From the NCBI GenBank assembly GCA_963678705.1, contig OY783219.1, positions 5,022,001 through 5,086,000 of the forward strand: a stretch of 64,000 nucleotides of DNA. The letters run 5' to 3'. The position numbers were made by a program, and so were the translations under genes. This DNA comes from Panorpa germanica. Its lineage: Eukaryota > Arthropoda > Insecta > Mecoptera > Panorpidae. Below the pieces are notes generated by a model, which did no database searches, had not been told where the DNA came from, and saw only the letters and a program-made list of their open reading frames with translations. Within the stretch, counting starts at the first letter, position 1, and each line of letters starts with the position of its first letter. Of this stretch, positions 1 through 64,000 are shown one piece after another.

Positions 1-916
1 CATTTATTTATTATGAATTGTTGAAAAAATGTAACAATAATTTAAAAATTCCCCGCAAAACCCAGTAATATTTAATCTATAGTTATTCTAAACCCTTAAG
101 ATTTTGTAAACCCAGAAAAGTGTTCTTAAAACGTTTATGGTTATGCTAATATGCAAAAGGGTAGAATAAGTTGTTAAAAAGCAGTAAAATAAGTCACATA
201 ACGTTGCGAATTAGGTAAAATCTGACTGTATCTAATAGAGCACTCAATTCCTTACATTTTTAGTATATTTGATAGATATTTAGCTGTATCGCTGAACAGA
301 CGGGCACTTTACAATTTTGCTCTTACAATTTGGATGCCCAAATCATCAATATTTGGAACCTGTACTCCTAAATACGTTAATTTCCCAACATTTTACAACA
401 TTTCTAATATTTGTGATTAGACCAATATAATAACATTACGACTATATGCAAAATAGAGTATGTTTTTTTAATTACGTACGATTAATTTGATTAAACGTAA
501 AGTTCGATATCTGAACATGTTCAGACACGAGCTGCGCTGCGGTCTTATCACTGGCACAGATTCCTTGCTATCAGTTCGAGTTTTGCCTGAGGACGCACCT
601 TAATATGATGTTTAATTACCGGTGATGTTTGCACAAACATTTTTAAGCCGAAAACGAATTGCACAATGATCTAATTGTTTTTGTGGAATAACTCGCGGAC
701 GGTATAGAGTCACCCCAAAGTAAATATCAGTATATCTTTAACATCTCTATGTTTATTCTTATAACAACTCAAGTTAAAAGTAAATCTATTCCAAAAAAAA
801 AGAAAAACTTGTAAGTTATGTAAAGTACAAAAATCAACAGAGGAAGTACTTACAGTTTTTAATGCCAAATGTTTTAAATTTATTATTTATTAATCTTCCA
901 TGAAAAATATGATCAT
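1..916. other. AT-rich non-coding DNA
   Basis: No gene, tRNA or clear repeat seen. Confidence 0.6.
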
Positions 917-1240
917 ACTAGCTGTCCCGGCCACGCGTTGCTGTGCCTAACGTTTTTGTCATATTACATTACATAGCGCCATCTATTGAATATTTACTCA
1001 ATCTAGTCAACAGAATATTTACTCAATCTAGTCAACAGATGTCGCCATCTTTTAAAATCAGATAATTAATAATAAATCATAATAATTAATCATAAATTGA
1101 GATGTAAGCTATCCTATCTTTCAAGTTGGATCAAACTGCACCCGGTGTACAAATTTGATTAAAATCGGTTAAGTAGTTTAGGAGTCCATTGGGAACAAAC
1201 AACGTGACACGTAATTTATATATATTAAGAAGATAAGATT
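917..1240 (+). repeat. Retroelement-derived dispersed repeat with internal duplication
   Basis: Opens ACTAGCTGTCCCGGCCACGCG and ends with the common insect tail AAAATCGGTTAAGTAGTTTA, GGAGTCCATTGGGAACAAAC and TTTATATATATTAAGA. Inside, a unit GAATATTTACTCAATCTAGT-CAACA is repeated in tandem (about 987-1040). The layout matches non-autonomous non-LTR 3' fragments; there is no frame. Confidence 0.55.
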
Positions 1241-2494
1241 ATAAACTGTAGTATATAAAATAGTTTACCTATTACATAACAAAAGTTATCAATTGACATC
1301 AACTTACATTTTCTGAAGTCAATAAAGCTTTTTATGTAAGGAGATATAATTTTACGTTTTGAATTAATATATTAGTAATAATTATCTATTATCTTTTACG
1401 TTTATTTATTAACAATGTAACAGACTTATTTTAAACATCGATAAATAAAAAAACGTAAAAGAAATTACTTAAAATAATGCATGAGTCTTTGGTTTGTGTA
1501 TAGAGGAATATATAGCATTTATATTTATGTTACAAACAATATTTATTAAATCTCTAAAATCTCTAAATTTAAGAAAAAGAAAGCATTAGGCCCATTATTA
1601 ATACTGCGAGGGTATTTAAGCGAATTTTAACCAAACGAATACATAAAAGGAATGTAAAAGAGAATGCAATAGTTCATAACAGTGGTGTATCGATAAAAAT
1701 GAAAGTAAAAGTTTGCTCTAATGATAAATTATGTTAGTACAAAACAACTACAATACACCCTACAGTACACAAGTTTGACTTGGCGTACTGTCGTATCGAT
1801 ACGTGGTATGTATGTATTGTGACACAACACATGCAAAGAACACGGGGGTCGTCTTGCTCTGAATTTGCTGTCGCTTAAATACGCTTGCAGTGTGCGACAT
1901 GCCTTACAAAATAGAAGATTTCATGAAAGAAACTTTAACACTTAGATAAATACATTTAGTTTTTGGAACACCCTGTTTGACCATGGGCTTAGCACTCGTT
2001 GAGATAAATAACGTGATGCGTTATTGACTTAATTGATTACCTGTTCTCTTATCACACCGTCGTCAAAACCATGAGTCTCACTCTCCCTGTATCGCCCCCT
2101 CGGTTCTCTCTCACTGTCCCGTACCGCGGATAACGCGATGATAAAACGCGAGATGACAGAATCAAAGTCCGGTACACTCGCAACAAAAACTAGGAATGCA
2201 TCTACTGGCTGATAACGTGTCGAACGATCTAGAGATAATCACGTTTGAAAAGATTTCAGCATTTTGCTATCGTAATTACTTAGAAATCTGAAGGTGACGA
2301 CTTCGCAATATATGCTAGCGTTTTATTCTTTACTGGACAATATTTGTCATATTCTCAATTAATGATGCTAAGTTTTTCAAAACAATCGTAAGGAAATTTC
2401 CATTTACAGTCAAAATATAAAAATGAGAAACTTTTTCTACGTATAAACGACATTCCCACTCACTGTTTTGATATTTAATTTACTGTTTTTATTT

Positions 2495-2790
2495 AATATT
2501 GTAATCTAGATTTCAAGTTTTCGTTTAAGCATTCCTTTTCACACTTGTGTTTTAATTTAAGTTTAGTTAATTTAGTTAGTGCGTATGCATCGTTAGTAAT
2601 ATACATTTTGACAGTTCGACAAAATCGTATGTGAAATAATTAAAATTGCAATTTTTAATAACAATTAGTAATAGAAATTGTTTTCACTTCTATATTTTTC
2701 AAAAAACTGACATTAAACTTCTTTTAAAAGTAAATCCTACTGCATTTTGACAGATTGTCACATTTTGGAGGATGTAATAAAGTTTTTCTT
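2495..2790 (+). repeat. Dispersed repeat family E, copy 1
   Basis: Shares TCTAGATTTCAAGTTT, CGTTAGTAATATACATTTTG, ACAGTTCGACA and CTACTGCATTTTGACAGATT with 36362-36645, in the same order and orientation. No terminal repeats or frame were recognised. Confidence 0.65.
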
Positions 2791-4060
2791 AATTTAATAT
2801 TTTTAATTTGAAACATTGGACCTTGTAAGGTTCTAAAAAAACTAAGAAATCTTAAAAATAAATTAAATTAAAATGGTACTGTGAATGACTACGCGTATTG
2901 CCATATGCTAAACAATTTGAATTAAATACAAAATACAAAATTAAATTAAAGCAGTGAGTGGGATTTACCAAGATAATATAATTAATGTCTTTAAGATTGA
3001 ATTTAACGCAGATGTCCCATTAAACCTGGTTAGATAAAAACCTACTTCTAGGTAACAACAGTTACCTAGAATATTTTCTCAATAATTGTCTTTTTTTAAA
3101 TATTTTATAACAAGATAACTGATAAGAAATTTTAAGAAATAAAAAACAAATTATATATATTGATTTAAATGTAAATGGAACATCGTTTTGAATTTTATCC
3201 TTTTTATCTACATGTTATATCAACAATCTGGAGAGCATGGACAAATAACTTGGATTTATCTAATTCTGTAACGATTTATCAGTTTCCTGATAAGTACCAG
3301 TACGCAGTTAGCTGCGTTATTTTCAGCTCGTGGATCGATTAATGATCAGGCATCAGGCAAATTGAGATACAACGCCACGCTATATGTAAAGCAGTACTGA
3401 AGACATGACTCCACTGACGAATAACGCAAATATAACTTTATATAAACCTTATACTGCATTTTCCGAGCACTTTTCTACAAACAATTTGGATCTGAAGCTA
3501 TTCTAGAACTCGACCTAGTATAGGAATCGATATTTGAGCGATATAGGGTGATTTATGGATAACAAAAAGAAGAGAGTATTCCTTTTGAAGGCATTTGGGA
3601 TCTAAAACGGAGGCGAAAGTTTCAGAAGCAAAATGCATTACCCCACCCCATAAACTTAAGTTTTAAAATACGATATGTTTTTCCATAACATACACAAATA
3701 TATTTTCTATCTGTGGTTTAAAACATGCTTGCTGAGATACAAAAGTATTAAGCAAGGTAATAAACCACATTTAACTAACTGTTGAAAAGTCTAACGGAGA
3801 TATATGGAGTACCTGTTTGAGGCAACCTTATTGAACTAACATTCCAATACATTAACCCTTACTGTCATAAAACCATATATCACAAAGTAATTGTAAATTC
3901 CTCACTACAGGTACCCTAAGCGTGTCATCTCTGCATGCAGATCTGTGGACACTTACTTTTAATGAACTATACAACAGTATATCATCTTACATTACTTGAA
4001 TAAGTAAAGATCTTCCAGCAGCTGTGTGTTTCCAATCTGTTAACACTTACACCGTAATCG

Positions 4061-4120
4061 TTATCAGCTGAGTCTGTTCACGTTCTGACCTGATAACATC
4101 TAGGCATCAATTGTTATCAG
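4061..4120. promoter_or_regulatory. GATA-site cluster
   Basis: Three GATA motifs in 60 bp of non-repeat DNA: TTATCAGCTG (also an E-box), CTGATAAC and TTATCAGC. A similar trio lies at about 3255-3293. Confidence 0.3.
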
Positions 4121-4916
4121 CAAGTTACAATTTCATCTTTATTAAAGCCACGCTGACAAAACCAATAGTCATAATATCATCTAATATGTCGCCTAAATTT
4201 CGTAATTTCTATGATTCACTTATATAGATTGATTTGGATCACATGATTTGCACAAATGGCATGCTGAGCCTTATCACGTCTTGTAATACATAAGTATATA
4301 ATAAATAACAACAAAAATTCACCGAATTATCTTAAAGACCAACGCGTACAAAAATCAATACCGGATTCAAGTTTTTGCTGCTAGCAATTTCGCATCCAAA
4401 TTGTTTGTCCTTTGGTATTCAAAAACTCAGTATTTAACCTTTGTGATCTTCCTCTTTACCAGTATGGCTAGATACATGATAGGTCTATCAATTCCTTGCC
4501 GGTATATTTATTACTAATTAATTCTCTTATGGTAAAGCTAATTGCTCATTGTTCAAGTCATGAGGCGTTTACATTCAACACAAAATCAACTCAGTTTGGA
4601 GCTGATAGATAATTTAATGATTTACTCGATAAGGAGGCAAGATATTGCGTCTTGTGTTCAAATTGTACATCACTAGAGAATGTGATCTGAGTCCAAAATA
4701 GAATTGTCTTATCTTCTTGTGATATATTCAATATAATAATAGCAATTTTAGCGCGTCATTGGTTGGATGATGAAATAAGCTTAAAATAAATGATAATCCT
4801 AACGAAGATCATCTAAAAATGTGGAAAAAAGTAGTAGAGAATGTGTTGGAAAGAATATGGGAGAAGTTGTTAGGCTTAAGTTGGACTGCGAAACAAAATA
4901 CTGCACTTACATCTTA

Positions 4917-4934
4917 GAGCATATATATATATAC

Positions 4935-4998
<64 letters not shown>
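4917..4998. repeat. (AT)n microsatellite
   Basis: Nearly pure AT dinucleotides directly abutting MITE family A copy 1. It generates a meaningless Tyr/Ile frame. Confidence 0.95.
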
Positions 4999-5001
<3 letters not shown>

Positions 5002-5250
5002 AGTAAACAATTTAGTGAAGTGCCCTATTTAGTGACGTTTCTATCACTATTTCACTTCAATTATAGTTCGCATCAACTTTATCTTCATTTGCATTCCGAC
5101 AGGTGAAGTAATTTCGCCATTTGTAGACGATAAAGTATACATTTTATATGAAAAAATGTGAGAAACTGAACTATAAATGAACTCTTTTATGACAAAAAAA
5201 TCATGACGCATCTTAAATATGATGTCAAAGTGACTCCAAAATGTTTACTG
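4999..5250. mobile_element. MITE family A (CCCAGTAAACA termini), copy 1
   Basis: Starts CCCAGTAAACAATTT and ends AAAATGTTTACTG. It has a shared interior (GTGACGTTTCTATCACT, GAACTCTTTTATGAC, GATGTCAAAGTGACTCC), about 250 bp, no coding capacity. Inserted beside an (AT)n tract. It is one of six copies here; the transposase source is unknown. Confidence 0.8.
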
Positions 5251-6752
5251 AGATATATGGAGGGAGAATGATGGACCTGAAAGTGTGTCCAAAATGTGTG
5301 CGAGAGAGAAAGGTATATGTTCCTATTTGTTCTCTATGCGCATGAGTCTAAAGTGAGAGTTGTCACTTTAAACATAGGTGATACACACTCCATATATTTT
5401 TGCAATTTTGTTTCAAAATTTCAAGTCAATCGACCGACTACTTTTCGAGTTTGCGAGCACACACATACACAGGCTGAATTTTATTTATAAAGTATACATT
5501 GTATATAATAAAATCGTTAAAAAGGTAAATAAGAAATAATGATAAATGTGTTTTTTTACTTACAAAGTCTTAGAAAGTAGATGATGGACAACAACATTTA
5601 TCAAATAATATTTAACAAATTTTCCAGTCAATTCTTTTCAGATTTATGAACTTTTAACCTTTATATAATATACAAGTAATAACGATGTCTTATTTGAAAC
5701 CTCTTGACCTCTGACACAACCCCTTGAATCACAAAACAAGTTACCAAACAAGCCCTGTGTCCACTAGGGGTCAGTTTAAATTTCTAGTGAATTATATTCA
5801 TTCAGATAACCCAAGGGAATAACTGGCACCTAATTAAAATAAGTATTTATAAAATAGGGGTAGTTTTATAAGGAAAAATATCACCTTAAAAATTCAGTGA
5901 CAATTTCTAACCCCTATTTAATGTATTTGCAAGGGTCAGTATATCATAATATTGTTGTATTCTTTTTTGTAAGGGTCAGAAGTTTGATTCCGCAATGCGT
6001 GACCAGTGTCAAAAGGGTCAAGGGGTTAAATTATTTTTATAGTTGAAATTTGTTATGAAACACATTAGGGATGTATGTATGTTCATAGTTCATAATCTGG
6101 AGGACGTCTTACAGGGAGCAAACTACTTGTAACTTGTGATTTATGTTTTCTAATTATTTTATTTCTATGGTGGGAATATTTATAGGATTGGATTTGATGG
6201 GAACATATGATACATCTCCGGGCCGGGGCAATTTCTATATTAGTGTTTTACCAAAATGGTAAATAATTCTTTTCAGTTATCAACAGCGCTTTTTAAATAA
6301 TTTTCTTGACTTGAAAGATGACTTTCTTAAGACACTTTGCAGATTCAATACTGGCCATCGGAATTTGTGAAATCGAACACATTTGCGATGTCTTCAAATA
6401 AGACAATTGTTAACTCCGTTTAAACAATATGCCCTAGTGGTGTCGGTATTTTAAATATCTCTCTAACCGTCTCCCCCCTGCGTTGTTGTTGTTAAGGGGT
6501 TATATTCAGTTATTAAGCCCAAAAGAAGCGATTTTTTAATGTAAAAATTTATACGAATATTATGGTAACTTTTAACTGTATTTTAACAATTTGTATTTGT
6601 AAAAATAATAATCTTAAAGCTGCTATAGCTGGTCTCCCGGAGCTCCTTTCAGAAAAGGCAACTTGCGGTGACCACCAGTGACCACGATATCTCTGGACTG
6701 AATCATGTAAAATAAAAAAACTAAACGGATTTCGTTAAAGTAATGTATAATC

Positions 6753-6867
6753 TAGTAATTAATCGAAGGAATAAACAAAATAATTTATATTTTGACACAA
6801 TGGCGGCTTTTCAAAAAAAAAAAAAATATATATTTATCGGTGAGAAAAAACCTTCGATTAATTACTA
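6753..6867. repeat. Short inverted repeat pair
   Basis: A 17-bp perfect inverted repeat (TAGTAATTAATCGAAGG at 6753-6769; complement at 6851-6867) around an A-rich centre. Possibly a 115-bp terminal-inverted-repeat element; no target duplication was seen. Confidence 0.5.
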
Positions 6868-7657
6868 AAAAATTCTATTCAGCCATTTCTGAGAAATCTT
6901 GGTCACCAACTTTAAAAACACAATTTTCAGAAAAACGCTTTTAAAGTTTCAAAAGCATTATACATGAGTAAAAAATTTTTTTTTTAATTTACAAAACTTC
7001 GAAAATATTCGCCGGATTGACTTGAAAGTTTCTGTGTGTGTACTTAAATAAAAATATATTTTGTTTTAATTCTGACTGTATATAACCGCTTAAAAGAAAC
7101 CTAAAGTTTAGAATTTTCAAAATCTGTATTTTCAAATAGGTAAATAACAGTTTACTAGTCAAAAAGGGTTGTCTCTTTCAGTCTTCAACAAAGACAATAC
7201 CGTCTTCAAATCTGCAAAGCTTATTGAAAGTGAAATTCAACATGTTACAACATTGTCTAGTAAAGTAAATATACATTTTGTAACTTGAGTTTATAATCCT
7301 AGTTATTTTCTACCTGTACCTTTCCTTATTGTCTGAGATTTCAATGAAATGGGGATTTCCAAAAGTTATTTCATCTCATGCATATCCTTTCTTAATTTGA
7401 ATATAATTGTCCTAGAAACATTATTATCTGGTGTCGGCTCTAAGTTTAAAGTTTAAAAGATTTATTTCATAACTGTCAAACTTGATCTTTGCACCATAGT
7501 TTTAGATTTATGGCTACAGAAATTTTTGCTGAAGAACTAGTGCGTGTGCTTGATAAATATAAGAACAAAACTAATTATTTTAGAGGTGTGAAGTAGAACA
7601 AGAAATGATTCAAAATTTGAGTTGGAATTAAAACTCAAATGAATGTAAATTTGATTT

Positions 7658-8242
7658 CAATGGGCTTGTGTCTTAATTTTTTAGGGGTTGATTTTTCATT
7701 TGTTGATTGAAATTGATGTTAATAAATGTGTATTGGCGTGTCTATTTTATTAAATATCTAAATGTTGACGGAGATATAGCACTTAAAAATTCGAATTGTG
7801 AAATGCATTTTGACGTCGGTTATTTGTTGATTAGGTCAGTGCTGTGGTAATGTTTTGTAGCTGTTGGTAGTCGAAATAATCAAAGAATAATAAGTTTTTA
7901 TTTTATTTAACCCTGTTACGGCAGACTTAATATTAGAATTTTATTGTTCCTTGAAATAGCTGTAAATAATATTTGATATTTTGATATATAAATACATATA
8001 GCAGAGATTTATGAGCTGTAAGGTTGGTATAAAAGCTGGACTGTTGCATAAAAGAGATAGCAACTAGCGGTTGTTGAATCCTTTTAATAATTAAAGAGAA
8101 AAAATGACTTTTTTAATTGTTAATATCTCCTGAAATATATGGAGTTAGTAAAAAATAATTGAACATTTGAGGATCTAGTAACCCACTTTATCAATATATA
8201 GTACACTTTTATAGAAATTAAGACATAGGAAACAAGCCCATT
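7658..8242. mobile_element. Element family C (CAATGGGCTTGTGTCC termini), copy 1, inverted
   Basis: About 585 bp with inverted termini CAATGGGCTTGTGTC and AAACAAGCCCATT. The interior matches copies 2 and 3 in reverse (GTAACCCACTTTATCAATAT; TAACCCTGTTACGGCAGA). No transposase frame, so non-autonomous. Confidence 0.72.
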
Positions 8243-8864
8243 TAATTCTAGTATAATTTGCTATAGTCCAGTGTATATTTCTTGAAGATTGTTTAAGACT
8301 GGCAACAAGGCAACGTGGCGCTAACTCTCTTGGCTTAGTACTATCTTATATTAAAGAGCTCATAAAAAGCAGCTTCCACTTTATTAAAAAGAAAGATAAT
8401 AAAAAATAGAAACCTTACAAAATAAAATAATAAATCTCACGCCAAAAGAAGAAGCACCAAACGTAAAAGCAATGGCAATGGCACATTGTCATGTAATTAA
8501 TATGTAAAACCCGTCCCATAGATGTCTACGTCCAGGAATGAAATGAAACTGTTCTCAGATCTCTCTAGAACTCTAGAGTGTGGTCCGTAGCGGTCACACC
8601 GACGGTGACGGCCTTCTCCATAGTCCGAACTCCTCCAGGTCCAGACCTTTGACATTCACACACTTTTAAAGAAGACATTATTCTAGTTTTAACCGTTTTG
8701 TTCATTTGCTACTTCTGAGATTAGTTAGAAGTTGCTTCTAGTATTGTTATTTTAATTGCTCCAGTTTTAATTGTGTAATTTTATATTAAATTAGAGAACT
8801 TAGTGTGTAAAATGTACTCGATTAGTGTAGCTACAGTTTTCTATGATATTCTGTAAATTTATGA

Positions 8865-9093
8865 CCCAGTAAACATTTTGGAGTCACTTTGACATCATAT
8901 TGAAGATGCGTCATGATTTTTTGTCATGAAATAATTCATTTACTATTCAGTTTCTCAAGTTTTTCATATGAAATATCTATTTTATCGGCTTCAATTGAAA
9001 TACAAATGAATATAAAGTTGATGCGAACTATATTTGAAGTGCAATAGTGATAGAAACGTCACAAAACAGGACACTTCACCAAATTGTTTACCG
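8865..9093. mobile_element. MITE family A, copy 2 (inverted relative to copy 1)
   Basis: Begins CCCAGTAAACATTTTGGAGTC and ends CACCAAATTGTTTACCGG. The interior is the reverse complement of copy 1, about 229 bp. Confidence 0.8.
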
Positions 9094-9746
9094 GAATAAT
9101 AGTAAATTGTTCAGCCAGGCTTTATGTTCAGCAACATGCCTTTATAATAGTATATTCTTACTTTACTTTTATTTAACGTAGGCCTATTTCCGATGCTAAG
9201 TCCTATCAAGCATGATCACCAACTATGTAAACAGATTTTTCAAAACAAACAAACCCAACAAATGTTGCCTTAGTACAGAGATAGAACCCGAAGGCACAGC
9301 AATATACCGTATAATCATATTTTTACCGAATAAGCAGAAATAGATGTAAAACTGCTTTACAGTTTTGCTTGCATTTGATGCTTTTTAATCTTAAGTAATA
9401 CCTGATGGTGTATGATCTTGATTTTACTATCAAATTTTTCAAATAATTTTTAATTAAATTTTTTTGTTAATATTATCTTGTAAATTAAGTACAGAATCAA
9501 GAAACTAGGCTGGGCAACCAGAGCAAAGAGATAAAAATATGAAGTTGATAAAATTAAATCTATAATTTTCATGACTTTATTAGATGTAAGATTTTGCTTT
9601 TCATGATTTACCAATTCAAACGCCTATTTCAATTTATTATTGTAACTGTATTAATAGCTATATCGACTGTATAATCAAAAACGTCTTCTTTGGATGAATG
9701 GCAATTTTAGTTTATAGTGAATAGAATGCATAAATCGAATATCTTT

Positions 9747-9987
9747 CCAGTAAACATTTTGGAGTCATTTTGCCATCATATTGAAGATGCGTATGATTCT
9801 TTTGTCATGAAAGAGTTCAGTTTCTCACAGTCGTTCATATGAAACGTTTATTTTATCGGCTACAAATGACGAAACAACTCCACATGTCGGAACAAAAATG
9901 AAGATAAAGTTGATGCCAACTATAATTGAAGTGCAATAGTGATAGAAACGTCACAAAATAAGATACTTCACCAAATTGTTCACTGGG
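9747..9987. mobile_element. MITE family A, copy 3 (inverted relative to copy 1)
   Basis: Begins CCAGTAAACATTTTGGAG and ends CCAAATTGTTCACTGGG. About 241 bp, closely similar to copy 2, which lies 650 bp away. Confidence 0.8.
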
Positions 9988-10527
9988 TTACTTAATATCT
10001 CATTGGGAACAAATTTATGAACTGTGGGAGGTACCCCAAGTTACACCGCTGAAAAACACAACGTATCAAGGTTACACACCATCAGTTTTTACGCAATCTT
10101 CATCAGCTAGTTTTCTTTCTGTCACCTTCTTTGAAGCTGGTTGTGTGTGTGTGTTGGCTTGTTGCCCTATGGATGCGGAGGTTTTGGCGGTCGTCTCTAA
10201 ATGTCTCTGAAATGTTACACATCTTTTTTCTCACGTATCTAAGTCAAACTACTGGTTATTTTTTTACATAGAAAGTATCTATTTAATCTAGAATTTGTTT
10301 TATATACATTTTTATATAATACTTTTCTAACAGTTTTGTGTAATAGTTTAATTGCATGTTTATAATGATAATTGCTATCACAGTTTTAAACAATTTGTTT
10401 GTTTATTATATTTTAATTAATGGGCGCTCTTATTTACTAATTAGAATTCATAATAAGGGGTTTGATCAGCTACTTTAGTCATCTTAGTAATAATACAGGG
10501 TTGAAAACAGTAAAGTAGCGTGCTTTA

Positions 10528-10765
10528 GAGGAGCCCTGTATCAAAATTATTGGGGGGCTCAAATGATGCTAAAGATTGTTCACAAAAAGAACAAAAAATA
10601 ATTATATATTGATTATACGTTATAATTTACAATTAATACGCCTTAGGAACTAAGCTAAGTACGGCCTAGGAGTTTAAGTGAGATTGTGGATAGCATTTTT
10701 CGAATTTTTGCTTACACACTTTTGGGGTTCTTCTAGCCCGGGGCCCCGTATCATTGATACGGTTG
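10528..10765. mobile_element. Remnant with hAT-like GC-rich ends
   Basis: GGAGCCCTGTATCAAAATTA near the left and CGGGGCCCCGTATCATTGAT near the right form an imperfect inverted pair around AT-rich filler. No target duplication was identified. Confidence 0.35.
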
Positions 10766-10904
10766 AAAACACATCATATGTACAAGATATTATATATATT
10801 TGTTAATGTCCTTTATAAATAGAAAAAGTGCGTTACAAAATTTTTAGATTTTGGCTGTAAAAACGTGCCCTACGTGATACGAGAGTAGTTTGATAACTCC
10901 AGTG

Positions 10905-11215
10905 ACTTCTTTTTTTTTTAAACGCTTTATTTCTCAACATAGTCTCCTTTATTAGACTCGATACATATAGTCCAGTGTTTTTCCAATTTGTTTTATTCTT
11001 TTTATCTAATAAGTTTTCTTAAGGCATTCAAAATAGGCGTTTGTTTCAGTGATTTCATTGATGATATCTTAGTTAGACCAAATCTCTTACTGCTTAACCA
11101 TTTCTTCAGGTTTGGAGACAGGAAGTGGGTAAATCTGGAGAATATGCTTGATGGTGTAGCAGTTCCCAGCCCAATTTATGAGTTCTTGCCATAGTGACTG
11201 AATTAATGATAGAGA
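10905..11215 (-). pseudogene. Degenerate mariner transposase C-terminus
   Basis: Read on the - strand, the segment encodes MARTHKLGWELLHHQAYSPDL, matching the mariner signature around GWE-LPHP-YSPDLAPSD. After a frame change it continues with a stretch like LKKWLSSKRF and ends in LEKHWTICIESNKGDYVEK followed by a stop, the usual mariner C-terminus. Frameshifts and an in-frame stop divide it. The N-terminal two thirds, including the first catalytic Asp residues, and recognisable inverted repeats are absent. It is a dead fragment. Confidence 0.85.
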
Positions 11216-11616
11216 TCTGAAATCCATTAATCGAAGAATCTATTTTTATCGATTTAAAGCAATGGATCGATCTAAACACTCGTTTTTTTTTTGTAAGAAT
11301 ACCACTATATATTAACAATTATTTACATTATTTATTATAAGCTTGGACATGAAATATTGGGAATTATAATTATTTTATTCTGTAATAAATAACGGACATG
11401 GTTTTAGTGATTAATCAAAAATCATTATCTTCACTTATTCTTTATTATAAGAAAGGCTTGTATTTTTTTACAAATTTAATAAAAATAAAATCGGCAAAAC
11501 ATCGTTTTTTTGGTTAGTTTTTTTGTTTTATATAAAAACTCAAAAAGGATCGAAAAATCGATTTTTGAGAAATTGATCTTCAAGACTTCGATTCGAATCG
11601 ATTAAAAAATCGATCT

Positions 11617-11867
11617 CCAGCAAACATTTGGTGAAGTGTCCCTTTTTGTGACGTTTCTATCACTATTTCACTTCAGTTATAGTTCGCATCAACTTTATAT
11701 TCCGACAGGTGGAGTGGTTCCGTCATCAGTAGCCGATAAAACAGACATTTCATATGAACGATTGTGAGAAACTGAACTATAAATGAACTCTTTCATGACA
11801 AAAAAATCATACGCATCTCCAATATGATATCAAAGTGACTACAAAATGCTCCAAAAGGTTTACTGGG
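11617..11867. mobile_element. MITE family A, copy 4
   Basis: Begins CCAGCAAACATTTGGTGAAG and ends CCAAAAGGTTTACTGGG, in the same orientation as copy 1. Short internal deletions. Confidence 0.78.
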
Positions 11868-12762
11868 CTTTTTTTAGAAAAATTGCCATCCCTAGACTGA
11901 ATCGCAATAACGACAGCTATATCAGCCAGCCAACTTTCAATGAATTGAATTGTCTGTTTCCAATGACGCAGTTTGCTCAAAATCCATTTGACAGTGGTCT
12001 ATTAATAGAAGAAATTTACGACTTTTTTGAATATAGATTTAAAATTTGACAAATATTGTGCCAAAAAGAATAGCAGTTTTCAATTTTTGTTATAAAATAT
12101 ATAAAGAATTTTTCTCACACCTCGACTTTCTACATTCCTAGACAGGATGCAAGACTGTGTTTAACCCATTTACAATGCTTTTAACCCTTCATATTTTCCG
12201 ACAAATTTTAAAATACCTTAAACAAACAATTTTGCCGAGTTGGGCAATAAATTTGCAAGTTATATTACACCATCCAGTCCGTCCAGTTTATTAGTGCGAA
12301 AAGATCGCCAGAGTATTCTAAGCAACAACTTAATCACTTAGACTATCAGGTACTGTGGTTCAAAACAAGAATCCAACATTCAAAATTTTGATGTTACAAT
12401 ATTCAATATTTTTTTTCCAACAGAATAAGTTTATATTAATTATTTAACACAAAATTAATTTAAAATCAAAATCATTTTATATTAAAATTAAAATGCCCCT
12501 CCTCTTAATTTATAATTGGCATAGTTCAGATTTACAGATATGTCTGTACGTATATAAGAATACAAACAAACAAACATAGATATAGACACATAATAAGCTA
12601 TGTAATTCGTTATGCATTATGTGAAAGTGCGTATTTCATTGTTTTCTAATTTTCGATACTAAGAAATATTACTTTATTAATAACATCTAGAAACAAACAT
12701 CTTCTCAAACTGTGGGGGTTATATTTTCTTAGTTTGGTTGTTGCCAAATTAAATTGATTATG

Positions 12763-12977
12763 TATAGTTCAAATTACGAGAGATCGCCAGCGACTCATAC
12801 TTAAAACAAGTTGTGGGGTATAAACTGCCGATATATCTAAAAAGCACTGACTCATTTATTGTTCTATAATGTATATAGAAACGAATAAGATGAAATTCAT
12901 TATCGTATTACAGATTATCGCTGTTATAACCTCTTTTAAGTATAAGTCGCCGCCGAACTCTCGTGATTTAGACTATA
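12763..12977. mobile_element. MITE family B (TATAGTTCAAATTACGAGAG termini), copy 1
   Basis: Terminal inverted repeats TATAGTTCAAATTACGAGAG...and its complement, ending in TA. The subterminal GTCGCCGCCGAAC block and about 215-bp length are shared with copy 2. Non-coding. TA ends fit a Tc1/mariner-type source, which is inferred. Confidence 0.78.
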
Positions 12978-13771
12978 ACATGTAGATTTATTAAGTTTAT
13001 AAACGATTAATTTTTAAAATGAATAATAAAGTTATTTTCAAAAAAAGCATCAATAATTTTAGAAGCACTGTAATCAGTAACTAGTTTCAACATGTCCAAA
13101 GATACGTAAATACTGGTACTCGTATTTGTAAATCCCAAGATCTTGCTAATGTTGAAGAATTCATCCCCCGCAGCGATGGCAATGCCACCATCTTGTTTCT
13201 GTTTCTTAATATTTAAATATTTGCATTGTTGTCAATAACAAAATGTTAGAGATTTTTTGTTCCGAGAAAGTACAATGCAATTTTCAAGATAATGTCCATC
13301 TAGTTATCTACCTAAGAATGGAAAATTTTCAGTTTCACTCTTTCGAATAATAGCTTGTTTTTTTAGCAAATTCCATATCACTTCTACAAAAATATTTTAG
13401 AGACGTATAGATAAACCATATCTTCATTTATATAAAACTACTATATATTATAAAATGTACTATCATGACCTCAAATGTACAATTATTTGAGTTCGACAGC
13501 TGAACTCTTGTAATTTGAACTTTATATATTATGAAGTTGTGAACAAAGATAAAACAAATCGCCGTGGCGTCAAAAGATGGGTAAAACTAATTAACAAAAC
13601 AGAAATTAAAATCTTAAATAGAAAAATAAAAACGTCAGATCATTAGTGAAATATCTCTATACACATGTAAAATAGATGTAATGTAGTATATATCTAGTTC
13701 AATACCGAGATATCTCGTAAATGCAACCTAGAATTTTTTTAAATATGTATTAGAGTGCATCAACTTTCGAC

Positions 13772-13938
13772 CAGGCCCGGATTTAAGGGAAGGCAAGCGG
13801 GGCTTGTGCCCTGGGGCCTCCATAATAGAGATGAAAGCAATAAATTTTTGAAAGAATTGTTATTTTTATTCGGAAAATAATTAGGGGCCTCCACTCCCTC
13901 GTTGCCCTAGCGCCTCCACACCTCTAAATCTGGCCCTG
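13772..13938. mobile_element. hAT-type MITE with 8-bp target duplication
   Basis: Termini CAGGCCCGGATTTAAGG and the complement of CCTCTAAATCTGGCCCTG. Flanks CTTTCGAC (13764-13771) and CTTTCAAC (13939-13946) form a 7/8 target-site duplication, typical of hAT. Length 167 bp, G/C-rich subterminal blocks, no gene. Confidence 0.75.
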
Positions 13939-15151
13939 CTTTCAACAGTTAGCATTTAAAACAATACATACATTTACAAAACCTAATTTACAACTTATAG
14001 ATACGAGTATGAGTACTTAAAATAATGAGGTTAAATTCGTTTGATTGATAAAGTGAATAAGATTTTTAAAACAAATATCTGCTTATAGTCTTCATGCATA
14101 TTACAGCCTTGTCTGTGCGACGAGTACCTTGAGCATCGAAGAATAATAGGCTTTACAGTTAGTGGGCTGTTACATTGTTAACATATTGTTTCCGTTGTTA
14201 TTTTGAAACTCAATCTATTCATCATCATTTGCTGATCACAATTTCTTAAGGAAAAACGCGAGAAATAAATGAAACCAAAAGCAGTGACTTCTTTGTCTGA
14301 TTCTACAAGATTCATTTTAATGTAATTTTTATGATTATGGTCTATTGTTTCCTCTAAGCACGAGAAACATGGTCAGTGGTCTTTGTGGTTTATGCGCATG
14401 CGTTGTTATGATATTTTAGACATGCGCAGAGCATGATCACGCACGGTAAACGTCGCGTCCCATAGTGATTTCCGGTACATTTAGGCGCGTATCTTATCGA
14501 GTCAGCTCTGGGGCTACTGGAGCCTCCTCGGTGACCAGTGACTGGTGCCTGGTGACACATGATGCCTAGGTGTTTGGTACCACAGCAAGTATTGTAATCA
14601 GAGATTCAGGTATTTGAGATGATTATGCTGCAGAGATGGTCGGAGACGGGAAACGGCCAGGATGTGACTCGCCACGGAGATGGATTTATCTTAAAAAATA
14701 CGTTTCTTTTGTCATATCGCTGGTGTCATCGTTATTTACATCGGTGTATTACGTAGCGCAACGATTAACACTGCACAAACTTTTCACACACACGCAAATC
14801 GATTCTCTTTACTAATGTTGAAGTTTTAGCCCCCCAGCACTTCAACAAGTGTACTGAAAACACAGTATAGATAGATAATATTACATAAGAAATTGATTTG
14901 TAAATAAAAATGTAGCAGAACCTCTATATAACGACCTCCTCTATATATCAGATTATGGATATACCGAACAACATTTTTGATCCATGCTACATGCAAAATT
15001 TAACACAAAAAACTTAGCTATACAGAAAATATATGGATTGCATTTTTTACTTTTATTAATACTCATTTGTTTTAATCATCCTTCTGGTCAATTAGTCCAT
15101 TATATCGAGATTCTTGTATATTATGATCTGTATTTTCACTCACTTTTTCAT

Positions 15152-15369
15152 TATAGTTCAAGTTACGAGAGTTCGCCGGTGACTCATACTAAAAACAAGT
15201 TGTGGGGTATAAACTGTCGATATAACTAAAAAGCACTGACCCACTTATTTTTCTATAATGTATATAAAAACGAATAAGATTAAATTCTTTATCGTATTAT
15301 AGATTAATATCGCTCTTATAACCTCTTTTAAGTAAAAGTCGCCACCGAACTCTCAAAATTTGAACTATA
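15152..15369. mobile_element. MITE family B, copy 2
   Basis: Same termini, length and interior as the copy at 12763 (for example ACAAGTTGTGGGGTATAAAC), with small substitutions and an extra AAT. Confidence 0.78.
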
Positions 15370-15631
15370 CGTGATAATTCAATATAGTTTATATTTTTAT
15401 TTTCTGTTGTTTACTTATTAAATATCTTTTGCAAAAATTAAAATTTTTGTGTGTTGTTTTAAAATTATAATCAACAATAATAAAAGGGGTGGAAGCGGGA
15501 AGATGTTTTGGATTGTTCTTCAAAAAGCCCTGATATTTCTAGCTACACCTTATATGATATAAACGTAAACAATTCTATGTAAAGGTAAACTTTTTTATGT
15601 TAAATAAACCTAATATATACATACGTGTGTT

Positions 15632-15959
15632 TACCGTAGTGCTGATTTTAAGCATAAACAATTAACAACGTGTTAGGGGCCCTCAATACAAAAGGCCCGC
15701 GCCTCAAAAAAAAATTGTTTTAGAATTAATAATCAATATTAACAATTTTAGAGTTTTTAGAAGAAATGATTTTATAATATAATAAATAACCTTTTTTTTA
15801 AATTGTTTTTCACAAGTTAATAAAATGTTTCACTCATATAAATCAGTTCTGTTCCATCACGAATATTATTCGCAAGACTCAGTAATACGGGCCCAGGGGA
15901 GAAGGCTGCCTTCACTATAGGTTATGCTAGGGGCCCATCGCTCTTAACAGCGGCCCTGG
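15632..15959. mobile_element. Probable hAT-type non-autonomous element
   Basis: The right end reads GCTCTTAACAGCGGCCCTG followed by GTTTA; the left region has GTTTAC, then GTGCTGATTTTAAGC and GTTAGGGGCCC. The imperfect inverted ends and repeated GTTTA flank suggest a hAT MITE of about 330 bp. Confidence 0.45.
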
Positions 15960-16380
15960 TTTAACGGAAATATTGCTCTTTCTCTTCACTAAAGATTTAT
16001 ATCCACTCACATTTCTACAGTGAAGTAAAAGAAAGCCCTATATAAAATAGAACCAGAAAAGTAAAACATAAAATAAATGTTACACCAGTAATGACGCTCC
16101 ATTACATGCATTATAGAACCATATGATCAATATAAGCACCTCAATAATTTGCGTGCATCAACGCATACTGTAACGTAATCTAAATTGACACGCATTAAGT
16201 GGTACAAAGGTTGTTAAACTGTGAATCGCATAAAAATTAAATTACAAAACTTTTAATTTTTTTATTTACAAAGAATATTACAACTAAGCGTTGTTTATCT
16301 AGTAATTTATATATAAAAAAGTTAAATATAATAAAACTTTTAATGATATATGTACTAATATATATTTAATTTTGTTACAG

Positions 16381-16419
16381 ATTTCGAATTCTGAAAGAAG
16401 CAGTGTGGCTGAGTTTTTG
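16381..16419 (+). other. Candidate untranslated microexon
   Basis: A 39-bp segment flanked by a good acceptor (TTTTGTTACAG) and a consensus donor (GTAAGT), with markedly less AT bias than its surroundings. If spliced directly to the exon at 38792, a TGA falls in frame shortly before the ATG at 38815, so it would be 5'UTR of peb. It has no stop in its first frame, so a coding role in another isoform is not excluded. Chance is a real alternative. Confidence 0.35.
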
Positions 16420-16824
16420 GTAAGTCTAAGTATACTATATTAGCATGCATTAAGAAAATTATTAACATAATATAGCTTAAGAAATGGCTTTACATTATAT
16501 ACTTTATAAATTCCATTTATAACTATTTGTACATAAGTTACTTCGTTTCAATGAGATAATAGAAACGTCGTACCCCTTTTTAACTCGCCCAGGTATATTA
16601 GAGATAGATTATTGTAAATTTTGAGAGAACGATATTTAATGCAAATAACTGTAACATACTTTAAAATATAACTAATAAAAAGAACTTAATCTTTTGAAAT
16701 AACAGTTTGTACCAAATTCTTAACTTTTCTACCAAATTAACATATTTCTTAAATGAGACAGGATTACTAATTAATTTTAAAACAATTTTCACTTTGACGA
16801 AGAAAGAAAATATAACATAAATTC

Positions 16825-16844
16825 ATATATATATATATATACGA

Positions 16845-16938
<94 letters not shown>
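16825..16938. repeat. (AT)n microsatellite
   Basis: Over 100 bp of AT repeats with one ACGAGT interruption. Confidence 0.95.
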
Positions 16939-16940
<2 letters not shown>

Positions 16941-17442
16941 TTTCATACTTTTACCTAGTATTCTACATCAGTGACTTAAGGGGTCTGTAAAAGATTAATT
17001 GGTTAAACTCGTTGTAAAGTACTTGACGAAGTTAAATGATAGCAAAGTGCTGGTTATCTATGTTAGTGTTTTCGCACTTACATTTCTTGTCTACTTAATA
17101 TAGCACAATGTTAATGCGTACGCAAAGTAGATAGGTAGTAAGAAAAATATAAGTCACACTTATATAAAAATAACATGCGACAGAATTTATTATATGTCTC
17201 TTTAGAGATGCCGACATTGTAAACTATTTTCAACACACAATACAAATAATATTTAAAACTAGTAATTTTTGGGTTTCGTCGTTATAATAGGGATGAATAG
17301 TAAGTACTTCACAGTAACGTAGGACAACGACGGATTGTAAATCACTTGCATGGACAGACTTTCGTTGTGGATAGTTGGAGAAATAAGAACTAATGTCAAT
17401 TTTTCTCTTTAAATATTAAATTTTTGAAAACATGAAATATAA

Positions 17443-17580
17443 CCCAGTAAACATTTTGGAGCATTTTGGAGTCACTTTGACATCACGTGAAAAACTGAAC
17501 TATAAATGAACTCTTTCATGACAAAAAAAATCACACTCATCTTCAATATGATGTCAAAGTGACTCCAAAATGTTTACTGC
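17443..17580. mobile_element. MITE family A, copy 5: rearranged palindromic derivative
   Basis: Only about 138 bp. Both ends carry the same terminal segment in opposite orientation (CAGTAAACATTTTGGAG...GTCACTTTGACATCA and its complement), so the arms pair for about 30 bp beyond the normal termini. The opposite terminus (GTGAAGTG type) is missing. A short tandem repeat of the ATTTTGGAG motif is present at the left end. Confidence 0.75.
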
Positions 17581-17711
17581 GATTCTACTATTTCTCAATT
17601 TGAATTAAAATAATTTTAGATATGAACTTGAAAAGATTTTCATTTAAACTTTTATATCAGTCCCAAATTTGAAGCCACAGATATTACCCACAATTTGAGA
17701 ACCATTATTTT

Positions 17712-17987
17712 TCAATCCCATTCAAATATAAGAGGTATAATAATACATAAACCTAAGGTAACAATATTACTAACCAACCAACATCCCTTACAGATTAAGG
17801 GTAAATAAACATATCTGTGTGTGTCTATCTGGTAGTTGTTATTAAGGGTGCATCTACATTTTGCAGTCAATTTAGTAGCTGCATTCAGACGAACACCCTG
17901 ACGAAGATTAGGAGGGTTGGACACCCCAACAACAGAGAACATCAGGGTGACGACACACAATCCTATTGTTGCCAAATTGAGCATCAA
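17712..17987 (-). other. 91-codon frame with a signal-peptide-like start
   Basis: The frame opens with a hydrophobic stretch (LNLATIGLCVVTLMFSVVGV) followed by polar residues and a CRC motif, and ends in another hydrophobic segment with three cysteines. Nothing known is recognised. It lacks any sign of neighbouring exons and sits between repeats, so chance is likely. It is listed only because the signal-peptide shape is clean. Confidence 0.15.
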
Positions 17988-18310
17988 TATTATTGTTAAT
18001 AGAGCTTAAAAAGTCAAAATACACCCTCACCATCACACACACCACAGTAGTCTGTCACCCTCATCAAAATATTTGGTGATTTGTTGTAACTTATACCAAT
18101 TGTTGACAGGATCATTGATGGTTTTAAATTTTTTTTAATGGTTCTATTAAAACACACTTTTCCAATGTAAATTAGTAATAAAGTCTTTTTACATACTGTT
18201 TTGTCTAGTGACAAATTGTCTTATTGGAAAGTAAGTTTTTTTTTTACTAAAAGTTACCTAAATTTCCGATACTGAGTCCTAACACTATCCTTACTATATA
18301 AATATATATT

Positions 18311-18830
18311 ACTAGAGTTTACCCCCGTCGCAAGCAACGACTGTCTTTTGTGTATGAATTGAATTTTATATAAATTTTACATATAAAAACAAATAATTTT
18401 TCATATAAAGTGCCTAAAAAAATATATTTTATTCAACAAAATATAAAATATTTTCAATTTATTCGATATGTGACCAACTTTTTTTTTAAAATTGTGATTT
18501 TTTAATTTTCTCGGTGCCCCTTTTATAAAATTTTGAATTTCTAAATTTTAAAGTATGTTCGCATTCAATAGCGTAATACACGTGCAAAATTTCACCTTTC
18601 TATCTTTTACGAAGACAAAGTTATACAGCAAGAAAGGGCCCACTATTTTTCCAGTTTTTTCAAAATTACGGGTTTCCAGGAAAAAAATCGAAAGACGCAA
18701 AAAATGTTAGACGAAATAGGAAATTTTCAAACACTTCCCTGAAGATGTTTTCGAGCTACCATACAAAATTCAGTACCAAACATATAAGAATATAAGATCA
18801 TAAATATACACCTGGAACGCAAAAGTAAAA
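18311..18830 (+). repeat. Dispersed repeat family D, copy 1
   Basis: Starts ACTAGAGTTTACCCCCGTCG and contains shared blocks AAAATTACGGGTTTCCAGG and GAGCTACCATACAAAATTC, ending near CACCTGGAAC. About 520 bp, no frame. The opening resembles the TACCC(G/C)CG...GCG segment common at ends of insect non-LTR-derived repeats; the class is not certain. Confidence 0.7.
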
Positions 18831-20492
18831 ATTATTATGTGAATAGTACCTATGTAAATAAAATATAAATTCCTATGTAAATAAAAAAATTTCTGCTACT
18901 ATATTAGTTTTTCTTTGGCGGTAAAGAAATTTTGTTTTGTGATAACAATGGTAATTTACTTATGATTGTAGACAAATTTCTTGCAAAAAAAATTACAGCA
19001 AGCCGTATTCATTTTGTTTTATAAAATCTGTTGAAAATGAGCTACTTTTGATCTTTTTCGACTTTACTCACGTAACATAGTGGCAAATGAGAGCACTGTA
19101 TATCAACAATTTTTATTATATATATGTTAATTACATAGATTGAAAATTATATATTAATTTCTTAATATTTGTATAGGGAATCACATAAATAGCCTAGAAA
19201 AAGTAGGTTAGAAATTTTTTCTCACGTTTAAAAATAGTTCCGGATCTCTATCAGATATTTTCTAAAATATATCTGACCATATTTCGATTGGATGTCCCTC
19301 TTAAAATCGTATACCGTGTAACCTTGGCATTCACTGTTATTTGCTTCACTCGTCTGTACTTTCAAATTGTTAAATCTATGTATTTATAAATTTTCTTAAA
19401 TTCCAAATTTCAAAATACAGTTAAAAACATTCTTAAAATAGACCTACCATCATCTATCGAACCTCGGAGTTTGTCTATTTTGTTAAACAATCACTTTTGC
19501 ATTTACATTGTATGCATTTTCTGACAATCTCGGTAATCAAGTATTTTATTTATTGTACATGCAAATTAGTTTCAAGAATTGTGATACTTTCTGAGCTGAT
19601 TGAGCCAGTGTACGAAGCAATATTCTATCGGTTTTTGCTAATGTAACAAGTAGGAGAGGCGCCTGTGGATTCAGCAGAATTTAGTTATTCATTGGTTCAT
19701 AATTTTGCTTCAATAGAAAATATTATAGTTTTTGTCAAAAATATTAGAAATATTTTTATTACCGGATGTTTACTTATGGGCCACATACAGTGGTGCTGAA
19801 ATATTAAATATTAATTGAAAAAATTGTCACACTACAGGGCCCTAATATACTTTTTATTTTATTAATTTAATTAATTTCTTTTTATATAATAGGTAAACAC
19901 AAAAATAATTAAATTACAAAACATGTAAAGATAATGTAATGATAATTAACAATAGGTACAAATTGTTCTAAGAGATGTATTTGTTACGAATCCAAAACAA
20001 TTGCATTTTAACAGACTTCTAAGTATGTTTTTTTATTCATCCATTGTTCTTTGCTTATTCAAATCAGTCTCGAGAAAAGCTAGGCAAGTCAAACATTTAC
20101 AATAGAAAAAATATCGTGAAGAATTTTTTGTACTTTGGTACATATTTATTTTTCGGAATTTTTGGTACATTTTTGTCATTTCTATCGTGACCCGAGTTTA
20201 TCCTATCTCTATATGTACTGTGAAATCAAAGAAACGTACAAAGTGAAGACAGTATTTATCTTATTAGAAATTAGCATTAATTTTGTTTGTCCAAATGAAG
20301 ACTATTATTATAAATTCAGAGGCGGTCACACAGTGGAGGCACAACTGTCTTAAGATAAGCTTTCTTATCAACATATTTTAAAAATATGTAGTAGATACAT
20401 GCTAATTTACATTTGGAAATAACAAAAAAAAATCAGGTTGTTCCATGACATCTCTCGGATTGTTGCAGAATTTCGTTAAGATGAATATTTTG

Positions 20493-20605
20493 TATCTAGT
20501 CCAAATCACGAGAGTTCGGCAGCGACTTATACTTAAAAGAGGGTATAAGAGCGGTATAAATCTATAATAAAATAATGAATTTTATCTCATTCGTTTCTAT
20601 ATACT
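20493..20605. mobile_element. MITE family B, truncated copy
   Basis: One terminus (AGTCCAAATCACGAGAGTTCG) and about 110 bp of the interior in inverse orientation; the other end is lost. Confidence 0.65.
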
Positions 20606-21348
20606 CATATCTCGTAAAATGTATATTTCAGTTAGAATAATTTGTCAAAAACGTTAATCAAGCCGTCGCCACCTCGGAGACAAGTTATTACTTTATTACT
20701 TTATATAATAAAAGAACTGTATGTAAAATAACCAAAAAAAATTTAATATATTACCCATAAATTACCTGACACAAATTTTTGTACCACTTATTAGTGACGC
20801 TTCGTTGCCACACTTTTGAACAAATTTTATTATTGTTATTTTATTTTTTGGAAGTCTAAATTTAGATTAAATGTTGCTTATGTTTCCGCCCACTTTCTTT
20901 CAATTTTTGTTGTGAAAAATTCAATATGTCCTAAACAAACAAGGTCCTGGGGACTCGTTTATAGCTATGGTACGAGAAAATCAAAATTATTTTACGACGG
21001 TCGTGTGTTCAATATGTTTTTTTTTCACGCCTATGTTGATTTTTTGATAGCGATGAATTAGCGATGAAAAAGGTCTGTTTGTGACGATGTTTGTCGAGCT
21101 GAAGATCCAGATCTAGCGGTTTTTGGGTCTGGTTTACCATTTATGTAAAAGGGATACTAGCAAAGAGCCAGCTAGAAATTCATAATGCAGCAGAGTTATT
21201 GTTCTAATGGTAGGAAACAGTATTTTCTCGCAGCGAACTATTTAGTTATTTTGTTTATACTTTGTCTATTTCTCCTTTTCTATTTTTACTTTTCCTTGTT
21301 TTCTCACCAAGTTCAATTTTATTCACAACTATCGTTTTGTCTTGGATG

Positions 21349-21970
21349 TAATGGGTTTGTGTCCTATGTCTTAATTTCTATAAAAGTGTACTATATATTG
21401 ATAAAGTGGGTTACTAGAACCTCAAATGTTCAATTATTTTTTAATAACTCATATGTTAAGAGATATAAACAATTAAAAAAGTCATTTTGTCTCTTTAATT
21501 ATTATTCAACGTTGTACACATTCCAAGTGCATGTGACATCACAACCGCAGCCAACCTTACAGCTTATAAATCTCTGCTATATGTATTTATATACCAAAAT
21601 ATCAAATATTATTTACAGCTATTTCAAGGAATAATCAAATTTCAATATTATATCTGCCTTAGCAGGGTTAAATAAAATAAAAACTTATTATTCTTTGACT
21701 TGACTTGATTATTTGACTACCAACAGCTATAAAACATTACCACAACACTGACCTACTCAACAAATAACTAACGTTAAAATGCATTTCACGTCATACAAAT
21801 ATGGCAGACCATTTCTTCTGCTAAAATTACAATTCAAACTTTTAATTGCTATATCTCCGTCAATATTTAGATATTTATTAAAATACACACGCCAATACAC
21901 ATTTATTAACATCAATTTTAATCAACATATAAAAAATCGACCACTGAAAAATGAGGACACAAGCCCATTG
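21349..21970. mobile_element. Element family C, copy 2
   Basis: About 622 bp between TAATGGGTTTGTGTCCTATG and GGACACAAGCCCATTG. It accounts for open frames of 89-149 codons that lie across it; these have no similarity to known proteins and are not conserved in the other copies. Confidence 0.75.
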
Positions 21971-22779
21971 TGTAAAATAAAAAAAGAAAGATCAGTTTTC
22001 GTTCTCTTCGGTCATTCTTTGCATAACAATCATTTCCAAAATAATTAAAAAAAAAAATCGAAATGATTCCAACTAAATTATAAATTTCCTGTACTTTGTT
22101 TATATTACAGCCAGCGTAGATTTCAGATTCCAGGCAATTTACCTTTGCAGCGTTTTGACCTTGTAAGAAACACAACGTATTCATTTTTTATGTCTGTTTA
22201 CTTTCTTACTTAATACAAAATACTTTCTGTGTTAGTTGCTGTGTCTAGCCTCCCATTGTTAAGACATGCAGCATTTAGAGATTCTTCTCAGACCATCGGC
22301 TAGACAGACTGCATTATCATTAAGCATATTTAAACGCTGCGACTGGATACTGTTATCAATCACGTTTACAATAAAGGGTAGCTCTGTTTAAAATTCTTTT
22401 CTTAAAAGCAATTATACTTTGAAATATTTTAAGCGGAATGCGGGTGGTTTATTGTTTTTATTGTTGGTGATCGAGATTGTGAATTTACCGAATTTGCTAA
22501 ATGACCGGATGTGATATCTCAAGCAGATTTTTTTTTTATAACTTTGAACAATTTATAGTACAGTTTTATAGAAATTAATTTATGGTTTAAAAAGATATTA
22601 GTTATATTAAAGATTACTTTAGAATCAATTGTTCGTCAGCGCCTTTGTAAATGTCCAATTTTGTAATTTCTCTGCTGGGGTTGAAATTAGATAGAAGTTC
22701 TGTACATAAACCTGTACAGTGAGGAATTCAAATTTCTATGAATTTTGCTAAAATTATTTGAATAATATACACAAAACAA

Positions 22780-23345
22780 ACAACCCCGTTGCAAGCGACG
22801 ACTGTCTTTTATGTGTGAATTGAATTTCATTTCAAAATTTAATTCTATTTTTAAATTGAAATATTTAACTCGTTCTATATAAATTTTACATATAAAAACA
22901 AATAATATTTCATATATCTAAACCGACTAAAAAAATACATTTTTTCCAACAAAATTAAAATTCGTTTTTTGACTAACTTTTTTTCAAAATTTGGGACTTT
23001 TTATTTCGATTTGTAAATTAGGTACCAAAGTTAGTCTATATAAAAAATTTCAACTTTTTAGCACAATTTTAACTCCAAGGATTCCTACCGGGCCCATTTT
23101 ATAAAATTTTGAATTTCTAAATTTTGAAATTAGTTCAGTTAATACAGCAAAAAAGGGCCCACTTTTTTTCCAGTTTTTTCAAAATTACGGGTTTCCAGGA
23201 AATTCAGGGAAAAATCCGGAGACGCCAAAAGTCTTAGAATTTTTTTCTCTACGAAATAGGAAATTTTCAAAAATTTAACTAGAGCCGTTTTCGAGCTACC
23301 ATACAAAATTCAGTACCAAACATATAAGAATCACCTGGAACATTA
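22780..23345 (+). repeat. Dispersed repeat family D, copy 2
   Basis: Contains CCCCGTTGCAAGCGACGACTG at the left and ends ACCATACAAAATTCAGTACC...CACCTGGAAC. Closely follows copy 1 with extra internal sequence. Confidence 0.72.
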
Positions 23346-24479
23346 TAATATAGGATAATATTTAATTAAGTATTAATTATGTTTCTTTAAAATTTTGTAG
23401 AGTTTTGCATCTTTAATGAAGCTGCTTCTTTAAATGACTGTTTTAATTGCTTATATCTTTAATAACAGTGCGATTATTTAAAATACATCACATTTGAGAT
23501 TCTGATAGTTAACTTTATCAGTACATGTAACATGCATTTTCAAGATTTAAGATATTGTTCACAACCCTAAAGGAAAGAAAATTTCTTCTGTAATAGGGAT
23601 GTAACAAATATTCGCATTCGCAATGGATTGAACAAATTTTTTACCGAAAGTATTTCGCAACGAAAAATGAAAATAATTTATAAATTAACTTTCGGTTTAT
23701 AATATTTTTATTTCAGTTACTACTTGAACTTGCAATTAAAATAACAATTATGTAATAACCAAAATAAACTTTCAACTTTTTAAACGCACAAGGGAGCTAA
23801 GTAAATTACCAAATTTTTAATTACACTAAACTACTTTAAATGATATCTTTACTGAGAACACAAATGATAGGATTTATATTATATTACTAAGTAAAGCATT
23901 TAATAATTCAATTATCAACGCACGATCAAAATGTGAGATAATAATTGCGGATATTCGCATTCGAACATTCGTTACATCTCTACTCTGTAACTATCGTGGA
24001 GCCTGCAGTAAATTTCCACGGGATAAAATAGAATCAGTTCATTTGAATATGCATCTCGACTTTCTTTTTATTACACCCCCTAAAATGTCTTAATACATAA
24101 TTTAGTTCGCCAGAGTAAGAAGAATCTCTTGTTCCCATTAAAACTACGCATCAGATGTTATTTACTCAGAAGCAATATCCGGAACTTTAATGCTATTTTA
24201 ATAATCATTAAATATTTGTTTTATCTACAAATATCTCATTAGCCAGTAGCTAAATTATCCTCTAACGATAAAATAACATTTAGGTAACAAATCGAATATT
24301 AAAAATAGATCCATATCTTCCACAAGTTACAAATACAAAATCTTCAAAAGAAGTACAAAATACAGGCAACATCTTTTGGTACCAACACTATATTGTATCT
24401 GAAAATACCTGCGCAAGAACGAGACAAAACATATAATACTTGTAATTGAAATAACCATCTCCAAGGTAATGATTTCATA

Positions 24480-24918
24480 GACATATCAGACTCTCTCTTT
24501 CACTCTTATACACAATGTATTACAAATTGTTATCCCCACCAATGGTAATCATTGGGCTCTTACCCCCACCTAGTTTGAAATCATCTTTCTTTTTTTCTAC
24601 TCTCGTTGCAAAGAGTCTTACTGCAGTCACCTTACGACGATTGATCAGCTCAGATCGCTTGAGACACTCAGAGATTGAAGTCAGAAATATTATCTCAAAT
24701 ATAACGGACAATCATCTTGTTATAAGTGTGTAAATTTACGATAAAATACAGGTGTTTTAATGTTATAATACTTCAATTTAAAAACTTTTTAGTGTTTAAT
24801 ATTGTATTTTATTTATTAAAACAAAGTGTAATTTTTTTTATTTGTGAATTTTGTGTTTGAAGACTTTTAATACAGACTTATTATAGTGATAGAAGATTTT
24901 CTTTTGGTATACAACTTT
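24480..24918 (+). promoter_or_regulatory. Possible promoter and first non-coding exon
   Basis: A less AT-rich island (ATATCAGACTC Inr-like at about 24482; GC-richer DNA at 24540-24700) runs into a donor-like CTTTCG|GTAAGT at 24919. An open frame of 60-70 codons exists on both strands, but neither resembles a known protein. It could be a first exon of peb, 14 kb upstream of the start codon. This is inference from composition and one donor site. Confidence 0.25.
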
Positions 24919-25939
24919 CGGTAAGTCATTATCAACTATTTTATTTTATTTATTTGTGTTTTTAATTGTTTTTAATTTACACATATACGTCCACTTTCTA
25001 TAAGTATAACTTACTTTAATAATTTAACCATTACAATATGATTTTTATCAAATTTTCTTTTATTAAATAACACATATCGTGTATCACTTACCGCAGTTAA
25101 TAATAAGAGATAAATTTGATAAAGATTCTTTAAATGGATCCACTTCTTAATTGTTCTACAATAGAATGAAAATTACTTTAAAAAAAAACTTTATACTTTT
25201 ATCTCAAACAATTTACAATTAGAAAAGATTGTAGCTTTATATTTTAGCCGCAATTCTAATTCTTTTCAGTGATTTCTTCATGTTATTTATTTTCTTTATC
25301 TCAAACTTAGTAAGCGCATAAATTTAGTTTGGTTATTAGCTAAGTAATACGTATGCAGCTCAGACACAAATTGAAGTAACTTTAATTCTTTCCAGTTATA
25401 AATTAAACTCAATTCTTGGGAACTTAAATCAATGAAAATTATCGTTCTTTGTAACTAAATGCAAACTGCGACTGTAACAAATAAGCGAAAATGTATTTAT
25501 TCATTTAAATTTCATAAAATGTTCTTCAATTGATATCTATAGCTTGTAATACATCTTATTGCTCTCTATCTAAAGATTCTTTGAGCGCACATGCGTCAAA
25601 TGATCTATTGTTCACAAATACTTTGTTGTTTTGTATATTAAAAAGAAAGACTTACATCAATATGAAATAAGATTAGAATTCATTAAATAAAAACAAATAT
25701 TTGTTTTGTTTACTTTATGAGATTACTTTTGCAAAGATGATGCCGGCCAATCCCTTTGTTTGCGAAACTACCTAGCTAGGATGATCTCTGTGTAAACAAA
25801 CAGATATTTGGAAAGAATCTTCATAATTTGTCATCATTAGAATTACAATAAATAGAAAAACAAAATTTAGAGAAGAAACATATTTTAAAGTATTATTATA
25901 AGGAAATATTTGTAAGCTGTGTTAATATACTTATCTTGC

Positions 25940-26110
25940 GAACAGGGGTGTATTGAGGGAGGGGCGAGATAAAATAAAACACTTCTTGTCAATGAAATCA
26001 GTGACTTCTTCTACCCCTTTTCTTGGACACATGCTGATGCAGATGCATCTCCCTGAAAGTAAAGTTGCCCCGATTCGACTTAGGCCCCCAAAATCTAGAT
26101 ACATTTGAAT
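25940..26110. mobile_element. Remnant with hAT-like end
   Basis: CAGGGGTGTATTGAGGGAGGGGC at the left and TTAGGCCCCCAAAATCTAGA at the right resemble the ends of the hAT MITE at 13772. A 90-codon - strand frame crossing it is judged spurious. Confidence 0.35.
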
Positions 26111-26384
26111 TTGTGTCAGATGCAAAAAAAAAGTAATTGTTTTTTTTAAGAAAAAACTCTCATTCTTCTTGATATGCAACTGCTTGAGATTCAGGGCTTG
26201 CAAAGATTAGGACAAATTCATATTTAAATAAAATGGTACTTTCTACCATTAGAAATTTTTACAGGAACGCTGACGCATTCCTTCAGGTAGAATATTATTA
26301 TAGGCTAACCCTAATTTGTCTGCAAACAGTCTATGTAAACAAACTTAAAAAGTGACGTAAAAATTTGTAAAAGAACCGTTATGT

Positions 26385-26450
26385 TGGAAGGTCCTATAAT
26401 GTCTTTTAAGTATGGGTCGCCGCCAAACTGTCTGTAATCTGTCGTATAAA
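26385..26450. mobile_element. MITE family B, remnant
   Basis: A short match to the right end (CTTTTAAGTATGGGTCGCCGCC) with a degraded terminus. Confidence 0.4.
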
Positions 26451-27372
26451 TAATGTTGCATTTTTCAGGTAGCTAGGTTTACCTGAGTCTTTAAGCTGCC
26501 TTAACTAAAAGTCTAATTTTTGTGAAAATAGAAGAATTCTTAATGGGATAAATTAAATATATTTAATAAAAGAAGACCTCAAGTTTTTAGCCTAAAACAA
26601 TTCACAAAAATAACGCGTATAAAATATTGTCTTAATCAATAAATTTTTCTGGAATTTTTTCCTGTTCGATAAAAAATATGATTAGATCTATTGAACAGGT
26701 AATCACGTGTTTTTCAAATAGTTTAACAAATTGCAAATAATCGAATTCGGGGAAAATTAATGTTTTTTTAATACATTGGAGATACAAAAGCTATAAAAAG
26801 AGAAGGTCAATCTTTAATAATTAAAAAGAATGTTTTTTTCATTCCAGTTACATTTACAAAAATCAGAAAATTCAAAAATTTATCGTTTTATTAGTTTTTC
26901 AAGTGAGATGTCGTAAAAAGGACTTTCAAGAAAATAAAACCCACTTGCTAATAAGTTAATATCATGTTGAAATATATAATTATTACTAGTGGTGTAAATT
27001 TAACCAAAATTTGTAATTAACTGATTTTAAAAAGTACTATACTTTTAACTACACTAAACTGAATAATTTGCAACAATTGTAAAATAGGTAATAAAAAAAA
27101 AAGTTTAACCAAACTGCACTTTTCGAAATTTTGTACAAAATTTATTACACGCTACCTGCGAAATTTTGAAGATAACGTTTATTAGTTTTTGGAAATTTTA
27201 TCATTAAGATTCGACCTGTGGAATGCAATCTATTCTTCAGATACAGGCCCCAGAGGAAAAGGTCAAATTCCGAATAAGAATAATAGCTCTCCTTGTTTAT
27301 TTTAAATTGAAAGGGTATAATATAGGCTAGATGTACATTTGAATGAATTTTGAGCTTAGTATTTGTACATAC

Positions 27373-27590
27373 AGAGGCGGATTTCCATAAAAGCGCACCT
27401 CATAAACTCAGGGGGCCTCAAATATTAAAATAAACCATATACCTGTGGTTACAAAAACGTAAAACATAGAAAATAACATTCAAAATTGAATAGCAATGTA
27501 AAATTACAAATCTCCTTATACTTTTACTTTATTTAAACCACAAGTAAAGTGCCTAACCGCTGTAAATATTTATAGGGGCCTCTCACATAC
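27373..27590. mobile_element. Remnant with hAT-like end
   Basis: ACAGAGGCGGATTTCC at the left and GGGGCCTC blocks at 27411 and 27575 recall the hAT MITE. The boundaries are unclear. Confidence 0.3.
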
Positions 27591-30500
27591 ATATTTTCTA
27601 TCCAATAATATTTTAAACACATATTTTTTAGGATAACACAAAAAAAATATCGTTTACTTTTGTTTCTTTGTTACAAATTAATATTTTAGGACAATGACTC
27701 ACTGAATACATCCCTGTGGTGATCTATTTTACGATGGGTTTTCAATACAGTCTGTATACGTCAATCTAGTCAATTAAAACCGCACAAAAATGACCACCCA
27801 CATTAAACTACGCCTGTTCTAGTACACTTCATCGAATTCCGACGTAGTTTCAATGAATGACATTTATCACTTTGTAATATTTCTTGTAATTACTTTTATT
27901 TATCAATGATTTTCTAAATGAATCACCCAGAATACTTTGCGTTTATATTTGTTAGTTGTTACTTGTTTTTTGACCGCATTTCCGTTCAAATTCATAGATA
28001 TAAATTACCGCGAAATAAAATTCCCGAAATGTTTAGTAGTATTAGTGAAATTATACGATCTTTTATCGGTGATATAAATATAAAAGCCGGAACTGCATTT
28101 TGGTCAAGGCCCGGTTGCTCTAAATCTAACATTAATCGAAAAAAATCGTTATTTTTATGTCGCTGCATACGTTTTATGTTTAATGCCACAATGCAAGTAG
28201 TGCGGACCTGTAGACACTGATTTTAACAACTTTATCGTTATAGTACAAATTACGAGACTAGCCCTGCTATGAACACATTTTTTAAAGCTTAAATTTACTT
28301 TGTATTTATTATTAATTGTGTGTGCCTTTCGGCTTTACAATCTACCGTATTCTATTTCTCATTACATTTCATTCCTATCTTAACAATTCAAACTTAAATT
28401 TAAACTTTATTTATTTATTAAAACTAAAAAATTTACTGTAGACTTTCACTACTTCCAAAAGTGCTTTCTGCTTCTTCTTCTCTTGACCCTCTCTCTTCAT
28501 GTTCCCCATGAAAACCAGATAACAAGATTATTTATTGTACTGTTTTTCCTCGTCCTTTTTTCTATCTTCGCCATCCACCTCTTCCTTTCACTGTCTCCCT
28601 TTAATAGCTGCAAAATATTCATCTCGCTCATTACACTCTACACATTCTTTCCTCGCTATTTGCCCAGTATCTGTTTCCTTTCTCCTCGTTTCCCAATCTA
28701 AACCTTGCAATAATTCTTCTAAAAATTTGTAATAATAATGAGGATATAATTTTAATGATGGTCTTTAAAACAATTCAGCATCATTCCTTTATCAGTAGTT
28801 AAAAATAAACAGAAACAACCTTTCCTGTACTGTGGTTTCCATAATTGCGTTTCCATTTATAGTATACACCAATTATAAATATAAATTATTATTTCACATC
28901 CTCCTAAAAATTTCCTGCGGATGCCAATCACAAAATTATTGTCCAATATTTATGTTTTTTTCGTGAACAGTTATTTTCAACATGTCATTCTGAGATATGT
29001 ACGTACTTGGGTATTCTTACTTGTTCTTAAATCCATCACGATCTTCAAGACATCGTGAGAAACAACAATCATTAAATCATCTAAAAAACATATCGATTCA
29101 GAAAACATCACGAATATCGTATTTAATTCGTATTTGTTGTGTAAGTGTTGCCTCATTCTAGGGGCTATTAATTTAGGTTTAAGAAATTTATTAATTTTCT
29201 CCCGTAGGAGAATATTTCTCTGAACGCAATCTTCTATTCTAAAAGGGCAAGGGTTATAGTTCGTTATGCAAGGGTGCGGTGGCCGGCTCCACCCTAGAAA
29301 GCATCATCAAAGTTGTGTTGTCCCCGTAGCTAGGCAACCAGCGAGACCCAAACACAGCGGTCATAAGAAACACCCATGAAAACAGCCGGATAATGAAAAT
29401 AGAAATAGAAAATGGGGAAAATGGTGGATCAAGTGAGGAAGGAAGAGAGAGGGGTTGTGTTTCGGTGAATTGATTTTACTTTGATGGATTACATCATCAT
29501 CATTCATTCATTCATTTATTTATTGTCTTTATCATTTTTCTTTTAGTCTGCAATTTTCATGTTTATGTAATACAAAGTTTTTTATTCACTTGGGGATTTG
29601 ATTTCATGAGCTGTGTTGTAATATTTTCTATTTAGATACAAGCAATAGATTTTAGTTACTTTTTCATATAGAACACAAGTATCTAGATACTTTATTCGTT
29701 AGATATGTATGATTTATCTTCAGAAATCAGTTTTTTCGTGTTTTTAATACATATTATATTCAGGGTGGTCACAGGAATTATTAGGGAATTTAATGCAATC
29801 TGGAAATATCAGGGAATTTTAGGAAATTTAAAAAATATCAGGAAATTTGATTGCAGCAACTATTTTATATATACTATATTATACTTCATTTAAAATTCAA
29901 AATGAAACGAATCAGAAAATTTAAAAAGAAAACGTGTAGCTAATGAAAAAAAAATATTAGCGTCAAAAAATGCTAAACTTTTAGCAGACATTCATGTTGT
30001 TGATGATCAATTTGAAAAGCTTCATAATTTTATCTATTAAATATTAAGAGTTCATTTGTTCTAGTTTATACTAGTCATTAGCTTATTTTTGTCTTACTCA
30101 ATTTAAGTTACTTTTTATTAACGAGTAATAACATTATAACTAAGGCAATGGGATAAAAAACAAATCAGAAATAAATATATTATTTTTTTAGTTTAAAACC
30201 AGATTTAATTATTGGTAATTACAATTTAATCAAAACTTTAAATATTTAAGTGATACGAATAAAATTTGTATATCAGGGGAAAGCACTGTCTCCCAATTAA
30301 ACACACAAACACAAATATAATCTCATCTTGGCATTTACAAAACTGCAGCTAAACAAAACAACGCTCTTGTCAAAACCACAGCTCTGTAAATACCACCATA
30401 TTCTTGTCAATTCGCATTTTATTTAATTTTCCTTGTTGTCTTCTTTGTTACAAATTTTTTTTGTGTCTTTGTTTAACATTCGAAACAAAACATGAGTTAC

Positions 30501-33288
30501 TCAGAGCAGCAACACGGGTGGGCCCTTGCTCATGGTTATACCATAGCTCCAGCACTGTCACCATTAGAAATAATGTAAGATCGGTCAAAAGAGATCTTTT
30601 TATCTTTGCTATCTTCATCCCATACAACAGCAATTCGACAGTTTGCTTGAGACATTCTTTCCAGTATAGTGTACTATATGTTTATATTTTTTTATAGTTC
30701 CATTATTTGAGATTAAATTTGCAGTTGTAAAAACAGAATCCATATAATTTTAACCTAAAAACAATTTTAATAATAACGAATATAATTTCTTGGTTTACTG
30801 ATAATATTGTATAAATTATTGAATGTATAGATCAGCCCTATTTAATTCACCCGTAACCGTAATAATTTTATTGTGATATTTCAATATAACTGTACACCTG
30901 ACTTAAAAGTCACTAGATAAACCCATTAGTGACTAATTCATGAACAACCACCCTAACGTCCGAGCCCTTATAGTGATTCCTATATATTTATATCAATCCA
31001 TAGCTTCTCAAACTTGTTCCATTTATAAAAACTTTCCTCTAAAAATATTTTGCAATTGCAATTAATTTTATCAATTAATTTTAATCTTGATTAACCAGTT
31101 AAAACCAGTTATTTATTTAATATTATTTAAAACATCGATCAACAATATTTAATATCTAATCATATATAAAAATAAACATTAGAGATTTAAATCAATTAAA
31201 AGCAGTGCGAGCAAAGTTTGTTTGTGGGACTGTACTATACTTGACAGATACGATTCGGTGGTGGGGGTATGTATGTAGCGATGTAGTAACTCGTAGCAGC
31301 AGTGCAGTATTCAGATTTCCCCCACCTCGCAGATTACTGTCTGATGTGTTTTATCCCCACCCCGATGGTTATTCTGCTCAGGTGCTCACTCGCGAAGGGA
31401 ATTGGTGGGGGTAGCGGGGTTGTTGTTTACTTTTTGGAGTACATATATATAAGGCTACGTTTTCGGGCACATGAATCTACGTTTTACATACATACATTTA
31501 CACACACACACACATCTGTACTATTGGCGAGGTGGCGCGGTTACACATATATTGAATTTGAAAACAAATTGGATTTCTAAGAAATTTGATATTGTTCACT
31601 AATACGTTATTAATTGTAGATGGCGTGGCAAGGCGAGGTGAGGTGAGGGGTGGACTTGTTGTGATTCTTAGAGACAGAAATACAGATTTGTTATTCATTA
31701 TCATTTTTTCTAATTAAAAATTCTTGTGTTTGAATCTTAGTAGCGAACAATTAAATAATTATTGAAAATACTGCAACGAATTTAATACACACAACTGATA
31801 AAATATATCCATATTTGTCACATGTTTTCTAAATAATTAGCTAGTTCCTCACTTAATTAGCGGAACTTGAAGTAATCAGACAATAAATAAAACCCCGATT
31901 CAACCGGCGAATGTTTATAATTGGTAATTTATCATTTTCCCATAAGCTTTCTGAAAAAAATGAATTCTTTTCACAGAATTTGCACGTAGAAACAAGCATG
32001 CGTCATAGACTCGTAAATGTAAAGATTCTCTGAATGTATCTACCTACCCCTAAGTAACGCATAAGCCACACCCTAGGGCTGGTCCATTACTTAATCTCCT
32101 ACCGCGCTTCATAATCTTGCTTTTCAAACTTTGCAAAATGAAATTTTAGTTTCACGATACATCGTTGGAAAGTATGATACAATATATTAAGGATCTGCGG
32201 TATTTAATTGTAGCAAAGTATGACAGCTACGCTTCTACAACAACCACGCTCTACGGACTCTTTTAAATCGTAGCAAAGTATGATCTTTCTGAGTTTCTGT
32301 TACTTTTGAATTTATCAGACGTAGACCTTTAAAATTATCGGGTTATTTTCTTGCAAGACCATTGTCTTTTGTTGAATTTCTTCTTGAATATGTATGTATA
32401 TATGTATTTAGATACAATGGCCATCAGTATATGTAGAGGTTATATATATTGGCAACGCTGAATCCGCGGTTCCTAGAATATTTAATAAATCATCCTCGAA
32501 CGCAATGATTGCAACACCCGCACTCGCCCGCGCTCCCTTGTCGTCCCTTGCCTTGGTCGCCTCAGCTACGTGTAGCTTTGCAGTAGTCAGCGCGCACATT
32601 GTTGTGTTGTAATATTTGTAATGATTCCATTGAATCTCTGTTTACAAATCTCTTCCTGTTATCTGCGGCATACAGGGAATAAATCATCGCATGGAAATGT
32701 GGCGGAATACGATGACATAACGAGAAAATAACAGAACCGTTTGATTATCGGGAAGAATTGCAGGAATTTCAATATTATGGATTTTATTGATTGGTTTCTA
32801 ACTCGAACTTCCCGGTCTCAAATAGTTAGCCTTATTTGATTGCCATTGTTGATTAGGTTTATTAGTTTACTTAATGTGCCTATTATGGTTTCAGTAAAGT
32901 GTGAGGCCATAATTAAACTTAAGTACAACTCTAGAGCAGGACGAAATATTACGTAGAAACAAAGTTTGGTTTAAATCTCTGATTTAAATCTGGTAATTGA
33001 ATTGTACAAGGAGAGCGGAGGCGCTGGGGAGCCGTAATATGTTAATCAGGGCCAAAGTTATGATCTAGACAAGAAATAAAAACGTTCGAACGATTTTTTC
33101 GAAAAGTTTACAAAATTTTGGGGGACATAGAGGTAATTATAAACGTCAAAATTAGCTACAATGAAAGAAGGATGAAAATAAGAGTTAATTGGAGGTTTAG
33201 AGCGAGTGGAGGGGGAGGGAATTGAATTTAAAAAATACATTTCCTTCGGTTAACAGTATTTTTATAATAAAATTATGCACTAAGAATA

Positions 33289-33749
33289 AGGTGAAATGAT
33301 ACTTGGCCATTTTTGACTCGCGAAATATAGATGGCGATACTATACAGCAGGTTAAATATTATAAAAAAAACATGTTTTTTTATGTTTAAATCGTTTTATG
33401 TAAGTAACTATAAACGCGAATCAAAATCTAAAGCTGCAATTAGTTAGATGAATAACGTATCTACATTTTAAGCTTTCTTCCACTGACTTTTAATGAGTTG
33501 GTACCGCAAAAATAAGTTTTGAAAATGAATATTGCTATATTTTCTAGTTAAATTCCAATTTTTATATGACTGGTAACATTTCTAAGGGTTTGTCATAAAT
33601 TTTGTAACTTTCATTATGGTTCTCAAACTTACGCTTAGGACTTAAAAATATATAGAGTATTCGATAATATCCCAGTTTTTTTTAATAACATTTAACCTGC
33701 TGTATAGTATCGCCATCTTGGTCAAAAATGGCCAAGTACCGTTTCACCT
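33289..33749. mobile_element. 461-bp MITE with about 60-bp inverted repeats and TA duplication
   Basis: Inverted repeats begin AGGTGAAA(C/T)G(A/G)TACTTGG and run inward through GATGGCGATACTATACAGC and GGTTAAAT; the left arm has about nine extra bases. TA flanks both ends (33287-33288 and 33750-33751). No coding capacity. Confidence 0.82.
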
Positions 33750-34001
33750 TAAGTTATTATTTACTTTAAAATCTACATATATATATATATACATATATAT
33801 ACACTATTGTTAATTTATTTACTTTTTAATGGTTCAATGGTACTTTTTAAAGTCCAAAATATCCGATTATATCGATGGTATCTAAACAGTAGTAAACTTC
33901 CGATATATTTCGAACATATTTAGCATAACGATAATTCTCATAAAATTTCGCGATTACCAGTGACTGTACCAATGGCGCTTCTGTTTCGTTTGTGTAGATG
34001 C

Positions 34002-34135
34002 GTTGCCATAGCAACTCCGGTAAGCTTACTCACCTCTTGGAGCCCCTTGGACACCTAGATCGTCCCCGGATCGGGCCCCGGTCCCGGAGTGTAGACCAGC
34101 TTACCTGGCTCGGTCGATAATGGTTGCCTGGTAAC
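34002..34135. promoter_or_regulatory. RFX X-box pair in a GC-rich island
   Basis: A consensus X-box GTTGCCATAGCAAC (34002-34015) and a second close match GTTGCCTGGTAAC (34123-34135) flank a GC-rich core (GATCGGGCCCCGG). Donor-like GGTAAGC strings face inward from both sides, giving a loose dyad. RFX factors bind such sites in ciliary and neural genes. No gene start is recognised here; an enhancer of peb is one option. Confidence 0.45.
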
Positions 34136-34702
34136 AATATGCCTGGTCCAACCAGATACATTTGTATCTAGGCAAAATTATATACATACACTTGTATACA
34201 TATATATGTATGTATAAAACAATGTATATGCAGAGAAAATGGTACAGGAAAATCATGAGAGATTAGAAAGAACAGAAATGGTGGACGTAAATGTTGGTTT
34301 TGTTCGCCGGTGAATATTTTTGGTTTTTTTGTGGTGGTTAGTACCTGTTTAAAATGTTATCGCGGTGTAGTTTCAAGGTACGTTCGTTCAGTTTCGTTAT
34401 CTGTAACATTTGATTTTGTCTATGGGATTTACTAATGATGTCATGGCCTTAGGATTCGGTAAGAGATTTTCCTACAATATTACCCAACCCAATGTAGCCA
34501 ACATAGCGAACAAATGTCACGAACAATTCGCGGAATTCATTGATTTGTTTGATGCTGGAATATTTTAATTTTATTAAGGCATGTTCTTATATTATATTTT
34601 TTTATTATTTAATTTATCCACGTTGATTTATTTTCTATTGCCGACTGCCTCCTACAATGTTGGTAGTATTTGTGGTGTTGTGACTAAGACTATTAGTTAT
34701 TT

Positions 34703-34989
34703 CCCAGTATACATTTTGGGGTAAATTCTATTACTTTTCATGAGTTTTTTGTCATGAACGCGTTCGTTTTCTATTCAGTCGTTCTTAGGGAATGGCTCTT
34801 TTATGAGCTACAGACGGCGCAACGACTGCTCACTGTTGAATAAAAGCGATTCTTGTGACAAGTAGGGAATCAATTTGAACTAAAATTGATTTTCTGTGTG
34901 GTTGCTCCAACTTGTAAAACGTTAGAATTGAAATGTGCGAGTGACTAGAACTTCACCTATCCATTCTATTTCACCAAATGTTTACTGGG
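34703..34989. mobile_element. MITE family A, divergent copy 6
   Basis: Begins CCCAGTATACATTTTGG and ends CACCAAATGTTTACTGGG. The interior shares only the Ttttgtcatgaa block and the terminal motifs with the other copies. It is probably an older subfamily. Confidence 0.6.
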
Positions 34990-35157
34990 TTAATAGAAAT
35001 AAAACCCAGAAAATATTACTACGGTCCTGAGGTCGAACCTGAAGACATAGTAGTCATCATAAAGCATTAATTTATACTCAGGTTCACGCTATGTTGTCAG
35101 TTTGAAATATACGTTAAATATACGTTTGTATATGTTTTATACACATATTTGTTTATA

Positions 35158-35347
35158 TATAGTTCATATTATGAGAGTTCGGAGGTGAATCATGCTTAAA
35201 ACAAGTTGTGGCGTAAAAATCTACGATAGCATGAAAATGCACTGTATTACTAATTTTTGTATAATGTATATTGGAACGAATAAGATACAATTCATCATCG
35301 TAGAGTTATACGGCTCTTATACGGTCTAACTCTTGTAATTTGAACTA
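35158..35347. mobile_element. MITE family B, copy with internal deletion
   Basis: Begins TAGTTCATATTATGAGAGTTCG and ends AACTCTTGTAATTTGAACTA. Interior as in copies 1 and 2 but about 25 bp shorter. Confidence 0.7.
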
Positions 35348-36361
35348 CACCGAAAACTAAATATTAGAAGCTTAGAAGCCAATGAGGTTAAGTCCAAAAA
35401 AGGAATTGAGAAAATTAATATTTTGTATTATATTTGAAAACGTAATAATATGTAGATGCTATAGAAAAACGTATATTATATATATATATAGATAATATAA
35501 AAAGAACAATTTTTTGAACCTAATTAAAACAATTAGAAAGACTACTGTGCTTTCGATTCGATCTCCGGAACAGTGTTATATTTACTGTATTTCTTCACTT
35601 GGTTTTTATCAAATTTATTTAATTATGTTTTAATATAGTTATAAAATCTTGTGTAGTATATATATATAAATATTAATATATATTCCAACATAGTACGAGG
35701 TCACTGTGATAGTACTCTGCATCGGAAATACGTAAAATAAATAAAATTTAAAAAAATGAAAAATGACTATAAGAAAACATTGCACGAATAGCGACAGTGC
35801 TAAAAATCTTATCTAAAAACAAATTTATCGCAAGCGTGTCTAAAGACAGTCGTGTTTTTAGTGTGCGCCTGTCCTTACATAGTACCAGGGCATACTCCTC
35901 AATTTACTTTATTAATGCGCATATTGACATTGCTCTTTCCCTGATAGATTACGATTTTACGAAATCTATGAAAATGATTCAGAACCATCGACTAGTGATG
36001 ACGTAATGATGATGCTTAATCATTGAAACATCGGAAGGATGTTCGTTAAAAATAACGCTAAGTCAACAAACCGATGGATGATTTTATCTGTGTGCCAGCG
36101 TAGGCTCTCGGCACACCTTGAGTCGTACTAGGATAACTGACGAAACGTTTTTTATCTGCCTTATCAGGTCTAGTGGATACAGATGACCTTATCAATACAA
36201 AAACAAATAAATCGTCGACGAACGGGTTGAGTTATCAATTGGAAATAGCGTGGGCGATTAAGTAAATATGAAAATACGTGCTTTGAGTCATTTCAAATAA
36301 ATGTAAATGCTGTTTTAAATTCTCCAATGGACTAGCTCGTTTTCATATTTAATTTACGTTT

Positions 36362-36645
36362 TTGTTTCATATTTTAATCTAGATTTCAAGTTTAATTTGA
36401 GGTTAGTTCATTTAGTTGGTGCGCATGCGTCGTTAGTAATATACATTTTGACAGTTCGACAGTTGCACAAAATTGAATGTGGAATAATTAAAATTATTGT
36501 TTTTAATAACAATTAGTATACTAATTGTACGAGTATATTATAATATAAATTGTTTTTGCATCTTTATTTTTGATAACAACTTTTAAAGATAAATTCTACT
36601 GCATTTTGACAGATTGTCATATTTTGAGGTTATAATATAATAAGT
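36362..36645 (+). repeat. Dispersed repeat family E, copy 2
   Basis: Second copy of the block at 2495, about 34 kb away, with small indels. It may be an unclassified MITE/SINE or an old segmental copy. Confidence 0.65.
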
Positions 36646-38791
36646 ATCAACACGAACTGACTATTTTCAATTAGGAATAACTCTGTAAAAAAGGGAATAT
36701 TTTAGGTTTTCTATATGTATTGCAAAAGAGAAAGACATGAGATTTATTTATGAGATAAACCATCCCTTAAAAGACTGCCTTGTCTTCTCTGACGGACCGT
36801 TATATTTTGCACTTACCAAATTTTCGAGTTTCATATTAGATAACGTGAAGTAAATGACAAATTTGCACTAGAAAGAATACAATCTAAAGCTTATCCACTA
36901 TTCATAAATAATTTCCCATGTCTCTACAATATACACCCCAAATTTAAAATGTTTAAGTAACGTTAGTTCCAAATGGCGGCAAATTTAAAACAGTCAGGTC
37001 TTATTGATTCACTAGTAAAACAAAAAGTCAATAAGGAAATTTAAAAACGATATTAATCAAGAAGCTCTCCTCCACGTCATCGCTGGTCATCGACAGACTT
37101 ATGTGTTTTATAATTAAATAACTTCTAAAATAAATGCAAGAAGCAGCTAGCTCACTTCTCTAAATATCACGCAATGTGTAGTTTTAAAACTCTATTCTTA
37201 ACAAAGGGTGAAAATAAATATCTTCTGCGTGTGATTTAAAAATAAACCGTTAAAAACAGATAATAAGACAACTGGCTGCGTGGCCGTCATCGCCGATACA
37301 TCGACGGTAGTTTCTTCATCGATACAACACATACATACACACACACACTCATACGTGATGGATACACACCTGCTTTTACTTTTTACCCCCTATTTTATAC
37401 TTTATTATTCCATTTTTTATCCTGGGAGATAAAAATATTAGTGTATGTTTTATAGCGGGTTGCGTAAACGCAAGCGCACGCGCTGAACACCTGCTTCTAA
37501 ATTTGATAGCTATTAAATTAAAAAAAAATTCCGTTTATTGAACTCGGACCGTTTTTATCAGCTGTTTTAGATAAATCTGTTGAACAAGAATATTTATTAA
37601 TAAGGTAATAACTTTGACTAAGAAAATGGCAACATTTGAACCGAAATGATAATCTAATGATATCAATTCTGTTGGATAGAGGATAAATATTTAATCGAGA
37701 AGTCTTTAATATTTAAAAAGGGCTTCTTAAGCTTTATAATCCATGAAGAGATGTTATTAAAAGCTATCATAAATATTCTAATGCGCAAAAAGTGATAAAA
37801 TAGACTTTAGGGACTTAAGCCCTCCGCACATGAGGCGACTGATTGCAAACCTTAGCCCCGAACCGAATGAGAATGGAACTGTGTTGTTAGTGAGAGAACG
37901 AACGTGTATACGAGTGAGAGAACACACATGTCACGAACGAAACTAAACTGGTAGTCGAGCCGTGTTTCGTAACTCTACAGAATTTTTAACAATAGCATAA
38001 TAGGGGATTTAATTGTGTCGTATTTGTATGTATGTAAGTATTTAAATACTTTTGAATATAATTTGTGCACATCTCTGCTCATGATGTCACCATCAAAAGC
38101 TTGCAACCAAACGTGCTCAAAACAAGTGTAAGTTCATTCGTGCCGTATGTTTTGTGCGATGAAATATTACACGATGTTATAATTTCTCTAAGACTTTGAA
38201 TAATTACGAATTAGGTAATCCTTTAAAGTTACTTTTGTCTCAATTTCCATATTGGGAACTTCAAATGCAAGACAAAGATAGCATGTTAAAAGTAACTATG
38301 CAAGGCGCTTTGAATTATGAATAGATTTTAATCAAATCACGAAAATAATCGTGGCTCCAGAATTCCGTGGCTCAAGGCAAAGCTAGATTGGCTTATCTCC
38401 CGTAAACCACTTATTTCCAATAATAAATGGCGGCCACACCACAATGGCGGTATGAGTTCATCTCAGTTCTTATCAAACTTCTCTTATCATCAATTCGTTT
38501 CCTCGAAATATTTCAACATTTCATTTATTTTTGATAAAAGATTTCACAAATCCTAAACACATAACGTAAAGTTATGCACAAAACTTAACGTTACGTTCTA
38601 TTATTTACCAATATTTAACATAATTCTATTACACTGTCATTTAATAAATGTAAAAACCATTACTAATGTTAATTATTATGTAACATTATATAATCCAGCA
38701 TAAAAACGTCAGAGAATATCAATTAATGTTACCTTTTTAAGCTAAGATAGAAATCCAACAAATGTTAATAATTTTAATTCTTTGTTTTCAG
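36646..38791. other. Non-coding, upstream intron of peb
   Basis: Intronic relative to the acceptor at 38791. It holds TTATCAGCTG (about 37556), a possible decayed reverse-transcriptase remnant at about 36815-36960 (+ strand, reading LERIQSKAYP) and no complete gene. Confidence 0.4.
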
Positions 38792-38860
38792 AAATTCGTC
38801 CTGAAGTTACCGACATGCTGAGACGATCAGGAACTAAAAGAAAATCAACACCCGTTTTAG
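38792..38860 (+). CDS. peb: peb exon with the start codon (5'UTR plus first 15 codons)
   Basis: The acceptor is a pyrimidine-rich tract ending at 38791 and the donor is GTAGGT at 38861. The ATG is at 38815. The coding part ([15 protein letters not shown]) joins in phase to the large exon at 40151, completing codon 16 (D). The 23 bases before the ATG are open in the same frame, so translation could also begin in an unseen upstream exon. The basic stretch may help nuclear localisation, which is an inference. Confidence 0.8.
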
Positions 38861-41800
38861 GTAGGTGAAATACTTATTTCCAACTTGTCCTTTTTTGAAG
38901 TTTTTTGCGGTTTCTATCAACACAATTCCACATTGTCGAAAAGACGTCAAATCTCTAGCAACGGCGGCAGTAATTAATTTCATTAAATAATTAAAAGTGA
39001 CTAAAAACATAAAAATACACAATTTATTGACATTCGAGTATCAGTTTTAAGTTTTGAGATAACGCTTTGGCCGCGTTAAGCCGGATTTTTGAGGTAAATC
39101 TTACTTTATCAGCTTGCGGTCAAATCTAGGATGTTAGATTATAAAAAGGAGAAGGGTTTTCTTGACCAACTGGTTACTTTGGTTAAAACCTTAAAACTTA
39201 TAGTTCAAAATATTGAATACGAATATTATCAGAATTATTTCATCTTGGCCAAACCATCAAAATTATTTATTGTTAATTATCGGCAGTAATTACCACATTA
39301 AGAAATCCCCAGATCAGGCTGTGGAATCTAATTAGTTGCGTGTAGCCAATAGGGTATCTCCAGATTTTAGGAAATGCACAAAAATGTCGCTTTGTTAGGT
39401 TTCGATATAGCGTAATTAGTTTGTAAGTCTGCCCCGCCTGATAACAACGTCTGAGCTATTCTAATCTGTTCAAATCATTTGCAACACAATTATTTATTGC
39501 AGTGTCTGCGTCCTGCAAGTCTTTATTCTCGTTTCTGCTGCGTTGTTTCCCTGATAATTGATAAAATTAGTTGATAACAAATGTCATCGTAATTTCTTAG
39601 TCCACACATGCGGCCTGGCTTCACCAACACCAATACCATCGTCCTGTACACGGCGACAGCGATGCGGCTGGCTGAGTCAATCGATAAATTATTCCGATAA
39701 ATATAACATACCTATTTTCGGATGATATTTCGTCTGACTAGTCATGTCATCTCTGTAATTATAGATCCATATTTTTATCCTAATAAGTTTGTTTGTCAGT
39801 GACGTTTGGCGTTTGCTGTTGCTACCCCCGCTACCCCCGCCCGGTCGCAGTATGCTCTGTGTAGTCGTTTCAATTGTTTACAAACAATAATTGCAAACCA
39901 ATGAAGTGTTGTTGTCTGTTAGTGTCAACTTTCCAAATGATATTTTATTCCTGAATCTTCATTAAAATATTTTGTTATTTGAAATAAAAAGACCTGCGAA
40001 CTCACGTTACAAAAATGATCGCTGCGAATGACTTGGCAGACTCGGACCGTGATTAATGAAGACAATATCTTATCTATTTCATAAATAAAACGCGACAAAT
40101 GAAAGAAAAATGTAAATAGCACCGTTTCAAATATCGATATTATTTTTCAGATTCAGACATGGAAAGAATTACAGATAGCAAACTAATCAAGCCAAACCAA
40201 AGCGTAAAAAAACCAAAGATAGAAAATAGTCTAAGAGAATCGTTTAGTTCAAGTCAAGAAACGGAACCCGAACTTGAGCCGCAAATGGAAGCTATGGACA
40301 TTAGCAGCAAAACGCACAGCTCCTTAGAAAGTTCTAAAAACTATGCAAATCTAGAGTTAGAAAGTGACGTGTCAGATACGCAAAACAGTGAGAGTGAAAG
40401 AGATAAAAACATTGACTATGTCTGTCCTATATGTAAATTAAAACTAATGTCATCTCATGACATAACGATGCACATCAGATCACATAACAACGAGAACGAG
40501 GAACACAACCCCTCAAGCACGGATCCCTCTAAAGCGTACACCTGTAAGATCTGCACAAGAGTGCTGAGTTCTGCATCTAGTCTGGACAGGCACGTGCTGG
40601 TCCACAGTGGAGAGCGTCCCTTCCAGTGCACGTTGTGCAATATGACCTTCACCACCAATGGCAACATGAACAGGCACAAGCGGATACACAGCCTCAAGCC
40701 CCATTCCTACGAGAGCGACGAATCCACCGACTCCAACAACAGCGTGAGCATCACCACGCGGTCGAAACGATACGAGAACAACAACAACCGAGTCAACAAG
40801 ATAAACACCAGCACAAAGAGGAAAAGTACAGACGAAGACAACAATCCGGTGAAGCGGAAATGTAAAACTATCAACAACAACGTCATAAATGAGTCCTCTC
40901 AACAAACGTTCTCCTGTCCGGTGTGTGGGAGGGAGGATTTTGCTTCCTTGAATGTTCTGGAAACACACGTCGAAGAATCTCATCCTGATTACGAAGTAAA
41001 ATGCAACCTGTGTGACCTACCTTGTAAAAACTATAGGGTTCTGAATCTGCATCGATTTATGTCTCACATGGACAATAACCAAAGAAACACTGCGGATGAC
41101 ATCGCTGTCGTCGGATTCAAAGATCTTACGTTCGTCGACTTCTCTAGCGACAAGTTTAAGTACATCGCGCGTGCGCAGTGCGAACAAAACATTCACAAAT
41201 CTTCAGCAGAGAGTCCTGGCTTCGAATGCGACAAATGTTCGCGCGCATTCCCCTGTGTCAGCGCCTGGGAGATCCACTACAAGGAGTGTTCTTTGATGAA
41301 CTCCAGTTCGGACAACTCGTTGCGAGATCGCAAAGAATCGGAAACGTCGGAGGAGGATATGAGACGAGACGATTTCTTTGCTAACTTACGTCTTCAAAAC
41401 AAATCAGCATCGTGTAGTCCAGAGCCGGTTGAAGAAAAATCGCAAACACTCCGGGCTTATCTAAACCAAAGTCAAGATAATAGCAAAGATTTGGCTGACA
41501 TACAGTCCATCATCACAGTAGCTTCCGCGGAAGGATTGTTAAAACAATTATCTTCGAAATCTCAAGAACTTTCTGCTCACAATTCCAAAGATCTCGGTGA
41601 AGAAGAAGCGCAAGATTCATTTTCCGCAGAATTTCGAAAAATGAAACTGCGGGGCGAGTTCCCGTGCCGTTTGTGTAGTGCCGTGTTTCCAAATCTACGC
41701 GCTCTTAAGGGGCACAATCGGTACCACTTCCAAAATAATAATCCAGGGCCGTATCTCTGCAACATGTGCCCTTATTCTTCAGAGTCAGATAAAGCAGCGC

Positions 41801-44800
41801 TGACACGTCATATGAAGAACCACAATGGCGACCGTCCGTACGAATGCGCATTGTGCAACTACGCATTCACCACGAAAGCAAACTGTGAACGACACCTGCG
41901 TAATCGTCATGCGAAGGCCACTCGAGAAGAGGTCAAGCAATCGATAATCTATCATGTCAACGAAGATCCGAACAACGACGAAATGGTTAAATCGCGAGAA
42001 GAACCGAAAAAGGCATTCACTTTTACCCCACCGGAAGTTGACAACAATGTTGTTGAGATAGACAGAGTTCCCATTGACGGATCGACACCCCTGTCAAGCA
42101 AAGTTCGGGTCCCTCCCCATATCCGCAAGGAAGATATTCCCAACGATCTATCCATAGTGACTGTCGACAAGAAGATCCCTGCCAAAGTAGATGTTCCCGT
42201 TAAAATTCAAGTGAAGAGCATCGACAAGCTGATAAACATCCCTGAGTACCGGGAATCCGACAGTGACTCAGACCCGGCGTCCGTTAGTGGGAACATTCCC
42301 AGCTCCGTGCATCGGTACCAATCCGAGAAACAACAGCCGATCGATTTAAGTATGGAAGTGCTAGATTTGAGCAAAAAGTCATCTTCCTCAACACCCCTCA
42401 GCACACCTACGAGTAGTATCGAACCCCAAGACTTTACGAGGCGGACGTTGGATTTCAACAATCAAGCTACTACAGCAGCTGCAATGCTTGAGAAAGCGCA
42501 GCAGCTGCTCTTTACGCAACAGCTCCTAAACAATGGTTACCCAAAGATGGAAACGAATCATTTCTACGCCAATCACATCAAACAAATGTACATGAACAGT
42601 GCTTCGTTTCCCGTTCCCACGCCACCATTTCCCATGAATCCATTCTTCATTCCCCCACATCCATTCCTAACGCCACCAACTAACCCCCAGGACCTCGCTG
42701 ATTTCAAGGAACGCGTTATCCGGGGTCTGCAACTGTCTGGAGGCGGTATGGTTATGAATAACATGGCCTCCCTGGCTACGGAGCGATTACAGGCCTTCCA
42801 GCAACAACAGCAGGTGGGTGGTTTTGTTGGCGATGCTAAGTCGGAGAAGAGCTTCCCCTTGACTCCAGAGCAGGAACCAAAGCCTCTAACAATTAACACG
42901 GATCAGTTGTACAGTGTTCCAAATACGGAACCAAAAAGATCACCAAGGAGAAACAGGGACTCGTTTAATGCGCAAAATCCTGGAGGCACTAAAATGGTGC
43001 TTAAGAACGGCGTCTTGATTCCAAAGACAAAGCAACGGCGCTATCGCACAGAACGCCCCTTCGTCTGCGAGAAGTGTTCCTCCAAATTTACGCTGCGTTC
43101 AAACATGGAACGTCATGTTAAGCAGCAACACCAGGAGTATTGGGCAGGCAGACAACGAGAAGGGCCTGCTAGAAGGGGGCCACACGTCTCACAGACAGCG
43201 ACTAATTCAACAGGTGCTCCGAAGCAACCAGATCTCTTCGACATCTCGAAGAACTACAGTATAAGAGACCAAGTGAAATGCGCCATTCTAGCGCAACAAC
43301 TTAAATCGCAAGTGAAAGAAGCACCGGAACCAGATATGGATGAAGACGATGCGTTGATTATCGATGAGGATGCAGAAGATGTGCACTCAGTTACCAAAGA
43401 AGCTGAAACCAACAAATTTTACAATTCACAAGCAAAGCAAATTGCAGACCAAATATTCCAAACTGTTGCGAAACAGGAATTTAGAGAAAAGGATGACAAA
43501 GACTTTGACATGAAGATTGCTACGAATTTCATAGCAAAATCTCCTTTGAATTTAACTAGACACCAAAGCTGTGAATCAAGCTATCAGGCAACACCACAGA
43601 TGTGTCCGCCACATATTAAAATGGAGGTAGAGGATCTGGTTCCTGTCTCGCGTCTATTGGACAACGCCGTGTCCCAACTGCCGTTTGGACAATATTTCCC
43701 GTAAGTTACTTTCCTCTTGCAAGACGATTGTCTGTTGTCCATTGCATTATTTAATATTGGTAATTATTTCTTGCAGAGGTCAATCTCCTGTAGGAATTGA
43801 TGAAAGCGATGGTGACGAGGAAGGTCTTGTAGCCAGCGGTTCCACGAGCGAAGGAAATAACTCTGGAAGCGACGAAAATAGGTAAACATCTATTCCATAA
43901 AAAATAAATAAATGAAGAAATGTTCTTTTTAATTAAATTGTAATATTTTACAGGTCGGAATTCGAGCACAGCAAAAAGGGGCTAGGCAAAAAGAAGTCGG
44001 CCTACAGTAATGCTCCAAATAGAGTGTCCTGCAAATACTGCAACCGCACATTCCCGTGGCTGTCTTCCCTTCGGCGCCACATTTTGACGCATACAGGACA
44101 AAAGCCGTACAAATGTCCTTGCTGTGCACTACTCTTCACCACGAAATCGAACTGTGATAGGCATTTAAATCGAAAACACGGCAAAGCGAATCAAAACGAA
44201 CAGCCAATGGAAGTACAGGACACTATCCTGTTCAACAACAACAGCTTGAAGTCCTCCCCATCTTCCCTGATGAGGAACGTACCAGAACGGCCGTTCAAGT
44301 GCTCCGTGTGCCCCAGCAGCACGTTCGCCACCCTAGCCACATTAAACAACCACATAAATGCTAAACATGCTGCGGCTGTCAGTCCCACTGAGCAATTATC
44401 TGGAAGTTCCAGACCGGAAACTCCCATCTACATCAAGGACGAAGCGAAGGAAGTAAGTCCTGACACCAAAGAAACGTCGGCCATGACAGATTGGGAGGTG
44501 CAGATCGGTTCGAAATACAACGCCAACGATTTGACAGTTCCATCCAATGTGCAGAATTCTGAGCTGCCGTTTAAATGTCACCTGTGTGACGGTTCCTATC
44601 CCGAGCGCCAGGATTGTCTTACACACATCAAGGACAACCATCCGAACGAGTTCAAACATCTGGAGACGAAAGGAGCGTTGAACACCGAGGCTGAAAACCA
44701 GTCTGCCCAACAAAACGAGGAAAACGATGACACAACGGACAGCGTCAGGGGCAAATTCCCGGATTATGCCAACAGGAAGGTTAGTACCCTTAGAATTAAC

Positions 44801-45304
44801 GTGTTAACCCTGCAGGAGTAATGTCAATAACGTGACAATAATGTTTTTATTCATGTCCAGGTCATGTGCGCATTTTGTATGCGTCGTTTCTGGTCTGCGG
44901 AGGATTTGAGGCGACACATGCGGACGCACACCGGCGAGCGTCCTTTCAAATGCGACGTCTGTAGCAGGACCTTCACGCTGAAGCACTCCATGCTACGTCA
45001 CAGGAAGAAACACGCCGCCCACAACGACACGGAGAGCAACGAATTCGTGTTAAGCGAATACCAGAACGCCAGCCACAACAACGATGACGAGGGTTCGATC
45101 TCCGGGGACGACGATGTATCGACCAGGAATTACAGCAGCAGGGTGGTGTGCAACGGGGTGAGCGATAACTCTGAATCCGATATTGTAGGGGGCGATTTAA
45201 TCGGAAATTTGTTAGGAATCAGCGACAAAGGAATCTTGAACAAAGTGTTGTTGTCTTCAGCTGACGAGGCTGCTAAACTTTTAGGCGTAGCTCATAGAAA
45301 ATAA
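38815..45304 (+). CDS. peb: RREB1 / Hindsight-type multi-C2H2 zinc-finger transcription factor (5 coding exons)
   Basis: Predicted nuclear DNA-binding regulator orthologous to vertebrate RREB1 and Drosophila pebbled/hindsight. Coding exons are 38815-38860, 40151-43700, 43777-43881, 43954-44779 and 44861-45304. All junctions are GT-AG and the phases agree, giving 4971 nt (1656 residues plus stop). About 16 C2H2 fingers occur: three near residues 105-190, two more plus a C2HC-like finger in the next 170 residues, a trio near 520-610, one near 985, four in exon 5 and two in exon 6. Family-diagnostic finger cores are visible: [38 protein letters not shown] and the final [16 protein letters not shown] motif followed by VLDLSKK (about residue 744) fits a CtBP-corepressor docking site. 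The RREB1 family acts downstream of Ras and Notch in epithelial morphogenesis (known of the family, not seen here). The start at 38815 was chosen because an upstream splice to the exon at 16381 would put a stop just before it. An additional N-terminal exon is still possible. Confidence 0.93.
40151..43700 (+). CDS. peb: peb large exon, zinc fingers 1-10
   Basis: Single 3550-nt exon preceded by the acceptor TTTTTCAG and followed by the donor GTAAGT at 43701. It carries the first ten fingers, long acidic and Ser/Asp-rich linkers, a Pro/Phe-rich segment near residues 825-850, a short poly-Q run and the PIDLS motif. Without splicing the frame would stop at once after the donor, which supports the splice. 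Confidence 0.95.
43777..43881 (+). CDS. peb: peb exon, acidic linker
   Basis: A 105-nt exon between an acceptor (TTCTTGCAG) and the donor GTAAAC. It completes a proline codon at its start and an arginine codon at its end, so the phase is kept. It encodes an acidic Ser/Gly/Asp-rich linker and no finger. Confidence 0.88.
43954..44779 (+). CDS. peb: peb exon, zinc fingers 11-14
   Basis: The acceptor is TTTTACAG and the donor is GTTAGT. The exon encodes the RREB1-like finger with core [10 protein letters not shown], its TGQKPYKC partner, and two looser C2H2 fingers separated by acidic linkers. Read-through past the donor would end after 14 codons at 44819-44821, so a short isoform lacking the last two fingers could exist. 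I consider the spliced form the main product. Confidence 0.92.
44861..45304 (+). CDS. peb: peb terminal coding exon, zinc fingers 15-16
   Basis: The acceptor is CATGTCCAG. The exon begins with a finger (C-x2-C, then [14 protein letters not shown]), a TGERPFKC linker and a final finger with [10 protein letters not shown]. This tandem pair is characteristic of the RREB1 C-terminal region. An acidic tail follows, with the TAA stop at 45302-45304. Confidence 0.95.
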
Positions 45305-46420
45305 TAAATAATATATACTATATAATTTTAAAATATACCAAAAAATGTTTACAAATAGACTTGATAAAAATCGATGATTTATACATACATCGATATAATT
45401 TATATATTGATTTACTATTATTCATATTTTATAGTTTTTTTTTATTTAAAATTATATATAAATTAATGAAATATAAAAATTATAAATAGCAATAATTTTA
45501 AAGTGGAAAATTATTATCTTTAGCTATCGAATACCGAAACCGTTTTATTTATTATTCAAACCGGTTCAAACGGTTTACTAATAAATGAAACGGTTGCAAC
45601 GAAAATAAATTCACTTTAATTCTAGTCAAATATAAGAAAAATTCTATTTAAATTAATTAAAAATGGCCTTATACGTCACTAGGTGCCTCATTACGAATAG
45701 TGTGTCTTAAAACTTATGAATAAAGTTTCGCGCGCAAAAAAGATAAAATTCCGATCGCCATTTTATATCTACAGCGTTGCCATATTCTTAATCGTTCTTC
45801 TGGCGTTTTTAAAATTAGTGTTGCCTTATAGTACCGTAAGTTTTAGATTGGTAAGAATTTGAATAGCATTTGCACCACACTTAATCAATTTGACTAGCAC
45901 AGCACTTATAGTAAATTATTTAACAAAATAGTAATTTAAATATATACTTAAAGCATTCCATGAGTGACTTAAACATAGAGGTGCATGTCTCGGGCTCCTT
46001 ACGACGGTTCTCATCGTATCTAGCCGAGCAGCACTCAGTCAGTTAGGAATTATTACTGAAACTGACTTTTGTAAATATATATTATATATGACCTAGTATT
46101 AGTAATATCTGGCATTGTAAGTAGTGTTTTTAAAATCAATTATAGATAGAAAATCAAATTTATTTTGTAAATTTCTAATACCATCTGTTGTAAAAATCCA
46201 GAACTAAAAACGTCAAATTTAATTTGTTTCCAATGCTAGATATTAAATAAATTAATATAAATTTCTAATTAAAATTAAAATAAACAAATTAAAGCAATAT
46301 ATTACAATATTTGTAAAGTAAACTATAATTAATTAATTATTTCGGATATTGTTATGCTTAGAAAGATTTTTATGTTATTTATTTTAAAAGTATTTATAAC
46401 TTTATTAAGTAATGAATGCA
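45303..46420 (+). other. peb: peb 3'UTR candidate region
   Basis: AATAAA overlaps the stop codon (45303-45308), and a further AATAAA is at 45719-45724. Several more AT-rich candidates follow. The real cleavage site cannot be chosen from sequence. No open frame or recognised repeat lies in this stretch. Confidence 0.45.
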
Positions 46421-46423
46421 CTG

Positions 46424-46534
46424 TGCCGTGCCCAGGGGGGTTCTGTAAAAATGAGCTCACTATGGGCCTACTTTAAGTTAGCTCATTTTTACAGCTCCCC
46501 CCTTCTCTCTCTCTCTCTCTCTGTGGCACGGCCT
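46424..46534. mobile_element. Short foldback element with (CT)n arm
   Basis: Arms GCCGTGCC, GGGGGG and CTGTAAAAATGAGCT are repeated inverted around a 22-bp centre. The right arm is expanded by a (CT)n run. CTGT flanks both ends as a possible target duplication. Confidence 0.7.
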
Positions 46535-46774
46535 GTATAGAACAGTGGTAAAAGATACAGCAAGAAACCAAAGCAAACACATATTAATAAGTTGATAATA
46601 ATAATTGAATTAAAATATTATTATTGTGACTGATTATATAGAAAGAAAATTGCAAAATTTTTAAAAAATTATTTTATAATAACTATAACTTTTGCTTGAT
46701 AATTGCACCTTTGTAAAAAAACTACACGATAATAATTTATAGGAGTTATAAAATAATTCAAAATAGTTTGGTTT

Positions 46775-46864
46775 TTAAGGAGCCTATAGACGATCAACTT
46801 AGGTTGGCAACCTTGAACGTTGAACAAGGTTGGCAACCAAGTTGATCGTCTATCAACTCCTTAA
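46775..46864. repeat. 90-bp near-perfect foldback hairpin
   Basis: Arms TTTAAGGAG, ATAGACGATCAACTT and GGTTGG(C)CAACCTTG pair with their complement across a roughly 8-nt centre, with a three-base mismatch and a one-base bulge. The size and pairing resemble a tiny MITE or a microRNA-like precursor. It lies 1.5 kb downstream of the peb stop codon. Confidence 0.75.
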
Positions 46865-48410
46865 AGATTTAATGAACCAAACCATATTTGATATCGGATG
46901 TATTCCCAAAGCGATCCAAGTTAACCAACCAATGCGCTTCTTCGCTTGCGCTTAAAATATGACCAAGGTTCAAATGTGCACACATTTTTAAAATTTATTT
47001 AACACGGTAATAGAACGATAGAAATTTTATTTTTAGAGTAATTAAAAGTATCTCTAATTTTTTGTTATTGTCAATGAACCAACCATATTAGAAGCAGGAT
47101 CGCATTTCTGAAATGACTTCAGTGGTCGTTTGGGGGTACTGTATCAAAACTATTTAAAAATACGATAAATAATCGAATACGTGTGCATTTTGAAAATAAT
47201 TTGGTAATAGATAAATGGTTTTGTGCAATAAATAAAAGGTATTATTAAATGTCTTGCACAGTGCTGCCCTCTATTGTTCAGTGCAACCCTTGTTTGTGAG
47301 ATTTAACAATACTTTTTGTTTATTTCAAAGTTAAACATATCAATGTTGAGTGTCTTATCATTTTACCTAAAGACGTACATAATGTTTCAGTAAGGAGGCC
47401 CCCAGCCTCTCCTTTTTGTTTGTGTAAATTTAATAACTAGAGATTTAATTATCATTTAACAAGAAAGGCACTCTCATGATACATGATTATTAATATAATG
47501 GACTGTTTAAAGATCCCACGATTTGATAATTTGCTCACCAAATTTTAAGTCTAATTTTGGGCGTGACTTGTTTGTAAATATATATAGTGCTATTTTCTCT
47601 AATTCCATTTAATAAAAATTGAGAAATGTTAACAATAAATATAAAACACGCATTCAAAATCGATTATGCACTATGAAAAAATATGTGTGATTGTGAAATG
47701 TAAAAAAAAGAAAATATTCATAAAAATATTGCTCATTCAATAGAATGCATTTTTTTTTTTATAAATTCGTTGTATATCTTTAGTTCAGAAATTATGATAA
47801 TAAGATGGAGATACTGATTAAAACCAAACAAATGCTTCAGGTTTTATAATATAGATGGCAGAGTTGCTAGCAAAGATTACAACCGTTTACTAGTTAGTGC
47901 TCTTTTAGTTTAGATGGCGGTGAATACTTATCCAAGATCACAACCTTTTACGATTTATTTGCTGCTTTACAATTTAAGTTACCCAAGATCACAACCATTT
48001 GCTATTTAGAATACTACTCAAGAATTTAATTATATAAAGATATACCCGACAAATTGAATATTCAGTGTGTTTTAGAACTACTAAAGTTGGCGATCGATTT
48101 TGTTTATAAAGAAAAAGACAGATCAATTTTTATTTAAGAATAAAAAAAATTAATTTAAAAAAAAAAATGGAATTCTTGGAATATTTTAAAAAAAAAAACG
48201 CCTGGTTTTATGCAATTCTAATTACTCATTTACTTTTGGTTCAGCTATTGTTATTTAGATGGCGACAATGATACCAATGGTGGGAGTAATTATTCATAGT
48301 ATATAAGAGACGACATATCGTGCAGAGCTTCAGTGTAGCGTTAGCTACTCCAGTGAAAGGAGGGGTAGGCGTGCCGTTTTTTTTACAAATGCGTATAAAG
48401 AATGTTGAAT
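46865..48410. other. Intergenic DNA
   Basis: No gene seen. Around 47855-48010 an irregular motif AAGATCACAACC is repeated three times with ATGGC(A/G)G blocks. Confidence 0.4.
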
Positions 48411-48616
48411 AAATTTGTAAAGCCAGCCTACCGGCTGGCTTTACAAATTTATAGGAAGGGGCCTTCGGCCCCTTCCTGCATTCGCGAAGCGAATGCAAGA
48501 ATGTTACTATGTACGCGCGAAGCGCGTACATAAAACCGGGGCTTTAGCCCCGGTTTAAAATATATAGTAAATGCTAGAAGGGACCTTCGGTCCCTTCTAG
48601 CATTTACTATATATTT
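48411..48616. repeat. Array of six contiguous perfect hairpins
   Basis: Arms (perfect) and loops: 48411-48428/48433-48450 (18 bp, TACC); 48453-48463/48467-48477 (11 bp, TTC); 48477-48485/48489-48497 (9 bp, GAA); 48508-48518/48522-48532 (11 bp, GAA); 48533-48542/48547-48556 (10 bp, TTTA); 48558-48585/48589-48616 (28 bp, TTC). The stems differ in sequence from one another, most have GC-rich cores inside an AT-rich region, and only about 13 bases in the whole block lie outside a hairpin. A 96-codon - strand frame crosses half of it by chance. No family is recognised. Similar runs of small GC hairpins are known from some organelle genomes, but that link is a guess. Confidence 0.9.
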
Positions 48617-48708
48617 ACCTCGTCTGACAATATTGATACTCTATATGTCTATACATATATATATACAGTTACATCGGATAAATACAAGTTTTAATTTTTA
48701 ACCAGCAT

Positions 48709-48925
48709 GAGCCACCGTGGCCCAGCCGGTAGCGTCGCCGCCTCGTAATCGTACGGTCCCGGGATCGAAACCCAGCCCCGCCGAATAAAAACGTAAAAAA
48801 AATCTCTTGCCATGCACCCCCCCCCCCCCAGCCCTGACCACACAAACTCATATACAGCGCGACGAACCCTGACCGCCCCCCCCCTGCACTACGCAAAAAA
48901 AAAACCCTATCCTATAAAAAAAAAA
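48709..48925 (+). mobile_element. tRNA-derived SINE
   Basis: A pol III box A (TGGCCCAGCCGG, 48718-48729) and box B-like GGATCGAAACC (48762-48772) sit about 33 bp apart in a tRNA-like head. After it come two C-runs (about 48817-48829 and 48876-48884) and A-rich tails at 48895-48904 and 48916-48925. The acceptor and T stems do not pair well enough for a functional tRNA, so SINE is preferred. Confidence 0.7.
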
Positions 48926-49433
48926 GCTACATTTTGCAATTTTTTTTATTGATTTTTTTTTTTACATTTTTATTTATTTCATATTTTTATTATATTTATA
49001 CTTAAAAAGATTGAAGTCAGTTTGAAGCAGATGGACAAAATTCAGCTGAGTGGTGAAGACCTGAAATAAAAATACAAAGTCGTAAGAGAGATGTATACAT
49101 GACAGCTTTACTAGTACTGGTCACAGTACATGTGCCTATACAAACGGACATGACCAAGTCCAATGTTTCAGTTTCCTATGGAACTATCACATTGGAAATG
49201 AATATCAACTATGGAACGACAGTTAAGTATTAAGAGGCACCCGTCTAAAACTTTACTTCTGAGCCACGGGGGCCCAAAAAATGAAGTGTTAAAACTTATT
49301 TAATATGCAACAAGACAAAACAGAACACAAATGTACTACAAATGCCTAAGGTAGATCTGAACGCATTGTGTTTACATTGGAACCCATTCCATCACTACAA
49401 TATAAAACAGATTTTATAAAATTTTCATTACAT

Positions 49434-49591
49434 CTCGAGGAATGAAGAAAATCCTATTGTTGATAAAGTTAAAAATTCAACTTTTTTATCAATTTTAACA
49501 AGAGTATAACCTTCTTACAGCTCGAGGAATTGAGAAAATCCTATTTTTGATAAAGTTAAAAATTCAACTTTTTTATCAATTTTAACAAGAG
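49434..49591. repeat. Tandem duplication of a 71-bp unit
   Basis: Two units (49434-49504 and 49521-49591), each from CTCGAGGAAT to TTTTAACAAGAG, 87-bp period, with only a few differences. Each unit holds an imperfect palindrome (TTGATAAAGTT ... AACTTTTTTATCAA). Confidence 0.8.
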
Positions 49592-50947
49592 AACTTTAAG
49601 TACAATTTTATTTTCGCTAAAATTAAAAGTAGATACTATATATCAAGTTTAATATTTCAAGAAGGGAAATAGATTTTTAATGTTTATCAACAGTGTAATA
49701 AATTGTTTATCATATAAAATCTCTACTAATTAGTTGACAGATATTATTAAATAATTTTCTAATTATTGTTCTTCTAAGTATTGTTTAGCAATAAATTAAA
49801 CATTTTAAAATTCACCATCTATTAAACAAGATAGAACAGTTAAAATTAATCATTTGTTTCATATAAGCCATTAATTAATTTATAAATCACAACGCCTTCT
49901 CAGCTGGCAACCATATTTACTTATTGCTACTCATCAGGGTTGAATATAAGCTCATTTAGGCGGTTCGCACAATTTTTTTAAGTTAGTCCGTTGTAAAAAA
50001 GGGGTTGTTGCTCATCTCTGAATACAACTTTTAGCCCTTAATTAGCTTAATTATAAATGTACTAGTGTAATACTTTGGTGAGTTTTACCTCCATCTATTA
50101 TACACATCCTAAATTACAATAGCAAAGACATAAGAAGTTGTATGTTGTCAATAAGAGATGGAGTTAAAATTCACCACATTGCTATACTAGCGCATCTATT
50201 ATTCAAATTATGAACTTTAAATGTTGGTAATATAGAGTTCTCTAAATTAAATCCTAGAAAAGCTACATAACTTTTTTAGGATTTTAAAAATATGTATATT
50301 AGTCATTAGCACAAAAGGTTCAAATCTACGATAGAATAATATTTATTTTCTTAATAGAAATACGATATGAATATTTTAATTAAAAACTTACATGAAAACA
50401 AAGTACATCATCGATGACTGGAACATCTCAGCTTCACAGCAGAAGAATCAACACCCCACCCCCTGTTATCCTCCTGGTTCAGTTATGCTCTACTCTGTAG
50501 CTTTTTTCTTTAATACCTGGAATAAAATAAAATACATTCTTTAGCATAAGTAGTATATTTTTAATCTTTAAAGAAGCATTTTACGCAAAGTATAAACATG
50601 TTGATCTAAAATTCTATTAGTAATTAAACATTTTATATTTAGCGGGTAATAATTAAATGTTTATTATTTTCAAGGGGTTACTAGCGCCTCTGGTGGAATT
50701 TACAAAAAGTGATTGACAGTTAACGTCAGGTTGCGTCAGGTGTTTCTGTGTTGACATATTGTAAAAGTGTTTATTGATTAAATAACAAAGAAATATTACT
50801 TATTAAAGAAGTGTTTTTAATTTACATAATATAAATGTTTAAAAAAGTAAAACAGTTTGATAAAACAGTGAAAGTTTCTTTTAAGAAATAAATCTTTTAT
50901 GTTATAACCATTAAAGTTTATTAAAAGACCCGACATATATTTTTACA

Positions 50948-52402
50948 ATGGAAGAGGACGATAGGTTATTGTGCTATTAATTAATATATAATTTGTATTA
51001 TATTGTTTTATACATATTTTAATAATTTCTTATACAGGGCTTCTGTAGCTTACTTAAGTAAAGAACTACAAAAACGAAACGAAGAAATTAGTCAGCTGAA
51101 AAAGTGTTTGAGTGACATTCAAGTTTACTTATATCAAGAAAGGGAGCAAGTTCTCAAATTATTTTCTGAAAATGACGTCCTTAAGGTTAGCCCGCTGTAA
51201 TCCATATTTTACTTTTATATTTCCTTGAAATATTTTTTATATAATATCCATTTTTTGCAGCTAAAACGATATGAGGATCGTAAAAAGATCCAACTTCTTT
51301 TGTCGTATTGTGGGAAGACAGAAAATGATGTTAAAATAAAAGAAGTCAACCCCATGGACATGCCCAAGCTGCACAGCTCGAAACTATTGTCAAAAAATGC
51401 TAAGGACAAAGAAGAAGCTGAAGGGACTACGCCTCTGGAGGTAAGTAACATTAATGATCCAAATTTTGGTAAAATTAAGAAGCTATTAACTATATTCTTT
51501 AGGCTCTAGAACTAATTTCCAAGGCAGCGCATTACAATGAGTGTGTGTCGCTCTACAAAGAACAAATTGATCTTCTGATCGCAGACAGAGAGCTGGTGTC
51601 GAAGGAACGGTCGCTGGAGCAAGAGGCGTTCCAAGAGCACCTGGATATCCTAAATAACATGTAAGACTACAGCATCTAGTTTCTAATTTATTTACAACAC
51701 ATATTAATTCATGTTTTCCACAGGTTATTGGATAAGGAAACACATCTCAAGGAAATGAAAACGATTCTAAAGAATTATCAAGGAAACATAGATAAAATTA
51801 AAACCAACAATAAATATAATTCAAATCACAAGTAAGATCTCTAGAGTATTGGAAAACTTCCAAGTTCTGCTAACATTTAGAGTTCATTGTTGCGTGATTT
51901 TTAATTTTTACAGATTAGTAGAGTGCCACAATCATAATTTGACTCTGTACCGTCGAGCAGTCGAAGAAGTTGCTTATTTAAAGAAACAAATGTCCCACAG
52001 TGATGCTCTCATAGAAAGACTAACCGAGCAGAAGGAAATACTCTCCTCTGAACTGTCGAATCAAAAGGAGTTGCATAAAAAGAGCCAGGAGGGAAATCTG
52101 GTAAATTAAATTCAATGTAACTCAAACGATAATACATACTGTAAAATCACTGCTCATTGATGTTTTGTTTTCTTTTGGTACAGAAGCGCATTGACAAACT
52201 TTCCAAAGCGTTGGACTACCAGAAAAAAAGTAACACAGCTCTCGAACAACGCCGGCTGCTGGAGGCAGAGGGATTCAGAACGGATATCAAATTTTTAAAG
52301 GAACGGATGAATGAACTGGAGAAGTTGATATCCAAACTGCGATCGAGTTCTCCGTCTACTTTAACAAGTAAAACGCAACTTGGAAGTAAAACCAGCGTCT
52401 AA
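50948..52402 (+). CDS. Ccdc77: CCDC77-like centrosomal coiled-coil protein (7 exons)
   Basis: Exons are 50948-50964, 51038-51185, 51261-51440, 51503-51660, 51724-51831, 51914-52100 and 52184-52402. All introns are short (62-83 nt) with GT-AG ends, and the joined frame is 1017 nt (338 residues plus stop). The protein is almost entirely heptad-rich coiled coil. Two blocks match CCDC77 as I know the family: the N-terminal block with LSDIQVYLYQEREQVLKL then SENDVLKLKRYEDRKKIQ, and the C-terminal block EQRRLLEAEGFRTDIKFLK. CCDC77 is reported at centrosomes in vertebrates; no enzymatic function is known. The predicted start exon holds only MEEDD plus part of an arginine codon, so this protein lacks about 100 N-terminal residues present in the human 488-residue form. 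A missed upstream exon or true shortening are both possible. The AATAAA at 52447-52452 fits a 3' end. Confidence 0.88.
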
Positions 52403-53071
52403 ATATCGTTTTAATACAAATGACATGTAAATACCAGAATTTATATAATAAAGAATAGTTATTGGAATATCGATTGGTGATTTGATTTGATTTGTCCAGT
52501 GAGGTATAGCCTGACACGTATGTATATTCGTGTCTTGAAAATTCATTTATTTGTAATTAAATTGTTCATTGAATCAAAACTTTTAAATACATTTATTGAA
52601 ATAAAATATTTTCGGGCTAGCGTTGGTATTTTGTTTTAGAATCGAAACTAAAATTCTAAAAACTTTTAAAATAATTTTGAACTGCGATTTCTAATATCTG
52701 TTTTTTCACTCTTTTGTTCTAAAAATCTTTAGTTTGCTCGTTTTTAAATTCTAATCAAATATTGTCTTCTGATAGGTACAAATAAATCACACAATTTTTG
52801 ACAATTCCATTCATTAAAGCGCGTTCATTATCGTCCAAATTTATTTGATCGACCGTACTGTATAGTATAATAAACTAAAAAAACAATTGATAAATTTATT
52901 TATTTATTTATCAATTTTAGCAATTGTATCAGCCATATTAATATCTTCAGTAAAATATATTTAAAAAAGTTATATTTAAATACGTTTAGGATATTATTTC
53001 GAAACGATTTAAACGTAATACAGGAAATGAAAATAAAATTAACAGTGTCTTAAATATTAACAAAAACCAAA
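52403..53071 (+). promoter_or_regulatory. Spacer between CCDC77-like and CNOT4-like genes
   Basis: It holds the 3' end of the first gene and must hold the promoter of the second if the two are transcribed separately. It is AT-rich with a short inverted repeat around 52885-52925 (arms TTGATAAAT / ATTTATCAA). No TATA plus initiator pair at correct spacing was recognised. Confidence 0.35.
52447..52452 (+). terminator. Ccdc77: Poly(A) signal of the CCDC77-like gene
   Basis: AATAAA lies 45 nt after the stop codon, in AT-rich DNA, and well before the next start codon at 53072. Confidence 0.6.
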
Positions 53072-55249
53072 ATGTCAGCCGGATCTATAATGATGGAAGA
53101 AGATTTGAAAGATTGCCCGTTATGTATGGAACTGTTGGAGGTGGATGATTTGTCATTTTTCCCATGTACATGTCTTTATCAAATATGCCGTTTCTGCTGG
53201 CACCGCTTACGCACAGACGGTAATGGATTATGTCCAGCATGCCGCAAATCTTATCCGGAATACCCGGCTGATTTCACACCCCTCTCGAAGGAACAAATAA
53301 CAGCGCTTAAAGCGGAGAAGAAATACCAAGACCAATTACGAAAGCAGAAAATATTAGATAATCGCAAGCATTTGGAAAATGTACGAGTAGTGCAAAAAAA
53401 TTTAGTGTTTGTAGTAGGATTGCCAATGAAGTTAGCAGACGCCGATATTTTAAAAAAATATGAATATTTTGGTAAATTTGGAAAAATAACAAAAATTGTA
53501 ATCAATCAAAGCACTTCCTACGCTGGCAGTCAGACTCCTTCAGCATCTGCATTCGTGACATACTCGCAGAACAACGACGCGCTCCGTGCGATTCAAGCAG
53601 TGAACAATGTCTGCATCGATGGAAGAGTTTTGAAGACAAGTCTAGGAACAACAAAGTACTGCAGCTACTTTATGAAGAACATGCCGTGCCCCAAGCAGGA
53701 CTGCATGTATCTGCACAAGATGGACCGAGAAGCCACCTTCACAAAGGAAGACATGAATCAAGGAAAACATCAGGAGTACGAAAAGAAGCTGCATGACACT
53801 TTCATTCAACAATTCAACAAACCGGAGAACCTGGTCATGCCCTTGAAGGCTCCGATGTCTTCACGTCTTGTCACGCTAGGTAGAAGCAGCGCCTGGTCCG
53901 GACACGCGACCTCATCTTCCTCAAAAACAAAATCGAAGGACGTCAAGTCAGCCAGAGTACCAAAGGAACTAAAAATGGAAAACATAAATAGCAACAAAAA
54001 AATAAACAAGAACGATTGTTACCTGTCCTCTGCTACAAATCTGCAAAACTTATCAATATCCAAAACCCAGAATGCCGGAGACAGGCGAAACTTATTTGGA
54101 CAAAGCGTTGGAAGTGGAGACAGTTCTACAGGGGTCAGCCACAGCGAAGCCCTGCCGGAAACAAAGTATCAGAACGGTCAGAACTTGAGTTACTACACCG
54201 GTGTTTACAACTCCAGCAGCGCGGGGGATGGTCGGTTATCCCAGCAGATCTCTCAGGAAAGTTACCCCAATGAAGAAGGAATGGTGAGATCGTCGTTCAT
54301 GAATATGCCCTCGAATTCTCAGATGCGAACAGTGTTCAAAGAAAACCCGAATATCTACACCCAGAAAATGTCACTGTATCCCTCTGAAAGAAGACCTTCA
54401 AATTTTGATATTCTGGCAGGACAAACAGAAGCCAGTTACAGCCCTGCTACACCCTTCCACGAACCTGGTGCTCACAGCTCGTTTTATCAAGCTCCAATCG
54501 GAGGAAAAATGAAAACAATTCAACCAAAAAATTCGATAAGCAAAATACCACAAATGAAGACTTCTATGAACTACAATAAAACATTTGCTTCGAAGCCAAG
54601 CACCCCGCACACCCTCTCCCATAGGCAGCTGGAGGACCTGGAGATATACCACACAAAGCTTGTAAATGAAGAACTAGGATTCGATCCCTTTGAAGAAACT
54701 CAGAAAGGATTAGCTGAATTGATGCGGAAAGAGAAGATAAATCAAAATAAAAAGTCTCAAACTGAAGGGATTGTAACAAAGGCTTGTAAGCCTCCTCCGG
54801 GATTCAATCACATCAACATCGGGATGTCAAAAACCGGCTCCACATTAAATAACCACTCCGGGGCACATTACCAAAGACGCCATGAAGCAAATAATATAGA
54901 CAACTCAGAAGTAATATTGAAGAAATATTCTAAGAAGCCAGAACACAATTCGTTTATCAATATACCCATTGGATGCATGCGTATACCAGGTACGCAGTTC
55001 CTACTCCAAACAGATCCTGGTATAACAGCCAGTTTCGAAAATTATAATAATAATACACATTATATAACTCAGCCTATATTGCACAACACATGGACAAACA
55101 ATAACGACGAACATATAATAACAAACAATCTATTGCTAAATGGAATACCACCTGATATAACTGTCGAAGGCAACCAACAATTACAAGAATTTCAAAACAC
55201 CGATATACCATTGTTATTAAACAATACGAAGTCAGAATCTAATAATTAG
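53072..55249 (+). CDS. Cnot4: CNOT4-like RING E3 ubiquitin ligase of the CCR4-NOT complex, single exon
   Basis: A 725-residue protein in one uninterrupted frame. Order of domains: C4C4 RING (C15, C18, C32, C34, C39, C42, C54, C57; spacing as in human CNOT4), a lysine-rich linker helix, RRM at about 109-190 (VVQKNLVFVVGL start; FGKFGKI loop), then a CCCH finger (C197, C206, C211, H215) and the GKHQEYE segment after it. The rest is a long Ser/Asn-rich low-complexity tail with a short conserved helix near residue 537 (DPFEETQKGLAELM). The family ubiquitinates targets with UBC4/UBCH5-type E2s, binds NOT1 and acts in mRNA turnover and ribosome quality control. Oddities: no intron in 2.2 kb, although family members usually have several, and a Leu where human has Gly between the fourth and fifth zinc ligands. 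The ATG follows CCAAA, a fair start context. Poly(A) signal AATAAA at 55322. Confidence 0.92.
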   Translation: MSAGSIMMEEDLKDCPLCMELLEVDDLSFFPCTCLYQICRFCWHRLRTDGNGLCPACRKSYPEYPADFTPLSKEQITALKAEKKYQDQLRKQKILDNRKHLENVRVVQKNLVFVVGLPMKLADADILKKYEYFGKFGKITKIVINQSTSYAGSQTPSASAFVTYSQNNDALRAIQAVNNVCIDGRVLKTSLGTTKYCSYFMKNMPCPKQDCMYLHKMDREATFTKEDMNQGKHQEYEKKLHDTFIQQFNKPENLVMPLKAPMSSRLVTLGRSSAWSGHATSSSSKTKSKDVKSARVPKELKMENINSNKKINKNDCYLSSATNLQNLSISKTQNAGDRRNLFGQSVGSGDSSTGVSHSEALPETKYQNGQNLSYYTGVYNSSSAGDGRLSQQISQESYPNEEGMVRSSFMNMPSNSQMRTVFKENPNIYTQKMSLYPSERRPSNFDILAGQTEASYSPATPFHEPGAHSSFYQAPIGGKMKTIQPKNSISKIPQMKTSMNYNKTFASKPSTPHTLSHRQLEDLEIYHTKLVNEELGFDPFEETQKGLAELMRKEKINQNKKSQTEGIVTKACKPPPGFNHINIGMSKTGSTLNNHSGAHYQRRHEANNIDNSEVILKKYSKKPEHNSFINIPIGCMRIPGTQFLLQTDPGITASFENYNNNTHYITQPILHNTWTNNNDEHIITNNLLLNGIPPDITVEGNQQLQEFQNTDIPLLLNNTKSESNN

Positions 55250-55321
55250 GACCTAATAATACTATGACAAAGCACAAACATTGAATTATGATATTATTGT
55301 CAAATTTACCAAGTTTTAACA

Positions 55322-55327
55322 AATAAA
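55322..55327 (+). terminator. Cnot4: Poly(A) signal of the CNOT4-like gene
   Basis: AATAAA followed by a short A-run, 73 nt after the stop codon. No long genomic poly(A) tract is present, so the 3' end does not show the tail expected of a very young retrocopy. Confidence 0.6.
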
Positions 55328-56599
55328 AAAATTATATTGAATGTTTTACTTACTATTTTACGAAGTGTTTGTCATTCCAATATTTCTTGACATGATAAAT
55401 AATTGTGATATTTAAAAGTTAGAAAATAAGAACAAAATTGTTGAATATATTATTAACATTTCTATATAATTCTATATATTTTTCACAAATTAAATAAATG
55501 TGAACTATTTGACAGGTACTTGAGTTTTATTCATTTGACAACTAAACAATCTTTTTAAGCGCCATCTCATGAATATAACCTAAACTATTTTCAGTAATAC
55601 AGAGAACAATAAGGTTTGAAGTCTGACTAAATAAATATTTCATTTCTTGAAACTTTGAAAATTCAATTTCATTTATAAAAATTTATTTTCAAAAGTACTT
55701 ACGTTAAAACGTTTCCAAAATCTCCATCATGTAGATACTCCATGGAAGTTTTTAAACTTCTACGTCAGCCTAACTGGGGTACCAAAGCAATTTCTGGAGA
55801 CTTCATTAATTCTGAAATTAAAGAAAAGCAAAATTAAATATTTTATTTCTTGTAGAAAACTTAACAAAGTACAAATTATAAAAACATGTTGCAATATTAT
55901 TTCGTTGTATGTTAAAGTTTTGCGCAATAATAAGTATGACCTTTAAAAAATAACATTTAATTTTATTGTAATATCTATTTCAACAAATATATACTTGTCG
56001 CACGAATATTTCTGCCCCTTTTTGACCTTGCGAGTCTAAAAAGGACCGAGATAGTGCATATATGGTTGCAATGTGATAGAAGCCATATTTGGAAACTATT
56101 TATTGTTGACTGTTTGTAGAACAGAGTGTAAAAGAAATGCAAACAGTACTTGCAGCTGGTTCGTGCAATACATAAAGCTTTGATATTAGGAAGTTATAAA
56201 GAAAGAAAATTAAAATCTTTAGTACTTATCACGCAAATAAAAAGCCAATGAGACATACTAGCCTATATTACAATAACAATTAAAGAAATTACAAATCCAT
56301 TGCTGTATTTTTGTTCAGTAGGGGTTTTTGCTAAACCCCAAACTGCGCTGTCATTTGAATTATGAAATAAGCATCATTTGCAATCAATAAATTTGCATTT
56401 AAACTAATCCAGCAGTACATTTATAGGTAATATTCATTAATAAATTCGCACACGCGATCCAACTAGTAACGACGCTCCACGACGCCCAGCGTCGGTTTTA
56501 AACATTTCTTTTTAAATAAATAAACGAAAAATAATAAAGTACAGGAATTACGAGTGACGGTGCATCGCGTTTTTGATCGCAGCTACAAAACGTACAGCA
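55328..56599. other. Intergenic DNA upstream of the 56.6-kb promoter
   Basis: Contains only the - strand exon-like block at 55703-55811. A CG-containing segment at 56450-56600 leads into the TATA box. Confidence 0.45.
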
Positions 56600-56663
56600 T
56601 ATAAACTTCATCTCTCTCGACGCTTGTAACAGTCGTTCGTCGCCGTCGGTGTAGTTTGGTCGT
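56600..56663 (+). promoter_or_regulatory. TATA-Inr-DPE core promoter
   Basis: TATAAA at 56600-56605 lies 31 nt before an arthropod-type initiator (ACAGTCG, +1 at A56631). At +28 to +33 (56658-56663) is GGTCGT, matching the downstream promoter element. The downstream sequence is a GC- and pyrimidine-rich leader in an otherwise AT-rich region. All three spacings are those known for insect RNA polymerase II promoters. Confidence 0.7.
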
Positions 56664-56935
56664 CTCTAGCAGCCGTCGCGACGCTCTTGGTTCGGTTTAT
56701 CTCGATCTGATATCTCTCTTTAGGGATTTAGGTGTTTTTTTAAATATTCTTATCACGTGCCAGCGATATTTTCGTTATTTTAAAATTATTTTTGTTCAAA
56801 ATGTTTCGATTAATTTATTTAATTATGTGATTATTTTTAATTGATTTTTTTTAGTGATTTTTAAACGATTATTTTTTATTGATGGACTAATTTAAATTAA
56901 GTGTTATTAGCTGCAGTGATAGAACACCCTTAATT
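56631..56935 (+). other. Predicted 5'UTR first exon of an unseen + strand gene
   Basis: It runs from the initiator to a donor (AATT|GTAAGT at 56936). Its only ATGs open tiny frames (for example ATG-TTT-CGA, about 9 codons), so it is read as untranslated leader. The coding exons are probably beyond 64000: nothing in 57-64 kb is a convincing coding exon. A 62-codon frame covers part of it but has no recognisable similarity. Confidence 0.5.
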
Positions 56936-57170
56936 GTAAGTAATTATTTCATATTTATTTCATTTGTAAATATTTCTAAGTGTTGGAGAAATTTTCTTCT
57001 TGAACAATTTTTAAGACAGAATTTGATAAAATTTAAATATGACGTTTGTTTTTTTGTGTATGCTTTGAATTCAATAATATAATTCGTAATTTTATTTCAA
57101 ATTTTAATCCAAATTAAAATAATTTTTCATATAAAGTGACTAAAATATTTTCTATATATCGTTAAGTATA

Positions 57171-57776
57171 ACGTTCCAGGTGTATGTTTATGATCTTATA
57201 TGTTTGGTACTGAATTTTGTATGGTTACTCGAAAACGGCTCCGTCAATGTTTTTGAAAATTGCCAATTTCGCAGAGAAAAAAATTGTAAGACTTTTGGCG
57301 TCCCCCGGATTTTCCCCTAAAATTCCTGAAAACCCGTAATTTTGGAAAAACTGGAAAAAACAATTCGCAGTATAACTTCTAATTCGTAAAACTTAGAAAG
57401 TTGAAATATTGAATGTGTATTACGTTTTTGAATGCGAACATATTTCAAAATTTAGAAATTCAAAATTTTATAAAAAGGGCGCTGAGAAAATTAAGAGGCC
57501 CGGTAGGAAACTTTAGAGAAAGCTCAGATTTTGCATTGTGTAATAATTGAATATTATATTAAAAAAACGGGGGCGATTTTTGCCGAGGGAATTAAATTGT
57601 GCTAGAAAGTTGAAATTTTGTATGTGGGCTAACTTTGGTACCTAATTTACGAATAGAAGGTTAGTCAGTTTATATCAAGAATTATTTGTTGTTATGTGTA
57701 AAATTAATATAAAACGAGTTAAATATTTCAAATTAAAAATGTAAAAATTTGAAAAGAAATTTAATTCACGCTAGTA
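57171..57776 (-). repeat. Dispersed repeat family D, copy 3
   Basis: Inverse orientation: GTTCCAGGTGTATG, then GGTACTGAATTTTGTATGG and CGTAATTTTGGAAAAACTGG, ending AATTCACGCTAGTAACG. Confidence 0.72.
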
Positions 57777-57852
57777 ACGTTACAATTACCTTATGATAAC
57801 GTTATATATCGTTATTTACTTTATGATAAAATTATTTTAACGTTATTTACCG

Positions 57853-57855
<3 letters not shown>

Positions 57856-57904
<49 letters not shown>

Positions 57905-57905
57905 C
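57856..57905. repeat. (AT)n microsatellite
   Basis: About 50 bp of AT repeats just beyond repeat family D copy 3, next to repeated CGTTAT motifs. Confidence 0.9.
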
Positions 57906-58543
57906 GTATACAATATATCGTCTCTATTGAACAGAAATAGCTTATATCACCTTGATATATGAACCGAAGGGATTATTGGTTTAACAATGGTTAAAACATA
58001 CTATTTCCTTTTCCATGATCGCTCCTCCACCCTTCCTTACGCAAAGGGTCCAGAGGGCGCTATCGACAATTCATTCAAAGGAAGTAGAAAAGCAAGACTA
58101 CAAAAGGGTATGAACGCATTGAGAAAAAATCCGTATATCATATTGTAATTTACTGATAAAGAAAAACTTGAAACTTAGGTAAAAAGTAAGTTTTTCTGTT
58201 TTTCTGACTTGCTGAACTTTACCGATAAATAATAAACATATTGTAGAGTTCTACGTCTTGTGACGCGATTCTTAAGAGGTTGGCTTCTTCGCCCAGGGGT
58301 TTATTAGGCAGTTCGTGGAAGAAACTGAAGGAATATTTACTGTACCTATCGGCGGTGGGAGGGAAATCGCCCTCTGGGTACTTGAAATAACAGCAGGGTG
58401 AAAGAAAGGGTACACAGTTATTATTAGGCCCCGAATTTATATGTATTATGCATATTATGAGAAAATGCATATTTATTAATGCGTTTTAACATATTTTAAA
58501 TTTAAGGACGTTCCCAAGAAAACCACTTTTTGTACGATCTTGA

Positions 58544-58912
58544 CAATGGGCTTGTGTCCTTTGTCTTAATTTCTATAAAAGTGTACTATATATTGATAAA
58601 GTGGGTTACTAGAACCTCTAATGTTCAATTATTTGGTAATAACTCCTTATATGTCAGGAGATATTAACAATTAAAAAAGTCATTTTGTCTCTTTAATTAT
58701 TAAAGGGATTCAACGTTGTACAACATTCCAAATGCATGTGACATCACAACCGCTGCCAACCTTACACCTCATAAATCTCTGCTATATGTTTTTATATATC
58801 AAAATAACAAATATTATTTACAGTTATTTCAAGGAACAATAAAATTTCAATATTATGTCTGCCGTAACAGGGTTAAATAAAATAAAAACTTATTATTCTT
58901 TGACTTGACAAT
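58544..58912. mobile_element. Element family C, copy 3, 3'-truncated
   Basis: Begins CAATGGGCTTGTGTCCTTTG and follows copy 2 to AACTTATTATTCTTTGACTTGA, then the match stops. The second terminus is absent. Confidence 0.72.
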
Positions 58913-60469
58913 ATTGACTTTCATAATAAAAGAAATATTTTAAAATCTTTTTCGATGTATTTTCTTTAATGGCAGGGGAGTGCAAGTGCACCCCTCGCAC
59001 TCCCTCCCGACACTCATGCATATAAGATTATAACTTCATCTATAATTATGTATTTGATACCTGTTTGTTTGAATAACCTAAGGCCTAATTAATAAATAAT
59101 AAACAATGATAATTAGATAACTAATTTGTGAAGAAAGTAGTCCCTGTACCGCAGGTTATCAACGCCTGCTCCGTACTCTAAAACAACTCTTCATAATAGT
59201 TGTTTTACATGCATGTAGGAACATAAAAGAAAAGTTTTCCATTTTGTTTTACAAAATGGAATATAATTTATATAAATATTTGTCCGTAGTAAGTTTTAAT
59301 TATGTTTTGCACCAGTTTTGCCACTTTTCGCGTTGTCAGTCTGTATGTAGTACACAGAATATAGAAGCCTTATTGAAACAAACAAACAAACAGGCAGGCA
59401 AACAAACATACAACACAGAATAAACTATTTTAGCAGTTGTTGAACTACTTATGAAACAAACTTATAATTTTATTAATAAAAACTTTATTTTCAGTCATTG
59501 TTGTTTTATTTGTTTAGAAATTGTTAATTTCAATTGTCTGTGTCAGTAGTGAGTGTTAGGTATCATTCCCACTTATTGCTTTAGTTTCATTTTATACCGT
59601 CACGATCATTTTATATCGTGACGATGGTTTTACCCATACTCGCATCTATAAGTTGTAAATTATGTATTGCAAATGTTTATAAATGTATATATTGTTTTAA
59701 GAGCTAATAACTTTTGAAAGTTGATGCACTCAAATGAATATTAAGAAAAACAGACAGAAAAGTTTGATTAAATCCATTAAATTCTGTCTCAGCTGTGAAA
59801 AATACTGAAGTTACAGTTAGGAAAAGCCCTTAAGAGCAGCCCGCGCTTTGTGGATACATTCTAATATTTCTAAATACATTCTACAAGGCGGAATAAAGCA
59901 AATTGGTTTCTTTTTTTAGGGAAATAATAAATGAATGAAATTGAACTTAACGTAGGCCTTGAAGGCCGTCGGGCCAACAGACCATGAACTCTTTAAGAAG
60001 CCACGGGGAAAACGTTTATTTAATTAAAAAAAAAATCTGTTAGATATTCTGCAATTTTAATGAAATATAGCTAAGTGTTTAACTTAAGATTCTAGAGATA
60101 TTTTATAAACTACTGATAAAAGCTTGTCAGAATGTTTGGTCTTTGCCTTCTTAACTTCCGGTTCAGGGCGGAACTGCTAAACGCAGCTAGTCCATGGTTG
60201 ACTGACTTCTCCGCTCAATTGACTTCAACTAATGAGGCGTTTTCTTTTAGTTTATTTTACAAACTTAAAATTTCCGTTCTGTCTTGAAATTTACTTACAT
60301 ATATATATATAGTTGTATAAATAGAAAAAATATTATTAAGAAAATTATATAAGATATAGACGTCCAAGGAGGGGGTAAACGGGGCAGTGGGAGACGGGTA
60401 ACAAACAAAATGAATTCGACAATTTGTATTTTAATGTAATTATATATTGTTATTGATTTTATACATAAA

Positions 60470-60646
60470 TGCTCATGCTTAAAAAAGGGTTTAAGAGCCG
60501 TATAAATTTACGACACAATAGTGCATTTTATCTTATTCGTTCCTATATACATTATAAAGAAATTAGTGAAACAGTGTGTCACAGATTTATACGCCACAAC
60601 TTGTTTTAAGCATGAGTCACCGGTGATCTCTCGTAATTTGAACTAT
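60470..60646. mobile_element. MITE family B, copy lacking its left terminus
   Basis: The inverted interior of the family (ACGCCACAACTTGTTTTAAG) and a right end of CTCTCGTAATTTGAACTATA; the left inverted repeat is missing. Confidence 0.68.
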
Positions 60647-60889
60647 AGTTTGTTGTTTAAAGAGTGCAAGCCTTTATGTGGGCCCGTAGTTCGTTAATTA
60701 AATTTTTGAATTAAAATATGTTTTTAACTTAAATATATTTTCGTTTCCCAAAAACTTATGATGTATCTATTTGTAAATTACCTAATTTAAGCCTTCAAAT
60801 TTTTCAAATTTTACTTTTCTTTCATTAATTACATACTCAATTATTGAACAATTCCAAATTTGAACTTTATCCAAAATTTCCTGACACTT

Positions 60890-61150
60890 TTCTCAATGCC
60901 AGTACTCTCAATTTTCGAAATTCAAAACAACGAATTTTTCACAATCAATAGCTGAATACATATACGAAATTTCAACCTTCTATCTCTTACGAATTATAAG
61001 TTTTAGACCAAAATTACGGGTTTTCAGGAAACTGAGTGGAAAATTTGAAAACGTCAAATGTCTTAGAATCTTTTGTTCTATAAAACAGACAATTTTCAAA
61101 AAGGTTGATGAAACTGTTTTCGAACCACCATACAAACTTCAATAGCAACC
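60890..61150 (+). repeat. Dispersed repeat family D, diverged copy 4
   Basis: Retains AAATTACGGGTTTTCAGGAA, a CAATTTTCAAAAAGGTTGAT block and CGAACCACCATACAAACTTC. The 5' part is degraded. Confidence 0.55.
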
Positions 61151-62197
61151 ATATGGAGGAGATATTCTTCAGACGCCCATGCTGATAAGACGGTTATTAA
61201 GCATCACCATCACAAGCTGTCACTAGTTGATAGTTTTAATAAGAACCATAAAATATTAATAGGTCAATATCCATCTCAAGCATTCTATGAAAAATGGGAT
61301 CAAAGAGTTTCATCAATTTCCTGAAAACTATCAACTCCTTTCCTCCTTTTTATGATCTACGATTTAATCAAAAATGAACAAGACCTCCCTGAGGATAGAA
61401 ACCGGGAGAGCAGAGGAAGTGTGAGAGGGTTAAGTACACGGCATTACTCGGGTGGTGATTGGTGTTTTTCTGTGGTAGTATCTTGGCAAGACAATCTGAA
61501 GACGAGACGACGTTTCTTGAGTTTTTAGGCGATGCTCTTAAAGATCTAATGGTACGAAACGATGGGGTTTTCGCGTTCCATCGATCATCCTGTATGTTGG
61601 AAGGCAAATCTTCATTTTGTAATATAGAAACAAGGAACGTATAAAAATAAGTAATGTAGACCAACTTATAATAGATTCTGAAAACGTGAAATCTAGATTA
61701 GAATATTAAATATCGAAACAGTGAGTGGGAATGAGGCCTAACTTGGTCTGGTAGATATTTTTGGCATATGCTCATCCTCCCGCCACTCCACACGGGCAGA
61801 CATACTCAAAACCCTGTCCATGTCCTCGACCATGTTTACCCAATTATGGATATATGTTTGCTCTGATGTTAGGGAACAAATAAAATAAGAATTTTCAAAG
61901 CATCACGCGCGGTTGTGGCACTTCCAAAAAAAACCTGTCAAAAACCACTGGGTGTCGTGAGCATGCCGAGGTGTGCGACCAAACACTTTCTCGGGGGGTT
62001 GATGGAAATGGAAAGGGAGTATCGTTGGACAGAGTAAACAGAAGGGTGTGTTATGACAGAGATGACACAAGTATGTCTTATTTACCCCCTGGTGGTGGAA
62101 GACGTAGAAATATTGCTCTCGTTTTCGTGATATTAAAAAAAATGATCGTACCAAATTAGTTGTCATATTGTCCTAGAATAATTGTCACATTAATAGA

Positions 62198-62250
62198 ACT
62201 AGCGTTTACCCCCGTCGCAAGCGACGTCTGTGTTTTGTGTGTGAATTTCT
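62198..62250 (+). repeat. Dispersed repeat family D, 5' fragment
   Basis: ACTAGCGTTTACCCCCGTCG followed by CAAGCGACGTCTGTGTTTTG. Only the first 50 bp of the family are present. Confidence 0.6.
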
Positions 62251-64000
62251 CATATTTTAATTTATTCTCCCACTTCTGAATTTATCTTCTATCATTCTCC
62301 CACTTCTAAATTTGTCTTAACTTCAAAACTGCCCCACAACCTACTTTACTCTTCTACTAATTATGAAAGATGTAGCCAAATATGAACTGTCAAAAAGCTA
62401 TTGCCTCATTACACTCTCTATTTAAATTATTTGAATTCTTGATTTTCTATGTCTGCAAACGATTTTAAAATAAACTTTAACTTTACATGCTCTCCCCTAT
62501 TGCTATTGCTGTCTATATAACAAAAGCTACAAATAATGACAACGTTATAATTCTGATAATTTCCGTTATGACGTCATAAACGATTTAAACCTTTTCAAAA
62601 CATTCCAAAACACCGATTTATATTTTCTATATTTGTTTGTAAATAGCAGGAGGGATGTCAAGGGGTGAAGGTGGGTGATAGGGGTGACGCCGCCTTTGAC
62701 GGGTTGGTTTCTAAGGGTTACTTGCTTTTGTTTCTATATATTATTACCCTTTTGTGTATTTCGTACCTTTTGTTACACACTTTCAGCTAATAGAATTACA
62801 TAAGCCAACAAACTCATTGTTGCTTATGTAATTTCATTTAGACAGAGCCGAATTTATGTTGGTGGAAAAGGGTACAATAAGAAGCCACAACAATGCATCT
62901 TATTGGGATGAAAATGAAGTGTCGAACCTTCAGAAAGGTTGTTCATAAACTTAGAGTTATTACCTAAGTCCTAGCTTTTGTTATTTCTAATTAAAATGTG
63001 AAATGTTCCGCATTTCATTATATAGTTATATATAAAGAGAGTCATACAACCTATTCCATCTCTGTGAAACATTTAACAACATAAATTTCATACAGTTTCC
63101 ATATTAAATATTAATTGATACGTAATAACATTAACTCCTTCAAATTGTCAGATACTACACATCTTACATTATATTGTCTCACTAAAATGACGTAATATAA
63201 TGTGTTTGAAGTGTAATATGTATCAATTTATTAGACGCTTTCAAAACCGCTTATTATTACTATGTAGTATGTATATATTAATCCAGGGTAATTACAAATT
63301 ATCCAGGTTGATGAATCCTGAATAATAAGGCGTATTAAGATGAAGAGAGGGGAAAGTAATTATAACAAAATACTAAAGCAGAGGGTGTGAAAGTGATGGC
63401 GGTGTATTAGTATTAAATTTTACCTTTTAGTCACTTATTTATTTAATTTTAATTTGCTTCGATGTTGTTTACTTCACTGACAGGTTTAATTCAAAGAATA
63501 GCTTAGTTATACAATATATATATTTGTAAAGACACATCCATATTAATACAGAAATAAACGTGGCAACTGCGCCGAGTGTTATTCGTTGTAACACATCGCA
63601 AACATAACCAAGTACCGCGCTTATGTTGAAGCAATATAAAAGCGCTGTTGCCACATCACTACTACTGTACGATTCATCACAATAATATCTCGATAACGGC
63701 GTGGTCAATAATTTAAATTTTTTTGTATAAGGTCTGTGACTACGATTTTTATAACATATCAAATTTTCATGAAGTTTATAGAAAAACTTATATTCCTGTG
63801 CTAAAATTACAGAATTTTGATTTCCATTTTCTTAAAAATAGCGTGGTCAATTTAAAAATAATTAGGGTTATATTATTCGTATTTAATCAAAGCATAATTA
63901 GGCAAAGTTTTATTCAAATCCTGCATTAGGAGATGTATAGAAAAGCCTGTCAAAAACTGCGACTATTTCTTTTTAAGTTGACAAGAGAATATTGCCCAAA

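Follow-up and report, generated by a model that had tools for sequence, protein, structure and literature searches.

Hairpin-rich repeats are known from organelles, as sections of three reports describe (PMC2670323, PMC2800124, PMC6649704). The mitochondrial hairpin elements of sponges and Allomyces and the palindromes of Volvox are hairpins in series, which also occur as single hairpins dispersed between organellar genes. The mitochondrial palindromes of nematomorphs have perfect arms that evolve in concert, for which template switching was proposed; they are long and lie inside coding genes, and no common tip rule is seen in the section of that report cited here (PMC6649704). Quasipalindrome correction, known from bacteria, yeast and primates as scattered events, homogenizes arms, inverts spacers and produces multi-base changes in both arms. 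According to sections of the respective papers, a template switch from one inverted repeat to the other leads to homogenized arms and inverted spacers (PMC8604942), template switching can create and maintain the hairpins of RNA genes (PMC8794818) and, in yeast, the conversion of imperfect into perfect repeats is transcription-associated (PMC3820800). In the study of RNA and palindrome evolution it has long been asked how stems remain perfectly paired when both of their arms change (section of PMC8794818). Finally, DNA loops of the type GNA, with a sheared G-A pair, are described as very stable, and d(GNA) mini-hairpins with a C-GNA-G tip have been studied as oligonucleotides (Yoshizawa 1997, as cited in a section of PMC6479982).

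The family described here is nuclear, gene-like and rule-bound. In contrast to the organelle elements, it lies on nuclear contigs, is confined to a promoter-bearing unit and has C-G-closed GNA or TNC loops. In the open PMC library, with the terms used, we found no literature on a comparable nuclear hairpin family, nor was d(GNA) found reported there as the organizing rule of a nuclear repeat. The window, i.e. the whole stretch of 64 kb that was analysed, corresponds to C16:5022001-5086000 in a 464-Mb assembly of an insect-like genome. Its contig measures 14.5 Mb and those of its relatives 10-48 Mb, so an organelle location does not apply.

Six perfect hairpins placed end to end had been reported in the initial annotation, and we found them at 48409-48616, all described here on the + strand. 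H1 (48409-48452) has arms of 20 bp, not 18 as first given, and a TACC loop. The arm lengths reported for H2 (48453-48477, 11 bp, loop TTC), H3 (48477-48497, 9 bp, loop GAA), H4 (48508-48532, 11 bp, loop GAA) and the terminal hairpin H6 (48558-48616, 28 bp, loop TTC) are correct, as are the TTC and GAA triloops. H5 (48533-48556), first given arms of 10 bp, has 11-bp arms with the 2-base loop TT, or 10-bp arms with a 4-base loop. Such an array was held to be unlikely by chance in AT-rich DNA, and folding bears this out: as single-stranded DNA, 48401-48630 folds with -95.7 kcal/mol vs -26.4 ± 3.6 for 200 dinucleotide shuffles, none of which was as good (z = -19.5). A scan of the 64 kb for hairpins (arms of at least 9 bp, loops of 0-8 bases) returned 177 rows, mostly AT microsatellites in overlapping registers; five had arms with at least 50% GC, of which four are H2-H5 of the array and the fifth, whose loop has 8 bases, lies at 59598. 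Twenty Markov-shuffled windows gave 2-11 hairpins each, none with a GC content of at least 0.5.

By DNA search we retrieved four near copies (92-97%), two copies on contig C4 (77-78%) and three partial ones on C1 (76%). Fifteen fixed bases of the conserved head, described below, have 39 exact matches in the genome vs 1 for the reversed-pattern control; with 17 fixed bases and at most one mismatch, 48 matches were obtained vs 2 in the control. The locus at C20:6.15 Mb was reached by a separate array-unit pattern, whose spacing was wrong for the subtelomeric units and which nevertheless exposed further members. A C14 match of this pattern (L071) was rejected as a member, being without triloop hairpin; by eye it reads like a coding gene, which we take to be chitinase-like. 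The tRNA-like segment led to six further places, five of them with arrays (L072-L076) and one (L077) with the tail and the tRNA-like segment and no array. In total, array loci number at least 54 on 17 contigs (39 + 10 + 5), each with at least two triloop hairpins with arms of at least 7 bp (four in the window copy). A foreign, organelle-like or viral fragment, one of the three origins first suggested, finds no support: the array has 53 or more relatives within this assembly, spread over 17 large contigs. A single repeat family for all six stems, named beforehand as a finding that would count against the first interpretation, was found insofar as the whole array belongs to one family; no named family was found for it.

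The copies are enriched towards contig ends. For the 39 exact-head copies, the distance to a contig end is at most 250 kb in 13, against a mean of 0.98 and a maximum of 7 over 10,000 simulated draws, and at most 2 Mb in 29 (mean 7.8, maximum 18). These counts are not independent events, since copies are clustered and duplicated, and they refer to the exact-head copies, the 15 later-found loci being outside the test. Among the latter, the seven array loci of C20 (10.1 Mb) are at 3.4-8.7 Mb, in the interior and not at the ends. For the window copy and the four relatives nearest to it, a contig end is at least 3.5 Mb away, and for the two C4 copies 1.3-1.7 Mb. Six chromosome-end copies have 2.7-3.0 kb in common with the C8 copy at 96.8-99.0% identity. 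Chromosome-end copies carry units of about 102 bp, each comprising five hairpins, that are repeated head to tail (e.g. L049:4800-5100), which means that arrays also grow by tandem duplication; the earlier statement that tandem duplication cannot be involved thus does not hold for every array.

The part upstream of the array has a fixed layout. An upstream repeat region (47822..48009, +) contains TAGATGG at 47852 and 47911, a third motif being at 48256, and similar stretches are present upstream of the C6 copy and of two other C16 copies. Among the 49 loci, of which 140-640 bases each were examined, 47 have an upstream TAGATGG on the + strand and 0 have one on the - strand. It is followed by a TATA box, TATATAA (48300..48306, +), and by TCAGTGT (48330..48336, +; predicted start at 48332), which is present in 48/49 loci; TCAGT is the arthropod Pol II initiator. 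From the TATA box to the A of TCAGT we counted 32 bases in 44 loci and 31 in three, so that the fixed spacing of a Pol II unit is seen in 47/49 loci, with no TATA box found in two. In the C6 copy, one of these two, an insertion has separated the TATA box, which lies 1.24 kb upstream. The conserved head, CAGTGTAGC..GCTACTC..GTAGGCGTNNCGTTTTT, covers 48332..48384 (+). Since the TATA box and the upstream motifs are copied with the unit, it has spread via DNA and not via its RNA. No ORF of at least 130 aa overlaps the unit, the longest from a start codon (96 aa) being antisense.

Downstream of the array is a conserved tail, TTTACCTCGTCTGACAATATTGAT (48614..48637, +), with 12 genome matches vs 0 for the reversed control; all 12 adjoin one of the 39 head-bearing arrays. 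The SINE that had been noticed 90 bp away from the array corresponds to a tRNA-like segment (48700..48790, +), and wherever a relative has retained the tail, this segment accompanies the hairpins. We obtained at least 16 genome matches for it, distributed over 15 places; 14 of these places are array loci. Words that by eye resemble box A and box B, as would fit a tRNA-derived SINE, lie here in the 3' part of the unit; ARAGORN detected no tRNA. In contrast to SINEs, the segment is internal to the unit and low in copy number.

An AATAAA at 49065..49070 (+) is a possible, weak poly(A) signal, of a kind common in AT-rich DNA. It is found at the matching place in four C16/C19 copies and three aligned C1 copies, and 38 of 39 loci have an AATAAA 250-1000 bases past the head, a count made in AT-rich DNA without a control. 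Contiguous homology breaks at about 49096 and resumes at 49091-49216 with C6 and C16 copies, the segment of about 0.54 kb before the resumed homology being absent from the window copy. Because homology resumes beyond AATAAA, it does not set the 3' end of the unit. A splice donor, GTAAGAG at 49082, was considered as a putative exon end; it is absent from the C1 copies, which keep AATAAA. In the chromosome-end type, the 3' part differs from that of the window type.

The hairpins of the family obey a common rule at their tips. We counted perfect triloop hairpins with arms of at least 7 bp and unpairable outer loop bases, AT-only tips being dropped. In 39 loci with 444 hairpins, the closing pair is C-G in 442, and the loops are GNA (225), TNC (97), ANA (61), TNT (39) or other (22); ANA and TNT are the forms expected from CpG decay of GNA and TNC, because the arm ends in C. 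Ten held-out loci gave 98 hairpins, all closed by C-G, with 88 GNA/TNC loops, nine ANA/TNT and one other; in five more held-out loci (arms of at least 6 bp requested, the shortest being 8), all 35 hairpins were closed by C-G, 33 with GNA/TNC and two with ANA. Combined, 575/577 are closed by C-G, 443 have GNA or its complement TNC, and 554 are reached with the CpG-decay forms, numbers that are not independent given that copies are related by duplication. The six stems had been called unrelated; they have the closing pair and the loop rule in common.

Outside the arrays, the rule is obeyed by none of 128 triloop hairpins with arms of at least 5 bp in the window and by none of 136 in the 66 kb flanking nine relatives. 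With AT-only tips dropped, the figures are 0/53 and 0/40 (closing C in 15/93), and at the array cut-off (arms of at least 7 bp, AT-only tips dropped) 0/13, where only 13 hairpins remain. The dispersed single hairpins of organelle elements thus have no counterpart in the window and these flanks, and the suggested patchwork of inserting micro-palindromes is not borne out. The commonest loop is GNA or TNC in each of 24 named stems (548 hairpins), which were picked from the same hairpin counts and are not independent of them. Nine stems carry GNA-type loops only, nine TNC-type only and six both; the occurrence of both strand senses favours a rule of DNA over a rule of one RNA strand. If the 24 stems have a common ancestry, the tip rule may be partly inherited. 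An energy test of the loop rule was uninformative: the parameter sets assign one energy to all 48 triloops, AAC of the RNA set being the exception, and, the tables being without a triloop bonus, the hyperstability of the tips rests on the literature. Within the window, H2, H3, H4 and H6 obey the rule. H1 has TACC where three of seven window-type copies have TAC, and H5 is the sole hairpin that clearly breaks the rule, its loop departing in relatives too. Among relatives, the loop of H2 is GGA, GTA, TGT or TCC, and that of H6 is GAA in one C16 copy (C16_4436) and TAC in C19.

The two arms of a hairpin change together. In H6, compared over 14 copies (11 distinct), 13 of 29 pairs have changed on both sides and no one-side change was observed. 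Among the 317 cells of this comparison, 51 were double-changed and nine unpaired, with neither one-side change nor wobble; 97.2% were paired, vs 27-47% with slid partners and 80.4% in shuffles. Five measures were compared with the shuffles, and one of them, the number of further pair types, was not higher (17 vs 16.1; 222/500 as high). H1 has changes on both sides in the C4 copies. Seven window-type copies showed double changes in 20 of 102 predicted pairs and a one-side change in four, two of these in hairpins (G-U).

Stems, linkers and loops also differ in their diversity. In 53 five-hairpin units from 26 loci, for which up to six substitutions were allowed, favouring conserved stems, mean pairwise diversity was 0.000-0.034 in arms, 0.087-0.164 in linkers and 0.197-0.536 in loops. 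The family is in this respect like the sponge elements, with conserved stems (0.00-0.03) and variable loops (0.20-0.54). Exchange of units between arrays may contribute to this pattern. Among 17 chromosome-end copies selected for exact first stems, the difference amounts to 2.25% in the flanks and to 18.6% in the first two loops; the first loop is GAA in 17/17, all of the loop difference coming from the second, which means that loops do not mutate uniformly.

In addition, identical stems were found with reverse-complementary loops, GAA vs TTC in H6 and GTA vs TAC. Two C19 loci, L075 (C19:582850-583700) and L076 (C19:3535550-3536400), have an identical 29-bp stem with the loop TAC in one and GTA in the other, and a 214-bp hairpin block is in opposite orientation between them at 97.2% identity. 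On either side of the block the orientation is kept (95.5% and 83.7%), and its ends overlap in inverted tail copies. The other hairpin common to these loci, with GAA vs GCA, is not a simple inversion. Arm homogenization without wobble and spacer inversion, the marks of template switching, are thus both observed, bar the two one-side changes in hairpins.

We think it somewhat probable that the family is a dispersed, promoter-bearing non-coding unit, the palindromes of which are kept perfect at the DNA level by template switching from arm to arm. Of the three options first offered, a structured RNA or DNA element with its own function or life is the best fit. The unit is made up, in this order, of TAGATGG motifs, TATA box, TCAGT start, head and palindrome array, to which one branch adds the tail and the tRNA-like segment. 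It is enriched near chromosome ends and has spread as DNA, given that its promoter and flanks are copied as well. In a single-stranded phase, an arm would fold back on the C-GNA-G tip, and synthesis from the folded tip would copy one arm onto the other, or go through the loop. Such tip-primed copying would correct the stems, changing both arms at once, and would flip loops to their reverse complement and multiply hairpins; the middle of the loop would drift while the stems stay corrected. The sequence predicts transcription of the unit from a Pol II-type promoter. We infer a 3' end and template switching as the process, and the element would be self-maintaining and mostly selfish rather than a host gene. 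The family agrees with the three published findings on arm homogenization, on the hairpins of RNA genes and on repeat conversion, and beyond these it has a fixed tip by which fold-back would be favoured; correction that is known as scattered events would here be sustained over whole arrays. In a bolder form of this explanation, possible and put forward tentatively, the nuclear, gene-like family would carry its information in the shape of the DNA and not in the sequence: hyperstable C-GNA-G fold-backs would rewrite the arms, perfection would come from replication and not from selection, and the family would spread among chromosome ends, its own promoter opening the strands.

It seems rather unlikely to us that these are structured non-coding RNA genes, in which selection on the transcript keeps the stems paired. 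The conservation of TATA/initiator, head and tail while neighbouring sequence diverges would fit such genes, as would the compensatory changes in the stems. However, a selected RNA should tolerate G-U, and the inner arms of 49 loci (548 perfect, 32 with one mismatch) show no excess of G-U over A-C mismatches (A-C 12, G-T 9, other 11). The absence of one-side changes in H6, the presence of loops in both strand senses and the variation of hairpin number and order between copies also speak against this explanation. At the gathering level no Rfam family was detected: the best weak match reached 39.6 bits vs a threshold of 100, and 11 weak matches at E ≤ 1, on both strands, are to families that are unrelated. 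A point against the DNA-level explanation is that stems of much the same perfection would result if an RNA fold were under purifying selection helped by template switching.

We regard it as unlikely that the palindromes are carried by a non-autonomous transposon with a preference for insertion near chromosome ends, a reading which may overlap the others. It would agree with the 54 array loci and with the observation that several copies share a starting point at TAGATGG and differ in the sequence that precedes it. As compared with MITE, Helitron or other transposon ends, this left point is common to some copies only, others having 3-kb blocks; indeed, the match of six chromosome-end copies to the C8 copy over 2.7-3.0 kb is a segmental duplication. 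Neither a terminal inverted repeat nor a target-site duplication was noticed, without a copy-by-copy search, and the copying of the TATA box makes RNA-based retroposition unlikely.

That independent mobile palindromic micro-elements piled up, or that an organelle fragment was inserted, is highly improbable: conserved stems and variable loops are as in the sponge mitochondrial elements (section of PMC2800124), but about 130 kb of sequence outside the arrays contained no such element, the loops of the Volvox type are for the most part TTTA/TAAA and not GNA (section of PMC2670323), and the arrays keep the same upstream head and promoter. Searches gave one weak 33-base match in phages (E 0.07), no match in plasmids, none in a prokaryote genome collection with one exact unit pattern and, in viral contigs, one single-hairpin match, a 16-base palindrome in unrelated sequence. 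An assembly artefact or contamination is hardly conceivable, since perfect short palindromes are a known artefact shape but 54 loci on 17 contigs have subfamilies, common flanks and covarying arms.

The family offers, in one genome, hundreds of related palindromes in which stems, loops and linkers stand side by side with a fixed tip and inverted paralogues. The contributions of DNA tip, transcription and selection can thereby be measured locus by locus. Should arm-to-arm template switching at the DNA level be the true explanation, compensatory changes, which are commonly read as proving that an RNA is functional, could arise in bulk without RNA function.

Several further observations concern single copies. 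The genes neighbouring the window copy, read by eye, are presumably RREB1/pebbled-like and CNOT4-like. In L049, the word TATCCA.GCTTGTTAAAT..AAGAAG..CGTTT was seen by eye on both sides of the chromosome-end unit (4531-4600 and 5100-5150), where it resembles an old direct repeat around the unit. In L075 and L076, neither head nor initiator was found within the 851 bases examined; terminal-type hairpins are multiplied and lengthened in this subfamily, with perfect arms of 48, 29, 29, 32 and 34 bp, ACC/GGT ends and GNA-type loops, and an inverted tail copy precedes the array.

Downstream of the window unit, an 87-bp tandem repeat is present in two copies (49428-49591). The same repeat occurs in opposite orientation, in about 15 copies that are cut by the locus end, at L009:1-1333, from where it is about 1.2 kb to the C6 promoter. 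This C6 copy (L009, C6:12483300-12491300; 2498-2575, 3816-4237, 5098-5448 and 5983-6117) is interrupted by extra sequence at two places: about 1.24 kb, flanked on either side by GTAGCGTC, separate the promoter from the head, and the tRNA-like segment contains another 0.86 kb. Its H3 and H6 stems have single mismatches, which would fit a copy that is no longer maintained.
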